Below the pieces are notes generated by a model. It saw only the letters and a list, made by a program, of their open reading frames with translations. It was not told the origin of the DNA and did no database searches. A stretch of DNA of 63,149 nt. It comes from Oligoflexia bacterium. GTDB taxonomy: Bacteria; Bdellovibrionota; UBA1018. The position numbers and the translations under genes are program-made. The DNA lies in NCBI GenBank assembly GCA_014376785.1, contig JACMQW010000100.1, positions 1-63,149 of the forward strand, given 5' to 3'. This document shows, piece after piece, positions 1 to 63,149 of the stretch. Within the stretch, counting starts at the first letter, position 1, and each line of letters begins with the position of its first letter.

Positions 1-996
1 ACGGGCGCAAGCTTGCTGCCGATTCTAAACCGATTCGGTGCAGGACAAGCGGGAAAGGCTGCGGTCGCCGGCGCTACCCGGGACACCATTATCGTGGATG
101 AACGGACGAATTCGCTCATCGTTCAAGACACGTCCGACAATTTAGAGCGGATGGCGAAAATCATCAAACTTCTGGATCGGCAAACGCCGCAGATTCAAAT
201 CGAAGCAAAAATCATCGACGCGTCCGAGACTTTCAGCAAATCGATCAGCGGAAGTTTTGGTGGAGCCAACGCTCCGCCGTGGGGTGGTGCAGGAGCTTCG
301 TTCCTTCAGGGCGCGACGATTTCGGCTCCGAGTCTTCCAGGTAATACCCAGTCTGGCAAAAACGGAAACGCGTTCGGTGCCACTTTGAAAATCGGAGCAT
401 TGGCCGGACTTCGCCTCTCCGCGATCTTAAATTTGGCGGAGAGTGAGGGAAAAAATCGAATCCTTTCTGCACCGCGAATCGTGGTGTTGAATAAGCAAAC
501 TTCGACGATCGTTCAAGGGGTGCCGGTTTTGGTACCGGTCACTGTCCAAAATCCGGCAAACGGGGCCTCGATTGCGAGTACGGAAGTTCGAAGCGCGAAT
601 CTTTCTCTCGGCGTGACACCAACCGTAACGAATGACGGAAACATCGTGATGAATTTGAATATCACGAATGATACGCCTGAGTCCGTCAGTGATACCCAAA
701 CGGGGATTGCGAATCGAAACATCACGACTCAAGTCGTGGCAGAAAGCGGATCAACGATTGCGATCGGTGGGGTGTATAAACTTTCCGAGAGCGAAGGAAG
801 CACGGGAATTCCCGGACTAAGGAATCTGCCCATTATCGGTGCGTTGTTCGGTTCGACGTCGAAGAGTTCTGAACGCCGAGAACTTTTCATCTTCATCACG
901 CCGCGAGTTTTAAACGAAGAAGTGATGAATAATGATATCGAAACCAAGCAGGCATCCGCCCTGCGAAGAGCTCCCGAGTCGACCGACGTTCATTAA
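1..996 (+). CDS. pilQ: Type IV pilus secretin PilQ, C-terminal part (5' truncated)
   Basis: The frame is open to the first base, so this is the 3' part of a larger gene and the TTG at position 13 is not a real start. The visible protein starts in the end of an N-domain (VDERTNSLIVQD, then LLDRQTPQIQIEAKIID) and continues through the secretin homology domain to the conserved end GIPGLRNLPIIGALF and ELFIFITPRVL. Secretins form the outer-membrane ring through which type IV pili or type II substrates pass. The VDERTNSLIV and TPQIQIEAKI segments are more like PilQ than GspD, but without the N-terminal AMIN domains a GspD or other secretin cannot be fully excluded. A TPR gene follows after 8 bases. 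Confidence 0.9.
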   Translation, partial: TGASLLPILNRFGAGQAGKAAVAGATRDTIIVDERTNSLIVQDTSDNLERMAKIIKLLDRQTPQIQIEAKIIDASETFSKSISGSFGGANAPPWGGAGASFLQGATISAPSLPGNTQSGKNGNAFGATLKIGALAGLRLSAILNLAESEGKNRILSAPRIVVLNKQTSTIVQGVPVLVPVTVQNPANGASIASTEVRSANLSLGVTPTVTNDGNIVMNLNITNDTPESVSDTQTGIANRNITTQVVAESGSTIAIGGVYKLSESEGSTGIPGLRNLPIIGALFGSTSKSSERRELFIFITPRVLNEEVMNNDIETKQASALRRAPESTDVH

Positions 997-1004
997 AGCT
1001 TCCT

Positions 1005-1598
1005 ATGGAACCTAAAAATTTTTCGCCCCTCATCTACGATTATTTGAAAAAATTCCAAGAGGACCCGACTTCTCGAGTTTTCGCACCCCTTGCGGAAGCT
1101 TACCGTAAAGCGGGGCTCGTCGATGAGGCGATCGAAATTGCTCGCGAGGGTCTGCGGGTTCATCCAAATTTCGTTGGTGGGAGAGTCGCTCTTGCCCGAG
1201 CGCTTTTTGAAAAGCATCAATACGATGCCGTCGTCGATGAACTTTCGATCGTGGTGAGAGAGGTGCCCGATAACCTGGTCGCACAGCGGTTGCTCGCTGA
1301 AAGTTGCCTGATGCTCGGTCGGGTGACCGAAGCCCTCTCTGCCTATAAAATGCTTTTATACTTTAATCCGACGGATCCGGAAACCGCGCGAGTAGTGGCT
1401 GAACTCGAGACCCAAGCTTACGAGAATGGAATGCTGGTCCTTCGGAAAGATCCTGCTCCGCAAAAAATGATGATTCGACCGGCGAGGGAAGCGATTTCCG
1501 GAGATGACCGCATCTTAAAAGAGCAGAAAATCGGCCAAATTGAACGCCTCCAAAATCTCTTGGTTCGCATCGAACGCTACCGTCACCACGGCGCGTAA
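1005..1598 (+). CDS. Tetratricopeptide-repeat protein
   Basis: A 197-residue protein made largely of TPR-like helical pairs in its first 130 residues (for example EEDPTSRVFAPLAEAYRKAG-type repeats with A-x-G-x-x-x-A patterns, then AIEIAREGLRVHP and AQRLLAESCLMLGR). No signal peptide or membrane segment is visible, so it is probably cytoplasmic. It starts with ATG 8 bases after the secretin stop and is probably cotranscribed with the pilus genes, which suggests a scaffold role near the pilus machine. The C-terminal 60 residues are charged and helical without a recognisable domain. The exact function is unknown. Confidence 0.8.
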   Translation: MEPKNFSPLIYDYLKKFQEDPTSRVFAPLAEAYRKAGLVDEAIEIAREGLRVHPNFVGGRVALARALFEKHQYDAVVDELSIVVREVPDNLVAQRLLAESCLMLGRVTEALSAYKMLLYFNPTDPETARVVAELETQAYENGMLVLRKDPAPQKMMIRPAREAISGDDRILKEQKIGQIERLQNLLVRIERYRHHGA

Positions 1599-1666
1599 AA
1601 CTCGCGGGAGGCTGAGAATCATTCCCATTGCCGCCCCAATTATCGGCATGGTAGCTCTTTAGTTCT

Positions 1667-2236
1667 ATGAGCCAATACGCGACGAACCAGTTCCGCAAGG
1701 GACTCAAAATCGAAATCGATAACATTCCTTTTGAAATCGTGGATTTCCAACACGTTAGCCCCGGTAAAGGGCGTGCGTTTACCCGAACCAAAGTGAAGAA
1801 CATGTTGAACGGGAACGTGACGGAAAAGACCATCACCTCCGGCGATAAAGTCGATCGCGCGAACATGGAACAAGTAGAGATGTCTTTCCTCTACAAAGAC
1901 GCTGCCGGCTACAACTTCATGAATCAGTCGACGTTCGATCAAGTCGCTATTCAGGAAGAAACACTCGGCGACGCGAAACTCCTGCTCCAAGAAAACCTGG
2001 TTGTTCAGGTGATGTATTACAATGACCGACCGATCGGTGTTGAGTTACCGACTTTCGTTGTTTTGAAAATCATCGAGTGCGATCCCGCTTTTAAAGGCGA
2101 TACGGTCACCGGCGGAACGAAGCCAGCAAGACTTGAAACCGGCGCATCCGTTCAGGTTCCTCTTCATATTAAAGAGGGTGACATGATCAAAGTCGACACA
2201 CGTGAAGTGTCTTACGTCGAAAAAGCGAACAAATAA
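1667..2236 (+). CDS. efp: Elongation factor P
   Basis: EF-P binds between the P and E sites of the ribosome and relieves stalling at polyproline stretches. The 189-residue length matches the family. The KOW-like N-terminal domain carries the tip loop SPGKGRAF with Lys34 at the place modified in E. coli EF-P, and the C-terminal OB domain has the signature region around TGASVQVPLHIKEGD. Lys rather than Arg at position 34 points to a lysylation-type modification (EpmA/EpmB) or an unmodified factor, not the rhamnosyl type. The genes accB and accC follow directly, a linkage common in proteobacteria. Confidence 0.97.
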   Translation: MSQYATNQFRKGLKIEIDNIPFEIVDFQHVSPGKGRAFTRTKVKNMLNGNVTEKTITSGDKVDRANMEQVEMSFLYKDAAGYNFMNQSTFDQVAIQEETLGDAKLLLQENLVVQVMYYNDRPIGVELPTFVVLKIIECDPAFKGDTVTGGTKPARLETGASVQVPLHIKEGDMIKVDTREVSYVEKANK

Positions 2237-2242
2237 TCCGCC

Positions 2243-2788
2243 ATGAAAAAATCTGAAAAGTTGTCGAAGGGCATTTCGAAGAGCGTACCATCACTCCCCC
2301 AGTCTCCTGAGATGAAACGTCTCGAAGGAGTTTTTCAACTCATGAACTCCTACGGGGTCGGAGAGCTGGAAATCGAAGATAAGAGCGGAAGAGTGCTCGT
2401 TCGGATGCAGGGTTCTGAGTCGACGATGACTTACGCGCCTTCTCCTCTACGCGCAGCTCCGGCAGCTGCACCCACCATGACTTCGGGTCTTGCGAGCACG
2501 GTTTTGAAAGAGACTGCCCCTGCCGCGTCTCCGGCAGCTTTGCCATCGAATCAGAAAAAAATGCTCTCGCCGTTTGTTGGAACATTTTATCGATCCTCGA
2601 ATCCAAATGCGGCACCCTACGTGAAGGACGGCCAAACGGTTCGTAAGGGCCAGACGATTTGCATCATCGAAGCGATGAAGCTCATGAACGAAATTGAATC
2701 CGACTTCGATGGAAAAATTATTTCTGCGTTTGTCGAAAATGGTCAACCGGTTGAATTCGGCGAACCCCTTTTTCTCATCGAAGTTTAA
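2243..2788 (+). CDS. accB: Biotin carboxyl carrier protein of acetyl-CoA carboxylase
   Basis: AccB carries the biotin that shuttles CO2 between biotin carboxylase and carboxyltransferase in the first committed step of fatty-acid synthesis. This 181-residue protein has an N-terminal helical domain (about 1-60), an Ala/Pro-rich linker (about 68-110) and a C-terminal biotinyl domain. The biotinylation motif EAMKLMNEI places the biotinyl lysine at Lys146, and the protein ends soon after at GEPLFLIEV. The start lies 6 bases after the efp stop, and its TAA is directly followed by the accC ATG, so translational coupling is likely. Confidence 0.97.
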   Translation: MKKSEKLSKGISKSVPSLPQSPEMKRLEGVFQLMNSYGVGELEIEDKSGRVLVRMQGSESTMTYAPSPLRAAPAAAPTMTSGLASTVLKETAPAASPAALPSNQKKMLSPFVGTFYRSSNPNAAPYVKDGQTVRKGQTICIIEAMKLMNEIESDFDGKIISAFVENGQPVEFGEPLFLIEV

Positions 2789-4153
<1,365 letters not shown>

Positions 4154-4218
4154 AATCGGAGAGATGCCTCTCGGCTTCAATTCGCTTCCAGGATGGGAGC
4201 GGGGAAGTGTTTTTACGG

Positions 4219-5160
4219 ATGTCCAATCCTCAAAATCCAAAAACCGACGAGCCGCATTCTGGAACGCGCATCGACCTGGGCGATGACCTCCTTCACACTC
4301 GAACCATCGAGCACCGGGTGGGCAGTCCAGGTCAGACCGACGAAGTCTCCAACACTCGCAAACCTGAAAGAAGTGAGAGCGGCGACAGCGGTGTCGACCC
4401 TATTGTCGACAGTGTTGAAGAACTGCTCGTGAATGCGAAAATTTTGATTGGTGAAAACTTCTTAGATGAAGCGAAGACCACGCTTCGCCGAATCCTCAGG
4501 AGAGAGCCGGGTAATTTAACCGCTCGCGACCGCCTCGATGAAGTTCAGAAGATTGAAATTAAAAGGCTACTCGGCCCTGCGGAGAGTGCCCGCGGATCAC
4601 GGTCACTTTTGAGTGCAAAAGTCGAAGCGTCTCGTGAAGTGACCCTCGCGTTCTTAGAGCGCGACATCGGCCCTTCGCTCGATCCGCAGACCCAAATTTT
4701 TCCGAATGAAGAAGATCTCAGCGAGTTCCTTCGAAACTTAGACGGCCTGGCGGAAGGTTCGGCTTCCGAAGACCATTTGGATCTCGGCATTGCGTTTCTA
4801 GAAATGGAACTACCTGAAGTTGCGATTCACCAATTCAAAACGGCGATCCGCAAAGCGGCGGATCCTCGGAAAGCCAGGGCATTGCTCGCGACGGCCTTGC
4901 TGGCTCGAGGAAAGGCTTACGAAGCGGTCACTGAGCTGGATCTCTTAGTGAGCGATCCAGATGCTACGGCCGAAGAAAAAATAGATTACGGATACCTATC
5001 CGGTCAAGCCCAAGAAATGCTCGGAAATTTCGCGCTCGCGGCACACTGGTACCGCGCCGTGGTGGGAATAGAAGCTGAGTACCGAGATGCAAACGAACGA
5101 CTTTTATCAAACCTAAAGAAATGCGAAAAAAATCAGTCCTCATCTTTTTCGCGATCTTAG
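4219..5160 (+). CDS. Tetratricopeptide-repeat protein upstream of TamB
   Basis: About 313 residues from ATG 4219; an in-frame GTG at 4207 is an alternative start. The first 75 residues are polar and look disordered. Next come TPR-like units (AKILIGENFLDEAKTTLRRILRREPG) and, near residues 200-300, a further set (LDLGIAFLEMELPEVAIHQF, then ARALLATALLARGKAYEAV and YLSGQAQEMLGNFALAAHWYRAVV). No signal peptide is visible, so a cytoplasmic scaffold is likely. The 3' end overlaps the TamB-like gene by 40 bases, so the two are probably translated from one message. Function unknown. Confidence 0.8.
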   Translation: MSNPQNPKTDEPHSGTRIDLGDDLLHTRTIEHRVGSPGQTDEVSNTRKPERSESGDSGVDPIVDSVEELLVNAKILIGENFLDEAKTTLRRILRREPGNLTARDRLDEVQKIEIKRLLGPAESARGSRSLLSAKVEASREVTLAFLERDIGPSLDPQTQIFPNEEDLSEFLRNLDGLAEGSASEDHLDLGIAFLEMELPEVAIHQFKTAIRKAADPRKARALLATALLARGKAYEAVTELDLLVSDPDATAEEKIDYGYLSGQAQEMLGNFALAAHWYRAVVGIEAEYRDANERLLSNLKKCEKNQSSSFSRS

Positions 5161-8100
5161 CGCTCATTATCGGAGCGATCGCGATTTATCTGCAGAGTGC
5201 GCCTTTCGCAAGGCAGGTGAAACGCGCGACCGCGAAGTACGTTCCAAAGAATCTCGGGATTTCCGGTGATTTCACGAACCTTTCGATTCAGGTCTTTCCC
5301 CCAGGAATCGGGGTGATAAACCCACGAATCGAAGTGACTCAGAAAAACCCCGCAAGTCTTCCCGTGGGCACCCATATCGAAGCTGAAAGAATGCAGTTTT
5401 CTTTTCGTCCGTCCCAGATCTTGAGCGGTCGAGTGAGCATCTATGAAGTTCGAATCATCAACGGAAAAATAAGCACTTCTCTGCTGCCTCCCGATCCAGA
5501 GGTAAAAAAGAAGAAGAAATCCGGAATTTCGTGGCGTGAATTATTTGAAGTACAAGCCGAGCGGGTCGTGCTGGAAAATACCGCGGTTGAACTCGATCTT
5601 CCCTCGGTTAAAAGCCATGCCGCTTTCAACGCGAAAACGGTAGAAGTGGAGAAAGTCTCCGAGGGGAAAGAATCTTATTATGATATCTTAGTACACCTCG
5701 GGGAATTGCGTGCAGTCACTCCTCCTCACTTTCCCTATCCGAAGACGGTCGATAGTCTCCGAATATCGGCCAGGATCGGAACCAATGGAGTCAGCGTTCG
5801 AGAGTTCGAACTAGTGCGTGAAGGAACTCAGGTCATTGCGAGCGGAGGAATCACGGGGGATTTACTCAGCGGCGGGCGCTTGCGGGCCGACGTCGCCTTA
5901 AAGCTTCAAGGTGACCTCGGACGCATGTTTGATTTTATTGCCAAGGGACAGACCGACCTCGCTCTTCCGAGCGGCCACGTTGCTTTCGACGGTCGCGCGA
6001 AAATGGAGCTAGACCGGATTGCAGAAACGCTTTCAGCGAGTGGGGTTTTGCGTGGCGAAAATTTAGTGTATCGGCGGTACCGATTTGATGAGGCAGAAAT
6101 CGAAGGAAGTTATGTTGCGCCTGGTATGACCCTAGCCGAATCTGTCCCGACCGTGACGCCCTCACCAGGGATATCTCCGACTTCCTCGCCGTTACCGGGT
6201 TCTAATATTTCAACTGCGGATGAAATTGTCGTAAAACGCGCTTTTTTTGTTTCGAAAGAAATCGAGAAAAAAGGCGGAGGACAGGCGGGTTCCGGCGGTC
6301 GGATCGAAGTGGGCGCATTTCGTTATAATTTAGAAAAGCCGGCGCCGATTGAAACCACGGTTTTCTTCAAACGAGCACATGTGCTGTGGCTGGGCGCGGG
6401 ATTGCTCGATGAGTTGTATGCGTTGGATGGTCGCGTTACCGGCGAATCAAAAGTAAAATTTCTTCCTCCGTCCCTCGGAGGTTCGTTTGATCTTTCGGCA
6501 GACGTTGATTTAAAGGTCGAAGGGCTTCAAATCGACAATCAAAAACGCGGCGTAGAAAAAAAACTCAGTCGCATTATTTATCTCCCTGAAGCGACGATCA
6601 AAGGGAGCGTTTCGGTGAATCCGAAACGAGTGAAGTTTGTCGATCTCCACGCTGGAATGGTTAAAACACAGTTAGATGTGGGTGGGGAAATAGCGATCGG
6701 TGCTGCAGGAAAAACGGCTTACGAAATCACCGGCACTGGACCCGTAGATCTAAACGAGTTCGGAATCCTGGCAGAAAATCCGATCGAAGGTGCCGGAGAC
6801 CTCACCGTCCACGTGCATGGTCCGGCGTCGAACGTGTTGCTCGATTTCGACGGAGCAATTCATGATTTTCGTTACTTGAGTCTAAATTTTGGAAGTTTCC
6901 GGGGACGGATTCGTTGGGATGATCTGGCGTCGCAGATCCTATTCGAAGACCTCGAATGTAATCGCGACCGGACTCGTTACCACGTTGCTGGAAAACTTCA
7001 GTTCGGACCAAAAGACTCCATGGATTTAAAAGTGGACGTTCCGACGGGAGGGAACATCGGAGAGTTCCTATCCATCTTCTCGAATCTCACGAAATCCTAT
7101 TGGTGGTTTCCTCAAGAACTCACTGGTGGGGTCGGAGGAACGTTGCGCGTCCATGGAGGAATTTCACTCAGTGAAATGTTGATCGATGCTACCCTCGACG
7201 GCACCCGTTGGGATTACTACGGCGAACGCTTTTCGAAAGTCCACCTGCATGGTGGATACGATAAAGGAAAATATTTTATTTCGAACTTAGATGCGACGAA
7301 ACGTCTGGGAAGAATTTTCGGATCTCTCTCTTATGATGCAAAAGCGAATTTCGATTGGAAAATAGCCACAGACGGACTCACCTTGAGTGATATCGACCGA
7401 ATAGCGAGCCTCGACATTCCCCTTCGCGGAACCCTAAGCGCTGTCTCATCCGGAAGTGGTTCCCTAGGAGCGGTCGAATCTAAAACGGAAGTAAAGCTAA
7501 CCAACCTCGTTCTTCGTGGCTCGAAAATGGACGACTCCGTGTTAAAGGTGGAGACTAAAAGTGGCCGCGCAAAGATCGAAGGGCATGGGCTTGGTAACGA
7601 GGCCACTCTTCGCGCGCTTTACGATTTTAATGCCGGTCATGAAAGTTACGTAGAAGTGAACGCGGAAGAACTCGATTTTTCTCCGATCGTCCTGCTCTTA
7701 AATCCAAACTTAATGGAGGATGAAAATTTAGAAGGAAGAGTCAGCGGTCGCTTTCGACTCGATTTTCTTTCGGATCACGCAGAACTCGGATCCGGAGAAG
7801 GAAAGATTACGAGTTACTCACTTCGAAAAACGGGCACCTCGTTCAAACTTGATCAAGCTTATGAATTAAAAATAAATCATGGAAGTTTTTCGCTCCCCAA
7901 GCTGAAGCTCGTAGGAGACGAAGGAGCCACGACGCTTTCGCTTCGAGCGAATGATGGAAAGCTTTCGGGCTCGGTTCAAGGCACAATGGACCTCTCGATC
8001 TCAGAATTCTTCACCTCAGCAATCGAGAAGGCAGATGGCACGGCGACCCCCGACTTAAAAATATCCGGTACGCTCAGTCACCCGAATGTTTCTGGAACAG

Positions 8101-9317
8101 GAGAAATCCAAAACGGAATGATTCGTATCGGAGGGATCGAAACGCCCATTGAGAACATTAATGGCTCATTCGATTTAGAGTCGGGAACGCTGTCGGTCGA
8201 TGGGGTAGAAGCCGATCTCGCTTCCGGTCGTGCCACGCTCGATGGCTCGATGGAATTTTTTCTCACAAAATGGCCCTCGATGAATTTTGAGATCGGGTTA
8301 AATGGGAACAAGTTAAAGGTGTATCCCTTCCAGGTCGCGAAAGTTCGCGGAAAGATCGGACTCAGCGGAACAACTCGTCCATACTTGGTCGATGGAAAAA
8401 TTCTTCTCGAGAATGCCCTCAGTCGTGAAAAGTTAAATTCAGCGCGCGGGCCCGGACTCAGAAGTGTCCAATACATGCCCCCGGCGACGGCATCATCCAA
8501 TGCGGTCATTCCTCTTTTCAAGCTCGACATTGCCGTCTCGGCTCCCGGAAACATCATCGTCCAAAACGAACTCATGGATGTGGAAGCGAAAGGTGACCTT
8601 CGCATCGTCGGCAACATCGATAATCCTCGTCCTCTCGGCACAGTTACTGCGGTAAAAGGAAAAATTCTTTTCAAAGACCGAGCTTTCCAAATTCAGAGTG
8701 GGATTATGGAGTTTGATAATCCGACGGTTCTTAATCCGCGCTACGAAGTCCTCGCATTTGCGGACGTTTCGAATCGGCGCATTCAGTTATTCTCCACAGG
8801 CCGGTTTGACAGTCAGAAATTCGAATTTTCGTCGAATCCTCCCATGCCAGAGCCAGAAATTTTGAACCTCCTTGCGCTCGGAGTAACCGGTGATGAGACT
8901 AAGAAATTTCGTTCAAACGATCGTTCGGCCTACGAACAAGGGGAAGCCGCCTCTCTGGTCTTGCATTCCTTGGACTTTAATCGCGAAGTCCAAAATAAAA
9001 CGGGTCTTCAAATCGGAATCGATGAAGCTTACGACGACCGAACGGGAACGAGCGCGTTCACTCGGGCGACGAACGCCGAGACGGCGACCGCTCCAAAACT
9101 CGTGATCAAAAGAAAATTCGGGGAGCGATTTGGTGTCTCAGCAGGCAGCACCGTAGGCGTCGGAACTTCGATCCAGAGAGAAGTGAACGCGGAGGTGAAT
9201 GTTACCCGCGGACTCTCCGTAATCGGAGTGTGGGATAGTATCGAGGGTGCTACCGCCGAAGACCCGAAACGAAACTCATTCGGCCTGGACTTAAAGCTCC
9301 AAAAACGATTCAAATGA
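5121..9317 (+). CDS. tamB: TamB-like translocation/assembly module protein
   Basis: A 1398-residue protein with one N-terminal membrane anchor (about residues 6-24) followed by a long series of beta-rich, weakly repeated segments typical of AsmA/TamB-type bridging proteins. The C-terminal 350 residues are the DUF490/TamB domain, with the GDLRIVGNIDNPRPLGTV and KILFKDRAFQIQSGIMEF region, the EILNLLALGVTGDE region and a final barrel-like strand ending KLQKRF. TamB spans the periplasm and works with an Omp85 partner; recent work links the family to phospholipid transport to the outer membrane. It overlaps the preceding TPR gene by 40 bases and the following Omp85 gene by 4 bases (ATGA). Length is close to E. 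coli TamB (1259). Confidence 0.9.
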   Translation: MRKKSVLIFFAILALIIGAIAIYLQSAPFARQVKRATAKYVPKNLGISGDFTNLSIQVFPPGIGVINPRIEVTQKNPASLPVGTHIEAERMQFSFRPSQILSGRVSIYEVRIINGKISTSLLPPDPEVKKKKKSGISWRELFEVQAERVVLENTAVELDLPSVKSHAAFNAKTVEVEKVSEGKESYYDILVHLGELRAVTPPHFPYPKTVDSLRISARIGTNGVSVREFELVREGTQVIASGGITGDLLSGGRLRADVALKLQGDLGRMFDFIAKGQTDLALPSGHVAFDGRAKMELDRIAETLSASGVLRGENLVYRRYRFDEAEIEGSYVAPGMTLAESVPTVTPSPGISPTSSPLPGSNISTADEIVVKRAFFVSKEIEKKGGGQAGSGGRIEVGAFRYNLEKPAPIETTVFFKRAHVLWLGAGLLDELYALDGRVTGESKVKFLPPSLGGSFDLSADVDLKVEGLQIDNQKRGVEKKLSRIIYLPEATIKGSVSVNPKRVKFVDLHAGMVKTQLDVGGEIAIGAAGKTAYEITGTGPVDLNEFGILAENPIEGAGDLTVHVHGPASNVLLDFDGAIHDFRYLSLNFGSFRGRIRWDDLASQILFEDLECNRDRTRYHVAGKLQFGPKDSMDLKVDVPTGGNIGEFLSIFSNLTKSYWWFPQELTGGVGGTLRVHGGISLSEMLIDATLDGTRWDYYGERFSKVHLHGGYDKGKYFISNLDATKRLGRIFGSLSYDAKANFDWKIATDGLTLSDIDRIASLDIPLRGTLSAVSSGSGSLGAVESKTEVKLTNLVLRGSKMDDSVLKVETKSGRAKIEGHGLGNEATLRALYDFNAGHESYVEVNAEELDFSPIVLLLNPNLMEDENLEGRVSGRFRLDFLSDHAELGSGEGKITSYSLRKTGTSFKLDQAYELKINHGSFSLPKLKLVGDEGATTLSLRANDGKLSGSVQGTMDLSISEFFTSAIEKADGTATPDLKISGTLSHPNVSGTGEIQNGMIRIGGIETPIENINGSFDLESGTLSVDGVEADLASGRATLDGSMEFFLTKWPSMNFEIGLNGNKLKVYPFQVAKVRGKIGLSGTTRPYLVDGKILLENALSREKLNSARGPGLRSVQYMPPATASSNAVIPLFKLDIAVSAPGNIIVQNELMDVEAKGDLRIVGNIDNPRPLGTVTAVKGKILFKDRAFQIQSGIMEFDNPTVLNPRYEVLAFADVSNRRIQLFSTGRFDSQKFEFSSNPPMPEPEILNLLALGVTGDETKKFRSNDRSAYEQGEAASLVLHSLDFNREVQNKTGLQIGIDEAYDDRTGTSAFTRATNAETATAPKLVIKRKFGERFGVSAGSTVGVGTSIQREVNAEVNVTRGLSVIGVWDSIEGATAEDPKRNSFGLDLKLQKRFK

Positions 9318-12046
9318 GCATGCTCTGTCACCGCAGCATCCCGCTTTTTACTTTCATCATCGGGGCACTCGCTTTGCCTTGCACAATGAGTGCGTTTGCC
9401 GCCCCTGTCGACCCATTGGGTTCCACGAATATTCTGGTCGATGAAGTGAATTTGCTCGGAGTGACGGTCTTTAGTTTAACCGATCTTGAGAAAGTGGTGG
9501 AGATCGCCCCCGGAGATCAACTCGAGCGAGCGAAAGTCGTTCAAACCGCAAAAAATCTCCAAGACCTCTACCGCGGACGCGGTTACGAGCAAGTCCGAAT
9601 CGAGTCCCGCCTGAGTCAGCGGATCCCTCGGGCGGGTGCTAAAACTGAAAATGTCCTAGAGATAGCTGTTACCGAGGGCAAGCCCACTCGGATTGCGGCG
9701 ATCGACTTTGAATTTGATCACCCGGAGTGGCAGAAAAAACTCTCCAATGTCACTCAGCGAATAGGACTAAACGCCGGCGACCTCTACGACCGTGAGCGCC
9801 TGCTGAACGGATACCGCGCCATTCAGGATGGGTTGACGAACTACGATTTTCTTTCGCCCAAAGTAGAAGACGGGGGCACGGAGCAAGTTTCGCCGCCTTC
9901 CGAGCTCCTGACGAAGCAGAATTCAGAAAATACGGCAAAATGGGTGAACCTTGTCGTGAAAGTCGGAGTGGGGGACCGTGTGACATTCGGATACCGCGGA
10001 AATAAAATTTTCCCGAATACCCAACTCACGGCATGGATCGATGAACAAAGGCTTTTGGGTTTCAGCCAGGACTATGTCGAACGGATCCGAGCCCGATTCG
10101 AAGAAGAGTATCGCAAGGTGGGGTACGACGGAGTGAAAGTCGAAGTATTCACTTTCGAGGACCGAGAGAATCAGAGGCGCAGGGTTTCCTATTCCATTAC
10201 GGAAGGACCTCGCATCGAAATCGGTAAAATCGAATTCGATGGAAACGTGGTATTTTTGAGCACGGTTCTACTCGATAAATTTTCTGATCTTGCTTCTCCC
10301 TCAGTCACTCGCGGTTATTACGTCGCGAAAGACATCGAGAAAAGTGCGTCCGTTCTCATTGAGTGGTTAAAGTCGCAAGGATACCTGGCCGCGAAACTCG
10401 TTTCGACGTCACGAAATTACCGACCCGATGGCAAACGCGTCGATCTGGTCATTTACATCTATGAAGGTGAGCAGACGATCGTTGACTCCATTCGAATCGA
10501 AGGATTGAATGTTTTTCCGCCTTTAGAAATTGCAACGGCGATTGGAAATTCGGCTAACGCTCCGTTGAACCTTTATGCGTTGAACGATGGTTTAGAACTC
10601 TTGAAAGCGAAGTATCGTGATCGGGGTTATTTGGACATTCATCTGAAGAATGAGGGAACGGCTCAGCTGGTTCTTTACAGCCAAGAAAATAGAGTCGCGG
10701 AGATCAATCTCGATCTTGATGAAGGCGTTCAATACAAAGTGACCCATATCGAAATCGAGGGTTTGAAGAAAACCAAAGCTGAGACCATCACTCGCGAATT
10801 GGAATTAAGGGAGGGGGACGTCCTTTCGGAGCGGCTCTGGTTTCGCTCCGAGGCTAGGCTTCGTCGCCTCGGAGTTTTCGCAACCGCGTCGGTAAAGGCA
10901 TTTCCAGATCCAGATCGCAAAGACGGAAAAGTGCTGAAGATCATGGTGGAGGAAGGCTCACCGGGACTAGTCGCCGGAGGCGTGGGACTTCGAAACGACT
11001 TAGGCGGCCGAATTTTCGGCCAGATTCAGTACTCGAACCTCTGGGGTGAAAATCAAACGATCATGCTTTCCGGAAATGCCAACCGGAGGTTTAAGAATTT
11101 CGGTTCCACCTTTTGTGCGAGCGATGCCGAAAAACTTGCGGATCCAAATTCGGACCACTGCTTTATCGAATTCAACCTTTCGCTAGGGTATGTCTATCCG
11201 TGGTTTTTCTTAGGTGAAACAACCTTCCGGCCGCGAATCTCTGTGGAAAACACACAGTTTAAAAATTTCGACGCCCGAACCACAACCTTGCAGGCAAGCT
11301 GGGAGCGAACGTTGATTCCAACTTGGGGTCTTTCGGGTATTTTCACCTATTCTTACGAGATCATCGCGCAATACCACGCGAACGTGGAGTCCGATAACCA
11401 AAGGCTCCGCATTGGTTCGATGACGCCGACGCTGATTCTCGACCGCAGAGACAGTCCGCTGGCACCCACTAAGGGAACTTACACGACGCTTTCGTGGGAG
11501 CTTGCGCGGCCCGAATTTGGTTCGCAGAACGCCCCGCCGATTGATCCACCGGTTGCCTATTCTCGACTTCAGTTTAGAAACGATGTCTATGTTCCGTTGC
11601 CGCGGGGGTTTGATCTTTTTCTGAGTTTCCGTACTGGACTGGAATACAACTTAGCGAAACCTCCGGCGGAAGATCCGAATAACGACCGATACGGAATTCC
11701 GCTCATCAAACAGTTCACGCTGGGCGGTGTTGGGAGTTTGCGAGGGTTTGATGAGCAGTCCCTGTTTGTCGATCCGAAAATTGCGGTGCGAGGTAGTCTC
11801 ACCTACGTGAACTACCGTGCGCAGGTAGACCTTCCGTTTGCCGGGGCGATGAAATTTGGCCCATTCATTGATGCCGCTAATTTGAATCTCGATCGTTACT
11901 CATTCGGCGGCCTTCGGTACGGAGTGGGCGCTGGATTTCATTACAAGTCGCCCGTCGGACCGGTTAACTTTGATTTTGGAGTGAATCCTAAACCTGGGCT
12001 GGGAGAAGATAACTTCAAGCTTCATTTCTCGATCGGAAACATCTGA
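9314..12046 (+). CDS. Omp85-family outer-membrane protein (TamA/BamA-like) with POTRA repeats
   Basis: A 910-residue outer-membrane protein with a signal peptide ending near residue 30 (TMSAFA-AP), a long periplasmic region that looks like about five POTRA repeats (for example IEIGKIEFDGNVVF, IVDSIRIEGLNVF and VTHIEIEGLKKT with the following 70-residue units), and a C-terminal 16-strand-type barrel starting near residue 555. The conserved Omp85 loop-6 motif is present as LRGF at residues 809-812. The overlap with tamB suggests the TamA role, but the length is nearer BamA (about 800) than classical TamA (about 577). A BamA identity cannot be excluded, because no other copy is visible in the window. 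The 3' end overlaps the opposite-strand glycosyltransferase gene by 25 bases. Confidence 0.92.
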   Translation: MSMLCHRSIPLFTFIIGALALPCTMSAFAAPVDPLGSTNILVDEVNLLGVTVFSLTDLEKVVEIAPGDQLERAKVVQTAKNLQDLYRGRGYEQVRIESRLSQRIPRAGAKTENVLEIAVTEGKPTRIAAIDFEFDHPEWQKKLSNVTQRIGLNAGDLYDRERLLNGYRAIQDGLTNYDFLSPKVEDGGTEQVSPPSELLTKQNSENTAKWVNLVVKVGVGDRVTFGYRGNKIFPNTQLTAWIDEQRLLGFSQDYVERIRARFEEEYRKVGYDGVKVEVFTFEDRENQRRRVSYSITEGPRIEIGKIEFDGNVVFLSTVLLDKFSDLASPSVTRGYYVAKDIEKSASVLIEWLKSQGYLAAKLVSTSRNYRPDGKRVDLVIYIYEGEQTIVDSIRIEGLNVFPPLEIATAIGNSANAPLNLYALNDGLELLKAKYRDRGYLDIHLKNEGTAQLVLYSQENRVAEINLDLDEGVQYKVTHIEIEGLKKTKAETITRELELREGDVLSERLWFRSEARLRRLGVFATASVKAFPDPDRKDGKVLKIMVEEGSPGLVAGGVGLRNDLGGRIFGQIQYSNLWGENQTIMLSGNANRRFKNFGSTFCASDAEKLADPNSDHCFIEFNLSLGYVYPWFFLGETTFRPRISVENTQFKNFDARTTTLQASWERTLIPTWGLSGIFTYSYEIIAQYHANVESDNQRLRIGSMTPTLILDRRDSPLAPTKGTYTTLSWELARPEFGSQNAPPIDPPVAYSRLQFRNDVYVPLPRGFDLFLSFRTGLEYNLAKPPAEDPNNDRYGIPLIKQFTLGGVGSLRGFDEQSLFVDPKIAVRGSLTYVNYRAQVDLPFAGAMKFGPFIDAANLNLDRYSFGGLRYGVGAGFHYKSPVGPVNFDFGVNPKPGLGEDNFKLHFSIGNI

Positions 12047-13182
12047 GCGTTTCTGCGTGCATTCGCAAGTCCCATGAAAATGACGACTAATCCGGTCCAA
12101 ACCATCAGGTACATGCGGTCAGAAAAACCGCGATTCCAGTTTGAGACGAGCGACGGGATGAGAACCATTCCGAGTAACGCGGTGGCGTAGAGTTTTCTAG
12201 TACCGGATCGGACGAAGCCTGGGTCTTCACGAAACCAAAGGTAAGCCAGTGGAAGAAATTGGAGGTAGTTGTGCTTCCAGGCCATGGGAGCGATGAGTAC
12301 CGTGACTGCGAGCGTACTCGCAATCACCCAGTCTTCGCGTCTTTGAAGTCCGTGCTCCGTTCCGTCCTTTCGAGGAGCACAAGCCACCACCGCAAGCAGC
12401 AGGACGAGTTGGAGCACGTGCGTGAGGGTCGCGAAGAGATGGGCATCCAAATGTCCTTCTATTCCCCACCAAAGCGCACTTTGAAGGGACTGGATGTTTG
12501 AGAGCATCACAGCAGGATAAGCGATCAATTTTGCTTGGTCATACCAGTCGCGAAAAATTAGAAAACCATGGTCGTAAAAGAGAACGGGCAACAGATTCAG
12601 GGTGAGCGTCCAAAAGGCCATCCAGGCCAGTTCCTTTTTCTTTCCTAGTAGAAGGAGCGGCAGACCAAATGCGAACGGGACGAGTTTGAAGCTAGCAAAA
12701 AGACTGAACGCAAAAGCAGCAGCCGGGAGGTGGGACCTTCGGTACTTCCACCATGCGAAAAATAAAATCAGCAAGATTGGATTCACTTGGGCGTTTTGGA
12801 AGTCGTGATTGTGAAATCTAAAAAACAAAATCAGAAGCAGTCCGAGGGCGAGCGCTCCCACCCGTTTTCCGATTTCTCGGTAGATGAGAAGGACGGCAAT
12901 AAAATTAGCTGCTAAGAATACGACCCGAGCGACTCGGAGGGGAAAGAGAGCGAGGGGAGAGAAGAAGAACGCGGTCAGGGGCAAGTACCGGTAGGGGGTC
13001 TCCTCTAAAGCATAAGGCGACTCTCCGTGAGCGGCCCGAACCCCGGCATTAAAATAAGCGATGAAGTCGTTATGCCCCGCATTCCAGGCCCGAATGGTGA
13101 AAAGGATCAGTAAACCCACCCCAAGCAGGGAGAAAAGGATCGTTGAAATGCGGATGGGACGGCAGATTCTCGGAGAATTCAT
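12022..13182 (-). CDS. Polytopic membrane glycosyltransferase, GT87/DUF2029 type
   Basis: A 386-residue, very hydrophobic protein with about ten predicted membrane segments, beginning with ISTILFSLLGVGLLILFTI. The first periplasmic loop has the acidic and aromatic pattern DFIAYFNAGVRAAHGESPYALEE seen in polyprenyl-phosphate-dependent GT-C mannosyltransferases of the DUF2029 family, with the conserved D near residue 35. Later loops carry NIQSLQSALWW and MAWKHNYLQFLPLAYLWF. Such enzymes transfer a sugar from a lipid carrier on the outer face of the inner membrane; donor and acceptor are unknown here. It converges on the Omp85 gene with a 25-base overlap and stands alone on this strand. Confidence 0.72.
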   Translation of the reverse strand: MNSPRICRPIRISTILFSLLGVGLLILFTIRAWNAGHNDFIAYFNAGVRAAHGESPYALEETPYRYLPLTAFFFSPLALFPLRVARVVFLAANFIAVLLIYREIGKRVGALALGLLLILFFRFHNHDFQNAQVNPILLILFFAWWKYRRSHLPAAAFAFSLFASFKLVPFAFGLPLLLLGKKKELAWMAFWTLTLNLLPVLFYDHGFLIFRDWYDQAKLIAYPAVMLSNIQSLQSALWWGIEGHLDAHLFATLTHVLQLVLLLAVVACAPRKDGTEHGLQRREDWVIASTLAVTVLIAPMAWKHNYLQFLPLAYLWFREDPGFVRSGTRKLYATALLGMVLIPSLVSNWNRGFSDRMYLMVWTGLVVIFMGLANARRNAQMFPIEK

Positions 13183-13304
13183 TCAAAACCCTATGAAAAT
13201 GATCAAGTTAACGCGATGCAGGGAATGCCGCATGCTTGATTTGAGGTGTCCACGGCCCATTCCTAACGATTTCGATAATTTCATCACCTTTCCGTGAAAC
13301 TTCG

Positions 13305-13334
13305 TTGACGGAAAGGAGCAAGCTTCGATATATC
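13305..13334 (+). promoter_or_regulatory. Candidate sigma-70-type promoter of rplM-rpsI
   Basis: TTGACG at 13305-13310 and TATATC at 13329-13334 are separated by 18 bases. Transcription would start near 13341, only a few bases before the rplM ATG at 13344, so the message would be almost leaderless. A GGAAAGGAG stretch lies between the two boxes and is too far from the ATG (24 bases) to act as a normal ribosome site. Confidence 0.45.
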
Positions 13335-13343
13335 CACGTTCCT

Positions 13344-13859
13344 ATGTTGCAGCAGAAGTCTTATCAGGCAAAACAAGTTGGACCGCATTTATTTGAACCG
13401 AAGGGGCCAAACGCTCCGAAGTGGTACGTCGTGGACGCTAAAGACCAAGTGGTCGGACGCATCGCCACCGTTCTCGCTCGCGTGATCACGGGGAAGCACA
13501 AAGCGACCTACACCCGTCACGCTGACGCAGGCGATTTCCTGATCGTATTGAACGCGGATAAGATCCAGTTCACGCGTTCGAAATGGGACAAAAAGAAATA
13601 CTACGATCACACCGACTTCATTGGTGGATTGAAAATCAAGTCGGCGAAGGAAATGCTTCAGCGCCACCCGACTGAAATTCTTCGCCGCGCCGTATGGGGC
13701 ATGACGAATAAAACTAGCCTCGCTCGTCACCAGATGAAGAAATTGAAACTGGTTGCTGGCAGCGAACACGAGCATAAAGCTCAAAACCCACAGACGCTTC
13801 CACTCGCAGCAACCCGTAAAACGGTTGTGAATGCGCCGAACGCTTCGAAGAAAAGTTAA
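13344..13859 (+). CDS. rplM: 50S ribosomal protein L13
   Basis: L13 is an early-assembly protein of the large subunit. The core signatures WYVVDAKDQVVGRIATVLA, HADAGDFLIVLNADKI and LRRAVWGMT are all present. From ATG 13344 the protein has 171 residues. It is about 20-25 residues longer than E. coli L13 at the N-terminus (MLQQKSYQAKQV...) and carries a basic/Ala-rich C-terminal tail. An in-frame TTG at 13305 would add 13 residues but coincides with the likely -35 box, so ATG 13344 is preferred. rpsI follows 17 bases later, the universal L13-S9 pairing. Confidence 0.97.
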   Translation: MLQQKSYQAKQVGPHLFEPKGPNAPKWYVVDAKDQVVGRIATVLARVITGKHKATYTRHADAGDFLIVLNADKIQFTRSKWDKKKYYDHTDFIGGLKIKSAKEMLQRHPTEILRRAVWGMTNKTSLARHQMKKLKLVAGSEHEHKAQNPQTLPLAATRKTVVNAPNASKKS

Positions 13860-13876
13860 CTGGAGTAACTCTTTAA

Positions 13877-14275
13877 ATGGAAAAACAGATTCACCGAGTC
13901 GGGAAACGTAAGTCTGCGATCGCGCGAGTTTATCTCCGCCCTCGCGCCAGCGAAACCGGAATGATCCGTGTAAACGGTCGTTCTTTCGAAGACTACTTCC
14001 CACGTCCAAGTTCCCGTTTGATCATCATGCAACCGCTCGAATTGACCCAGGCTGTGGGACGTTTCGACATCATGGTGAACGTGATGGGTGGAGGCCTTTC
14101 GGGGCAAGCCGGCGCAGTGAAGCACGCGATTTCGCGGGCTCTCTTGAATGTCGATCCACTGTTCCGCTCCCCTCTGAAAAAAGCCGGACACTTGACTCGC
14201 GATAGCCGCGAAGTTGAGCGTAAAAAATACGGCCTGGCTGGCGCACGCCGCCGCTTCCAATACTCGAAACGTTAA
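13877..14275 (+). CDS. rpsI: 30S ribosomal protein S9
   Basis: S9 binds 16S rRNA in the head of the small subunit, and its C-terminal tail reaches the P-site tRNA. The 132-residue protein shows the start [16 protein letters not shown], the loop [22 protein letters not shown] and the ending [16 protein letters not shown], whose final KR touches tRNA in known structures. It lies 17 bases after rplM with a GGAG ribosome site, and a strong terminator follows at 14316-14350. Confidence 0.98.
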
Positions 14276-14315
14276 TCGTTTCGGGGTTCGGACCGAACCG
14301 GAAATCCTTTTCATT

Positions 14316-14350
14316 GGCCTCGACTCCCATTCGGAGTCGGGGCCTTTTGA
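14316..14350 (+). terminator. Rho-independent terminator of rplM-rpsI
   Basis: A 12-base-pair stem pairs 14316-14327 with 14333-14344 (GGCCTCGACTCC against GGAGTCGGGGCC, one G-T wobble). The loop is five bases and TTTT follows at 14345. It lies 40 bases after the rpsI stop and separates the ribosomal operon from the PilZ gene. Confidence 0.85.
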
Positions 14351-14402
14351 TTTTCTATCCCCAAAACTTGAATGCGGGCGCTATCATCGGAAGGGGAGCC
14401 GG

Positions 14403-15215
14403 ATGATGACCAATGACGATAAAGACTCGGTGTTGAAAACGGGCGCTTCCTTAGCCCAAAAGCCCGTGGGGAGCAGTTTCGTAAAGCTTGAGTCCGAGGA
14501 GCGGAAGCAGCAGCTCATGCGTTCCACTCCCCATAGCCGGCATCCCAGCGTCCTTTGGACGAAAGATCGTTCGCTGACCAAGAAGTTCTTTGTGAAGCGC
14601 TACGTGGAATACACGGGCGTCCTCGAGTGTGAGTTTGCGGGTCGCGCATCGAAAGTGATGGCAGAGGTAGACCGGGAGCTCGATCTCGCGGGCGTGAATG
14701 ACTTTTACGTGAACCTCCGTTGCGACGAATCGATTCTTTTCTTCCGGTTGCGTCGCCGTGAAGTGAAAAATCGCGATGGCGTCCTCCTTTTGCAACTGCC
14801 TCCGGAAGTCTTCGAGATCCAGCGCCGAGCCCAATTACGGTACCAAGCCAGTGCGGCCGATCGATTCCAGGTTTCCTCCTCGATATTTCCTGCAAATGCT
14901 CGGGATGTTCGGTTGCTGGATGTCAGTTCCGGAGGTGTCGGAATTCAACTCCGATTCGGGAGCGATGTCGATGCCGACGCATTTTCTCCCAAGATAGAGG
15001 GTCGCTTTCCGTTCCGGTTTGATTTGGTCGACCTCTCGCTCGACCAAGAATGCGAGATTCGTTACTCGCGCCGAGTGGTCGATGAATTAGACGGCAGCCC
15101 TGCCGTCCGCATCGGGGTTCGAATGGTTGGTTTGCCTGAGGCGATTGTAGACTCCATTCAGAACTTGGTCTTAGAGAGAAGTTACGAACGCTTCAAGGAC
15201 ATGCAGACTCCTTAG
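14403..15215 (+). CDS. PilZ-domain protein (predicted c-di-GMP receptor)
   Basis: From ATG 14403, which has AAGGGGAG 5-10 bases upstream, the protein has 270 residues; the frame extends further upstream into rpsI but no good start is seen there. The N-terminal half resembles a YcgR-type flagellar brake N-domain (about residues 55-135). The C-terminal PilZ domain has the RxxxR motif (Arg142-Arg146 in RAQLR) and the DxSxxG motif (Asp173, Ser175, Gly178 in DVSSGG) that together bind c-di-GMP. It would transmit c-di-GMP levels to motility or another output. A diguanylate cyclase is encoded at 36053-37408. It is preceded by a terminator and therefore has its own promoter. Confidence 0.85.
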   Translation: MMTNDDKDSVLKTGASLAQKPVGSSFVKLESEERKQQLMRSTPHSRHPSVLWTKDRSLTKKFFVKRYVEYTGVLECEFAGRASKVMAEVDRELDLAGVNDFYVNLRCDESILFFRLRRREVKNRDGVLLLQLPPEVFEIQRRAQLRYQASAADRFQVSSSIFPANARDVRLLDVSSGGVGIQLRFGSDVDADAFSPKIEGRFPFRFDLVDLSLDQECEIRYSRRVVDELDGSPAVRIGVRMVGLPEAIVDSIQNLVLERSYERFKDMQTP

Positions 15216-15286
15216 GGGCTGCCGGCTAGGCGTAGGCGAATTCTGCCCATCGGATTTCGTTCGATCTGACCTTAGACTAGGGGGAC

Positions 15287-16585
15287 ATGGCTCCTCTTCT
15301 GCTCACGTATAAAGAGAAAATTAAACGCCTCTCTTCCCGTATTGTCGAAGCGCAAAAGCCGATTCGAATCCTCGACTCCGTGAAGTTACCTCCGCACGTT
15401 TCCGCAGAGCTTCGAAAATCGAACTTTAAAGAATTGCCGGTCGTGCTTCCTGAGCATTATGAAAAGCATAGCCCGATCGAGTTCGACGCCGATGCGAAGC
15501 GAACGGAACTGCGGGAGATCATTCGCGACGTTCAATCGGAACTTGGAGAGGCAGACGACATCGGGCGGCTACTTGTCACGCAGGCTGAAGAATACCTCAC
15601 GGTGATCGACTTGCTAAAAAATCGCGGTCGGAAAGAGTTTTGGGAATACAGCCGGAAGCTTTACGGCTCTCCGAAGGACCGCATTTACAACGATACCAAC
15701 ACGATCTCTGATTTGGGTCGCATGATGTATGGAATTCTTTCGAACATCACCTCATTCGGGGAAGAAAAGCCCAAAGAAGACCTGACGGCAGTGAACGTGG
15801 TCGATCAGCTGAACGAGCGTTTTCAGGCCTATTTTCCAGATGGATCGGTGAGTGCGAAGCTCTCGGACGGGATCATCGCGGATGCTTCTGCCGGTGGAGA
15901 CACGGTAAAAATTCGATCGGACTCGATGTTCTCTGCACGTGACGTCGGAATACTCGAGGTCCATGAGGGATGGGTTCATGTCGGGACGACTCAGAACGGT
16001 GCGAACCAAAAAATAGCGAAATGGCTCTCAAAAGGATCTCCACGGTGCGCTTCTACCCAAGAAGGTCTGGCCGTGATCATGGAGATCTTCAGTTTTCGCT
16101 CTTATCCAAAGCGAGCAAAAACGATCAATGATCGAATCATCGCTATCGAGAAGGCGGAGGAGGGGGCCGATCTCCTCGAGATGATCGAATTCTACCGCAC
16201 CGAAGGGTATTCCGAGGAGGATTGTCTCCAAAACGCTAAACGGATTTTCCGCGGAGGGACGCTGAGCGGCGGCGCCCCTTTCACGAAAGACATTTCGTAT
16301 TGCAAAGGTTTCATCGAAAATTACAATTTCATGCGGTCCGCAATCCGAGCCGGAAAGCCGGAACTGCTGCCTTTTCTATTCGTGGGGAAGATGCATGTAG
16401 ACGATGTCCCGCTGCTTTACCAAAAACATAAAGAGGGGATCATCGATGCTCCGAAGTACCTTCCCCCGCTTTTTCAAGATTTGAACGGGCTTTCGGTATG
16501 GATGAGCTTTTCGAATTTTCTGAACGTCGTAAATATGAAGAAAGTCAGTGAACACTACGATCGGTTGTTCAATTTGCATCTCTAG
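15287..16585 (+). CDS. QEGLA-motif protein, DUF1704/MATCAP-like metallopeptidase family
   Basis: A 432-residue soluble protein of the family once called flavohemoglobin expression-modulating QEGLA motif proteins. It shows HEGWVH at residues 226-231, an HExxxH zinc motif, and TQEGLAV with Glu259 as the expected third metal ligand. Eukaryotic members (MATCAP1/2) are tubulin tyrosine carboxypeptidases using this HExxxH site, so a metallo-carboxypeptidase activity is a reasonable inference; the bacterial substrate is unknown. The GTTQNG segment after the zinc motif and the C-terminal KGFIENYNFMRSAIRAGK region are also family-like. It is a single gene between the PilZ gene and the isomerase gene. 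Confidence 0.82.
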   Translation: MAPLLLTYKEKIKRLSSRIVEAQKPIRILDSVKLPPHVSAELRKSNFKELPVVLPEHYEKHSPIEFDADAKRTELREIIRDVQSELGEADDIGRLLVTQAEEYLTVIDLLKNRGRKEFWEYSRKLYGSPKDRIYNDTNTISDLGRMMYGILSNITSFGEEKPKEDLTAVNVVDQLNERFQAYFPDGSVSAKLSDGIIADASAGGDTVKIRSDSMFSARDVGILEVHEGWVHVGTTQNGANQKIAKWLSKGSPRCASTQEGLAVIMEIFSFRSYPKRAKTINDRIIAIEKAEEGADLLEMIEFYRTEGYSEEDCLQNAKRIFRGGTLSGGAPFTKDISYCKGFIENYNFMRSAIRAGKPELLPFLFVGKMHVDDVPLLYQKHKEGIIDAPKYLPPLFQDLNGLSVWMSFSNFLNVVNMKKVSEHYDRLFNLHL

Positions 16586-16618
16586 GGTTACACTGGAAAA
16601 AAGGTTAGGAACGGGAGA

Positions 16619-17467
16619 ATGAAAATGAATCGCATCGTCAATGTCTTGGCGCCCTTACGAAACTCGGCTTTGCTGATCCTCGCGACGGCCACTGCAGTCT
16701 CTTCTGCATTCGCAGTCGATGTCGCGAAAGTGAACGGTCGAGTAATCACCGACACCGACGTGAAATCCTTGCTCGGAAGTTACAGCGAAGCCCAGCGACA
16801 TCAGATCCTCAGTGATTTGAATACCCGGCGTGAAGTCGTGAGTAAATTCGTAGATCAAGAAGTGCTCATGCAAGAAGCTGAAAAGCAGAAGCTCGATAAA
16901 GATAAGGATTACGAGATGGCGCTGAGTGCCTTTCGTCGCCAATTCATGACCGACCGATTGCTCGCGAAGAACGTTCGGCCAAAGCTTTCCGAATCGTCGG
17001 CGAAGAAGTATTTCGAAGCAAACCGCAGAAAATATTCGACCGATAAAGTCCAGGCCCAGCACATCCTCCTCTCGGACGAAAAGACCGCTTTAGATGTGCT
17101 CCGACAAGCGAAAGCTCCCGGCGCAGATTTTCAGTCCCTGGCTGAGAAGTTGTCTAAAGATCCTTCGGCTAAGAACAACCGCGGAGACATCGGCATCATC
17201 ACGCGGGACGCACCGTTCGTAGAAACGTTTAAAGATGCGGTTTTTAATGCGCCAGCCGGATCGATTATCGGTCCGATTAAAACTCAGTTCGGATATCACG
17301 TGATTAAAATCATCGACAAAAAGCCGGGTAAAAGCCTGAATTTTGAAGAAGTCGAGCTGCGGGTTCGTGCGGATCTCCAGCGCGAAATGGTTGAGAATTA
17401 CATCATTCAATTGAAAAAGGCTTCGGTCATCTCCTTTGACGACAAAGGGATCGGAAGCATCCAATAG
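16619..17467 (+). CDS. Periplasmic peptidyl-prolyl isomerase/chaperone, SurA/PpiC type
   Basis: A 282-residue exported protein with a signal peptide ending at about residue 32 (VSSAFA-VDVAKVNG). A SurA-N-like chaperone domain (about 33-130, starting VAKVNGRVITDTDVK) precedes one parvulin domain (about 140-245) with the signatures QAQHILLSDEK, DFQSLAEKLSKDPSA, GDIGIITRD and FGYHVIKI. It would help outer-membrane proteins fold in the periplasm. It has one parvulin domain where E. coli SurA has two, so it is nearer PrsA/PpiC and single-domain SurA forms. It ends at a bidirectional terminator. Confidence 0.9.
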   Translation: MKMNRIVNVLAPLRNSALLILATATAVSSAFAVDVAKVNGRVITDTDVKSLLGSYSEAQRHQILSDLNTRREVVSKFVDQEVLMQEAEKQKLDKDKDYEMALSAFRRQFMTDRLLAKNVRPKLSESSAKKYFEANRRKYSTDKVQAQHILLSDEKTALDVLRQAKAPGADFQSLAEKLSKDPSAKNNRGDIGIITRDAPFVETFKDAVFNAPAGSIIGPIKTQFGYHVIKIIDKKPGKSLNFEEVELRVRADLQREMVENYIIQLKKASVISFDDKGIGSIQ

Positions 17468-17485
17468 GCCGATCGATTGAGCTAT

Positions 17486-17530
17486 AAAAAAAGGGGGCCA
17501 CGCGGGATTTCGCGGGGCCCTCTTTTTTTT
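17486..17530. terminator. Bidirectional terminator between isomerase and NtrC-type regulator genes
   Basis: The hairpin pairs 17493-17504 with 17511-17522 (GGGGGCC-CGCG against CGCG-GGCCCTC, one internal mismatch). Eight T's follow at 17523-17530, and an A-run at 17486-17492 lies on the other side. Both convergent genes can therefore terminate here. Confidence 0.88.
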
Positions 17531-17556
17531 AACGTCCCCATCGGGGATTTTATTCA

Positions 17557-19062
17557 TTACTCAATGAAGTCACGGGCAACGATGCCGTATTTTTCGAGTT
17601 TCCGGAGCAACGTTTTTTTCGGGATGTTTGCGTGGAGTGCGGTTTGATTAATGCGCCCACCGAATGCTTTTAGAGCCGAGAGCAAGAAGCGTTTCTCGAA
17701 CTCCTCCTTATTCGCCTGGAAGTCGAGCTTCGAAAAATCGAGTTTGAATGCTGAAGCATCCGCACCTTCCAGGGCTAAGTTCAGGGGAATCGTCCCGTTC
17801 TGAACAGAAGCCCGGATATCCATTTCATCCTCTGCCTCAGACGCCTTCGATCCCGCCTGGATGACGGCACCGAGCAGGAGTCCTTTCGACCGAGCCGAAA
17901 CCAGAACGGTTTCCGGCAGGGAGTCTGGGGTAATCTCCGTCGTGTTTTCGATCACGAATGCGTGTTCGATCACGTTTTCGAGTTCCCGAATATTTCCAGG
18001 CCATTGGTGGGCCATCATGGCTTCCATCGCATCCGCAGAGATGCCGGTGATTTCTTTTCGATGCTGCTGGTTAAACTTATCGACGAAGTACTTCGCTAGA
18101 TGGCCGATGTCGCTTTTTCGGTCGCGAAGCGGCGGGAGTTGGATCGGAAGAACATTCAAACGGTAGAAAAGATCTTCGCGGAATTCATTCTTTTTGATCA
18201 TCTCTTCGAGGTTTCGGTTCGTCGCCGCGATGATCCGCACGTTCACTTCGATCTCCCGGTTCGAACCGATCGGGGTGAACTTCTTTTCCTGGAGCGCGCG
18301 CAGGAGTTTTACCTGCATGCCCATCGAAATGTCGCCCATTTCATCGAGAAATAAGGTGCCACCATCGGCGTACTGGAATTTTCCGATTTTTCGACCGTCT
18401 GCCCCAGTAAATGCGCCTTTTTCATGTCCGAAAAATTCGGACTCAATCAGTGCCTCCGGGATCGCGGAACAGTTAATGGTCACGAAGCGGTTATCTTTCC
18501 GGGGCGAATTATGGTGAAGAGCAGAAGCAACGAGTTCCTTGCCGGTTCCGCTCTCTCCCCGAATCAGTACCGCGGTTTCTACTCGGGAGAGCTTATCGAT
18601 GATGGAGAAAACTTTTTTCATCTCCACGCTTTGGCCGACGAACTCAGTGCCACCCGGCATTTTGATGATCGGAGAGGAAAGAGCAATGTCTTTCACCATC
18701 TTGTTCGCCTTAAGCGCTTTTTCGACCATGTAGACGAGGTTGTCGGCCTTCACAGGCTTCTCTAAGTAGTTGTAGGCGCCTTCCTTCGTGGCTTCGACCG
18801 CATCGCGAATATTCGCGAAAGCAGTTAAAATCAGCACAATGATCGAAGCATCATGCGATTTGATCTCTTTCAAAGCTTCTAGGCCCGACAGTTTCGGCAT
18901 GTTTACATCAAGGAGCACTAAATCGTATTTGCCTGCACGTACTCTGTTTACGGCCTCTTCCCCATCCGCCGCTTGGTCGACGAGGAAATGGTTCTCGGAA
19001 AGAGCAGAGGCAACGGTCAAGCGAAGATCAGAATCATCATCGACTACGAGTACGCGGTACAT
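17557..19062 (-). CDS. NtrC-family sigma-54-dependent response regulator
   Basis: A 501-residue activator with three domains. The receiver (about 1-118) has Asp8-10, phospho-acceptor Asp52, Thr80 and Lys102. The AAA+ domain (about 140-380) has Walker A GESGTGKE at 169-176, the sigma-54 contact loop GAFTGA at 216-221 and Walker B GGTLFLDE near 234-241. A Fis-type helix-turn-helix occupies the last 45 residues (INQTALHANIPKKTLLRKL). All catalytic residues are intact, so phosphorylation should enable activation of sigma-54 promoters. The start overlaps the kinase gene end by 26 bases, making the kinase the likely partner. Target genes are unknown. Confidence 0.95.
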   Translation of the reverse strand: MYRVLVVDDDSDLRLTVASALSENHFLVDQAADGEEAVNRVRAGKYDLVLLDVNMPKLSGLEALKEIKSHDASIIVLILTAFANIRDAVEATKEGAYNYLEKPVKADNLVYMVEKALKANKMVKDIALSSPIIKMPGGTEFVGQSVEMKKVFSIIDKLSRVETAVLIRGESGTGKELVASALHHNSPRKDNRFVTINCSAIPEALIESEFFGHEKGAFTGADGRKIGKFQYADGGTLFLDEMGDISMGMQVKLLRALQEKKFTPIGSNREIEVNVRIIAATNRNLEEMIKKNEFREDLFYRLNVLPIQLPPLRDRKSDIGHLAKYFVDKFNQQHRKEITGISADAMEAMMAHQWPGNIRELENVIEHAFVIENTTEITPDSLPETVLVSARSKGLLLGAVIQAGSKASEAEDEMDIRASVQNGTIPLNLALEGADASAFKLDFSKLDFQANKEEFEKRFLLSALKAFGGRINQTALHANIPKKTLLRKLEKYGIVARDFIE

Positions 19063-21037
19063 GGGCTTCTCCTTTAGAGGCAGGTGACTGGGTCTTGAGT
19101 CCGGGCTTGATCACATCCTCGGCCTTAAGGGCGACCGGGAGGATGATCTTGAAAAGGCTTCCGACATTTTGCTCACTGACGACCTCGACGCGGCCGAGAT
19201 GCGCTTCCACGAAAAACTTCGTGAGGTAGAGTCCGAGCCCGCTGCCCGCGGTCTTCGTCGTTTGGTCGTTTTGCGCTCGGTAAAACCGCGTGAACAGATT
19301 TTTCAGTTCCTCTGGAGAGAGGCCGATCCCCTCGTCTTTAACCGAGATTTCAACGGTATCGCCGAGGTCCACTGTTTGAATCAGGATCTCCGAACCGGCG
19401 GGGCTGTATTTGATCGCATTGTCGATGATGTTCGTCAGGACTTTCGCAATCAACGAAACATCGATTCGAATGGGAAAAAGGGGTTCAAGATTCATTCGAA
19501 TTTTCACCCCAGACGAGCGCGACTGCGCGTCGAAACGTTCAACTACTCGTTCGAGAACCTGGTTCACATCTTTCGATTCAAGGTTCAATGTCGTTTGGCT
19601 TGATTCAACTTTCGTGAGCTCGAGCACGGACGAAATGAAATGATTCAGTTCGTCCGTCGAATTCATGATGTGCTGAAGATTTTCTTTCTCCAAGCTATCC
19701 AACCGCGATGACGATTTCCGTAGAACCATTTCGGCCAAGCCTTGAATTCGGGCCACCGGGGTTTTCAAATCGTGAGTCACCAGTCGCAGAAAGTTCGTTT
19801 TCAACTCCTCCACCTGCATCAGAATTTCGTTCTTTTGTTGATAGTCCCATCGCCGTTTGTATTCCTGAATCAGTCGATAGGGAACAGCGAGGTAATAAGA
19901 GAGAAAGATGCCCACTAAAGGCTGGGCTTCCCGAATCCACAGTGCACGAACCGAAAAAAGAATCTGACCTACGACTAAAAATCCGGAGGCCAGAAGGAGG
20001 GTATTAAAAACGCCGTAGAGGGGAGTGTAAGTAAAAACGGACCAAATCACGAAACCGACCAGTAGAAACGTGGTCAGCCAATTTAACCAGTCGGGCGATC
20101 GCACAATGCCGTCATTTCCTAGCACGGCTTCCAGAATGTTTGCATGAACGATGAGTTTCGGATTTGCGAAAGCTCGTTTTGAATAGGGAGTGAATGCGTA
20201 ATCTTCCGAATCGGTGCGACTAACCGAACCGACTAGTACGTTTTTGCCTTCGAGTTCCCGCCGCGCCACTCGTCCTTCTAGGACGTCAATCATCGAAAAT
20301 GTTTTGTAATCGGATTTTGTGCCGGCTTTCGGGCCGTAACCCGTGGGCCCTTGGTAATTAAAAAAGAAATAGGAGGCTTCAATCGCGGGATCGGTGAATT
20401 GGCCGCGAATTCCATTTTCACTCCGATGTCCGTTCAGGCGGTGGGCAAGCTCCAGATGGAACGAAGGCTTTCCGTAAAGGGTGAGCAGGGCGCGCCGAGT
20501 GATCTTATCTTCGCCAAAAACATTCCCGTCTTTGTGGATGACTGAAACCGCGTGAGGAACGGCAGAAAGAGGAAAGGGAGGAATGACTTCGCCATTAATA
20601 TCGAAAGGGGTGCCGAGTAGGAACGGCACTCCCTGCATTTCAAGCCGGGAAGCAACTCCCACAAATCGGCTCCCTAATTCGCCACTGATTTGCTCGGGAT
20701 AGGCTTGCGCCACGCGGTTCATATCGACGAGGTAACCAATCGAGCGCGGCCTCATTTTCTCTACCATTTCGAGAAGTCGGACATGAGGATCCAGAGGTAG
20801 TGGCGAAACTTCATCGAGTTTCGTGAGGGTATGGTCATCGATTGCGATGAGAACGATGTTCGAATGGGATTCGTGGTTTCTTCGCATCCTCATTCGGAGG
20901 TCGTAGAGCGAGGACTCGATCCAATTAAATTCGAGATTCATCAAAAATGCGGTGAGCAAGGCTGCGCCAGTCGCGATGACGATCGCTCGTTCATTCTTTT
21001 CGAAACCGGATTTAAGGGAAAGCCAGCCGAGCTTCAT
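19037..21037 (-). CDS. CHASE2-domain sensor histidine kinase
   Basis: A 666-residue membrane kinase. One N-terminal membrane segment (about 18-34) leads into an extracytoplasmic CHASE2 domain (about 40-310; IVLIAIDDHTL and DVLEGRVARRELEGKNVLVG are typical). Three closely packed membrane segments follow (about 320-387). The cytoplasmic part has a HisKA domain with the phosphorylated His422 in THDLKTPVARIQG and a HATPase domain with the N box NIIDNAIKYSP, G1 DEGIGLSPEEL and G2 GSGLGLYLTKF. The ligand of the CHASE2 domain is unknown. It sits in one operon with the NtrC-type regulator. Confidence 0.94.
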   Translation of the reverse strand: MKLGWLSLKSGFEKNERAIVIATGAALLTAFLMNLEFNWIESSLYDLRMRMRRNHESHSNIVLIAIDDHTLTKLDEVSPLPLDPHVRLLEMVEKMRPRSIGYLVDMNRVAQAYPEQISGELGSRFVGVASRLEMQGVPFLLGTPFDINGEVIPPFPLSAVPHAVSVIHKDGNVFGEDKITRRALLTLYGKPSFHLELAHRLNGHRSENGIRGQFTDPAIEASYFFFNYQGPTGYGPKAGTKSDYKTFSMIDVLEGRVARRELEGKNVLVGSVSRTDSEDYAFTPYSKRAFANPKLIVHANILEAVLGNDGIVRSPDWLNWLTTFLLVGFVIWSVFTYTPLYGVFNTLLLASGFLVVGQILFSVRALWIREAQPLVGIFLSYYLAVPYRLIQEYKRRWDYQQKNEILMQVEELKTNFLRLVTHDLKTPVARIQGLAEMVLRKSSSRLDSLEKENLQHIMNSTDELNHFISSVLELTKVESSQTTLNLESKDVNQVLERVVERFDAQSRSSGVKIRMNLEPLFPIRIDVSLIAKVLTNIIDNAIKYSPAGSEILIQTVDLGDTVEISVKDEGIGLSPEELKNLFTRFYRAQNDQTTKTAGSGLGLYLTKFFVEAHLGRVEVVSEQNVGSLFKIILPVALKAEDVIKPGLKTQSPASKGEAHVPRTRSR

Positions 21038-21217
21038 GCGGAGTCATTTATCAGAGCGGTGCATAATGCACCAGGTCTAAATGGCTGGAATGTGGGCTCT
21101 ATCTGGCTTTAACGCATATAGACGAGATGGACGCCTTGCGGATCGGTATTCGGCCCTCCGTGCTGCTTTCGCAGGCAGGCATTCCCCTCTTTTCCAGGGT
21201 GGGGTAAGGAGTAATCC

Positions 21218-22627
21218 ATGAGTCTTGCCGAACCTATTTTGAATGTCTCTTTCTACCGCTTCGTGACCTTGAGAGATCTCGAACGGAAAAAAGAGTCGAT
21301 TAAATCGCGAGCCAAAGAGGCTGGCATTAAAGGTTCGATTTTACTGAGTGAAGAGGGAATCAACGGATTTCTTGCCGCCGAAGAATCGATTCTTCGCGTT
21401 TACCTCGATTGGCTTTTTTCAGAGTACGGCGAGTTCAATGGGATGGCGCCGAAAGAATCCTTTTCTTCAAAGATCCCGTTTGCGCGAATGATTGTGAAAA
21501 TAAAAGACGAGATCATCGCAATGGGTCGTCCAACCATTCGCCCGGAGGAAAAAACCGGAAAAGTAATTGACGCACGTACTTTGAAAAATTGGTTCGATGA
21601 GAAAAAAGAATTCGTGATGCTGGACACCCGAAACGACTACGAAATTTCGGAAGGAACATTTAAAAACGCCGTCCATTACGACATCGAGACATTTAAGGAA
21701 TTTCCAGCCGCGCTCGAAAAAAATGCGGGCAACCTGGCGGATAAAACAGTGGTCATGTTTTGTACGGGGGGGATTCGTTGTGAAAAAGCGACGGCCCTCG
21801 CCATGGATCTGGGGATTCAGGATGTCTACCAACTTGATGGCGGAATTTTAAAGTATTTCGAAGAAGTGGGTAGCGCGCATTATCGCGGCGACTGCTTTGT
21901 TTTTGATGGAAGAGAAAATGTGAATGCGGGGCTTGAATCGAGGTCTGACCATTCACTTCGTTTGAAGTCTGAAGGACTTCGATTGGTTCACGGAGATGAC
22001 GTCGAGAGTAATCAGGTGGTGTATGCACTCCGTGCAAAGGGTCTGCGTTTCGAGTCCGTGCAGATCGACTCTTCTCATCTCCCTCCCGAAATCGCGAAGG
22101 CTAATCCCCACGGCAAGTTGCCCATTCTAGAAAACCGAGATCTTGTCCTTTACCAACCTGGAATCATTCTGGATTACCTCGATGAAAATTTTCCTGAGAA
22201 AAAATCCCTCACTCCGCTATCACCCGAGCGCCGTTCTCGAATGAGGATTTGGATGGACTGGGTAGAGCATTTCTTCGGCATGAATGTGAAAAAATGGTGT
22301 ACCGAGCGAGACGCGCTCGGAAAGGCTGAATATCGCGAGCTGGAAATTCGTCTCGAAAAGGACCTCTACCGAATGAAAACTCCGCTGCAAAGGTCGCGAA
22401 AATTTTTCGTGATTGATGAACCGACCCAAGCGGATATCGCGGCATTTTCAGTTTTAGAAAAGTTACGTTTGACGGGATTTCCGAGCGACTTTCCCGAAAG
22501 GTTCGATCTCGTGTGGGCCTGGTATGACCGAATGGCAGCGATTTCGAAGGCTAAATCGACGTCCGGCTTTGCGTCTCCGGAAAGTGGGATTCGCAACTCG
22601 AACCTTTCGGCTCAAAATCGCGCATAA
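21218..22627 (+). CDS. TrhO-like rhodanese (UPF0176) fused to a glutathione-transferase-like region
   Basis: A 469-residue protein with AAGGAG just upstream of ATG 21218. Residues 8-105 form the acylphosphatase-like UPF0176 domain (KGSILLSEEGINGFLA). Residues 115-225 form a rhodanese domain with the active loop FCTGGIRCEK (Cys182 and Cys188) shared with TrhO, the tRNA uridine-34 hydroxylase that makes ho5U. After HYRGDCFVFDGR, where TrhO proteins usually carry a cysteine-rich zinc motif, this protein continues with a thioredoxin-fold GST-N-like domain (about 254-330; NPHGKLPILE and LDYLDENFP) and a helical GST-C-like region to about 450. The 3' end overlaps the opposite-strand penicillin-binding-protein gene by 77 bases. 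The TrhO assignment is strong; the role of the added region is unknown. Confidence 0.88.
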   Translation: MSLAEPILNVSFYRFVTLRDLERKKESIKSRAKEAGIKGSILLSEEGINGFLAAEESILRVYLDWLFSEYGEFNGMAPKESFSSKIPFARMIVKIKDEIIAMGRPTIRPEEKTGKVIDARTLKNWFDEKKEFVMLDTRNDYEISEGTFKNAVHYDIETFKEFPAALEKNAGNLADKTVVMFCTGGIRCEKATALAMDLGIQDVYQLDGGILKYFEEVGSAHYRGDCFVFDGRENVNAGLESRSDHSLRLKSEGLRLVHGDDVESNQVVYALRAKGLRFESVQIDSSHLPPEIAKANPHGKLPILENRDLVLYQPGIILDYLDENFPEKKSLTPLSPERRSRMRIWMDWVEHFFGMNVKKWCTERDALGKAEYRELEIRLEKDLYRMKTPLQRSRKFFVIDEPTQADIAAFSVLEKLRLTGFPSDFPERFDLVWAWYDRMAAISKAKSTSGFASPESGIRNSNLSAQNRA

Positions 22628-25019
22628 CCCATTCCTCGGACTCTTGGTCGCTAGAGCAAAAGAGTTGGGCCCCTTTGCCCGTATAGCGATCAATCTTAAC
22701 CTGCTTGAGGTGTTCACTTTCCGGAAATGGAGCCGTGGGGAAATCTTCTAGCGCCCGTTTCATGAAGTCTGCCCAGATCGGAAGTGCGCCATTGGCTCCG
22801 GTAAGCTGAAGGGGCTTCTTCTTCTTCTTAGCCTTCGGATCGAGCGCGTCCGTTTTTTTCTCGGTGAGGCTTGCGTTCTGGTCAGCGCCTACCCATACGA
22901 CGGTAGTCAGGTCCGGAGTAAAGCCTGCAAACCAAGCATCGCGGTAATTCGAAGTGGTGCCGGTTTTCCCGGCGGCTGGGCGAGTGAAGCCGTAAGCGGG
23001 ACCCGCTGCAGCTGCACTTCCTTCGGTGAAAACGCTCTTCATCGTTTCGATCAAGAGATCGATCGGTGCTGGCGGAAAAACCTGTTTTGCATTGAAAACA
23101 AATTTTGCGAAGAGGGTGCCATCGTCTTGGGTGATGGCGCGAATCGCAGTCAACTCATCTTGCACCCCGTGATTAGCGATCGTCGAGTAAGCCGTTACGA
23201 GTTCCACAGGAGAGAGTTCGGAAACCCCGAGTGAAAGCGAAGGAACATTCGGAAGATCGGACTGCACTCCCAACGCGCGCGCGGTTTCGATGATCGCGGG
23301 AATTCCGACTTGAACGCCGAGTTTAGCGGCGACGGTGTTGATGGATTTCGCAAGCGCGAGCCGAAGCGGGATCCAGCCTAAAAAACCTTTTTCGTAATTA
23401 TGGGGAGACCATTTCTGTCGGTCGTGATCGAAGGAGAGTGTCCACGGCGCATCCTCGACGGGATACCCAGTCGAATAGGCGAGTCCACTCGGATCATTCC
23501 CTTGCAGGAAAGCAGTCAAGTAAACAAACGGCTTGAAAGTAGATCCCACCTGCCGCTTCATGTTTAAAATGCGGTTGAAAGTGCTATCGCCGTAATTTCG
23601 ACCACCCACCAGGGCTCGGATGTAACCGGTCTTATGATCGACGACGGCGAGCGCTCCTTCGATTCGTTCTTCAGGATTTTCTGCGGAATTTAAATTCAGT
23701 TTCTTTTCAAGTACGGCCACTCCGCGCGCGACGGAGTCTTGGGCGGTTTCTGCGATCTCCGGATTCAATGTGGTGTAGACCCGGAATCCGGCCGCTGCGA
23801 TATCGGTTTCCGAAATGCGATCTTTCAATTGGCGGATCATTTCGGCTTTAACGAAATCAGTGAAGTAGGGGGCCTTATTTGCAGCACTGACGGGAGGGCG
23901 AAAGCGGAGGGGGAGTTTTGCGGCTTGCTTGGCTTCGTCTTCTGCAATGAAACCCGCTTCGACCATTTTTCGAAGCACGAGGTGTTGGCGTTCCACTGCG
24001 CGTTCTCGGTAACGGTAAGGGGAGTAGAACCCAGGCCCACGGATGAGACCTGCCATCAGAGCCACTTCCCCTAGGTGAAGCTCGCTTAAATCTTTTCCGT
24101 AGAACAGCCTCGCACCCTCGGCGACGCCATGGATTTCGTACGATCCCACTTGGCCTAAATAGACCTCGTTCAGGTACCTCTCGAGGATGGCTTCCTTCGA
24201 AGTTTTCATTTCTAAGAGGAGGGACAGAAAAAGTTCGTTGAATTTTAGCGCGATATTCCTCGTCCTGCGCGCCATGAGATTTTTTACGAGCTGCGCAGTG
24301 ATCGTCGATCCACCTTGGGCGAGTTTTGCGCTACGAATATTTACCCAAAATGCGCGCGCAATTCCGCGAGGATCTAATCCGGCATGTTCTAAGTAGCGAG
24401 GGTCTTCGATCGAAATAATGGCCTGCCAAATGGGAGCTGGAATGTCTTCGAATTTTTTTAGCCGTCTAATCTCCCGTTTGCTTTCGGGATCTGACCGAGA
24501 AAGCGTCGCGATCACTTCCGGTTCTAAATAAAGGGAAGGAATTTCATCGAATGTTCCGTCCCTTTCTCGTTCGATTTTAGAAAGGGAATTTTTCTTTTCA
24601 CCCCCGAAAGTAAATCGAATATTTTTTCCGGCCAGTTCACGCGTTGGATCTTCGGGCGGCAGTAAAACATCGACCGGATAATCAAACGGATGCAGCGTGA
24701 TCTTCAGTGTTTCAGAGTCAGGCGTCGTTGGGGAGTATCCGAGAGCTTTCAGGCGCTTCAGAAGTTTTGCGCGGCTCATAGGGGGAACGATGCGTTCAAC
24801 ATCTGAAAACAACCGTGTTGGAACAAATTCATTTTCGTGACTGAAGGCAGTTTCTAGTTGTTTGTAACCTGCGCGGAGCGTGAAAGCGAAAATGAGAAGG
24901 AGAATGAATGCGAATGCGAACACGCTCCATCCGAATAGGCGGCGGTTGCTTCGCAGGAATTCTCGAAATTTTCTCCACGCTTCTCGGAGTGGAGTTACTG
25001 CAGTGCGTTCAAATTCCAT
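22551..25019 (-). CDS. mrcB: Class A penicillin-binding protein (PBP1b-like)
   Basis: A bifunctional peptidoglycan synthase of 822 residues: a cytoplasmic tail, one membrane segment (about 31-48), a UB2H-like domain (about 65-150), a GT51 glycosyltransferase and a transpeptidase. The GT51 catalytic motif is EDPRYLEHAG with Glu205, where Tyr replaces the usual Phe, followed by QGGSTITAQLVKN. The transpeptidase has Ser493 and Lys496 in GSTFKP, the SIN triad and KTGTT. The UB2H-like region suggests a PBP1b that could respond to an outer-membrane lipoprotein activator. A Lys-rich loop (KAKKKKKP) interrupts the end of the transpeptidase domain. It converges on the TrhO-like gene with a 77-base overlap. 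Confidence 0.93.
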   Translation of the reverse strand: MEFERTAVTPLREAWRKFREFLRSNRRLFGWSVFAFAFILLLIFAFTLRAGYKQLETAFSHENEFVPTRLFSDVERIVPPMSRAKLLKRLKALGYSPTTPDSETLKITLHPFDYPVDVLLPPEDPTRELAGKNIRFTFGGEKKNSLSKIERERDGTFDEIPSLYLEPEVIATLSRSDPESKREIRRLKKFEDIPAPIWQAIISIEDPRYLEHAGLDPRGIARAFWVNIRSAKLAQGGSTITAQLVKNLMARRTRNIALKFNELFLSLLLEMKTSKEAILERYLNEVYLGQVGSYEIHGVAEGARLFYGKDLSELHLGEVALMAGLIRGPGFYSPYRYRERAVERQHLVLRKMVEAGFIAEDEAKQAAKLPLRFRPPVSAANKAPYFTDFVKAEMIRQLKDRISETDIAAAGFRVYTTLNPEIAETAQDSVARGVAVLEKKLNLNSAENPEERIEGALAVVDHKTGYIRALVGGRNYGDSTFNRILNMKRQVGSTFKPFVYLTAFLQGNDPSGLAYSTGYPVEDAPWTLSFDHDRQKWSPHNYEKGFLGWIPLRLALAKSINTVAAKLGVQVGIPAIIETARALGVQSDLPNVPSLSLGVSELSPVELVTAYSTIANHGVQDELTAIRAITQDDGTLFAKFVFNAKQVFPPAPIDLLIETMKSVFTEGSAAAAGPAYGFTRPAAGKTGTTSNYRDAWFAGFTPDLTTVVWVGADQNASLTEKKTDALDPKAKKKKKPLQLTGANGALPIWADFMKRALEDFPTAPFPESEHLKQVKIDRYTGKGAQLFCSSDQESEEWVMRDFEPKGSSCESHFPETQSRTSI

Positions 25020-25043
25020 GATGTCACCGACGGGCGCTTAAGG

Positions 25044-25072
25044 TTGACGGTTCCAAACCGACTCTATACAAC
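25044..25072 (+). promoter_or_regulatory. Candidate promoter of the outer-membrane protein gene
   Basis: TTGACG at 25044-25049 and TACAAC at 25067-25072 are 17 bases apart; an overlapping TATACA at 25065-25070 gives a 15-base spacer. It lies in the 85-base region between two divergent genes. A GAGGA ribosome site precedes ATG 25105. The -35 box is identical to that proposed for rplM. Confidence 0.45.
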
Positions 25073-25104
25073 CCTTTCATTATCCATGATTTAGAGGAAT
25101 TTCG

Positions 25105-26610
25105 ATGAAAAGCTCGTTCTATTTTTACGTGAAGTCTTTTGCGGTCTCGGCTCTCTTATTGGCGGGCTTATCTGTCGTATCGCAGAAGGCTTCCGCGATG
25201 GATGTCGATTGGTCAGGTCAGTTCCGCGGTGAAGCCGTGATGATCAATAACTACGCGCCGCTCTCGAACGTTACCACTGGCGCAGGTGGATATGAAACGA
25301 CCGCATCGGGATCACAGAATGCCCGATTCCAAACCCTCTTCCTCCGTCTCCGTCCGAAACTGATCATCAACGATAACGTTTCGATCAAATCGGAATGGTG
25401 GCTTGGAAATCCGATCACTGGCTTTTATGGGTCTGACTACCCGGGCGCCTCTCGCGCCGATCAGCGCTACTACAACTCGACGTTCAGCGGCGGTTCGACG
25501 ATCAGCGCTCAGCGTTTTTGGGCAGAATTTTTAACCGATATCGGAACCTTTCAAGTCGGACGTGCTCCGATTAACTGGGGCCTGGGGATTGTCCATAATT
25601 CCGGCGAAGGCGTGTTCGATCGTTACCAGTCCACGGGCGATACGATCCGCATGATCTCGAAGTTCGGGAATTTTTCTCTGATTCCTGCTCACACGAAGTA
25701 CGACATGGGGAATGCCGTCGGCGGGACTTGTGTCGGTGGCGTGGCTTGCGCCCATCCAACGGGGGGCGCGACGCTTTCCGAATACTCACTCGGCCTTCGC
25801 TATGAAAACCAGGACGAAGATTTCGAAGGGGGCGTGAATTTCGTCCGCCGCATCGCGGGAGCGCAATCCGAATCCGTTTGGTTGAATAACCTGGCGGGTG
25901 GGATGAACACCACGATTTGGGATATTTACGGAAAGAAACGAGTCGGCAAAATCGATTTCGGAATTGAAGCTCCGATTTTCAAAGGAGAGCTCATCGGCCG
26001 TCAATACAAGGCATTCGCGATTGCGACCGAGGTTAAGTACCGGGCAAGCGACGCTTGGAACTTCTTTTTGAAAGCCGGTAAAGTTCCCGGCCAGGGAAAT
26101 AGCGCGAATAATACGACCGACAAATGGTCGATGGTTTACCTCCACCCGAACTACAAACTCGGACTGCTGATGTTCAATTATAATTTCGGCAATTTCGGCG
26201 GAAATAATAATGTGAACAACACGACCACTGGTTCTGTGAAGTCCATTTACGATGATCCGATCACAAACGCTCGCTATGCGGCTCTGGGAGCATCGCTGAC
26301 TGCCGACAAGTGGCGTTTCACTGGAGCTTTTGTTGCAGCCACGGCGGAAAAAACCGCTCAGGCCGGACAGCGGTTTTTCAACACGCGCACTCGGGCTTAC
26401 AGCGCCGTGAACGCGGTGAAAGATCAGGGTTCATCGCTGGGAACGGAAGTCGACTTGGGCGTTGCTCTGAACTGGGACGAATTCACGACTTTCGGCTTGG
26501 ATGCCGGGATGCTTTGGCAGGGCGACTTTTATAAATTCGTCAACGGAGCATCGGACAACGACTTGAAGACGGTACTCGGTATCGTAGGATCCGTCGGCGT
26601 TAAGTTCTAA
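25105..26610 (+). CDS. Outer-membrane beta-barrel protein (porin-like, unassigned)
   Basis: A 501-residue protein with a signal peptide ending near residue 32 (SQKASA-MDVDWSG). The mature part has alternating aromatic beta strands with Gly/Asn-rich turns (FLRLRPKLIINDNVSIKSEWWLG, TFQVGRAPINWGLGI, YSLGLRYENQDEDFEGGV) and ends in a strand with a terminal Phe (VGSVGVKF), the usual signal for BAM-dependent insertion. No known porin family is recognised with confidence. It resembles alginate- or FadL-independent porin-like proteins common in Bdellovibrionota. It has its own promoter and a strong terminator, so it is a single-gene unit. Confidence 0.75.
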   Translation: MKSSFYFYVKSFAVSALLLAGLSVVSQKASAMDVDWSGQFRGEAVMINNYAPLSNVTTGAGGYETTASGSQNARFQTLFLRLRPKLIINDNVSIKSEWWLGNPITGFYGSDYPGASRADQRYYNSTFSGGSTISAQRFWAEFLTDIGTFQVGRAPINWGLGIVHNSGEGVFDRYQSTGDTIRMISKFGNFSLIPAHTKYDMGNAVGGTCVGGVACAHPTGGATLSEYSLGLRYENQDEDFEGGVNFVRRIAGAQSESVWLNNLAGGMNTTIWDIYGKKRVGKIDFGIEAPIFKGELIGRQYKAFAIATEVKYRASDAWNFFLKAGKVPGQGNSANNTTDKWSMVYLHPNYKLGLLMFNYNFGNFGGNNNVNNTTTGSVKSIYDDPITNARYAALGASLTADKWRFTGAFVAATAEKTAQAGQRFFNTRTRAYSAVNAVKDQGSSLGTEVDLGVALNWDEFTTFGLDAGMLWQGDFYKFVNGASDNDLKTVLGIVGSVGVKF

Positions 26611-26632
26611 AAATTTTCAAACGATCCTGAGA

Positions 26633-26668
26633 GTGCCCGATTCTCGCCGAGAGTCGGGCACTTTTCGT
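26633..26668 (+). terminator. Terminator after the outer-membrane protein gene
   Basis: A 13-base-pair stem pairs 26633-26645 with 26649-26661 (outer GTGCCCGA against TCGGGCAC, then a 5-base-pair extension with one wobble). The loop is three bases and CTTTTCGTTT follows. It lies 23 bases after the stop. The convergent fliL gene ends at 26676, so the hairpin may also help end that transcript. Confidence 0.88.
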
Positions 26669-26675
26669 TTCAGCC

Positions 26676-27251
26676 TTACTGCACAACGAAATCTGAAAAA
26701 TAAACGTTTGCGACGATGGGGGTGGAAGTCGCAGGCAATTTCTTTTCCGCTCGCACTAAGTCGTTCATCAGTCCTGCGATTTTAGAACGAAGTAAGAATC
26801 GACCTTGAACGCTGGAAAGTTCTTCGACCGTTGTTTCGCCCAGTTGGCGGAGGAGCATGTCCAGAAACTGAGGGAGTCGACCTTTCACGGAGGATTCGAA
26901 ATCCGAATCGATCAGCTCCAGCGCAATCGTCATCGTCAGGAAGTGCGACTTCATTTGCATTGGAGGTCCACCCGGGACCTGAACACCGATGGCGCTTGGT
27001 TTTAAATTCGCTTGGATTGGATCGAAGGTCACAATCGTCCGTTTCATCTCGGAAGGCTTTTTCGCGAACTCTTGAGTGATTTTTTCCCGTTCGATGTTCT
27101 CCGTGATCTTCGGGCGTTTGTAGAGAATTTGGGTGTAAACCAACACTCCGAGTAAACCGAGAAGCGAAATGGTGTTTAAAGCGCCTAAAATCACTCCGAT
27201 CGGGAGTGATTTCTTAGGCTTCTCTGGTTTTTCTGCAGGCGCGTCGGACAT
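26676..27251 (-). CDS. fliL: FliL-family flagellar basal-body-associated protein
   Basis: A 191-residue protein with a short Lys/Pro-rich cytoplasmic tail, one membrane segment (about 16-42, PIGVILGALNTISLLGLLGVLVYT) and a periplasmic domain ending in the FliL-type GRFLLRSKIAGLMNDLV ... PIVANVYFSDFVVQ, where the final strand is diagnostic. FliL rings surround the flagellar stator and affect torque. It is isolated from other flagellar genes here and sits 58 bases downstream of ald on the same strand, so it may be cotranscribed with it. A paralogue outside flagella is possible. Confidence 0.82.
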   Translation of the reverse strand: MSDAPAEKPEKPKKSLPIGVILGALNTISLLGLLGVLVYTQILYKRPKITENIEREKITQEFAKKPSEMKRTIVTFDPIQANLKPSAIGVQVPGGPPMQMKSHFLTMTIALELIDSDFESSVKGRLPQFLDMLLRQLGETTVEELSSVQGRFLLRSKIAGLMNDLVRAEKKLPATSTPIVANVYFSDFVVQ

Positions 27252-27309
27252 CGTGATTACAAGTTTGCCAGCTGTGGAGTGGGGTTACAATCCCTAGATC
27301 GAAGCCGGC

Positions 27310-28416
27310 TTACACCCGCAGGGGTTCAAAGGGTAATCCGAGGTCATCGGCCACGGTTTGATAAACGCACTTTCCGGATGCGACGTTTACGCCTTTCCAG
27401 AGGGCTTGATCCTTGGTGATGGCACCCTTCCACCCGTGATTTGCGATCAGCAGCGCATATTTCAGCGTCACATTCGTCAACGCGTAGGTCGAAGTCCGAG
27501 GCACTGCGCCGGGCATGTTCGGCACTGCGTAGTGGATTACTCCGTCTACTGCGTAAGTAGGGTGCTCGTGCGAAGTCGGGCGACAGGTTTCTACCGATCC
27601 TCCTTGGTCGACAGCGACATCGACAATAACCCCTCCGGGCTGCATTCGGGAAACCATATCGCGGGTCACGAGCTTCGGAGCTTTCGCTCCGGGAACTAAA
27701 ACGGCGCCGATCACGAGATCCGCATGAACGACGGCTTTTTCGATTTGCTCGGAATTTGAGTAAAGCGTGGTGATCTCGTTTCCAAAAATGTCTGCGAGGT
27801 AATCCAGTCGGTTCATGTTCGTATCTAAGATGGTGACTTGGGCTCCGAGGCCGACCGCCATTTTTGCGGCGTTTACTCCTACGACGCCGCCCCCGAGGAC
27901 CACCACTCGCGCGCGGTCGACTCCCGTAACTCCGCCTAGCAACATGCCTTTGCCGCCATGATCGTGCTGCAAATAAGACGCGCCGATTTGGGTTGCCATT
28001 CTTCCGGCTACTGCTGACATCGGTGCGAGAAGGGGTAAAGTTCCATCTAGCGATTGGATGGTCTCATAGGCGATCCCGATGATTTTTCGTTCCATCAGTG
28101 CTTTCGTGAGGCGCTCGTCAGCCGCGAGGTGGAGGTAGGTGTAGAGAATCTGTCCTTCGCGAAGAAGCGGAATTTCATCTGGCAAAGGCTCTTTCACCTT
28201 CATGATCATTTCCGATTTCTCGTAGATCTCTTTTGCAGATTCGAGAATATTTGCGCCGGCTTTCCGATAGTCTTCGTCCGAAATTCCGGCACCGACCCCA
28301 GCATTCTTTTGCACGATCACTTTATGTCCCGCACTCGTGAGTGCACGAACTCCTGCGATGACCATTCCCACTCGGTTCTCTTTGTTTTTGATTTCTTTGG
28401 GGACGCCGACGATCAT
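27310..28416 (-). CDS. ald: Alanine dehydrogenase
   Basis: Catalyses NAD-dependent interconversion of L-alanine and pyruvate plus ammonia. The 368 residues match the family (about 370). Landmarks are the start [18 protein letters not shown] with pyruvate-binding Arg16, Lys74-like KVKEPLPDE, the catalytic His in YTYLHLAAD, the NAD-binding loop [14 protein letters not shown] and [19 protein letters not shown]. Its start overlaps the upstream MBL-hydrolase gene by 4 bases (ATGA), so the two are coupled. Confidence 0.96.
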
Positions 28417-29258
28417 TTTGCTTCTCCGTTCGGGAGTGGAAAGTTTCCGGATAGTTTCATTCCGTCATAGGCGAGGGAGACCCCCGCAGGAAGTTTAGCG
28501 CTCCAAAGTTCGTAATCAAAATCGTGGCCTAGGTGAGTGAGAACGGTGCGCTGAGGTTTCAGTCGCTCCACCATCTCTAAAGCTTCAGCCAAGCTAAAGT
28601 GCGTGCTGTGTGGAAGGAGTCGCAAGCAGTCCAGCACCAACAAATCCAGTTTCTGCAACCGGGTCTGGGCTTCTTCTGAGATCGAGCTACAATCCGTGAG
28701 ATAGGCCACATCCCCAAATCGATATCCAATGCATTCCTGGCTCCCGTGATTGAGCGCGATGGGTGTGACGTTCGTACCGGCTACCTCAAGGGTTTCACAC
28801 TTCGCATCGAATTCGTGTAAGTCGATCCCGGCGATTCCACCGCCTTCTATTGGAAGCGTGGAGGAGAAAAGATAGGGGAAGCGATTTCGAAGCTCGGAGC
28901 AAGTCCAGTGGTTTCCGAATGCAGGGATTCGTTCTTTCTGCACATAATTGAAAGAACGAATCTCATCGATCCCTGAAACGTGATCTGCGTGGGGATGAGT
29001 GAAAAGGATGGCATCAATGCGAGGAATTTTCTCGCGAAGGGCCTGCTGGCGGAGATCTGTAGAGGTGTCGATGAGAATACTGCGTCCATCAAACTTCATC
29101 CATGCGGACGTGCGAAGTCGATGGTTGCGTGGATTCACAGATTTGCAGACGGAACATTCGCAGAATAATAGCGGAACTCCGGTCGAAGTGCCGCAGCCCA
29201 GGATCGTCATTTCCCAAAAAAGGGAGGGGGTCTTTTCAAGAGGGTTGGTCGTACTCAT
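28413..29258 (-). CDS. MBL-fold metallo-hydrolase, PhnP/RNase Z-like
   Basis: A 281-residue cytoplasmic hydrolase with the metallo-beta-lactamase motif HPHADH (HxHxDH) near residues 80-85, the earlier strand MTILGCGTSTGVPLLFC, and further metal-ligand regions PIALNHGSQE, VAYLTDCSSI and VLTHLGHDFD. The CGTSTGVP start and the cysteines in LLFCECSVCKS resemble the PhnP-type phosphodiesterases, which cleave cyclic phosphoribosyl compounds or small nucleotides. The substrate is not evident here, as no phn genes are nearby. Its stop overlaps the ald start. Confidence 0.85.
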   Translation of the reverse strand: MSTTNPLEKTPSLFWEMTILGCGTSTGVPLLFCECSVCKSVNPRNHRLRTSAWMKFDGRSILIDTSTDLRQQALREKIPRIDAILFTHPHADHVSGIDEIRSFNYVQKERIPAFGNHWTCSELRNRFPYLFSSTLPIEGGGIAGIDLHEFDAKCETLEVAGTNVTPIALNHGSQECIGYRFGDVAYLTDCSSISEEAQTRLQKLDLLVLDCLRLLPHSTHFSLAEALEMVERLKPQRTVLTHLGHDFDYELWSAKLPAGVSLAYDGMKLSGNFPLPNGEAK

Positions 29259-29297
29259 TGACTCTCTTAAGTTAGCGGGTTTATCTGGAAAATCGAG

Positions 29298-30311
29298 ATG
29301 AAAGCACTAGTGACCGGCGGTAGCGGTTTTATTGGAAGTACCCTGATAGAAAGTTTGACGAGGCGCGGGATTTCCGTGGACGTCTTGATGAGAAAAACGT
29401 CCTCGGATCGGCATCTTCAAGGATTAGACTATCGGCGCCGTGAAGGCGATATCACCGACTTCGAAAGTTTAAAGCGTGCAGTTGCCGATGTGGACGTGAT
29501 TTTCCATTTAGCGGGAGTCATCGCAGCAAAAGACCGAACAGAATATTTCAGATTCAATGCCGAAGGCACCGCTAACCTAGCGCGAGCAGCGGAAGAAGTG
29601 AACCAGTCAGGCGGAGGCAGGGTTAAGCGATTCGTGTATGTTTCCAGTATGGCGGCGGGAGGCCCTGCCCCGACTTCGACTCCTCGAACAGAAAATGATG
29701 TGGACGCGCCGGTTTCTGCCTACGGAGAAAGTAAGCGCGCAGGAGAAGCTGAGCTCCTTCGTCACCGGGATGCTTTTTTGCCGCTGATTCTTCGGCCGCC
29801 GCTCGTGTATGGTCCGAAAGATCAGGCAACGCTGCTTCTGGTTAAGACCGTTGCGAAAAGAATTATCCCGAAATTTGCGGCATCGACGGCAGACGGAGAA
29901 AAATATTATTCAGTCATTCACTCGTCTGATTTAGTCGAAGCCATTGCGACTCTCGGAACAGTGGCCGCCGAAAGGGTTTCGAATGGAGATGTGTTTTACA
30001 TTTCATCCGGTGAAGAAGTTTCGGCATCTCGCTTGATGGGGGCTATGGCAAGTGCATTAGGCGTTAAAACTTTCACACTGCCGCTCCCTGCTCCCGTCCT
30101 TCGTTTTGCTGCCGTGGCGGCGACTATTGTAGGACGAGTGCTGGGAAAGTCATTTGTTCTCAACCGCGATAAATTGCACGAAATCCTTCCCGATTACTGG
30201 ACCTGCAGTAATCTAAAACTCATGACAAAGACGAGCTGGCGTCCCCAGATTCATTTGGAATCGGGAATGAAGGATGCCGTCGACTGGTACCGAACGAATG
30301 GATGGATCTGA
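29298..30311 (+). CDS. NAD(P)-dependent epimerase/dehydratase (extended SDR)
   Basis: A 337-residue extended short-chain dehydrogenase. The nucleotide-binding motif VTGGSGFIGSTL is at the N-terminus, DVIFHLAGVIAA follows, and the catalytic Ser-Tyr-Lys set is seen as VSSMAAGG and YGESK (Tyr-x-x-x-Lys). The C-terminal region (MKDAVDWYRTNGW) resembles sugar epimerases and 3-beta-HSD-like members. The substrate is unknown and may be a nucleotide sugar or a lipid. Its stop overlaps the start of the first M16 peptidase gene. Confidence 0.85.
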   Translation: MKALVTGGSGFIGSTLIESLTRRGISVDVLMRKTSSDRHLQGLDYRRREGDITDFESLKRAVADVDVIFHLAGVIAAKDRTEYFRFNAEGTANLARAAEEVNQSGGGRVKRFVYVSSMAAGGPAPTSTPRTENDVDAPVSAYGESKRAGEAELLRHRDAFLPLILRPPLVYGPKDQATLLLVKTVAKRIIPKFAASTADGEKYYSVIHSSDLVEAIATLGTVAAERVSNGDVFYISSGEEVSASRLMGAMASALGVKTFTLPLPAPVLRFAAVAATIVGRVLGKSFVLNRDKLHEILPDYWTCSNLKLMTKTSWRPQIHLESGMKDAVDWYRTNGWI

Positions 30312-31729
30312 TGAAGCAATGGAAGTTTCAGCGATTTTTACCGAGTTTAGTTTTGATATTGTCGTTTTCATGCGCAAGCTCTCCGAGGCCGGCTCAGCCC
30401 CTCGTAGTCGGCCAGGAATCGGCTGCGACTCGGGCTGAAAACCTCGAGCTCGATCGTTTGGGCCTTCGTTTTCCTCTGGTCCAAAAAAAATTGTCAAACG
30501 GTCTGAAAATTCTGGTTGCCGAGGACCACACGGTTCCCATCGTGGCTTACCAAACATGGGTAAATGTCGGTTCGGTGGATGAAAAATTCGGGCTGACCGG
30601 AATGGCCCATCTTTTCGAACATTTGATGTTTAAGGATTCGGAAAAATACGGACCCCGCGCCTTTTTCAATCGATTGGAAGCAAAAGGTGCCAGCGTTAAC
30701 GCATTCACCACGCGAGATTACACTGTTTTCTACGAAACCATGGTGCCGACTCTCTTACAGACGGCAATCGATCTGGAGTCGGACCGACTCATGAATCTGA
30801 AAGTCGACAACGAAGCGCTCTTCACGGAACGCCAAGTGGTTTTCGAAGAGCGCCGGATGCGTACGGAGAATTCTCCTGAGGGTCGAATGCAGGAAGCAAT
30901 TTGGGCTCTGCTCTTTAGATCTCATCCTTACCGATGGCCAGTCATCGGATACGAAGAAGACCTAAAACGCATGGAATTGAAAGATCTCGAAGATTTTTTT
31001 GCGACTTATTATCAGCCGGGGAACGTGACGGTCGTCGTTGCGGGAGATGTGAAAGCAGACGCTGTGTTTTCTCAAATCGAAAAGGCGTACGGATCGATTC
31101 CTGGAAAAGGTCGTCCGAAACGACCGGTCTCTGCGGAGCCTATCCAGGCCGAGGCGCGTCGCCAAGAACTCAAAGATGCAGTCGCTTCGGAAAAAGTCAC
31201 TCTCGCTTACCCTTCGACGAGTGCATCTCAAGAGGACACTTACGCGCTCGATGTGCTGTCAAATATCCTTTTTTCTGGAAACTCGTCCCGCGGTTACCGG
31301 GAAATCGTCGAGAATCAGGATCTCGCTCTCGCCCTGGGGGGCGTGAACTATACTCCGCTCTATCCCGGTTTGTTTTTGGTCAGTGCCACCCTAAAAAGCG
31401 GCCGATCGTCAGCTGAATTCGAGCGCGCGGTCGAAGCTTTGATTACCGATGTTCAGACTAAGGGAGTGACCGAAACAGAGATTCGAACGGCGGTCCGGCA
31501 ACTCACCGTTCAGACGGTCGACAGTGTTCGGACATCCCAAGGGCTCGCTAATTTAATCGGAACCGTGGACGCCATATTTGGAGACCCCACCCGGTTTAAA
31601 GAAGATTTGGCTAAGTATGCAAAAGTAACGAGTGCCGACGTTGTTCGGGTGGCCCGGATGTATTTGATTCCCGCTCGAAAGAATGTGGTCACGCTCGTGC
31701 CGAATCGAAAAGAAAGAGTGCATCCGTGA
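30311..31729 (+). CDS. M16-family zinc peptidase, catalytic subunit (lipoprotein)
   Basis: From ATG 30311, which shares bases with the upstream TGA, the protein has 472 residues; ATG 30302 is an alternative start adding three residues. A lipoprotein signal ends in LSFSC. The zinc motif HLFEH (HxxEH, near residues 100-104) is followed by a distal ligand Glu in VVFEERRMR, as in processing peptidases and PqqL-like enzymes. The second M16 fold (about 230-460) lacks a clear substrate-binding Arg/Tyr pair. The gene after it encodes the opposite arrangement, so the two probably form a heterodimer acting on peptides in the periplasm. Confidence 0.92.
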   Translation: MKQWKFQRFLPSLVLILSFSCASSPRPAQPLVVGQESAATRAENLELDRLGLRFPLVQKKLSNGLKILVAEDHTVPIVAYQTWVNVGSVDEKFGLTGMAHLFEHLMFKDSEKYGPRAFFNRLEAKGASVNAFTTRDYTVFYETMVPTLLQTAIDLESDRLMNLKVDNEALFTERQVVFEERRMRTENSPEGRMQEAIWALLFRSHPYRWPVIGYEEDLKRMELKDLEDFFATYYQPGNVTVVVAGDVKADAVFSQIEKAYGSIPGKGRPKRPVSAEPIQAEARRQELKDAVASEKVTLAYPSTSASQEDTYALDVLSNILFSGNSSRGYREIVENQDLALALGGVNYTPLYPGLFLVSATLKSGRSSAEFERAVEALITDVQTKGVTETEIRTAVRQLTVQTVDSVRTSQGLANLIGTVDAIFGDPTRFKEDLAKYAKVTSADVVRVARMYLIPARKNVVTLVPNRKERVHP

Positions 31730-33153
31730 AAAAATTAAGCGTGGTGGGATTGGTTTTTTTCTTGGCGATCAGTGTTTCGACTTGGGCCACTGAAATTGCT
31801 GAATTTCGGTTGCCCGCGCCTATCCTCGAGACTTTGCCTAACGGGATGAAGGTGGCGTGGTTTTTAGATGATAAGCTGCCCGTGGTGGATATCGCACTGC
31901 TGATCGAATCAGGAACGAAGCAAGATCCTAAAGGAAAATCGGGAACGGTCGAATTGGTTTCTCGGATGCTCGAACGGGGCGCAAAAGGTTTGTCTGCCCA
32001 AATCATCGGACAAAAAGTGGAAAGCCTGGGTGCCTCGGGTTTTGCTTCGGCCGACGAAGAAGGAATCACCGTCGGGATGCACGGCCTCTCTCAAGATGCA
32101 GATGCCCTTTTAGAAATCCTGTCATGGATGGCTCTCAGTCCGAACTTTTCTGAGACAGAGTTTAATAAAGAGAAAATTAAAATAGCCGAAAGCTGGAAAC
32201 ATCTGCCGGACTCTGTCGAAGCCTTGTCTGGGTATGGCTTTGGACGGGCAATACTGAGCGGTACTGCCTATGGTCGAGGCAGCGTGAAAGATGTGCGCGA
32301 GCTTTCCAAGATCACCGTGAGGGATTCCGAGAGTTTTTATCGGACTCATTTTGTGGCTCCGAATTCCGTCCTCATGGTGGTGGGTCGGGTCGATCGTGCA
32401 GCTTTCCGCGGAAAAATCATTTCTTTGTATGGAGATTGGAAAGGGAAAAAACCGAAACAGACAGCAGTCGTTTACGGTGACCCGAAGCTTTCGCTCGGGC
32501 TTTCCCAAAAGAAATCTGCGGAGCAGCGCGAAGTTCTGGTGATTGACCGAACGGGAGTGCCGCAAGCGCAGATTCGCCTAGGTTTTCGAATACCGGGAAT
32601 CCATTCTGAAAAGCGCTATTCGCTCGCAGTCGCCAATGCGCTTTTGGGAGAATATTTTAACAGCCGGTTGAATCTCGTGGTGCGGGACAAGCTCGGATTA
32701 GCTTATGGCATCCAGTCGACTCTCACTTATTATAAAGATCTGGCGTTTTTTTCGATCGGTTCAGCCACCGCGACGCAGAATACGGGGAAGTTGATCGAGG
32801 AAACGATTCGCCAACTTCGGCTTATGAAGGCGACCGACATCCTCGATTCAGAAGTTCAAATCTCAAAGGACTACCTGTTGGGAGGATATCCGCTCAGTGT
32901 TTCGACTCTGGGCGCGGTCGCCAGCCGCTGGTTAAATGGTTATTCCTTTCATTTAGGCCCTGATTACATGAATGAATTTCTTCCTAAAGTCTCTGCGGTT
33001 ACCCGAGAGTCCGTGGTGGATGCCGTAGAAGAGGCCTTTCACTTAGACCAAATGGTCATCGTGGTGGCCGGAGACGCGAAAGAAATTGAAAAGAGTCTTC
33101 GCGCGAAGGGATTTAAGAAGTTTCGGAGAATTTCCGCAAATTCGCTGCTCTAA
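31726..33153 (+). CDS. M16-family peptidase-like partner subunit lacking the zinc motif
   Basis: A 475-residue exported protein with a signal peptide ending near residue 22 (VSTWA-TEI). The M16 fold is clear (LPNGMKVAWFLDDKLPVVDIALLIESG), but the place of HxxEH reads TVELVSRML, so no zinc site is expected. The C-terminal half keeps the Arg/Tyr substrate-binding motif RDKLGLAYG that the preceding protein appears to lack. It overlaps that gene by 4 bases. Together they match the known two-chain M16 arrangement in which one chain is catalytic and the other non-catalytic. Confidence 0.9.
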   Translation: MKKLSVVGLVFFLAISVSTWATEIAEFRLPAPILETLPNGMKVAWFLDDKLPVVDIALLIESGTKQDPKGKSGTVELVSRMLERGAKGLSAQIIGQKVESLGASGFASADEEGITVGMHGLSQDADALLEILSWMALSPNFSETEFNKEKIKIAESWKHLPDSVEALSGYGFGRAILSGTAYGRGSVKDVRELSKITVRDSESFYRTHFVAPNSVLMVVGRVDRAAFRGKIISLYGDWKGKKPKQTAVVYGDPKLSLGLSQKKSAEQREVLVIDRTGVPQAQIRLGFRIPGIHSEKRYSLAVANALLGEYFNSRLNLVVRDKLGLAYGIQSTLTYYKDLAFFSIGSATATQNTGKLIEETIRQLRLMKATDILDSEVQISKDYLLGGYPLSVSTLGAVASRWLNGYSFHLGPDYMNEFLPKVSAVTRESVVDAVEEAFHLDQMVIVVAGDAKEIEKSLRAKGFKKFRRISANSLL

Positions 33154-33165
33154 AAACTTCTGCCA

Positions 33166-33540
33166 CTAAGGAGATTTCGACTTTCCAGTCATCTCTGTTT
33201 CGCCTTCGAGATACGCACCGAAATCGATTTTGATCGAAGGTGTTTCGATATTTCCAATCACACGTCCGGTGCCTTCGATCGATACCCGAGTCGTTGCCCG
33301 CACTTTACCGCGAACAAATCCTGCGATTACTACGGACTCCACGTCGAGCGAACCCTCGATGACGGCGCTTTCCATTAAGATGACTGAAGAGTTGGGGCCC
33401 GCCTTTATTTCCCCAGATAGTTTTCCGTAGACGCGCACCACTCCGACGAACTCCAAAATGCCGTTCAAGTGAACGCCTTCCCCGATGACCGTGACTTCAG
33501 TTTCCTGAATGACGTTTGCGCTCAGGTCACTTTTCTTCAT
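33166..33540 (-). CDS. Bactofilin
   Basis: A 124-residue protein consisting almost wholly of the DUF583 beta-helix (about residues 15-110) with the repeating pattern G-x-V-x-G-x-I: GILEFVGVVRVYGKLSGEI, VIEGSLDVESVVIAGFVRGKV and GRVIGNIETPSIKI. Bactofilins form cytoskeletal filaments without nucleotide and often recruit cell-wall enzymes. The N- and C-terminal tails are short and polar. It overlaps the upstream membrane-protein gene by 4 bases and is therefore coupled to it. Confidence 0.93.
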   Translation of the reverse strand: MKKSDLSANVIQETEVTVIGEGVHLNGILEFVGVVRVYGKLSGEIKAGPNSSVILMESAVIEGSLDVESVVIAGFVRGKVRATTRVSIEGTGRVIGNIETPSIKIDFGAYLEGETEMTGKSKSP

Positions 33541-34391
33541 GGGGTAGCCCCGGGAGTTGGAAGATTAGAGGGGGTGTCGTCGCTGGGAGGAGTGGTGCCT
33601 TCCTCAGCACGAGGTTCCTCTGGCTCGGGAGCTTTCTCGATTTTTTTCAAAGGAGCGGCCGGAGCTTTTCCCAAAGACTCTAGCCCGATGCGATTCAAAT
33701 AAACCAAGCGCTTTCGCGAATCAAAGATCATCATCTCGATTGACTGAACATCATCCCGATGCGCGAACGGACCGAAGTCAGCTTTGATTTCCCGGTAGCG
33801 ACTCACCGAAAAAAATTCTCCACCGTCGGGGCGAATGAGTGAAGTGGTCCCTATCGGATTAAACACACCGGCTGGGTAGGCTTGTAAGAGTTGCGGACCG
33901 TGGACCAAAATCACGAAATGTCCTTGCTGATTTCCGCCATCATCGCGCGAATACTCGATCGCACTTCGAATTTGAAGCGTGCTTCCTTTCCATTGAGCCT
34001 TCAAAGTCTCCAGTCGAAAGGGGAGGGATTCGATGGGAGGTAACTTTTCCAAGAGAGATTCGCTGGGGAGGGAGCTGAAGGAATTCGCGATTCCCGCTAG
34101 AGTACTGCCGCCGGAAGAAGCAGAATTCACAGCCTGCTGTTTCAAGGATTCATAGGCCGCTTTGGTTTCCGCCAATTCTTTCTCGGCATCTTCTTCGCGC
34201 GCAGAACTTCCGACTGTACCCGAATGCAGAGTTTGCCGATAAGCATGAAAGAAGAGGGCGGCAGAAACCACCGTCAGACCTATGGCGCTCAGCAGAGCGA
34301 TGCCCAGGCCACGCAGCCAGCTCAGCCGTAAGGTCAGCGTTCTGGAAGAGAGGTGGTCTTTGAAGACCACTAAGGTCAATCGATCGCTCAT
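33537..34391 (-). CDS. Single-pass membrane protein paired with bactofilin
   Basis: A 284-residue protein with a basic cytoplasmic start, one membrane segment (about 28-50, GLGIALLSAIGLTVVSAALFF), a coiled-coil stretch (about 66-92, EEDAEKELAETKAAYESLKQQ), a globular beta-rich domain (about 120-250) and a Glu/Pro-rich tail. The topology recalls the membrane-anchored M23 peptidases often next to bactofilins, but no HxxxD or HxH zinc motif is present, so enzyme activity is not expected. It may anchor the bactofilin to the envelope (inference). No family name is recognised. Confidence 0.78.
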   Translation of the reverse strand: MSDRLTLVVFKDHLSSRTLTLRLSWLRGLGIALLSAIGLTVVSAALFFHAYRQTLHSGTVGSSAREEDAEKELAETKAAYESLKQQAVNSASSGGSTLAGIANSFSSLPSESLLEKLPPIESLPFRLETLKAQWKGSTLQIRSAIEYSRDDGGNQQGHFVILVHGPQLLQAYPAGVFNPIGTTSLIRPDGGEFFSVSRYREIKADFGPFAHRDDVQSIEMMIFDSRKRLVYLNRIGLESLGKAPAAPLKKIEKAPEPEEPRAEEGTTPPSDDTPSNLPTPGATP

Positions 34392-34457
34392 GGAGAAGCA
34401 GGCTAACTTTCTCGTGATTCAGTGTCAACTTTGGGCGGTATGCCGCCGATAAGCTGA

Positions 34458-36050
34458 ATGATGAAGATTCTCTTCCTGAATCCTCACTTGCAAGACGCTC
34501 CGATACTCACAACCCTCCGCCGACTCGGAGTGGGTGTGGTGGTGTGCTCGGAGTTTCGCGAATGTGAGCTCGTCTTCCGGATGCATGGAGCAAGTACGAC
34601 GCTCTTTGTCGGGCATGACTCCGATGGCGTGAAGATGGGCGAGGCTATCAAAGCTCATCCGAGATTTCCTCAAGTCCCCGTGATTTTAACCACTTCCAGT
34701 TGGACGGACGCTCAGTGCCTTCAGCACCAAGCGACTCCGGCCGGGGCAAATGCCTATTTGCGTTTGCCAGTCGACGATCGCGACTTCATCCACATTATTG
34801 ACGAAATTTTAGGTACTCGCCTCTCGCATGGAGAAGGTTTCCAGCCTTCGGACGATTTAGCGTCGTTAGATTTTCCTGCTCCTGTCGATGAAGCGACTAA
34901 ACTATCCATCGTCGCAGCCCCGGCGTTCTCGGGCATCCAAATCGAAGACGGCGCCAGTATTTACGGAATTCAGTCAGCAGAAAACGGAAGCGCTCCCGCG
35001 TCTGATTTGGGGTTCGTTTTCGACGCCCCGGATATGGGTCTGGAATCTCCGAAAATCGACGGCGCGGACGAAGTACCTGCTTTCGATATCTTCGCGGTTG
35101 CGCCGTCATCGACGCCGACCGAAGTTGATCCCCCTACGAGCGTGCTGGCAAACATCGGACACCTTTCGGATGATCAGCCGACGAGTGTCGTCATTACTCC
35201 TTTGATGGCCGAGTTGCCGTCCGAAGAGGCGCCGACTCGAGTCCAGGTGGCACGTCCGGCGGTTACCGAAGAATTAGATTCAGATGCCCTCTCCGCGATG
35301 CCTTATCTCGGACGGGGCGCTTATGTGAATCCGCTTTCCTATCAAGAACCTCTCGGGAATGCGGTCGTACCGGGCGGAGCCATGAATGCTCCCGACGTAG
35401 AAACGTTAAAAAAATACCTCAGTCTCCGAGAGCAAGATGTCTCTGCGCTGTCGACTCAGCTTCGCCAAGCAAAAGACCACATCGGATCTCTCGAAAACCA
35501 GTTGCGGCATGAAAAAACCATTTCGTCAGAATTCGCTCACTTGGCTCAGGATCAGGATCGACGGATCAGCGGATTTGAAAAAGAAAAGTCAGTCGCTTTG
35601 GAGTTTGCACAGAAAGAGCTCGAAGAACTAAAATTTGAAATGAAGCGCCGGAATGAAAAGGTTCGCGTAATGGAACTTCAAGTTCGCGAAGCGACCGATG
35701 CGACGGAGCGACTGAAGGAGCGGGTTCGTGGAGATATCCGAAAAATCAGGACGCGCGAGAAAGAACTCGAGAATCGTCTCGAAATCATGAAAAAAGATTC
35801 TGAGGCCCTGCTAGGGGCCCGCGAAAATAAAATTATCGAATTAAAGAGAAAATTAGATTTGATCGAATTCAATATGGATATTTTTCAAGATCAGCTCGAA
35901 AAAGAGAAAAGAGTGAACCAGCAGCTTAGAGAAAAGCTCGCTAAAGCAGCTCAAATCGTACGCGTCGCAGGTGGGTTGCTTTCTCCAGAAGAGGAAGCAT
36001 TACTCGGCTCTACGATCACTACTGAAAAGGACCGCACTTCCGCGGCTTAG
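34458..36050 (+). CDS. Pseudo-receiver and coiled-coil protein (FrzS/AglZ-like architecture)
   Basis: A 530-residue cytoplasmic protein. Residues 3-125 have the fold pattern of a receiver domain (KILFLNPHLQ, VPVILTTSSW, NAYLRLPVDDRDFIHIIDEIL), but the phospho-acceptor strand reads TTLFVGHDSDG without the normal LxxxD and the conserved Lys-Pro is RLP, so it is probably not phosphorylated. Residues 130-315 are acidic and low in order. Residues 318-510 form a long heptad-rich coiled coil (LREQDVSALSTQLRQAKD to VNQQLREKLAKAAQ). Myxococcus FrzS and AglZ have the same pseudo-receiver plus coiled-coil plan in polarity and motility control. A diguanylate cyclase gene follows 2 bases later. Confidence 0.8.
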   Translation: MMKILFLNPHLQDAPILTTLRRLGVGVVVCSEFRECELVFRMHGASTTLFVGHDSDGVKMGEAIKAHPRFPQVPVILTTSSWTDAQCLQHQATPAGANAYLRLPVDDRDFIHIIDEILGTRLSHGEGFQPSDDLASLDFPAPVDEATKLSIVAAPAFSGIQIEDGASIYGIQSAENGSAPASDLGFVFDAPDMGLESPKIDGADEVPAFDIFAVAPSSTPTEVDPPTSVLANIGHLSDDQPTSVVITPLMAELPSEEAPTRVQVARPAVTEELDSDALSAMPYLGRGAYVNPLSYQEPLGNAVVPGGAMNAPDVETLKKYLSLREQDVSALSTQLRQAKDHIGSLENQLRHEKTISSEFAHLAQDQDRRISGFEKEKSVALEFAQKELEELKFEMKRRNEKVRVMELQVREATDATERLKERVRGDIRKIRTREKELENRLEIMKKDSEALLGARENKIIELKRKLDLIEFNMDIFQDQLEKEKRVNQQLREKLAKAAQIVRVAGGLLSPEEEALLGSTITTEKDRTSAA

Positions 36051-36052
36051 CC

Positions 36053-37408
36053 ATGCAATTTAACGTACTCCTTCTTGGAAAAGATACGAAACAGACGGAA
36101 GTGTACGGAACGCTGATTCGCGATATGGTCGAGTGTCACATCGATGTGATGAGTCAGATTGAAAATGCCGTGAACTGGATTATTCGGGTGCGGTACCACC
36201 TGGTCGTGATCGATCTCCCATATCCATCGGAACTTGTGGAACGAATCAAGAGGCTCCACCCAGAGTCATCGGTGATCGTGGTGTCGGACGATGCGACGAT
36301 TGAAGAAGCCGTTAATATGATCCGAAATGGCGCGGAAGATTACCTTCGCAAGCCGATCCACCTCGATACCTTTCGGCTTGCCGTTCGACGCGGAATCGAT
36401 CGAAAAACTCTTTTTGAAGAGGACGGGGTTTACTCTCGGTATCTTAACCTCGTGAACAGTTGTCAGATGATTTCTGCATCGATCGACGAGACTCGAATTT
36501 TCGCGATTGTTCGGAGTTACCTGTCGCGCGAATTGCAATCCTCCCAATCATGCGTCATATCGTTTGGTTCTAAAGGCGAGATGGTTGTTGAAGACAGCGA
36601 TCAGGGCTCGGATAACGGGATGACAGAGATATTCGAGATTGCCTCGAAATCAGCTGCTCTTCCGGGGGGGCTCCAAGAACCGCAAGTCTCCGCTTTTGTT
36701 GAGCGGACGGCGCTTACACCTTCCGTATTCGCTTTCCAATTTCAATGCATTGGAAATAGAACTTACTACTTCCTTGCCCTCTCGCCGAAGAAACCAGAAC
36801 CGTTTGGAGAGTTCGAAGGCCGCCTGAAAATTCTGCGAGCGCAGATCGATGTCACCGGTCAAAATATCGTTCGCTATCGAAGTGTTCAAGAAATGGCTTA
36901 CGTCGATGATGTTACGGGATTACATAACACCCGGTACCTTTCGACGGTCCTGGACCGCGAAATCGAAAAATCCAAAAGCGCCTCCAGTTCTTTCGTCGTT
37001 CTCTTTATCGATGCTGACAAATTTAAGCACGTAAACGATCAGCACGGACACGTTCACGGTTCAAAACTGCTCTCCGAACTGGGTCAGAAGTTAAAGGCGT
37101 ACGTTCGGGACGCGGATGCCATCGTTCGGTACGGCGGCGATGAGTTTGTCGCGATTCTGACTCCTTGTGATCTGCCGATGGGAAAGCTCGTGGCAGAGCG
37201 GATTCGGAAATCGGTTGAGAATTCCGAATTTTTAAAAGACGACGGATTGAAATTAAAGATCACCATTTCCATCGGGGTGGCCGTATTTCCCGATCATGCG
37301 AATACAAAAGAAGACATTATCGACCAAGCCGATCACGCGATGTATGTTGCGAAAAAAGAGAGTAGAAACTGCGTTTACGTTGCCGAAGTGAAGAAGCCAG
37401 ATGCTTGA
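36053..37408 (+). CDS. Response regulator with GGDEF domain (diguanylate cyclase)
   Basis: A 451-residue protein. An N-terminal receiver (about 1-122) keeps an Asp in HLVVIDLPYP, a Ser in VVSDDAT and the Lys-Pro of YLRKPI. A linker or GAF-like region spans about 130-285, and a GGDEF domain ends the protein. The active site GGDEF is at residues 361-365, and the inhibitory I-site RDAD (RxxD) sits exactly five residues before it, so c-di-GMP synthesis with product inhibition is expected. Two bases separate it from the pseudo-receiver gene, and 8 bases overlap the metallophosphoesterase gene, so the three form one operon. The PilZ protein at 14403-15215 is a possible receptor for its product. Confidence 0.93.
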   Translation: MQFNVLLLGKDTKQTEVYGTLIRDMVECHIDVMSQIENAVNWIIRVRYHLVVIDLPYPSELVERIKRLHPESSVIVVSDDATIEEAVNMIRNGAEDYLRKPIHLDTFRLAVRRGIDRKTLFEEDGVYSRYLNLVNSCQMISASIDETRIFAIVRSYLSRELQSSQSCVISFGSKGEMVVEDSDQGSDNGMTEIFEIASKSAALPGGLQEPQVSAFVERTALTPSVFAFQFQCIGNRTYYFLALSPKKPEPFGEFEGRLKILRAQIDVTGQNIVRYRSVQEMAYVDDVTGLHNTRYLSTVLDREIEKSKSASSSFVVLFIDADKFKHVNDQHGHVHGSKLLSELGQKLKAYVRDADAIVRYGGDEFVAILTPCDLPMGKLVAERIRKSVENSEFLKDDGLKLKITISIGVAVFPDHANTKEDIIDQADHAMYVAKKESRNCVYVAEVKKPDA

Positions 37409-38534
37409 TTCGACGGTCGGACTGGTGAATCCGAAACGTTTCAAGCTTGTGGTTTCAGATTTCCATCTAGGAAAGGGTCGCTATTTTAAAGATGGCACCC
37501 AAAATATTTTAGAAGACTTCATTTACGACCGGGAGTTTTCGGAGTTTCTTGCTTACTACCGAACCGGTGAATATGCCGATGCAGAAGTAGAACTGATTCT
37601 AAACGGCGACATTTTAAATTTACTTCAGATTGATTACTACGGAGTTCATACCCATCTTTTTACGGACCGCTCCCAGGTGTATGCCGTCCAAAAAATCATT
37701 TCCGGACATCCCGAGTTTTTCATGGCACTTCGTCGATGGGCTTCGACTCCTGGGCACACCATCGCGTATGTGATCGGAAATCACGATGTGGGAATGATCT
37801 TTCCAGGGGCTCAGAAAACATTTTCGGGCGCTACCGGATCAGAAGTTCGATTTTATCCGGCTCAGTATGTATTCGACGGTGTTTGGATCGAACACGGGCA
37901 GCAATACGAGCGATTCGCACGTCTGAATCTAGAGAAACCTTTTATCACACGAGGAATGCCCGAGCCCGTTCTCGATCTCCCTTGGGGTTCACTCTTTGTT
38001 GCGGTTTTCATGCCGAAACTGAAGCAACAGCGTGCTCACCTAGATAAAGTGCGGCCTTTTGGAGATTTCATGGTTTGGAGTATCCTCCATGATTTCTGGT
38101 GGGCCGTGAAGGCGGGGATCGGAGTAGTCCTCTTCACCCTTCAGTCTCTCATTTTAAAAACCCGTTACCAAATTCGGAAAGGCGTGAGCGCGCCCTGGAA
38201 TCTTTGGCGAGAAATCACGCTTTATCCCGCGTTTGATAAAATCGCGTTTAAAATTCTCGACGATCAGATCGACGTGAATGTAGTCATTTTCGGCCATACC
38301 CATGTGCTCGCTTACCGCCAATACCGTGAGGGGAAGGAATATTTTAACGAAGGCACGTGGAATGAAGTGACGAATCTTCACCTTTCCGAATACGGTACAA
38401 AAACACGTCTGACCTACGCTTTTATCGAATATCCCATCGCTCCTGAGAACGGAGTAACCACCAGAATCAAGCCGATCGTACGTTTGAAAGAGTGGAAAGG
38501 AATTTGGCGGCCGGAGCTTGAAATCACCGTTTAG
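37401..38534 (+). CDS. Metallophosphoesterase, LpxH-like
   Basis: A 377-residue calcineurin-like phosphoesterase with metal motifs in order: SDFHLG (DxH) near residue 16, LNGDILN (GD), VIGNHDVG (GNHD), EHGQQYERF and FGHTHV (GHxH). The HGQQYE and GHTH pattern recalls UDP-2,3-diacylglucosamine hydrolases of the LpxH class, which act in lipid A synthesis, but this protein is about 130 residues longer and contains a hydrophobic insert (about 233-255, WWAVKAGIGVVLFTLQSLIL) that may sit in the membrane. The substrate is uncertain. It overlaps the diguanylate cyclase gene by 8 bases. Confidence 0.82.
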   Translation: MLDSTVGLVNPKRFKLVVSDFHLGKGRYFKDGTQNILEDFIYDREFSEFLAYYRTGEYADAEVELILNGDILNLLQIDYYGVHTHLFTDRSQVYAVQKIISGHPEFFMALRRWASTPGHTIAYVIGNHDVGMIFPGAQKTFSGATGSEVRFYPAQYVFDGVWIEHGQQYERFARLNLEKPFITRGMPEPVLDLPWGSLFVAVFMPKLKQQRAHLDKVRPFGDFMVWSILHDFWWAVKAGIGVVLFTLQSLILKTRYQIRKGVSAPWNLWREITLYPAFDKIAFKILDDQIDVNVVIFGHTHVLAYRQYREGKEYFNEGTWNEVTNLHLSEYGTKTRLTYAFIEYPIAPENGVTTRIKPIVRLKEWKGIWRPELEITV

Positions 38535-38553
38535 AGAATCGATCGAATGATGA

Positions 38554-39078
38554 TTAAGCGCGTGTCTCTGGCGCTCCTCGCGCGACCCCGCGACGAGTGG
38601 TGAGAAGATTTTTGACATTCTCCACTCCTGGAATTCCCAGAGCTAAATTTTCTATCTTCGCTCTCATTTCTTCTTCAGGAACCGTTCCGCTGAGTTCGAC
38701 GACTCCTCCGAGAACTTCTACTTCGACATCGCCTGCGTAATTAGCGGCTTCGTCGGTAAGAGCTGCATAAACTCCTTCACGGAGCCGATCATCCATTGGA
38801 GTGTGTGCTCTGCGAGATTCACCGACTGGAGATGGAGTAGGGATGGTTTCTCCCGGGGAGTCGCTTCTATCGAGCGCTCGTAACCCGATCCATTGCTGAG
38901 TATTTCCATCAGTAGTGGCGTAGTCGTTATCAATTCCAGGAGCGGAGGTGTCGTTGTCCTGAAAATCTTGGCTATACTGCTTAAAATTGCTGGTGAAGGA
39001 TTTTGATTCAAAGCCTGCTTCAAACTGGTCGCGAAGATCCTCAGTGGGGCTAGTCTTCTCTAAAATTTTCTCTTTCAT
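38554..39078 (-). CDS. BON-domain protein
   Basis: A 174-residue protein with a polar, probably disordered first 95 residues and one BON domain (about 97-165: DRLREGVYAALTDEA, VEVEVLGGVVELSGTVPEEEMRAKIENLA, GIPGVENVKNLL). BON domains bind lipid or membrane surfaces and occur in osmotic-stress proteins such as OsmY. There is no signal peptide, so it may be cytoplasmic. The ribosome site GAGGAAA lies 7 bases upstream of the ATG, and a 233-base leader with possible RNA structure separates it from the divergent kdsB. Confidence 0.8.
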   Translation of the reverse strand: MKEKILEKTSPTEDLRDQFEAGFESKSFTSNFKQYSQDFQDNDTSAPGIDNDYATTDGNTQQWIGLRALDRSDSPGETIPTPSPVGESRRAHTPMDDRLREGVYAALTDEAANYAGDVEVEVLGGVVELSGTVPEEEMRAKIENLALGIPGVENVKNLLTTRRGVARGAPETRA

Positions 39079-39151
39079 GGTGGTTTCCTCGAGGCCTTAG
39101 AGAGCAAGCGATATGCCGGGGCGATGAGGGTCAGATCCACCCACAGATTAC

Positions 39152-39219
39152 CGAGAGGAGCGACCCGCAGCGCCTCTCGTTTTGCTTTAGTTCGCCTCAG
39201 ACTCGCTCACGGCTCCTCT
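39152..39219. other. Structured leader between BON gene and kdsB with two competing stems
   Basis: CGAGAGG at 39152-39158 pairs with CCTCTCG at 39173-39179, and on the plus strand TTTT follows, giving a terminator-like shape. The segment AGAGGAGC at 39154-39161 can instead pair with GCTCCTCT at 39212-39219. The two pairings share bases and exclude each other. On the minus strand this would lie in the leader of the BON gene. The function is not proven; the sequence only shows the complementarity. Confidence 0.35.
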
Positions 39220-39311
39220 GGCCCCTCAAATCACACGTCCGTATTTTATTTTACAGTGACGCTTCGGGACAGTCTTGAGACGTGTCGGCCTTTCGACTAA
39301 GCTAAACTTCC

Positions 39312-40049
39312 ATGAAGGTTCTTGCCGTTATTCCCGCTCGGTATGCCGCCACTCGGCTTCCCGGCAAACCACTGGCAGATATCCATGGAAAGCCCATGAT
39401 CCAATGGGTCTATGAGCGTGCGAAAGCGTCGACGGCTCTCGATAGAGTCATCGTAGCAACGGATGACGAACGGATCGCGAACGCCGTTAGGGGATTTGGA
39501 GGCGAGGTCATGATGACCGCCGCAGACATCCCATCTGGGACTGACCGCGTCGCCGCAGTTGCAGAAAAATTTGAAGCAGACGTGTATGTAAACATTCAGG
39601 GTGATGAGCCTCTCATGGACCCCCTTGCGATTGCGGAAGTGGTTCGTTTAGTGACTTCAGGCCGTTTTAAAATGGCCACGATGATGACGCCCATTCGGGA
39701 CGCTTCGGATCTCACCAATCCAGCAGTCGTAAAGGTCGTCTCAGATTCAAAGGACCGATCGATTTATTTTTCGCGTCATCCCATTCCCTACTCGCGTTCT
39801 CCTGCACCTCAGTCGGGCGAACCGTTTGCTTGTCGCCGCCACGTCGGGATCTATGCTTACACGCGAGAATGCCTCTTCCGCATTCGCTCGCTATCGGCAA
39901 GCCCATTGGAAAAAGCGGAAGTGCTCGAGCAGCTCAGAGCGCTCGAAGACGGAATTGCAATTGGCATCAAAGAAATCAATTTCCTCTCCATCGGGGTAGA
40001 CACTCCCGATGAACTCGAAAAAGTGCGCGCGATTTTAAAGGGAGCATAA
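39312..40049 (+). CDS. kdsB: CMP-KDO synthetase (3-deoxy-manno-octulosonate cytidylyltransferase)
   Basis: Activates KDO with CTP to give CMP-KDO for the LPS inner core. The 245 residues match the family (about 248). Signatures are VIPARYAATRLPGKPLADI at the start, VIVATDDERIA, VNIQGDEPLM for metal and nucleotide binding, the FSRHPIPYSR segment and the ending SIGVDTPDELEKVR. The next gene, pyrG, makes the CTP used in this reaction and begins one base after the kdsB stop. Confidence 0.97.
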   Translation: MKVLAVIPARYAATRLPGKPLADIHGKPMIQWVYERAKASTALDRVIVATDDERIANAVRGFGGEVMMTAADIPSGTDRVAAVAEKFEADVYVNIQGDEPLMDPLAIAEVVRLVTSGRFKMATMMTPIRDASDLTNPAVVKVVSDSKDRSIYFSRHPIPYSRSPAPQSGEPFACRRHVGIYAYTRECLFRIRSLSASPLEKAEVLEQLRALEDGIAIGIKEINFLSIGVDTPDELEKVRAILKGA

Positions 40050-41810
40050 ATGGCAAAACAGAAAAAATTTATCTTCGTTACGGGCGGCGTTTTGTCCAGC
40101 ATTGGGAAAGGAATTGCCGCGGCTTCCATCGGCATGTTGCTTGAGCAGCGTGGAATTAAGGTCACGATGGCGAAAATGGATCCGTACCTGAACGTCGATC
40201 CCGGTACGATGTCGCCTTTTCAACACGGAGAAGTCTTTGTTTTAGATGACGGCGCTGAGACGGACCTCGACCTTGGTCATTATTCTCGATTTGTTCAACA
40301 CGCGAATTTCAGCCGAAAGAACAGTTTCACGACGGGGCGGATTTACGACACGGTGATTCGACGCGAGCGGGCGGGAGGTTACCTCGGAAAAACCGTCCAA
40401 GTGATTCCGCACATCACAGATGAAATCAAGCGGCACATCTTAGCTGCCGCAGAGGACGCTGATCTCGCCATCGTCGAAGTGGGCGGTACAGTAGGGGACA
40501 TCGAGAGCCTTCCTTTTCTCGAAGCGATTCGACAGATGAAAGTCGAGTACGGGCCGGAGAATGTGCTTTACGTCCACTTGACGCTCGTCCCGTTCATTGC
40601 CACGGCCGGAGAACTTAAGACTAAACCCACTCAGCACTCCGTGAAGGAACTGCGCGAGATCGGGATCCAGCCGGATATCTTGCTTTGTCGCGCCGACCGA
40701 AAAATCCCTCAGGAAGTGAAAGAAAAAATCGGGCTTTTTTGTAACTTGAACGCGAATTGCGTTTTTAGTTGCCCAGACGTCAGTTCTATTTACGAAGTTC
40801 CGCTTTATTTTCACGATGAAAAACTAGATGAAAAAATTGCAGAGCGTCTCGGAATCTGGGCTTCCACGCCCGACCTTTCTCAGTGGCGAAAACTTGCTGA
40901 AAAAATCGTGAATCCGAAATCCAGTATTCGAATCGGGATCGTCGGAAAATACACGGATTGGCAAGAGAGTTATAAATCGCTGAGCGAGGCGTTGATTCAC
41001 GCCGGTGTCGCAAACGACGTGAAAGTGGAAATGGTCTACATCGATTCCAGTGATATCGAAGCGGGCAACCTCGAATCGCTCAGAGCGGTGGACGGTGTTC
41101 TCGTGCCGGGCGGTTTCGGTGAGCGAGGCGTGGAAGGAAAAATTCGCGCAATCGAGTTCGCGCGTATGGAGGGAGTTCCGTTCTTTGGAATTTGTCTCGG
41201 AATGCAGTTAGCCACGATCGAATTCGCGCGAAATGTTTGCGGCATGAAGGATGCAAATTCCGCGGAATTTCGTCCAGATGGAAATCTAAACGTGATCGAT
41301 TTGATGGAGTCCCAAAAAGGAGTAACCGATCTCGGCGGCACCATGAGGCTCGGAGCCTATGAATGCCAGGTGCTTCCGAAATTTGCCGGAAAGCCGACGA
41401 AGGCTTTCACCGCTTATGGAATGGATAAAATTTCGGAACGTCACCGGCATCGATTTGAAGTTTCGAATGTGTACCGAGACGAGATCGCGTCGAAGGGCCT
41501 GGTTATTTCTGGAAAGAACGTGAATCCGAAGACCGGAGAAGAGCTCGTTGAGATAGTCGAACTGCCCGATCACCCGTGGTTTCTCGGTTGCCAATTTCAT
41601 CCTGAATTTCTGTCGAAACTGCTCTCTCCCCACCCGCTTTTCACCGCATTCATTCGAGCCTCGAAAGAAGCATCTACGCGCGGCCAAAAGACTTTGCCAG
41701 GAATGAAGCACGACAAGAAAAACGGAGCTAAAGCCTCCGCTCAAGCGTCGAACAAATCTGCGCAAGCCTTGGCGAAATTAAGCGCGAAGACTCAAGCGAA
41801 CTTGCTCTAA
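40050..41810 (+). CDS. pyrG: CTP synthase
   Basis: Converts UTP to CTP using glutamine and ATP. The synthetase domain starts with [17 protein letters not shown] and has the [23 protein letters not shown] and GGTVGDIES signatures. The glutaminase domain has nucleophile Cys in FGICLGMQ and the His-x-Glu of FHPEF. Length is 586 residues against about 545 usual; the extra part is a C-terminal Lys/Ala/Ser-rich tail of about 45 residues with no domain. It abuts kdsB on its 5' side and converges head-to-head, end to end, with kdsA with no gap. Confidence 0.98.
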
Positions 41811-42689
41811 TTATTTCGTGATGAGCTTCGGCAAGTTTTTTGCCAGCTTACGGAATTCCAAAATCTGACGAACGAAAGCCCCGACGTGTTCTAAGTAGAA
41901 TGCGTTCGGGCCGTCACTTTTTGCAAGTTCCGGCCTCGGATGGCATTCCATAAAGAGTCCATCCGCACCGGCGGCCATCGCGGCTCGAGCTAGCACTTCG
42001 ATCATCTCGCGTTTTCCGCCTGTGCTTTTCCCACCTGCTCCGCTTCCCGGTGATTGGACGCAATGAGTGGCGTCGTGAATCGTCGGAACTCCAAAGCCCG
42101 ACATGACCTGGAATGCGGTCATATCTACCACGAGTGCATTGTAACCGAAGCTCGTCCCGCGCTCGGTGAGGCAAAGCCATTCCGGTTTGCCTTTGATGCC
42201 GATTTTCTCTTCGACGGCTCGCGCCTTATCGACAATATTTTTAGCGTCCCAAGGGGCGAGGAACTGTCCTTTTTTTACATTTAAACGTCGGCCTCGGCGA
42301 AGGGCTGCTTCTGCTCCGGCAACGATCAAATCGGTTTGCCGACAAAGAAATGCCGGAATTTGCATAAAGTCGACCACATCCGCTACGGGGGCTGCTTGGT
42401 CGGGGGTGTGTAAATCGGTCAGGATGGGCAATCCCGTTTTCGCGCGAACGCGGTCTAAAATTTTCAACCCCAGTTCCAGGCCGGGCCCTCGAAATCCATC
42501 AATGGAAGTTCGGTTTGCCTTATCGAAACTCGCTTTAAAGTAGAGATTCACTTCCCCTGCTGCAATGAGGCTGCCGAGCTGTCGTTTCAGTTCTTCAGCG
42601 ATTTCGAAAACGATTCCCGTATCCACGGTGTTGTCCTCGATCACGCAAGGCCCAGCAATCAATGTCATCGGCGTCATTTTCATCGTCAT
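41811..42689 (-). CDS. kdsA: KDO-8-phosphate synthase
   Basis: Condenses phosphoenolpyruvate and arabinose 5-phosphate to KDO-8-phosphate, the first committed KDO step. The 292-residue protein shows IAGPCVIED near the start, YFKASFDKANRTS, LTDLHTPDQA, VDFMQIPAFLCRQTDL, GQFLAPWD and the ending region DGLFMECHPRPELAKSDGPN. The Cys in IPAFLCRQ is conserved; the metal-binding Cys of the metal-dependent class (near the N-terminal GPCVIED) is also present, so the class cannot be decided by eye. It faces kdsC across a 63-base divergent promoter region. Confidence 0.97.
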   Translation of the reverse strand: MTMKMTPMTLIAGPCVIEDNTVDTGIVFEIAEELKRQLGSLIAAGEVNLYFKASFDKANRTSIDGFRGPGLELGLKILDRVRAKTGLPILTDLHTPDQAAPVADVVDFMQIPAFLCRQTDLIVAGAEAALRRGRRLNVKKGQFLAPWDAKNIVDKARAVEEKIGIKGKPEWLCLTERGTSFGYNALVVDMTAFQVMSGFGVPTIHDATHCVQSPGSGAGGKSTGGKREMIEVLARAAMAAGADGLFMECHPRPELAKSDGPNAFYLEHVGAFVRQILEFRKLAKNLPKLITK

Positions 42690-42752
42690 CCTTCGGTAAT
42701 ATCGCCCGGGGGAGCGCTTGAAAAGATCTAAGAAAGCGCTGAGACTGGATAG

Positions 42753-43301
42753 ATGACAAAACTTCCGGGTGCCTCGTCCTCAGCCAAGCTTCTCCAATCC
42801 CCAGAAATCCAAGCGCGATTGAAAAGAATCAAACTTCTCCTTCTGGATGTGGATGGCGTCATGACAGATGGCCGAATCTTTTGGGTCGAGGGCCAGGGCT
42901 GGACGCGCATGTTCAATGTGAAGGACGGATACGGACTGAAAATCCTGATGAAAGCGGGCATCGATGTCGGAATCATTTCCGGCGGTAAATCAAAAGACGT
43001 CGAGTTACGCGCCGAGTTCCTAAAAGTCAGTCACGTTTTCCTCGGCGATGAGAATAAGGTGGTCGCCCTGGAAAAAATCGTCGCAGCTACCGGGCTGAAG
43101 CTGGAGGAGATTGCGTTTGTCGGCGATGATCTCTTTGATATTCCAGTTTTAGAAAAAGTGGGATTCAGCGCCACGGTCCCTCACGCGGTCGATCCGGTGA
43201 AGGAGCGCGTTCATTACATCACAGAATTTGATGGCGGCTTCGGAGCAGTTCGCGAAGTTGCGGACGCCATCCGCATTGCTCAGGGTCACGGTCCCTACTA
43301 A
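42753..43301 (+). CDS. kdsC: KDO-8-phosphate phosphatase
   Basis: A small HAD-family phosphatase of 182 residues that removes phosphate from KDO-8-phosphate. The motif LLLDVDGVMTDGRI gives the two catalytic Asp residues, GIISGGKSKDVELRA carries motif II Ser, and IAFVGDDLFDIPVL carries motif IV. C1-type HAD without a cap domain fits the KdsC tetramer family. It completes the kdsA-kdsB-kdsC set in this 4-kb stretch. The following proB starts directly after its stop. Confidence 0.93.
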   Translation: MTKLPGASSSAKLLQSPEIQARLKRIKLLLLDVDGVMTDGRIFWVEGQGWTRMFNVKDGYGLKILMKAGIDVGIISGGKSKDVELRAEFLKVSHVFLGDENKVVALEKIVAATGLKLEEIAFVGDDLFDIPVLEKVGFSATVPHAVDPVKERVHYITEFDGGFGAVREVADAIRIAQGHGPY

Positions 43302-44117
43302 ATGCTAAAAAAGGAGCGATGGATCGTCAAAGCCGGAAGCAACATGATCTGCTCAGGCGGGCCGATGCTCATTCGCGCTTGGATGCAACAAGTGGCGGTG
43401 TTGAGAAAGCGTCATGGAATCGAAGTCGTCTGGGTCACTTCGGGAGCCATCGCGACTGCAGTGGACTTCATGACGGGGCATTCGGGGTTTCGCTCCCCGG
43501 CGGGAAAAAAGGGCCGAAGTCTTTCGGAAAAGCAGGCGCTTTCGGCGATCGGGCAACCGCTCGTGCTCGAGCTCTATTCGCTAGGGCTTCAGTCTCAAGG
43601 AATGCGCTCCGCCCAGGTCCTTCTCACTTACGAAGACCTCGCCGATAAGACCCGTAAAGCAAATTTTCAAAACACAATCGAACAACTCCTTTCGTGGAAA
43701 ATCATGCCGGTCTTAAATGAAAACGACGCCGTTGCCACGCAAGAGATCCGGTTCGGCGATAATGACACACTCTCCGCGAGAGTGGCCCGCTCCGTGAGAG
43801 CAGATCGACTGATTATCCTCACAGATGTGGAAGGGCTATTCGACGCAGACCCACGAGTAAATTCCGATGCGCGCCTGGTGACTGAACTTTCGGGAGTTAC
43901 GGCGAAACTAATCGGGAAAGTCGAAGCAAATTCTGGAGCCCATTCTGGGGGGACCGCGCGAGGAACCGGTGGAATGGTCTCTAAACTAATGGCGGCTAAA
44001 ATTGCGTCGGACTCCGGTATCCTCACTCATCTGGTAAAAGGGGACGCCACCAACGTATTGCTCCAAATTGCCGAAGAAGTGGCGATCGGAACAACCATTC
44101 GAAGAAAGATCAGATGA
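43302..44117 (+). CDS. proB: Glutamate 5-kinase without PUA domain
   Basis: First step of proline synthesis: ATP-dependent phosphorylation of glutamate. The 271-residue protein is the amino-acid-kinase domain only, with IVKAGSNMI at the start, VWVTSGAIATAVD, VLNENDAVAT, RFGDNDTLSARVA and ILTDVEGLFDADP. E. coli ProB has a further PUA domain of about 100 residues that is absent here, as in some other phyla. The start abuts the kdsC stop. Its stop overlaps proA by 4 bases. Confidence 0.95.
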   Translation: MLKKERWIVKAGSNMICSGGPMLIRAWMQQVAVLRKRHGIEVVWVTSGAIATAVDFMTGHSGFRSPAGKKGRSLSEKQALSAIGQPLVLELYSLGLQSQGMRSAQVLLTYEDLADKTRKANFQNTIEQLLSWKIMPVLNENDAVATQEIRFGDNDTLSARVARSVRADRLIILTDVEGLFDADPRVNSDARLVTELSGVTAKLIGKVEANSGAHSGGTARGTGGMVSKLMAAKIASDSGILTHLVKGDATNVLLQIAEEVAIGTTIRRKIR

Positions 44118-45394
44118 CGGAAAAACTTTTTGAACTCAAGCCGGAACTGGATCGTGCGCTGACCGAAGCTGCGGCGACTTCGCGAGCTCTTAGAGCTTCT
44201 AGCGAGAAAAGCCGAAACGCCGTTTTGGTGGCGCTCGAGAAAAAATTAAGTTCGGAATCTCATTCGATATTGAAAGCAAACGCAGCTGATTTGGCGGCGC
44301 TCAGTAGAGAGGCGAATGCTGCGTTCCGTGATCGGTTAACGCTCACTCCGGAGCGGTTGGAAGGGATGCGTGAGAGCCTCCGCCAAGTGATTCGGCTCGA
44401 AGATCCGCTGGGAGAAGTGGTCGAAGCGAAACGTCTCGAGAATGGCCTCATCGCAAAAAGGGTGAGGAGCCCTTTGGGCTTGATCCTTATGATTTTTGAA
44501 TCGCGTCCTAACGTCGCGATCGAAGCCTTTTCGCTCGCCTTGAAATCTGGAAATGCACTGGTGCTCAGAGGAGGAAAAGAATCACGGGAAACGGTGACCG
44601 TCCTTTATCGACTGATCGGTGAGTCTCTTTCTGAAGCAGGGCTTCCGCCTCAGGTTTTTTTTGGGATGACAGATCCGGACCGGGAAATGGTCCGGGCGCT
44701 TTTGGCAGAAAAAGACCGGATCGATGTGGTGGTTCCGCGCGGGGGGGACGGGCTGATCCAGTTCGTGGTAGAGAACGCGCGCATGCCGATCATTAAAAAT
44801 GACCGAGGAATGTGCCATCTCTATGTTCATTCCGATGCGGACCTTGATCGCGCTGTTTTAATTTTGGAGAACGCGAAAGTTCAGCGACCCGGAGTTTGTA
44901 ACTCGGTCGAGACCGTCATCATTCATTCCGCGGTTCTTTCTTCCTTCGTGGAAAAAATGGGAACGAACGAAGGATTGCGCAGGGTCGAGTTTCGCGCGGA
45001 TGCGAAGTCTTATTCGTCCCTAGATCATGCCTTCCCGGGGCGAGTTCGTGAAGCGGATGTGAAAGATTTCGATACGGAATACCTAGACCTTATTTTGAAT
45101 GTGAAAGTCGTTGATTCTGCAAGCCAAGCGATGGCCCACATCGAAACCCACGGCTCAAAACATTCCGAAGCGATCCTCACCCGCGATGAAAAGCTGGCTC
45201 GGCTCTTTCAATCTGAAGTGGATGCCGCAGCCGTTTATTGGAACGCCTCCACGCGTTTTACGGATGGCTTCGAACTCGGCCTCGGAGGAGAGCTTGGCAT
45301 CAGTACCCAGAAGCTTCACGTTCGCGGTCCCGTAGGGCTTCGTGAACTCACCAGCATTCGCTGGATAATCGACGGACAAGGACAAATTCGATGA
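44114..45394 (+). CDS. proA: Gamma-glutamyl phosphate reductase
   Basis: Second step of proline synthesis, NADPH-dependent reduction to glutamate semialdehyde. The 426 residues match the family (about 417). Landmarks are the region SPLGLILMIFESRPNVAIEAF, the glycine-rich LRGGKE loop, the catalytic Cys in RPGVCNSVETV and the ending LHVRGPVGLRELTSIRW. ATGA overlaps join it to proB upstream and proC downstream, making one coupled proBAC operon. Confidence 0.97.
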   Translation: MTEKLFELKPELDRALTEAAATSRALRASSEKSRNAVLVALEKKLSSESHSILKANAADLAALSREANAAFRDRLTLTPERLEGMRESLRQVIRLEDPLGEVVEAKRLENGLIAKRVRSPLGLILMIFESRPNVAIEAFSLALKSGNALVLRGGKESRETVTVLYRLIGESLSEAGLPPQVFFGMTDPDREMVRALLAEKDRIDVVVPRGGDGLIQFVVENARMPIIKNDRGMCHLYVHSDADLDRAVLILENAKVQRPGVCNSVETVIIHSAVLSSFVEKMGTNEGLRRVEFRADAKSYSSLDHAFPGRVREADVKDFDTEYLDLILNVKVVDSASQAMAHIETHGSKHSEAILTRDEKLARLFQSEVDAAAVYWNASTRFTDGFELGLGGELGISTQKLHVRGPVGLRELTSIRWIIDGQGQIR

Positions 45395-46197
45395 AGATCG
45401 GAATCTTAGGTTTGGGAAAAATGGGCGAAGCGCTCGTGATGGGAATTCGTCACTCAGCGGAAACGATCAGCTGGAAGCTGACCGCAACCACGCGCTCGAA
45501 GGAGAGTGCAAAGAAGGGCGGAATAGCGCTCGGTATTCCGGTTCATTCGGATAATGCCAGGTTAACGACCGAGTCAGACGTGATCATTCTCTGCGTGAAG
45601 CCGTCGCAGACAGAGAGTGTGCTTCGAGAAATTTCTCCGCTCCTGACGAAAAAGAAGCTCCTCATTTCCGTGGCGGCATCCATCACGACCGAAGAAATGG
45701 AGGAGTGGATCACGCATCGTTGTCCGGTGATCCGTTCGATGCCGAACACCCCCGCAATCATTCGGGAGGGCATGACGGTGCTCAGTTCGGGGTCGGACGC
45801 TACCGACGCCCATCTAAAACTTGCCGAGAAAATCTTTCGACTCGTCGGACAAACTGCGATCATCGAAGAAAAATTAATGGACGGAGCGACTGGTCTTTCT
45901 GGATGCGGTCCTGCTTACGGGTACTTAATTATTGAAGCGCTGAGTGAAGCGGGGGTAAAGGTCGGACTCCCCCGCGACAAGTCGATTCTCCTGGCCGCGC
46001 AAACTCTTCTGGGCGCCGCTAAAATGGTGATTGAACGTGGCGTTCATCCGGCCGCATTGAAAGATGAAGTCACGACTCCCGCGGGTTGCACGATCGATGG
46101 CTTAATGGCGCTGGAGGAGGGAAGGCTTCGAGTGACTCTGATTAAAGCAGTGCTCGCGGCGACCGCTAAAAGTGAAAAGCTTCGAGCGGAGAGGTAA
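45391..46197 (+). CDS. proC: Pyrroline-5-carboxylate reductase
   Basis: Last step of proline synthesis. The 268-residue protein has the Rossmann start KIGILGLGKMGEALVMG, CVKPSQ, the conserved VIRSMPNTPAIIREGMTVL, and the dimerisation region GLSGCGPAYGYLIIEALSEAGV and VTTPAGCTIDGL. It is the final gene of the kdsC-proB-proA-proC run. A strong terminator hairpin covers its stop codon. Confidence 0.97.
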   Translation: MKIGILGLGKMGEALVMGIRHSAETISWKLTATTRSKESAKKGGIALGIPVHSDNARLTTESDVIILCVKPSQTESVLREISPLLTKKKLLISVAASITTEEMEEWITHRCPVIRSMPNTPAIIREGMTVLSSGSDATDAHLKLAEKIFRLVGQTAIIEEKLMDGATGLSGCGPAYGYLIIEALSEAGVKVGLPRDKSILLAAQTLLGAAKMVIERGVHPAALKDEVTTPAGCTIDGLMALEEGRLRVTLIKAVLAATAKSEKLRAER

Positions 46198-46220
46198 CCC
46201 TCTACTCGAAGCTTTTAGAA
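46175..46220 (+). terminator. Terminator overlapping the end of proC
   Basis: A perfect 12-base-pair arm pair, AAAAGCTTCGAG at 46175-46186 with CTCGAAGCTTTT at 46205-46216, plus an inner stem AGAGG/CCTCT (46190-46194 with 46199-46203). The proC stop (46195-46197) lies in the loop. The A/T ends allow use in both directions. A second, AT-only inverted repeat (10-base arms 46221-46230 and 46248-46257) follows and may serve the converging OmpA-like gene. Confidence 0.8.
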
Positions 46221-46264
46221 AAAATAAAATCTACAAATGACGCCCTAATTTTATTTTGTGATTT

Positions 46265-46855
46265 TTACTCTGTGATTTCCACACGGCGATTTTTCGTACG
46301 TCCTGCTTCGGTTTCGTTGTTGCCGATCGGGTCTTGAACGCCTTTACCCTGCCAACGGAGTTGGGCGGTGGAAACTCCACGGTTTCGGAGCTCATGCACT
46401 ACGGCTTGGGCACGTCGTTCAGAAAGTCCTTGGTTGTATCCTTCGGTACCGGTGGCATCCGCATAACCTTCGACGTTCACCGTCTTAGAAGGAGCATTCT
46501 TTAATTCGGTGGCGAGTGTTTCAATTTTACCGCGACCGTTGTCTGACAAGTCAGACGAGTCTCGTTTGAAATAAAGTTTTTCATCCGTCTTATCATCACC
46601 GCGCACGGCAGAGGACTGCGATGAGTAGGAAAATTCGTCGACCGCACTCACGGTTTTTACGGGGTCTTTCGAATAACGAAAAAGGTAATTACCGACTCCG
46701 CCGTTTGCTTTCGTCGTTTCAGCGTCGCGCAGGTAGCCATTCTCTCGGGCTTCTTGGGTGTCACGGGCGATGGCATTTTCGCAGACATCGACCAGGATGA
46801 GTGGAGTGCAAATTAAGCTGGCAGCGAGAATGGACTTACGGAAAAGAAATTTCAT
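46265..46855 (-). CDS. OmpA-family peptidoglycan-binding protein
   Basis: A 196-residue exported protein; the N-terminus (FRKSILAASLICTPLILVDVC) is a signal peptide, and the residue order is compatible with lipidation but without a clean lipobox. Residues 95-195 are an OmpA C-terminal domain: YFKRDSSDLSDNGRGKIETLA, VNVEGYADATGTEGYNQGLSERRAQAVV and RTKNRRVEI, with the Asp and Arg that bind diaminopimelate in known structures. It would tether the outer membrane to the cell wall. A strong GAGGAGG ribosome site precedes the start. Confidence 0.9.
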   Translation of the reverse strand: MKFLFRKSILAASLICTPLILVDVCENAIARDTQEARENGYLRDAETTKANGGVGNYLFRYSKDPVKTVSAVDEFSYSSQSSAVRGDDKTDEKLYFKRDSSDLSDNGRGKIETLATELKNAPSKTVNVEGYADATGTEGYNQGLSERRAQAVVHELRNRGVSTAQLRWQGKGVQDPIGNNETEAGRTKNRRVEITE

Positions 46856-46971
46856 GGGGCCTCCTCAGGCAGGGTTGCATGAGGAAGGAATTGCAGGGTC
46901 GATGCCGCAGAAAGCGCACCAAAATTCCCCGTCGCTTAATGCTAACCCCTATCAAGGGCAAAATCGCAAAA

Positions 46972-47112
46972 TTACGGAGAAATAGCATCAGCGGAGGGAC
47001 TGGGTGCCGAAGCAGCATCCGCAGAATCGAGGACTCCCGCCTGGGCCTGTAAAACCAGCGCAATCATCACGGTCATGACGACAAACAGAATCGATTTCAG
47101 GATATCTCTCAT
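46972..47112 (-). CDS. Possible 46-residue membrane or secreted small protein
   Basis: From ATG 47112 the ORF encodes 46 residues with a hydrophobic segment (SILFVVMTVMIALVLQAQAG) and an Ala/Ser/Pro-rich C-terminus (SADAASAPSPSADA). A GGGAGTGGAG ribosome site lies 6-15 bases upstream. It sits alone between the OmpA-like gene and the antiporter gene. No family is recognised. It may be a signal-peptide-bearing peptide or a single-pass membrane protein; it could also be chance. Confidence 0.4.
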   Translation of the reverse strand: MRDILKSILFVVMTVMIALVLQAQAGVLDSADAASAPSPSADAISP

Positions 47113-47254
47113 GATGGCTCCACTCCCAATGCTCAGGATTTCACCTGCTGTCCTAAATGACACACTCACTTAGTACGGAGCGGAATATACCATTACTTGA
47201 TTGAAACAGTCAAATTAATATCGGTGCGTCGATGTTGATTAAAGTCTAATAAAA

Positions 47255-49057
47255 TCAGGTCTTTGCAATCTCGCTTTCATACTGCAGCTTCTCAGGGTCA
47301 GACTGAAGCAGGGTCTCGAGCTGTTCGGCCATCTGCCGGGTGGTTTGGATGAAGCTGTCTTGGTCCTGCTCGTGAAACTTTGCCGCCAAAGATCGAAGTG
47401 ATTCGTGGTTATTTTTCTGAAAAAAGAGGGCCTTCGTCATCGCACGTTCACGGCTCATCCCGAGGACCTGCAGTACCCCCGTGGCTAAGAGGACTGAACT
47501 TCCCACCGTCTCAATTGCCACATCGTGGACCCCCGCGTGAAGGAGTCGATAAGCGTGAACTCGGTCGTAGGCTCTCGAGAATATTTTCAAGTGCGGATAA
47601 GCCTGCTTCACGTCCTCGGCGATCCGAATGGCGGTTTCAGGCTCGTCGACGGCAATGACCAGCGCTTTTGCATTCTCAATTCCCGCTGCCCGGAGGAGAT
47701 CCAGATTCGACCCATCTCCGAAATAGGAACGAATGCCGAAACGGGCGATGATCTCGATTTGTTCGGAATCGATATCCAGAACAGTTGAGCGAATATTCAG
47801 CGCACGAAGGAAGCGCACGAGCGTCTGCCCAAACCTGCCAATTCCAATCACTAAGACGGGATTCTCCTTCTCCGATTCGTCCACCGTGTCGGGTGCTCGT
47901 TCTTTCGGAATGGCGCATTCGAATCGGGAAAGGCCATGCTTGATTGCGATCCCGATGAGTAAAGGTGCAATCGCCATGGTCAGCGCGACCGCTGCGGTTA
48001 AAATTTGGGCAGTGGCGGGCGTGATGAGCTGCCCCGCTTGACCTAAGAGCACAAATGCAAACTCTCCCCCTTGCGCCAGCGAAACTCCGAAGAGGAGGCT
48101 CTCGGGGGGGCGCATGCGGAAGAGCCGTCCCACTCCATAAACCAGAATTCCTTTCACAGTGATGATTCCCACCACCCAGCCCAGCATTTCAAACGGCTGA
48201 TCTCTGATGACTGAAAAGTGAATGTTTGCGCCGATCGTAATGAAAAAGAGACCGAGCAAAAGGCCTTTAAAAGGCTCAATATCCGCTTCGATTTGGTGAC
48301 GGAACTCACTGTCGGCTAAAACCACCCCGGCGAGAAAGGCTCCGAGTGCCGGTGAAAGTCCGACGAAATGCATGAGGGTCGCGGAACCGACCACAATGAG
48401 CAGTGCGAGAGCGGTGAACGTTTCACGGACTTTTGTACGGGCGATCACCTGAAAGAGAGGGCGTATCAGCAATCGACCCGCAGCCACCACCGCGCCTACC
48501 GCAGCTAAGATCAGGAGCGTTTTTTTCAGCGGGCTTCCAGTCGCGGCCTCACTGTTTGCTCCCAGGAGTGGAAGCAGGGCGAGGATCGGAACGATCGCCA
48601 TGTCTTGGAAAAGGAGAACAGAAAATGCACGCTCCCCTCCGACGCTTTTTGCGTAACCTTTTTCCTTCAAAGTCTGGAGAACGACCGCGGTAGACGAGGC
48701 GGCGAGGATCATTCCGATTGTGACGGAAGTCTGCCAGGACGTTCCGAGCGCCATAAGAATCACCGCAGAAACGATGACCGTGGAAATCATCTGAACACCG
48801 CCTAAACCGAAAATCGGCCCGCGCATTTTCCAGAGCAACTGCGGGCTCAGTTCAAGCCCGATCAGGAGGAGCATCATGATGACTCCAAGCTCGGCTAACT
48901 CGGAGGTTTCGTTGAAGCTAGGCTCAAGGAGAGAAAACCCATGGGGACCGATGAGCGCACCGGCCACCAAGTAGCCTAAAACGGCCCCTAGGCCGATCCG
49001 TTTGCAGAGGGGGACGACGAGGACCATGGCGCCTAAGACGATGAGAAAAGAAGACAT
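47255..49057 (-). CDS. CPA2-family cation/proton antiporter with RCK domain (KefB-like)
   Basis: A 600-residue membrane protein with about 12-13 membrane segments over residues 1-385 of the Na+/H+ exchanger fold and a cytosolic TrkA-N (RCK) domain at about 412-530 (ENPVLVIGIGRFGQTLVRFL, LDIDSEQIEIIARFGIRSYFGDGSN). The sequence GLELSPQLLWKMRGPIFGLG and the GGEFAFVLLGQAG motif fit KefB/KefC/YbaL-type K+ efflux systems. The RCK glycine motif GxGxxG is intact, so NAD(H) binding is likely. There is no KefF/KefG ancillary gene beside it, so the exact ion and the gating signal are unknown. Confidence 0.9.
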   Translation of the reverse strand: MSSFLIVLGAMVLVVPLCKRIGLGAVLGYLVAGALIGPHGFSLLEPSFNETSELAELGVIMMLLLIGLELSPQLLWKMRGPIFGLGGVQMISTVIVSAVILMALGTSWQTSVTIGMILAASSTAVVLQTLKEKGYAKSVGGERAFSVLLFQDMAIVPILALLPLLGANSEAATGSPLKKTLLILAAVGAVVAAGRLLIRPLFQVIARTKVRETFTALALLIVVGSATLMHFVGLSPALGAFLAGVVLADSEFRHQIEADIEPFKGLLLGLFFITIGANIHFSVIRDQPFEMLGWVVGIITVKGILVYGVGRLFRMRPPESLLFGVSLAQGGEFAFVLLGQAGQLITPATAQILTAAVALTMAIAPLLIGIAIKHGLSRFECAIPKERAPDTVDESEKENPVLVIGIGRFGQTLVRFLRALNIRSTVLDIDSEQIEIIARFGIRSYFGDGSNLDLLRAAGIENAKALVIAVDEPETAIRIAEDVKQAYPHLKIFSRAYDRVHAYRLLHAGVHDVAIETVGSSVLLATGVLQVLGMSRERAMTKALFFQKNNHESLRSLAAKFHEQDQDSFIQTTRQMAEQLETLLQSDPEKLQYESEIAKT

Positions 49058-49157
49058 ACGAGAAGAAGCTCCACTTTCGATTTGAGAGGAATGATCCTTC
49101 GAATCCTAAGAATTTTCTAATGTTATCAAGTGATTAATAGGTATTGCGGGTAAAGGC

Positions 49158-49186
49158 TTGAAGTACGATAATAGAAGTCGTATATG
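49158..49186 (+). promoter_or_regulatory. Candidate promoter and operator of the isc operon
   Basis: TTGAAG at 49158-49163 and TATATG at 49181-49186 are exactly 17 bases apart. Inverted arms TACGA (49164-49168) and TCGTA (49178-49182) lie in the spacer and into the -10 box, with a 9-base centre. Such a position would let a dimeric repressor block the polymerase. IscR of E. coli autorepresses its operon, but this arm sequence does not match the E. coli type 1 consensus closely. Confidence 0.5.
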
Positions 49187-49229
49187 AAAGAGACCAAACA
49201 ATTGAATCGGCGCACTTTACGCTGCCTCA

Positions 49230-49248
49230 TTCGGGATTGAATCCCGAA
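49230..49248 (+). promoter_or_regulatory. Perfect 8-bp inverted repeat in the iscR leader
   Basis: TTCGGGAT at 49230-49237 and ATCCCGAA at 49241-49248 flank TGA. In RNA it forms a short hairpin 35 bases upstream of the iscR ATG; in DNA it could be a protein-binding palindrome. No U-run follows, so it is not a terminator. Confidence 0.4.
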
Positions 49249-49283
49249 GAGAGCTGTCGTGCTTCCGCCGCGAGGAACAGTCG

Positions 49284-49787
49284 ATGGTGAAGTTAAATCG
49301 CACCACGGAATATGGCTTAATCGCCCTCCGTTACATGATGAGAAAGCAGTCGCAGGGCGACGTTTCCGTCACGAGTGCGCGCGAGCTTGCTGACGAGTAT
49401 GAGCTTCCTTTCGAAATCATCGCGAAAACTCTCCAGCGGATGAAGGAATCGGGACTCATTCAGTCTGCCCAAGGAGCCCGCGGTGGCTACACCATCCGCA
49501 TTTGCCCATCAAAATTAAATGTGGCCGAATTTCTTGAACTCATGGAAGGCCCCCAGTCTCTGGTGGGCTGCACCGCTTCTGCCCCCGTTGATTCCAAATG
49601 CGGCTGTGAGTATCAAAAAAAATGCGAAGTGAAGGGCGTGATGAGCGACCTGAATGATCGCGTGAAAAACTTCTTGGCAGGAATTCTCCTGACTGATCTT
49701 TCCGAATTTAAGTCCATTCCTTTCACTCCTTTCTTCAACACCCTAGATGATTCATCCCTCGCTCAGAAAGAATCGGAAGCCCTATGA
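49284..49787 (+). CDS. iscR: Rrf2-family Fe-S-dependent regulator (IscR-like)
   Basis: A 167-residue winged-helix regulator with TTEYGLIALRYM at the start and LQRMKESGLIQSAQGARGGYTI as the recognition and wing region. Cysteines at 96, 106, 108 and 114 lie in the loop where IscR binds a [2Fe-2S] cluster with Cys92, Cys98 and Cys104. The spacing differs from E. coli, so which three ligands are used is unclear. It precedes iscS by a 4-base overlap, as expected for a regulator of this cluster operon. A GAGGAA ribosome site precedes the start. Confidence 0.93.
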   Translation: MVKLNRTTEYGLIALRYMMRKQSQGDVSVTSARELADEYELPFEIIAKTLQRMKESGLIQSAQGARGGYTIRICPSKLNVAEFLELMEGPQSLVGCTASAPVDSKCGCEYQKKCEVKGVMSDLNDRVKNFLAGILLTDLSEFKSIPFTPFFNTLDDSSLAQKESEAL

Positions 49788-50998
49788 AACTCCCTATTTA
49801 TCTCGATTATCACGCTACCTCCCCGGTCGATCCTGAAGTTTTTAAGACCATGACTCCGTATTTTACGGAGATCTTTGGGAATGCCGCTTCTCGAAATCAT
49901 GAATACGGCTGGACGGCGGAAGCCGCGGTTGAATTCGCAAGGAAACAAGTCGCGGATCTCATTGGCGCGAGCGAAAAAGAAATTATTTTCACTTCGGGTG
50001 CTACGGAGTCCAACAACCTTGCCTTACAAGGTGTGGCAGAGATGTATGCAGAAAAAGGCAATCACATCATTACGACCCCGATCGAGCATAAAGCGATTCT
50101 CGATACGGCGCACGCGCTTGAAAAAAAGGGTTTTAAAATCGACTACGTTCCGCTCGATTCCTATGGTCGAGTGATCGTTGCCGAACTGGCAAAAATGATC
50201 ACGGACAAAACAATTCTGGTGTCCGTGATGTTCGCAAATAACGAAGTCGGCACCATTAATCCGATGGCCGAAATCGGAAAGCTCTGTAAAGAGCGCGGAG
50301 TGATCTTCCACACGGATGCCGTTCAAGCAGTCGGAAAAGTGCCGGTTGATGTGAACGCACTGGGAATCGACCTTCTCTCTTTAACCGCCCATAAAATTTA
50401 TGGACCGAAAGGCGTGGCCGCCCTTTATGTTCGTCGAAAAAATCCGCGGGTTCGACTCTCGGCGATGATGCACGGTGGTGGGCATGAAAAAGGAATGCGT
50501 TCGGGTACGCTGAACGTCACCGGGATTGTTGGGTTGGGGAAAGCTTGCGAAGTTGCCGGTCGGGTCATGCCGATTGAGATGCCGAAGATCAAAGCACTGC
50601 GCGATCGACTTTGGCAGAAGATCCAAGCCGAACTCGATGAAGTTTTTTTGAACGGTCATCCGACCGAGCGTCTTCCGAATAATTTAAACGTGTCCTTCGC
50701 CTACTGTGAAGGTGAGTCCCTCATGATGGGAATGAAGGAACTTGCGGTGTCATCCGGCTCCGCTTGTACGAGCGCTTCTCTCGAGCCGTCTTACGTTTTG
50801 AAAGCCCTCGGGGTGGGAGAAGACCTTGCGCACACCTCGATTCGTTTCTCGGTTGGCCGATTCACCACCGAAGAAGAGATCGATTTTGCTGCGAAAAAAG
50901 TCATCGCGACTGTGAAGAAGCTTCGCGACCTTTCGCCATTGTACGAAATGGCGAAAGAAGGAATTGATTTAAAGTCTGTGGTTTGGACGGGGCACTAA
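49784..50998 (+). CDS. iscS: Cysteine desulfurase
   Basis: The PLP enzyme that takes sulfur from cysteine for Fe-S cluster and tRNA thiolation. The 404 residues match E. coli IscS. PLP lysine is Lys204 in TAHKIYGPKG, and the persulfide Cys is Cys328 in SSGSACTSASLEPSYV, at the same number as in E. coli. The start YLDYHATSPVDP is also typical. It overlaps iscR by 4 bases and is followed by iscU after 57 bases. Confidence 0.98.
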   Translation: MKLPIYLDYHATSPVDPEVFKTMTPYFTEIFGNAASRNHEYGWTAEAAVEFARKQVADLIGASEKEIIFTSGATESNNLALQGVAEMYAEKGNHIITTPIEHKAILDTAHALEKKGFKIDYVPLDSYGRVIVAELAKMITDKTILVSVMFANNEVGTINPMAEIGKLCKERGVIFHTDAVQAVGKVPVDVNALGIDLLSLTAHKIYGPKGVAALYVRRKNPRVRLSAMMHGGGHEKGMRSGTLNVTGIVGLGKACEVAGRVMPIEMPKIKALRDRLWQKIQAELDEVFLNGHPTERLPNNLNVSFAYCEGESLMMGMKELAVSSGSACTSASLEPSYVLKALGVGEDLAHTSIRFSVGRFTTEEEIDFAAKKVIATVKKLRDLSPLYEMAKEGIDLKSVVWTGH

Positions 50999-51055
50999 GC
51001 CGAGTTTCTCCGAATTGGGTCCGGTAATTAAGAGTGGGAATTTAAGGAAAATATT

Positions 51056-51448
51056 ATGGCATACACCGCAAAAGTAATCGAACATTTTGAAAATCCTCGC
51101 AACATCGGCTCGCTCGATAAGACTCGCACGGATGTGGGAACGGGTCTGGTCGGGGCTCCTGAATGCGGCGACGTGATGAAGCTCCAAATCGAAGTGGATG
51201 AGAAAACGGGCGTCATTAAGGATGCGAAGTTCAAAACCTTTGGTTGTGGCTCCGCAATTGCTTCGTCCTCCCTCGCCACGGAATGGGTAAAGGGAAAAAC
51301 GATCGACGAAGCCCTTCTGATTAAAAACACCCAAATCGTGGAAGAGCTTTCACTCCCTCCGATTAAAATCCACTGTTCGGTTCTCGCTGAAGACGCGATC
51401 AAAGCCGCAGTGAAAGATTACATCTCGAAACGAAAGGATCCTGCATGA
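51056..51448 (+). CDS. iscU: Fe-S cluster assembly scaffold
   Basis: A 130-residue scaffold on which the [2Fe-2S] cluster is built. The three ligands Cys37 (PECGDV), Cys64 (FGCGSA) and Cys107 (IHCSVL) are present, with Asp39. The sequence LPPIK at 100-104 matches the LPPVK motif that HscA binds, and hscA lies in this operon. The start is ATG 51056 after AAGGAAA. It overlaps iscA by 4 bases. Confidence 0.98.
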   Translation: MAYTAKVIEHFENPRNIGSLDKTRTDVGTGLVGAPECGDVMKLQIEVDEKTGVIKDAKFKTFGCGSAIASSSLATEWVKGKTIDEALLIKNTQIVEELSLPPIKIHCSVLAEDAIKAAVKDYISKRKDPA

Positions 51449-51777
51449 TCAACGTTACGGAAAAAGCAGTCTCCGAAATTCGTCGCATTCAGACGACCGA
51501 TCCTACTGCGAAGGATTCCAGCCTCCGGGTGATGGTCGCGGGTGGCGGATGCTCGGGCATGAGCTATAAGCTTGGCTTCGATAAAGAGCCGATTGCCTCT
51601 TCGGATAAAGTTTTCGATCTCGCACCGGAAGTGAAACTCATCATCGACGCGAAATCTTACCTTTATCTGTCGGGTACCACGCTCGACTTCACGGACGGTT
51701 TAAATGGCACTGGATTCGTTTTTGCGAATCCGAATGCAAAGCGGACCTGCGGCTGCGGATCCAGCTTCTCGGTTTGA
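51445..51777 (+). CDS. iscA: A-type Fe-S carrier protein
   Basis: A 110-residue A-type carrier with the invariant cysteines Cys36 in GGGCSGMSY and Cys102 and Cys104 in TCGCGSSF, which hold iron or an Fe-S cluster for transfer to client proteins. Length and motifs fit IscA, ErpA or SufA; the position between iscU and hscB makes IscA the likely name. Confidence 0.95.
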   Translation: MINVTEKAVSEIRRIQTTDPTAKDSSLRVMVAGGGCSGMSYKLGFDKEPIASSDKVFDLAPEVKLIIDAKSYLYLSGTTLDFTDGLNGTGFVFANPNAKRTCGCGSSFSV

Positions 51778-51790
51778 GTGAGGCCTTTTC

Positions 51791-52429
51791 GTGAAGCGCT
51801 GCGCTTTCTGCGGACATGAGACGACGGAGCACATCTGCCCAAAGTGTGGCGGACCGCAACCGGTCGATCCAAGCGAGAATTATTTTTCGCTTCTCGGAGT
51901 AGAACGAGCCTTTCAGCAAGATTTGCCTTCGCTTGAAAAAAAGTTTTACGATATTTCTCGAACGCTCCACCCAGATCGTTTCGCCGCGGGAACGGATTCG
52001 AAATGGAAAGTCATCTCGGTCGAGCGGATGAGTGCGGTGAATAAGGCGTATCAGACGCTCACGAAACGGGATTCTCTCCGACGTTATCTGCTCGAACTCG
52101 AAGGTGTTAGCCTCGGACGAAAAGAAAAAGCCGAGGGCGATTCCTCAAACCCGGTCATGCCCATGGAGCTTGCTGAAGAGTGGTTCGATTTGCAGGATGC
52201 GGTCATGGAAAATCCGGAATCGGCTCTGGCAAGGATTTCGGCATTTGAGCGAGGAATCCGTGAAAGATCGGACGAACTGAAGAGTCGGGTTTCGTTCCTC
52301 GAGAATGAGTACGATGCAAACGCAAGTCGAGAGGCTTTATTGAAAATCGATAAGCTGGTTTTAGACGGCCAGTATCTGAAATCCATGGACCGAGATTTAA
52401 TTAGGTTAAAATCGAGATTGGGAATTTGA
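51791..52429 (+). CDS. hscB: Fe-S co-chaperone HscB with N-terminal Cys4 motif
   Basis: A J-domain protein of 212 residues that delivers IscU to HscA. The J-domain HPD motif is His60-Pro61-Asp62, in LHPDRFA, and the C-terminal HSCB helical domain (about 110-210) contains LAEEWFDLQDAVME. Unusually, an N-terminal segment has CAFC (4-7) and CPKC (16-19), a Cys4 zinc-binding motif; E. coli HscB lacks it, human HSCB has one. The start is GTG 51791, 14 bases after iscA. It lies 3 bases upstream of hscA. Confidence 0.94.
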   Translation: MKRCAFCGHETTEHICPKCGGPQPVDPSENYFSLLGVERAFQQDLPSLEKKFYDISRTLHPDRFAAGTDSKWKVISVERMSAVNKAYQTLTKRDSLRRYLLELEGVSLGRKEKAEGDSSNPVMPMELAEEWFDLQDAVMENPESALARISAFERGIRERSDELKSRVSFLENEYDANASREALLKIDKLVLDGQYLKSMDRDLIRLKSRLGI

Positions 52430-52432
52430 AAA

Positions 52433-54322
52433 ATGGCAAGCGAGTCTAGTTCTTCCGAACATGAGCATTCTGATCACGGCAGTCATTCGTCACCGCCGGT
52501 CGGTGCTGTGATCGGAATCGATCTGGGTACTACGAATTCTCTGGTTGCCATCGTCGAAAACGGAGTGCCTCGCGTACTGCTCTCGCGCGAAGGAGAGCGC
52601 ATGATTCCTTCCGTAGTCACTCTACGAGATGGAAAACCATTCGTCGGGTACGCGGCTAAACGTGAAAAAGTTTTGAGCCCTGGTGAGACGGTTTTTTCGG
52701 CGAAGCGATTGCTCGGGCGAGGTTTTTCGGACATTTCCGCCATTCGAAGCTCCCTTCCTTACGGCTTGGAGGAGTCTGTCGATGGTCAGCTAAAAATTAT
52801 GGTCGGCGGGAAGGCGTATTCAGCGATCGAAATTTCAGCTATGATCTTACGGGAACTCAAGTCGTCCGCAGAAGCAGCCCTGGGGGTCTTAGTACAGAAA
52901 GCGGTCATTACGGTTCCCGCTTATTTCAACGATTCCCAACGCCAGGCGACGCGCGCTGCGGGTCGCTTAGCGGGCCTGGAAGTGCTCAGAATCGTGAACG
53001 AGCCGACCGCGGCTTCGCTTGCCTACGGACTTCAGGAAAAGAAACAAGGAATCATCGCGGTCTTCGATCTGGGCGGAGGAACGTTTGACCTTTCGATTCT
53101 GAAACTGCGCGATGGAATTTTCGAAGTGTTAGCGACTCACGGAAACACCACCCTCGGAGGGGATGACCTAGACCGAGCCATCGCCGCAAAAATGGCTGCC
53201 GAGGTGAAAGTTTCTACTGGAATCGACCTCTACTCCTCGCCCCTCCAAACGGCTTCGCTTCTGGAAGCGGCCGAGAAGCTGAAGATTTCATTCGCTAGTC
53301 ACGAGCATTCCCTGTTCTCGGTCGACCTCTGTGTCGGTGCGGGCAAAAGTTTTGATCGCGAGTGGACGAGAGATGAATTTGACCAACTGGTTCGACCGAT
53401 TTTACTCGCGACCCGAGAGAGCTGTTTCCATGCTTTGGACGATGCAGAGCTTACGGTGGAAGACATTACGGAAGTCGTTATGGTCGGTGGACCGACGAGG
53501 CTAAAAATCGTTCAGCAAATCGCGGAGGAGATTTTCGGCCGAAAGCCGAACACCTCCGTTCATCCGGACGAAGTGGTTGCGCTGGGCGCAGCGATTCAGG
53601 CCGATATTCTCACCGGCAAAAATCAAGAACTCCTTCTCCTAGACGTCGTACCACTCTCCCTCGGGATCGAAACCTACGGCGGCATCATGGAGCCCTTTAT
53701 CAAGCGAAACACGCGCATCCCCACCAGCGCACGTGAAATGTTTACGACTTTCGTGGATAATCAGACGGGCGTGGATGTCCATGTTTTACAAGGGGAGCGA
53801 GAGCAGGCGGCAGAGAATCGCTCCCTCGCAAGATTCAAACTCGGGGGATTGGACGCAGGTCCGGCCGGTTTTCCTCGGGTCGAAGTGACCTTTCTGATTG
53901 ATGCGGATGGAATTCTCCAGGTCGAAGCGCGCGATTTGCGGAGCGGGAGAGAGTCTTCCGTGGAAGTGAAGCCTAGCTTCGGACTCCGCGAAGACGAAAT
54001 CGAGGAAATGTTAGAGGCAGCAAAAGTGAACCTGCTCTCGGATCTCGATTTCAAACGTTGGATTGAAGTGAAGAACCAAGCGGAGCCCGTCTTGCGTGCC
54101 GCGATGAAAAAGGTACCCGATGCCTATCGACTCTTGGACCGGGATGATGCGAAGAAAATCGAACTGATCTGCGAAAAAATGCGCACAGCGATGGATGCCC
54201 GAGATCCCGAATGGGTTCAAAACTTGAAATATGAATTAGAATCTTCGACGACGCGACTCGCGGAACTTGTGATTGCAGAGGCAATCCAATCCGGCCGTGA
54301 AGGGATTGCGAAGAAGACTTGA
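52433..54322 (+). CDS. hscA: Hsp70-type chaperone HscA
   Basis: A 629-residue Hsp70 dedicated to Fe-S transfer from IscU. The ATPase domain has IGIDLGTTNSLVAIV, VPAYFNDSQRQATR, the IVNEPTAASLAYG segment and VFDLGGGTFDLSIL; VVMVGGPTRLKIVQ is the last phosphate motif. The substrate domain starts near LLLDVVPLSLGIETYGG. The N-terminal 20 residues are Ser/His/Glu-rich and precede the usual start, a minor oddity. The position between hscB and fdx separates it from DnaK. Confidence 0.96.
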   Translation: MASESSSSEHEHSDHGSHSSPPVGAVIGIDLGTTNSLVAIVENGVPRVLLSREGERMIPSVVTLRDGKPFVGYAAKREKVLSPGETVFSAKRLLGRGFSDISAIRSSLPYGLEESVDGQLKIMVGGKAYSAIEISAMILRELKSSAEAALGVLVQKAVITVPAYFNDSQRQATRAAGRLAGLEVLRIVNEPTAASLAYGLQEKKQGIIAVFDLGGGTFDLSILKLRDGIFEVLATHGNTTLGGDDLDRAIAAKMAAEVKVSTGIDLYSSPLQTASLLEAAEKLKISFASHEHSLFSVDLCVGAGKSFDREWTRDEFDQLVRPILLATRESCFHALDDAELTVEDITEVVMVGGPTRLKIVQQIAEEIFGRKPNTSVHPDEVVALGAAIQADILTGKNQELLLLDVVPLSLGIETYGGIMEPFIKRNTRIPTSAREMFTTFVDNQTGVDVHVLQGEREQAAENRSLARFKLGGLDAGPAGFPRVEVTFLIDADGILQVEARDLRSGRESSVEVKPSFGLREDEIEEMLEAAKVNLLSDLDFKRWIEVKNQAEPVLRAAMKKVPDAYRLLDRDDAKKIELICEKMRTAMDARDPEWVQNLKYELESSTTRLAELVIAEAIQSGREGIAKKT

Positions 54323-54358
54323 AAACCGAAGCCAAACTAGGCGAAAGTGAAAGTCCCC

Positions 54359-54661
54359 ATGCCGAAAATAACCTTCATGCCGATGAACCAAACCGTGGAC
54401 GTAAAAGAGGGCGAAACGCTTCTTGAGGCCGCGGAAAATTTTAATATCCCTCTTCAACACGCATGTGGAGGATTCTGTGCGTGCACCACTTGTCACGTCA
54501 TCGTGAAAGAGGGAGAGAAAAATCTTTCTCCCGCGGAAGAAGATGAAGAAGAGCGTCTCGATCGTGCCACCGGAGTAACTTTAAAGTCTCGGCTCGGTTG
54601 CCAGGCCAAAGTCACCGGAGATGTCGTCGTCGAAATCCAGCACGAAGGATTCGGGCATTGA
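54359..54661 (+). CDS. fdx: [2Fe-2S] ferredoxin of the isc operon
   Basis: A 100-residue adrenodoxin-type ferredoxin (from ATG 54359; an in-frame GTG at 54347 would add four residues). The cluster ligands follow CX5CX2C in ACGGFCACTTC, with an extra central Cys, and the fourth ligand is in LGCQAK. It supplies electrons for cluster assembly on IscU. It closes the operon; iscX is not present. The stop overlaps the TTG start of the binding lipoprotein. Confidence 0.96.
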   Translation: MPKITFMPMNQTVDVKEGETLLEAAENFNIPLQHACGGFCACTTCHVIVKEGEKNLSPAEEDEEERLDRATGVTLKSRLGCQAKVTGDVVVEIQHEGFGH

Positions 54662-56334
54662 AACTTTCAGCAAAGGTTTGCCTCGCTGTTTTGATTTCCT
54701 CCGGTTCCGCTGTTTTTTTCAGTTGTGTGAAAGCTCCCGAAGCTGCGCGATCGAGCGCGCAAGGTGATGCGCGGAAGCCGGACGCTGCACAAAATCTAGA
54801 TTCTCAAGCTTCAGCCAAGAATGTGGCTGCTCCGCTCGCCACCCCCACGACGACTTTTACCTTCCGCTTACCGGGCGATCCAGAAACCTTGGATTGGAAC
54901 CGAGCCCATACCGCAGTCGAGACGTGGCTGCTAACGAATCTCATGGAAGGTCTGGTTACTCACGACGACAAGATGAACGTCGTTCCGAGTTTGGCCGAGA
55001 GCTGGACAAAAAGTCCGGATGGTAAAACCTACACTTTTAAACTGCGCAAGGGCGTGAAGTGGAGTGATGGAGTTCCGCTGAAGGCCGCGGATTTCATCTA
55101 CAGTTGGAAGCGGCTCCTTTCGCCAGTGACGGCGGCGGCGTATGCTTACCTTCTTTTTGATGTCGAGGGTGCCGAAGAATTCTATCAGGGAAAAATTACC
55201 GATTTTTCTAAAGTTGGAATTTCTTCCCCCGACGAAAATACAATTTCCATTCGACTGTCCAAACCGGTCGCACATTTCATTCACATCCCCACATTCTGGG
55301 TCACTTATCCGCTCCGCCAAGACATCGTGGAGAAGCATGGAACCTCTTGGTCGAAACCTGGCCGAATGGTCACCGTCGGGCCTTTTGAACTCTCGAGTTA
55401 TGATCTCGATTCGAAAATCGTTTTAACCGCAAATCCCAATTACTACGGGATCCGCGGGAACATTCAGACCGCGGTCGGTCAAATTGTAAAAGAAGATTCT
55501 ACCGCTCTGACTCTTTACGAAACCGGGAAACTCGATCTTCTTACCGACATTGCGACCATCGATTTAAAAAGGTTGGAAGGTCGTACGGACCTTCTGAAGT
55601 TTCCTTATTTGAAGACCGGTTATCTCGGATTTGTCGTGGATCAATATCCGATATCCAGTCTTCATCTCAGGCGCGCGATTGCGCTCTCCATCGATAAAAA
55701 TCGAATAGGTGAATTTCTCCATGGGGGCCAAAAGGCGACCGGGAGTTTTATTCCTGAGGGGATGCTCGGCTTTAATCGCAAAATCGGCCCTGGTTACGAT
55801 CCCGCAGCCGCAAAGAAAGAGCTTTCCCAATCGGGTGTGAAGGTGGGAACACGAGTCGAACTCGTGAGTACCAACTGGGAAAAAAATCTGACCCTCGCGC
55901 AATTTATCCAAGCCGAAGTGAAGAAGAATATCGGAATCGATATCGCGATTCGCTCTTTCGATCACAAAACCTTTCGAGCGCAGCTTGAGCTCTACAGTTT
56001 TCCGATTTTTCTCTTATCTTGGAGCGCGGATTTTCCAGACCCAGATAATTTCATGTCTGTTTTTCTCAGCCTTTCGGGGAATAACCGAACGAAGTGGAAG
56101 AACTCGACCTTTGACGCGAAGGTTCTGCTCGCTCGATATAACCAAAATCAGCGAGCGAGAGAGACTCTCTATAACGAAGCCCAAAAAGTTCTGGTGGATG
56201 ATGAGTTGGCCATCATTCCCCTCTATAATGAACCGATCCTTGCCCTCTTAAATCCTCGCGTAAAAGGGGTCCGAATTAATGCCCTCAACTCCCTTCAGAT
56301 GCGCGAAATTAACTTAGGACCGAAGGTTCCATGA
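54658..56334 (+). CDS. Oligopeptide/dipeptide ABC transporter substrate-binding lipoprotein
   Basis: About 558 residues from TTG 54658, which overlaps the fdx TGA and has AAGGA upstream. A lipoprotein signal ends at VFFSC. The protein is a class-C substrate-binding fold (SBP_bac_5) with FRLPGDPETLDWNR, ETWLLTNLMEGLVTHD, VPSLAESWTKSPDGKTYTFKLRKGVKWSDG and FLLSWSADFPDPDNFM. It would bring peptides or related molecules to a permease. Opp-type permease genes lie at 58101-59883 on the other strand, but no ATPase gene is in the window. Confidence 0.92.
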   Translation: MKLSAKVCLAVLISSGSAVFFSCVKAPEAARSSAQGDARKPDAAQNLDSQASAKNVAAPLATPTTTFTFRLPGDPETLDWNRAHTAVETWLLTNLMEGLVTHDDKMNVVPSLAESWTKSPDGKTYTFKLRKGVKWSDGVPLKAADFIYSWKRLLSPVTAAAYAYLLFDVEGAEEFYQGKITDFSKVGISSPDENTISIRLSKPVAHFIHIPTFWVTYPLRQDIVEKHGTSWSKPGRMVTVGPFELSSYDLDSKIVLTANPNYYGIRGNIQTAVGQIVKEDSTALTLYETGKLDLLTDIATIDLKRLEGRTDLLKFPYLKTGYLGFVVDQYPISSLHLRRAIALSIDKNRIGEFLHGGQKATGSFIPEGMLGFNRKIGPGYDPAAAKKELSQSGVKVGTRVELVSTNWEKNLTLAQFIQAEVKKNIGIDIAIRSFDHKTFRAQLELYSFPIFLLSWSADFPDPDNFMSVFLSLSGNNRTKWKNSTFDAKVLLARYNQNQRARETLYNEAQKVLVDDELAIIPLYNEPILALLNPRVKGVRINALNSLQMREINLGPKVP

Positions 56335-56762
56335 AGGCTTTCAAAGAAAGCATCGGCACGACATCCACGCCCCGAGTTTTCAAACTGGAGCCCTCTACCT
56401 TCAAAGAGTTTGCAGACTGTGTCCATGCGACGGTGGGAAATACTTCTTTTGCTCCACTCAGTTCCGTTGCGGTTCCGACGATTTTTACGCGCTTCCGGGA
56501 AGGTGAGTTTGAACTGCTCGAGCGAATGGGGATTGCTTTGCCCCAGGTTCTCCATGCTGAACAAACTTACGAAATGTTAGAGATTCTGCATCCCGCTGAG
56601 GAAGTGAGTTTCAAAACGTCGCTCGCGTCCGTTTTTGAAAAAAAGGGAAAAGGGTCGAATATGGCCTTTTTAGTCTTTGAAACTGAATTTATCCGCACGC
56701 TGGATTCTCAGACCATTGCCCGAGCGAAGAGTACGATGGTCTACCGCGAAGGAGTTTCATGA
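56331..56762 (+). CDS. MaoC-like N-terminal hot-dog protein (HadA-like)
   Basis: A 143-residue hot-dog-fold protein with the FAS1_DH region pattern FKLEPSTFKEFADCV, VAVPTIFTRFREGE, LHAEQTYEMLEILHPAEEVSFKT and a helix before MAFLVFETEF. It does not show the Asp-x4-His hydratase motif. It overlaps the binding-lipoprotein gene and the next MaoC gene by 4 bases each. Mycobacterial HadA/HadB and similar (3R)-hydroxyacyl dehydratases pair such a non-catalytic chain with a catalytic one. Confidence 0.82.
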   Translation: MKAFKESIGTTSTPRVFKLEPSTFKEFADCVHATVGNTSFAPLSSVAVPTIFTRFREGEFELLERMGIALPQVLHAEQTYEMLEILHPAEEVSFKTSLASVFEKKGKGSNMAFLVFETEFIRTLDSQTIARAKSTMVYREGVS

Positions 56763-57166
56763 CGGAACTCACGTTTGAAAATGCCGTGGCTTTCAAGAGT
56801 TCAGGAATCATTACGTTAGAATGGTTGAAAGAATTCGCGCGGGTGTCGGGAGACTATAATCCGATTCACCAAGACGAATCGGTCGCTCGGGCAATGGGAC
56901 TTCCTGGAGTGATTGCCCACGGCATGTTAACCGCGAGTCTCATGCACAGTCGCGCAATCGAAGCGATGGTGGATTACCGGGACCTGCGGGGATTTCGAAT
57001 CACCCGGTCAGAAGTGAGATTTCGATCGATGACGTTTCTCGGCGATGAGATCTCAATCGGTGGTCACTGGGAAGCGATCTGTGCGAACGAAATTCGCCTG
57101 GAGTTGCTCGCGCAAAACCAGAACCAAGTCACGACGGTCAGCGCGAACTTCATGCTCGCGAGGTAA
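56759..57166 (+). CDS. MaoC-like hydratase (HadB-like catalytic chain)
   Basis: A 135-residue hot-dog protein with the hydratase-2 motif SGDYNPIHQDE (catalytic Asp and His) followed by GLPGVIAHGMLTASL. It would hydrate or dehydrate (3R)-hydroxyacyl thioesters. Paired with the preceding HadA-like chain by a 4-base overlap, it probably forms a heterodimer that acts in fatty-acid or polyketide-like elongation. A PAP2 lipoprotein gene follows 12 bases later. Confidence 0.88.
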   Translation: MTELTFENAVAFKSSGIITLEWLKEFARVSGDYNPIHQDESVARAMGLPGVIAHGMLTASLMHSRAIEAMVDYRDLRGFRITRSEVRFRSMTFLGDEISIGGHWEAICANEIRLELLAQNQNQVTTVSANFMLAR

Positions 57167-57178
57167 CGGAGGAATAGA

Positions 57179-58090
57179 ATGAACTTTAGGAATCGACCGC
57201 TTCACTCTGGATGCGGTCACAAGAGACTCAGTCACTCCCGTTTACTCATCGCGCTTTCACTCTCATGGCTCATCTCCGCCTGTTCCACACTGCCTTCCAC
57301 GGCTACGACCTCGACTGAAAGCGCAGGCCCGGTAACCGCGAAACCGCTCCCACCCTGGGCTCTACCGTACTACCTGCGCGAACTTCCTTTCCCGGCCAGT
57401 GAGATTATCGGGCCTCCGCCGGAGGCGGGAAGCGAAGTCGACCGCGATGATTTGAAGACGCTGCTCGAAGTTCAGAGTCGAAGGACAGCGGCTCAATGTG
57501 AAGCCGCTCGCCTTCAGGAAATGCCTTCATTGGATGGATTTTTTAATCGATCAATGGTCGGGTTAAAAGGACTTCCTGATTTTTCAAAATTGGAACCTGC
57601 AACCGCCAGGGCGCTGCAGGATTTTTTCTCGCACGCCCAACATGACGTGATTTTCATGGGTATGCTCTCGAAACGTTCGTTTGAACGAAAGCGGCCTTAC
57701 GAACGCGATGCTGCGATAAAACCTTGCGTGAAACGTGAGACATCGTCTTCCTTTCCGAGCGCTCATGCAGGTTATGCGGCGGCGGGAGCTTTGATCCTAG
57801 GTGAACTTTTTCCTCAAAACGCGGTCGCTTTGGCTTCCGCCGCTCAGCAAGTGGGCTTGAATAGAGTCTTAGGGGGTGTTCATCACCCGTCCGACGTTGA
57901 GGCTGGAAAACGCGTGGGCCGCGCCGCTTACGCAATTCTCTCAACAAACCTCCGATTCCTGGGTGATCTCTCCGAAGTGAAGCGACTGCTTGCGGCGGAT
58001 AAGAACCTACGCGCAAAGAAGATTTTTGCTCCCGGCAAGGTGCTCGAGCGGGCGGGAGCTGCGGCGTCGGCCGCCGGCGCGGGCGGATGA
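57179..58090 (+). CDS. PAP2-family acid phosphatase lipoprotein
   Basis: A 303-residue protein with a lipoprotein signal ending in LISAC. The phosphatase motifs are K-x6-RP (in KRSFERKRP), the PSAH variant of the central PSGH in SFPSAHAGYA, and R-x5-H-x3-D (in NRVLGGVHHPSDV, Asn in place of the usual Ser before Arg). These are the class A acid phosphatase motifs, so hydrolysis of phosphate monoesters at the periplasmic side is expected. The last 25 residues are Ala/Gly-rich and vary freely. The convergent oppC-like gene ends 10 bases after its stop. Confidence 0.88.
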   Translation: MNFRNRPLHSGCGHKRLSHSRLLIALSLSWLISACSTLPSTATTSTESAGPVTAKPLPPWALPYYLRELPFPASEIIGPPPEAGSEVDRDDLKTLLEVQSRRTAAQCEAARLQEMPSLDGFFNRSMVGLKGLPDFSKLEPATARALQDFFSHAQHDVIFMGMLSKRSFERKRPYERDAAIKPCVKRETSSSFPSAHAGYAAAGALILGELFPQNAVALASAAQQVGLNRVLGGVHHPSDVEAGKRVGRAAYAILSTNLRFLGDLSEVKRLLAADKNLRAKKIFAPGKVLERAGAAASAAGAGG

Positions 58091-58100
58091 CCGACGGAAC

Positions 58101-58940
58101 TTAGCCCCCGAAATCGCGCTTTCCATGCGGATCTAAAACGTCCCGAATGCCATCACCCAGCGCATTGAAAGCCAGCAAGGTGATGAAGAGGATCGTTCCG
58201 GGAAAAAGGATCAAATGGGGATAACTTCTCATCGCTCGGAAACCTTCGTTCGCAAGCGTTCCCCACGATGAATAAGGCGCTTCCAATCCCAGTCCGATGA
58301 ATGAGAGAAAACTTTCGTTCATAATGTTCGTCGGAATTTGGAAGGTCAGCGACACGATCATCGGCCCGATGATATTTGGCAGGATATGCCTCAGCACAAT
58401 TCTCGAGTCTCGTAGTCCCATGGCCCTCGCACTCTCGACGTAATTCAGTCCTTTCGCTTGAATGACGAGATTTCTCACTAATCTTGCGTGGGTCACCCAA
58501 GAGGTCAGGGCGAGGGCTAAAAGTATTCCTAAAAATCCGCGACCCAAAAAAACGGTCAGGAGAATTGCGATCAGAAGAGACGGAAAGATCGTGAATAGGT
58601 CGACGATGCGCATAAGGAAGGAATCCGTTCTTCCTCCGCGGTAACCTGCGACCGATCCGATGAGTGTGCCGACGGTAAGGGAAAGAAGCGCGGTCAGAAC
58701 GCCGACCGCAAGCGACATTCGCGCACCGTAGAGGATTCGGCTGTAGAGGTCTCTCCCCAGAGAATCAGTACCCATCCAATGTTTGGCGGATGGAGTTTCT
58801 AGTTTCTCTTCGATGTTCTGAGTTTCGTACGATTGCCTAGTGAGCGTGGGCGCGAACGTGGCGCCAATACTGACCGTCGCCAAAAAAAGCAGACTTAAAA
58901 AAGGAACACGTTTGTGAATGAATTTCCGCCAAAAATTCAT
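58101..58940 (-). CDS. ABC transporter permease, OppC/DppC type
   Basis: From ATG 58940 the protein has 279 residues; a longer form from 59015 would overlap the upstream gene. It has an N-terminal cytoplasmic segment, a first membrane segment (LSLLFLATVSIGATFAPTL), the conserved WMGTDSLGRDLYSRILYGARMSLAVG and the BPD_transp_1 core with the EAA-like loop ESARAMGLRDSRIVLRHILPN. It would form the peptide channel with the OppB-type permease. One base separates it from the upstream gene. Confidence 0.92.
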   Translation of the reverse strand: MNFWRKFIHKRVPFLSLLFLATVSIGATFAPTLTRQSYETQNIEEKLETPSAKHWMGTDSLGRDLYSRILYGARMSLAVGVLTALLSLTVGTLIGSVAGYRGGRTDSFLMRIVDLFTIFPSLLIAILLTVFLGRGFLGILLALALTSWVTHARLVRNLVIQAKGLNYVESARAMGLRDSRIVLRHILPNIIGPMIVSLTFQIPTNIMNESFLSFIGLGLEAPYSSWGTLANEGFRAMRSYPHLILFPGTILFITLLAFNALGDGIRDVLDPHGKRDFGG

Positions 58941-58941
58941 T

Positions 58942-59883
58942 TCAGTTCCTCTCGCTGTCCAGGCGGATGCGCGGGTCCGCCCACGCGCAGAGGAGATCAG
59001 CCAATAGATTTGCACTGATGAGGATCACGCCGTAGATCAAGGTCACCCCCATGACCATCGGATAGTCTCGGTTTAACACTGCGCCTACGAAATGTTTTCC
59101 TAGACCGGGAATCTGAAAAACCATTTCCACGAGGAAAGAGCCGGTCACCAAACTCGCGGCAAGGGGGCCGAGGACGGTGATCATCGGGATGAGGGAATTA
59201 CGGAGTGCATGATGAAAGAGAACACCCTTCACGGGAACGCCCTTGGCGTGGGCCGTACGGATGTAGTCGCTGGAGAGCGCTTCGATCATCGAACTCCGAA
59301 CCAGACGGGCGGTGATGGCGAGGGGGCGAAAGGCAAGCGTGAGCACCGGAAGCACCACACTGGAGGGTTCGTCCCAAAGTGCAGCCGGTAACCAACCGAG
59401 TCCCAGCGCGAAAACCAGAACGAGGAGGCTTGCGACTAAGTAACTGGGCAGACTCACGCCCGCCACCGCGAAAAAAATTGCACTCGAATCTAGCCACGTT
59501 CCCTGGCGCCAGGCCGCGAGCACTCCTAACGGGATTCCTATCCCGAGTGACAAAAGCATCGCGAGTCCGCCCAGTAGCAGCGAGGGGGGCAGCGAAAAAG
59601 CGATCATTTCGTTTACCGTCCTTCCCAAGTATTGGAACGATTCTCCAAAATCAAAATGGAAAAACGCCGCACGCATCCAAACAGTCCATTGTTTCCACAC
59701 TGGCAGGTCGAGCCCATAATGCGCATCAATGGCCGCCTTTACTTCGGGCGGAAAAACACGGTCTCCGTCAAAAGGTCCACCGGGAGCTAAGCGGAGGACG
59801 AAAAAAACCAAAGTGGCGAGCAAAAACAGCGTCGGAACAGCACCGAGTAGGCGCTTCAAAGTGTAGAGAAAAAGGCCGCGCAT
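58942..59883 (-). CDS. ABC transporter permease, OppB/DppB type
   Basis: A 313-residue membrane permease with about six membrane segments, starting TLKRLLGAVPTLFLLATLVF and containing LGLDLPVWKQW, a periplasmic loop, and the EAA-like motif YIRTAHAKGVPVKGVLFHHALRN typical of the peptide permeases. It starts one base into the stop of the DUF429-like gene (TGATG) and is followed by the OppC-type gene. The nucleotide-binding subunits are not in this window. Confidence 0.92.
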   Translation of the reverse strand: MRGLFLYTLKRLLGAVPTLFLLATLVFFVLRLAPGGPFDGDRVFPPEVKAAIDAHYGLDLPVWKQWTVWMRAAFFHFDFGESFQYLGRTVNEMIAFSLPPSLLLGGLAMLLSLGIGIPLGVLAAWRQGTWLDSSAIFFAVAGVSLPSYLVASLLVLVFALGLGWLPAALWDEPSSVVLPVLTLAFRPLAITARLVRSSMIEALSSDYIRTAHAKGVPVKGVLFHHALRNSLIPMITVLGPLAASLVTGSFLVEMVFQIPGLGKHFVGAVLNRDYPMVMGVTLIYGVILISANLLADLLCAWADPRIRLDSERN

Positions 59884-60773
59884 CAGCGCTTTGCTCCGCT
59901 AAGCGGATAGTAGGCGACCCAACTCGCGCCTTTTGGGTAACCCTTCGGAGGCTTTACCGTAATGCCCCGATCCGCTAGGAGTGCGGTGTAGGCACAAAGA
60001 AAGGAATCAAATGCGGTGAGGCTTTGGCCAAGTTTTTTTAAATCACGATCATAGATGAAAATGCCCTTTTGAAGAATGAGCGTCTCTAATAGCTCCACTC
60101 GCGCGGCATACCCTTCTTCTGGCTTTCGGTAGTTTTCGATCAGGCGTTTTGGAAGTCGGAAAGCCTGCGCCAGGCTTGCGATCGTCAGTTTAGGCCATAC
60201 TTCGGTGATCGGGAGATGGCTCAGGTGCCTCTGAAGATAATGCATTCTAGCCGTCAGCGGGGCGCGATTTCCTCCGAGTGCTTCATCGATTTCAAATCGA
60301 AATTCTTTCGTGAGCATCGGAAGAATTCGGTACCTCGCCCAAATTTCGAATGGGCGTTGGGTGTATGGAGTGATTTCGCGGATATTCATCTCCATTTCGT
60401 CATCCTCGGACGCCTCACGGGCGAGTTCGTACATCCACCGAATCGCGGGCACCGGAGATTTAATCGAGTGCTGACAGGCCTTTTTTTTACATTCCGTGAT
60501 GCAGGGAGGAAGTTCTGTGGGAACGTTCACTCCCATACGAGCAGCGCCTTCGCTCCGAGTAGAGAGTGCCTCTTCGATGGTTTCAAGTAAGGCTTGATCG
60601 CCCGTTTGGTCTCCGACGGCCGCGATTTTATCAAAGACGTCGAGCAGGAAGATTTTTTGCTCCTTCGGATAATACTCAAGAACGGAAAGCGAAGTTTTTT
60701 GATTCTTTGCTCCCGCGAGTTCTAGTCCGAGGTATCGCTTTGATTTCAGAGGGGCCGCCCGTGTTTCACTCAT
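59883..60773 (-). CDS. DUF429-like RNase H-fold protein
   Basis: From ATG 60773 the protein has 296 residues; a longer reading to 60935 would run into the kinase gene. The outline is that of the DUF429 family (predicted RNase H-fold nucleases): a first strand YLGLELAG, a strand GVNVPTELP, a TEVWPK segment and a helix TAFDSFLCAYTA. The acidic residue expected in the first strand is Glu rather than Asp, and the second site has Asn (GVNVP) where Asp is usual. A small cysteine cluster, CITECKKKAC, follows. Function unknown. It overlaps the kinase gene by 4 bases and oppB by 1 base. Confidence 0.65.
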   Translation of the reverse strand: MSETRAAPLKSKRYLGLELAGAKNQKTSLSVLEYYPKEQKIFLLDVFDKIAAVGDQTGDQALLETIEEALSTRSEGAARMGVNVPTELPPCITECKKKACQHSIKSPVPAIRWMYELAREASEDDEMEMNIREITPYTQRPFEIWARYRILPMLTKEFRFEIDEALGGNRAPLTARMHYLQRHLSHLPITEVWPKLTIASLAQAFRLPKRLIENYRKPEEGYAARVELLETLILQKGIFIYDRDLKKLGQSLTAFDSFLCAYTALLADRGITVKPPKGYPKGASWVAYYPLSGAKR

Positions 60774-61864
60774 GCGAGAGAGGTCACCTCGACGGTGAGT
60801 CCCCGACGAGCCGCTCGGAAAGGGAGGCTTCGAATTCCCGGAAGTGCACTCAGGGAAGCAGAGATCGATTCCCGAAGCGCGGTATTTTTTTCGGGCAGGT
60901 AGACGAAGAAGCAACCCCCGCCACCCGCGCCACAAATTTTCCCGGCCGTTGCGCCCAGTGAGAGGGCGAGCGAAAAGGCCTCATCAATTTCGGGGGTGGT
61001 GATTCCAGCGGCGAGTCCTCGGCGCACACTCCACTCCGAAGCAATGGACTCGCCGATCCCTTTCCAATTTTTTTCAGCAAGATTTGCTTCCAAGAGGTGG
61101 GTCGCGCCGGTGATGCCCTGAAACTGTTCGCGAACTGCTCCCTGACGATCGATGAAGGCTTTGAAAAGTGCCCAGTTATTGATTCCGGAATTCCGTGACT
61201 GTCCCGAATAGAAAAGAAGGAGGCGATCTTCCATTTCGTTCAGCAATTCGGGAGAGAGGGACTTTCGCTCGTGACCGCCCGCACCCCAGCGGAGAATTTG
61301 GAGTCCACCGAACATGGCACCGTAATAGTCCTGCATTCCCGCGGGGACTTTAATCACGGTGGTTTCGACGTCACGGGTGATTTCTACTAATTTTTCCCCG
61401 TCGATCGCCGTGTCGAGGTTTCCATCGCACCAGACTTTCAGAGCCCCGATGATCGAAACAGAGAGGGTCGATGATCCCCCGAGGCCTGCGCCAGCGGGAC
61501 TTTTCGCGCGTGTCGAGAGGGTGAGCCCGCGCAGGGACTCGAATCTTCCCGAACGGCGTTTGCGCTCCAGAAAATATTTCAGGTATTTCCAGTGCAGTTC
61601 AAGCGAAGGGGGTGGCTTCACTCCTTCGATCTCTGACCAATAAAAAGACAGTTCCGCGCTTTGATCTTCTGCGCGTAGCCGGATCTGGGGATCCCGGCCT
61701 TCTTCCGAAGTTTCTTCCAGCACCGTCTCGGCATAGAGGTCGATCGCAAGATTAATCGTCGTTGCGCGCTCCAGGAAAAGGTAGAGCGGCCAAATGTCGA
61801 CCGTCCCCCCGGCAAGATCGATGCGAGTCGGAGCTACGGCGTGGATACGCTTATGAATCTTCAT
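60770..61864 (-). CDS. GHMP-family sugar kinase
   Basis: A 364-residue GHMP kinase with the first motif APTRIDLAGGTVDIWP, the ATP-binding SPAGAGLGGSSTLSVS and the third motif KICGAGGGGCFFVYLPE. The family phosphorylates sugars, mevalonate or homoserine. The APTRIDLAGG and GAGGGGC signatures fit the D-glycero-alpha-D-manno-heptose 7-phosphate kinase (HddA) and fucose-kinase-like groups best. No GmhA, GmhB or nucleotidyltransferase gene is adjacent, so the substrate is not fixed. It is the first gene of a tight operon with the DUF429-like protein and two permeases. Confidence 0.87.
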   Translation of the reverse strand: MKIHKRIHAVAPTRIDLAGGTVDIWPLYLFLERATTINLAIDLYAETVLEETSEEGRDPQIRLRAEDQSAELSFYWSEIEGVKPPPSLELHWKYLKYFLERKRRSGRFESLRGLTLSTRAKSPAGAGLGGSSTLSVSIIGALKVWCDGNLDTAIDGEKLVEITRDVETTVIKVPAGMQDYYGAMFGGLQILRWGAGGHERKSLSPELLNEMEDRLLLFYSGQSRNSGINNWALFKAFIDRQGAVREQFQGITGATHLLEANLAEKNWKGIGESIASEWSVRRGLAAGITTPEIDEAFSLALSLGATAGKICGAGGGGCFFVYLPEKNTALRESISASLSALPGIRSLPFRAARRGLTVEVTSLA

Positions 61865-61897
61865 CTCCCTAAAGATAGTATGCCCACTTTAGGGCCG

Positions 61898-62011
61898 GAA
61901 GGAGTTTTCGACGGGGTGATGAAAATAGTGAGCCACTGCGCGCGGCGGCGAAGCTTTAGAGCGGCGGCCAAGCGCCGCGCGTGTTAAAAAGAAGACCGTG
62001 AAAACTCCTTC
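61898..62011 (+). promoter_or_regulatory. rapA leader with inverted repeats and possible mini-ORF
   Basis: GAAGGAGTTTTC at 61898-61909 pairs perfectly with GAAAACTCCTTC at 62000-62011, which covers the last base of the rapA GTG. Between them CGCGCGGCG (61939-61947) pairs with CGCCGCGCG (61973-61981). A possible 22-codon ORF runs from ATG 61919 to TAA 61985-61987, with GGAAGGAG upstream and six Arg and two Lys residues. Translation or structure here could change access to the rapA start. This is inferred from sequence only. Confidence 0.4.
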
Positions 62012-63149
62012 TTTTTTTCAGATCGGTCAATGTTGGACAAGCGAAGGCGAGCCTGAGCTCGGTCTCGGGTTCGTTCGTGCTTTAGATGAGATGTCGGTCG
62101 CCATCGAATACCCGGCGAACACCCAAGGTCGCATGTACCGAAAAAAGACGGCGCCTCTCCGACGCCTCGAATTTCGTGTGGGCGAGAAGGTATTGGCAAA
62201 AACCGGAAAATCGATGCTGATCGAGCGAGTGGAAACCCGCGATCACCTGAATTGGTACATTGGTCCGGGTGGAGCCGAACTCTGTGAGTCGGACCTTTCT
62301 CCTCATCTGCCGCTCCAGCGGCCCATCGAGCGGTTTCTCAGTGGTAAATGGGATCCTCTCTCTGCCTTCGTTTTGCGCAGAAAGTCTGCCGAAGTAGGCC
62401 ACCGACATCAGAGGTCCCCTGCCAGGGGAATGATCGGTCCGCGCGCAGCACTGCTCCCGCATCAGCTGTACGTGACTTCAGAGATTTCTAAGCGGGGACT
62501 TCCGAGGGCGCTACTTGCGGATGAAGTGGGACTTGGAAAAACGATCGAGGCGGGATGGATTCTCCACCGTTTACTCCTGACCGGACGGATGAAACGCGTT
62601 CTCATCATCGTTCCGGAAGCACTCATGAATCAGTGGTTTGTGGAGCTTCTTCGACGCTTCAATCTCTCTTTTTGGGTTCCGGATTCTCAGAGCGAGGCCG
62701 ACGTCGAAGCCGAGGATCTGGAAACCGAAGACCGCGTCATCTTGAGTCTCGAATCTCTCGTGAAAATGAGAGCCGACGGAATTTTAACCGATCAAAAATG
62801 GGACCTCGTCATCGTCGACGAGGCTCATCGAATCGAGTGGTCCGAAGAAGGCGCAAGCCGCGAATATGAGATCCTAGCCGAACTCGCCGCGAAATCACCA
62901 GGGCTTCTCCTCCTCACGGCGACTCCCGAACAGCTCGGTTTGGTCGGTCATTTTTCCCGCCTGCAACTCATCGACCCTCACCGGTTTTCTTCTTTCCGAA
63001 AATTCGAGCAGGAACACGATAAGTACCGACTGATCGTAAAAATTTCTGAAAAACTGACGTCATCGAAGAAGATCACGCCGTCGGATTCAAAGTCGATTCA
63101 TGCTCTCCTAGACGGAAAAATACCGGACGCGGTTTTTCAAGACCTCGAG
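61998..63149 (+). CDS. rapA: RNA polymerase recycling ATPase RapA (SNF2 family), 5' part
   Basis: The frame is open from GTG 61998 to the last base, 384 codons, so the gene is cut by the window edge. The N-terminus FQIGQCWTSEGEPELGLG and the following beta domains match RapA, which frees stalled or post-termination RNA polymerase using ATP. Walker A ADEVGLGKT has Lys181, DEAH is at 274-277, and LLTATPEQLG follows. Compared with E. coli RapA the spacing to these motifs is nearly the same. It is the first gene on the plus strand after the divergent kinase operon. GTG follows AAAAAGAAG, a weak ribosome site. Confidence 0.94.
   Translation, partial: MKTPSFFQIGQCWTSEGEPELGLGFVRALDEMSVAIEYPANTQGRMYRKKTAPLRRLEFRVGEKVLAKTGKSMLIERVETRDHLNWYIGPGGAELCESDLSPHLPLQRPIERFLSGKWDPLSAFVLRRKSAEVGHRHQRSPARGMIGPRAALLPHQLYVTSEISKRGLPRALLADEVGLGKTIEAGWILHRLLLTGRMKRVLIIVPEALMNQWFVELLRRFNLSFWVPDSQSEADVEAEDLETEDRVILSLESLVKMRADGILTDQKWDLVIVDEAHRIEWSEEGASREYEILAELAAKSPGLLLLTATPEQLGLVGHFSRLQLIDPHRFSSFRKFEQEHDKYRLIVKISEKLTSSKKITPSDSKSIHALLDGKIPDAVFQDLE

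Follow-up and report, generated by a model that had tools for sequence, protein, structure and literature searches.

A TrhO-type tRNA hydroxylase fused to a glutathione-transferase-like module in Bdellovibrionota, with a parallel case in Pseudomonadota

The fused gene and its two parts

The window analyzed here is a 63,149-nt stretch of DNA from an Oligoflexia bacterium of the phylum Bdellovibrionota (genome G000; GenBank assembly accession number GCA_014376785.1, contig JACMQW010000100.1, positions 1 to 63,149). Positions 21218-22627 of its plus strand form one open frame of 469 codons with no internal stop, in which a short-form TrhO (residues 1-247) is followed by a complete glutathione transferase (GST) fold (residues 252-446). 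The locus contains the following features, the names of the three neighboring genes being based on our own reading of the sequence.

17557-19062: NtrC-like regulator, neighbor of the CHASE2 kinase gene
19037-21037, minus strand: CHASE2-type sensor histidine kinase, a divergent neighbor conserved in the tblastn synteny
21218-22627, plus strand: fused TrhO-GST ORF, 469 aa plus stop, with orthologous single ORFs at loci L003, L004, and L005
21239-21514, plus strand: UPF0176_N (acylphosphatase-like) domain, residues 8-99 (Pfam PF17773, match 9-99, 4.4e-22)
21551-21913, plus strand: rhodanese domain, residues 112-232 (Pfam PF00581, match 120-214, 3.4e-11)
21761-21763, plus strand: codon of the predicted catalytic Cys182, the first Cys of CTGGIRC (residues 182-188)
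21914-21970, plus strand: junction/linker, residues 233-251, the point at which the Cys-rich tail starts in long TrhO
21971-22192, plus strand: N-terminal thioredoxin-like half of the GST, residues 252-325, with NPHGKLPIL and the cis-Pro P302 (GST_N_3, model, VIA Z 21)
21998-22000, plus strand: Asp261, aligned with the GST active-site Cys (Cys269 in RRCPFA of the G022 fusion)
22154-22159, plus strand: Gln313-Pro314, aligned with the glutathione-binding Glu-Ser (E321-S322 of G022)
22220-22555, plus strand: C-terminal all-helical half of the GST, residues 335-446, with a core (369-440) that is better conserved in the sister species
22551-25019, minus strand: penicillin-binding protein (PBP), converging with the fused gene, whose 3' end it overlaps; part of the conserved synteny

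The domain make-up is supported by several lines of evidence. UPF0176_N and rhodanese follow each other in this order, and GST_N_3 (residues 264-328, 8.5e-10) and GST_C_2 (391-438, 5e-7) were recovered in the HMM check of the C-terminal region that an earlier note on this DNA had suggested; all four Pfam matches exceed their gathering scores. In sequence searches of the PDB, residues 5-239 matched 4f67 (Lpg2838; 3e-54), and residues 270-417 matched the SspA structure 6v91 (3e-16) as well as tau and omega GSTs. The AlphaFold model of the protein (mean pLDDT 86.8, pTM 0.66) was calculated from an alignment without the GST-only rows, which MAFFT had set against the TrhO part. In VIA-align comparisons of this model, residues 1-247 scored Z 30.6 against 4f67 and 29.8 against 9j5o, the Bacillus subtilis TrhO with tRNA-Ala, and residues 252-446 reached Z 21.1 to SspA 3lyk and about 20 to many GSTs, including those of the tau class. 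The thioredoxin-like N domain and helical C domain of the GST fold superfamily are found by both Pfam and the model, which gives a complete and confident GST fold in the C-terminal region. The identification of the gene in the earlier note as TrhO with an SspA-like GST module is hence correct, with Pfam, PDB matches, and the AlphaFold model in agreement.

Judged by its sequence, the first part of the protein is a member of the TrhO family of O2-dependent tRNA U34 hydroxylases. The NCBIfam TrhO model NF001133 scored 236 bits against a cutoff of 170, and the top NCBIfam model, the PRK05320 sulfurtransferase subfamily (NF003703), reached 300 bits but stayed under its cutoff of 331. In the CxGGxR loop, C182, T183, G185, and R187 are invariant in 16 aligned homologues; the corresponding C, T, second G, and R are essential in Escherichia coli TrhO (PMC6599085). 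K94 and K96 are located where the E. coli enzyme has K112 and R114, the latter being replaced by Lys, an equivalence that was judged by eye from VKIKDE versus MKVRDR. TrhO requires its rhodanese-loop Cys and O2 (PMC6599085), and according to Sakai et al. (2019) the mechanism of the hydroxylation is still to be clarified (PMC6599085). The fused copy is the single TrhO of G000, and none of TrhP, CmoA, and CmoB was recognizable in this 97% complete genome, so that TrhO would be the sole known route to ho5U34 in this bacterium. The enzyme is patchily distributed within family f1, as several relatives in it (e.g., G004, G005, G014, and G027) lack any TrhO match.

One fusion at a conserved locus

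Three genera carry the fusion, always at the same conserved locus. It forms a single ORF in G001, which belongs to the same genus as the window, and in G025 and G022; in G031 only an assembly gap with two N bases interrupts it, and the locus of G002 ends at a contig end ahead of the GST. G001, G025, and G022 constitute the list of further carriers that had been called for, with G031 to be counted subject to its N gap. The order NtrC, CHASE2 kinase, TrhO(-GST), PBP, porin was recovered by tblastn of the neighboring genes at six of six fused or truncated loci (G000, G001, G002, G022, G025, and G031), as far as contigs and fetched stretches extend. In the TrhO tree, the sequences of the fused clade group on one side of a branch with an SH-aLRT value of 84. 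The shared locus order together with the TrhO grouping makes a fusion in the common ancestor, followed by vertical inheritance, the best account, and the fusion in the window's clade is thus probably a single ancestral event. The pair of the CHASE2-like kinase and the NtrC-type regulator (17557-21037) is itself conserved and divergent from the fused gene across the loci of the clade.

The possibility that an assembly error or a frameshift unites two genes, which the earlier note had named as a way to overturn its claim, was rejected. MAG contigs can in general hold errors, but junction and synteny are identical in independent assemblies of three genera, the frame is unbroken in each of four genomes (the window's, G001, G025, and G022), and the probability of an artefact is accordingly close to nil. 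Base composition likewise shows no break at the junction, with GC3 at 0.48-0.55 for the domains and at 0.36 for the linker of 25 codons.

Among the matches listed for 368 surveyed genomes of the phylum, there were no further TrhO-GST fusions, and no description of a TrhO-GST or UPF0176-GST fusion was found in the open-access PMC literature. With the chimeric TrhO, a known enzyme family gains a new domain architecture, and a second phylum provides a parallel (see below).

A different TrhO fusion was encountered in family f22 of the same phylum (L098, L100-L105, and L107; genomes G334, G337-G342, and G344), where ORFs of some 600-630 aa combine a tailed TrhO with an RluA-type pseudouridine synthase as their C-terminal part (PF00849, 5e-34 in L100), so that two RNA modification enzymes are fused. 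Proteins of the same length with the Cys tail occur in Povalibacter (L195) and Pirellula (L196) and group with those of f22 in the TrhO tree.

Origin of the GST module and loss of its active site

The best explanation for the second part of the protein is that it derives from a cysteine-type GST, which other Bdellovibrionota encode as a separate protein. Such free GSTs from G028, G032, G023, and G026 have lengths of about 205-215 residues and are 50-56% identical to the module of G022, and remoter ones, e.g., those of G012, G284, G338, and G343, show 43-49% identity; the free Bdellovibrionota GSTs carry the cysteine-type active site RRCPFA[IM]RVR. Within the phylum, only G023 has a free GST gene beside trhO, in divergent orientation and with overlapping 5' ends of the ORFs, and elsewhere the free GST is unlinked. 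A probable S-adenosylhomocysteine hydrolase gene (L020, 2841-3677) is located beside this divergent pair of G023, following gst (L113). A near copy of the free GST alongside the fused one was not found in G000, G001, G022, or G025.

The fusions differ in the preservation of the active site. That of G022 retains the whole site of a catalytic cysteine-type GST, with C269 in RRCPFA, V-P310, and E321-S322. In the window, the alignment places Asp261 at the position of the Cys and Gln313-Pro314 at that of Glu-Ser, and P302 is kept; compared with free cysteine-type GSTs (omega/tau-like, glutaredoxin-2-like) of Bdellovibrionota and Pseudomonadota, this copy thus lacks both the CPxA Cys and the Glu-Ser pair. 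G025 has lost Cys and Glu-Ser as well, about 16 residues of the GST N half including the NPHGKLP stretch are missing from G001, and the Pfam GST scores drop from G022 to G025 and G001. Given Asp261 and Gln313-Pro314, the module of the window is probably non-catalytic with respect to glutathione. It is very unlikely that it is a still-active enzyme which binds glutathione without the Cys and senses or uses thiol status: the cis-Pro and the glutathione transferase fold are indeed retained, but Cys has become Asp, Glu-Ser has become Gln-Pro, and in the sister species the half in which glutathione would be bound is incomplete.

Constraint on the two halves was compared between the congeners G000 and G001 by the ratio of first- and second-position to third-position codon differences, which was used in place of dN/dS because third positions look near saturation. 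Being derived from two sequences, the values are indicative only: 0.41 for TrhO, 0.49 (95% interval 0.35-0.66) for the GST C core (residues 369-440), 0.59 for the complete C half, and 0.73 (0.57-0.92) for the N half. The glutathione-binding half would therefore appear to be under little constraint, and the helical core would still be constrained, as far as two sequences can indicate. It is conceivable, if on balance doubtful, that the module is what is left of an old fusion, decaying and devoid of present function, with its fold kept only for the solubility of the chimera. Such a decay would suit the absence of Cys and Glu-Ser from the window and G025, the deletion in G001, the near-neutral N half, and the falling HMM scores, whereas in every fused genome a frame of some 200 codons has remained open, the C core is 58% identical between the congeners with a ratio near that of TrhO, and the predicted fold is complete and confident. 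Taken together, the module of the window is best seen as a still-constrained scaffold or a slowly decaying remnant.

TrhO-GST association in Pseudomonadota and the possible role of the module

TrhO and cysteine-type GSTs have also come together in Pseudomonadota, where the GST type was present in 122 of 398 sampled genomes. Among 80 genomes with this GST type and a listed TrhO, the two genes are adjacent in 17 (14 on the same strand, 3 divergent) and form one ORF in 2; these numbers are a hand count from two lists in which related genomes are included, so that they do not represent independent events, and chance adjacency would by our own estimate have a probability of the order of 0.1% in any one genome. 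The family of G772 includes 12 genomes with both genes (E <= 1e-60), with 8 adjacent and 3 fused cases, and one family accordingly holds neighboring genes and the fusion side by side. A trhO gene directly followed by gst is found, e.g., at the loci L058, L060, and L061 of marine Rhodospirillaceae MAGs, and at most of the same-strand junctions the end of one gene and the beginning of the next share 4-8 nt. Novosphingobium sp. RL4, for instance, has a 4-nt overlap on plasmid NZ_CP141945.1. At L177 (G603) and L178 (G458), about 390 nt separate trhO and gst, in contrast to the overlaps elsewhere. No GST gene adjoins trhO of E. coli.

The TrhO-linked GSTs of Pseudomonadota carry RRCPYAMRAR or a near variant, and the fusions of G772, G608, and G961 combine an intact RRCPYA motif with the Cys-rich tail. 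A single subfamily for the GSTs of both phyla had been considered, since they have RRCP[YF]A, DLDxYKY, and PFxRQ motifs in common, and was rejected, as the GST tree, a quick tree with long branches, places the Pseudomonadota and Bdellovibrionota proteins in different subfamilies. TrhO would thus have been joined separately to two kinds of cysteine-GST.

These fusions also bear on the Cys-rich zinc segment, for which the earlier note had suggested that the GST part may be a substitute. The absence of the segment is real: the window protein has no PF12368 (Rhodanese_C) match and no CxxC...CxxC motif, and its only Cys residues are 182, 188, 226, and 361. Among 86 distinct TrhOs surveyed, 59 have the CxxC...CxxC tail, and it is missing from all fusions of the window's clade, though unfused TrhOs of the same family often lack it too. 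Those of G003, G018, G023, G026, G028, G047, and G049 have neither tail nor attached GST, so that the absence is not peculiar to the fusion. Since tail-less relatives manage without a GST and the Pseudomonadota fusions possess tail and GST together, the GST is not a replacement for the tail, and substitution was discarded as a general rule on the basis of this survey. The same two observations speak against the idea that the module is an extra tRNA- or ribosome-binding surface in place of the missing tail, which we consider unlikely. The substrate of TrhO is tRNA, the module of the window is slightly basic (pI 8.0) next to an acidic TrhO part (pI 5.2), and aminoacyl-tRNA synthetase complexes use GST-like domains for their assembly (e.g., PMC3930741 and PMC8216282), but with a module pI of 5.1 in G001 this basicity is not conserved.

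With respect to the function of GSTs linked to TrhO, we infer a role as thiol partner or scaffold. The fusion would have captured a cysteine-GST that acted as the thiol partner of TrhO and would have lost this chemistry in the window's lineage, with a structural or partner-binding scaffold remaining, a combination for which we see an even chance. A TrhO-linked cysteine-GST may use glutathione to reduce the rhodanese-loop Cys from a sulfenate or mixed disulfide, which would let O2-dependent hydroxylation turn over. In the window's genus, the module would have been deprived of its thiol chemistry and retained chiefly through the helical half, serving without catalysis as a scaffold in dimerization or in the binding of a partner or tRNA, much like SspA or the GST-like domains found in aminoacyl-tRNA synthetases. 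A more specific version, with the chances somewhat against it, is proposed tentatively: cysteine-GSTs might be dedicated glutathione-dependent reductases of TrhO after hydroxylation or after the formation of stress disulfides, fused to it at least twice and reduced to a structural role by loss of the chemistry in the window's lineage.

Several observations favor a thiol link. TrhO-GST operons and fusions recur; TrhO of Staphylococcus aureus (UPF0176 protein SAR2771) is CoAlated on the Cys of CTGGIR and on other cysteines (PMC5989533); and the in vitro assay, in which TrhO in excess introduced ho5U into 75% of the tRNA, contained 10 mM 2-mercaptoethanol (PMC6599085). On the other hand, in most genomes with TrhO no GST lies next to it, E. 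coli TrhO is active in vitro without a GST (PMC6599085), and the adjacency counts partly mirror shared descent. The link between modification and thiol status proposed in the earlier note is therefore plausible for the wider TrhO-GST association, given the recurrent operons and fusions and the CoAlation in S. aureus. It cannot hold for the window protein itself, since the GST Cys is gone there and in G025 and part of the N half is missing from G001, a pattern with which decay is also compatible.

Among the testable readings for TrhO as a family, the thiol-partner role is the most interesting. A rhodanese-fold enzyme that has no known cofactor and hydroxylates uridine with O2 needs a source of reducing equivalents, and the operons and the two fusions suggest glutathione via GST. 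In the window's lineage, the partner is attached and yet devoid of the chemistry, which provides a natural test of catalytic versus structural roles.

In comparison with known systems, the window protein shares the UPF0176_N and rhodanese core with CTGGIRC, the basic residues on the proposed tRNA-binding strand, and structural Z scores of about 30 (9j5o and 4f67) with E. coli TrhO/YceA, B. subtilis TrhO (9j5o), and Lpg2838 (4f67); it differs from E. coli-type TrhO in the lack of the Cys-rich tail and in the GST fold of some 200 residues added at its C terminus. The Pseudomonadota fusions (G772, G608, and G961) have the same order of TrhO and GST in one ORF, but they consist of a long TrhO with Cys tail, an Ala/Pro-rich linker, and a GST of another subfamily with intact Cys, and thus represent a convergent case. 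SspA is a GST fold put to a use other than GST chemistry, and it is the best PDB sequence match of the GST part, with a structural Z of 21.1. The SspA model PRK09481 scored only 58.7 bits against an equivalog cutoff of 314, and the GST part of the window protein is fused to TrhO; SspA itself is named in PDB titles as a factor associated with RNA polymerase. In aminoacyl-tRNA synthetases, GST-like domains are likewise GST folds added to a tRNA enzyme, where they serve assembly (e.g., PMC3930741 and PMC8216282); they are eukaryotic and belong to other enzymes, and the analogy is one of function only.
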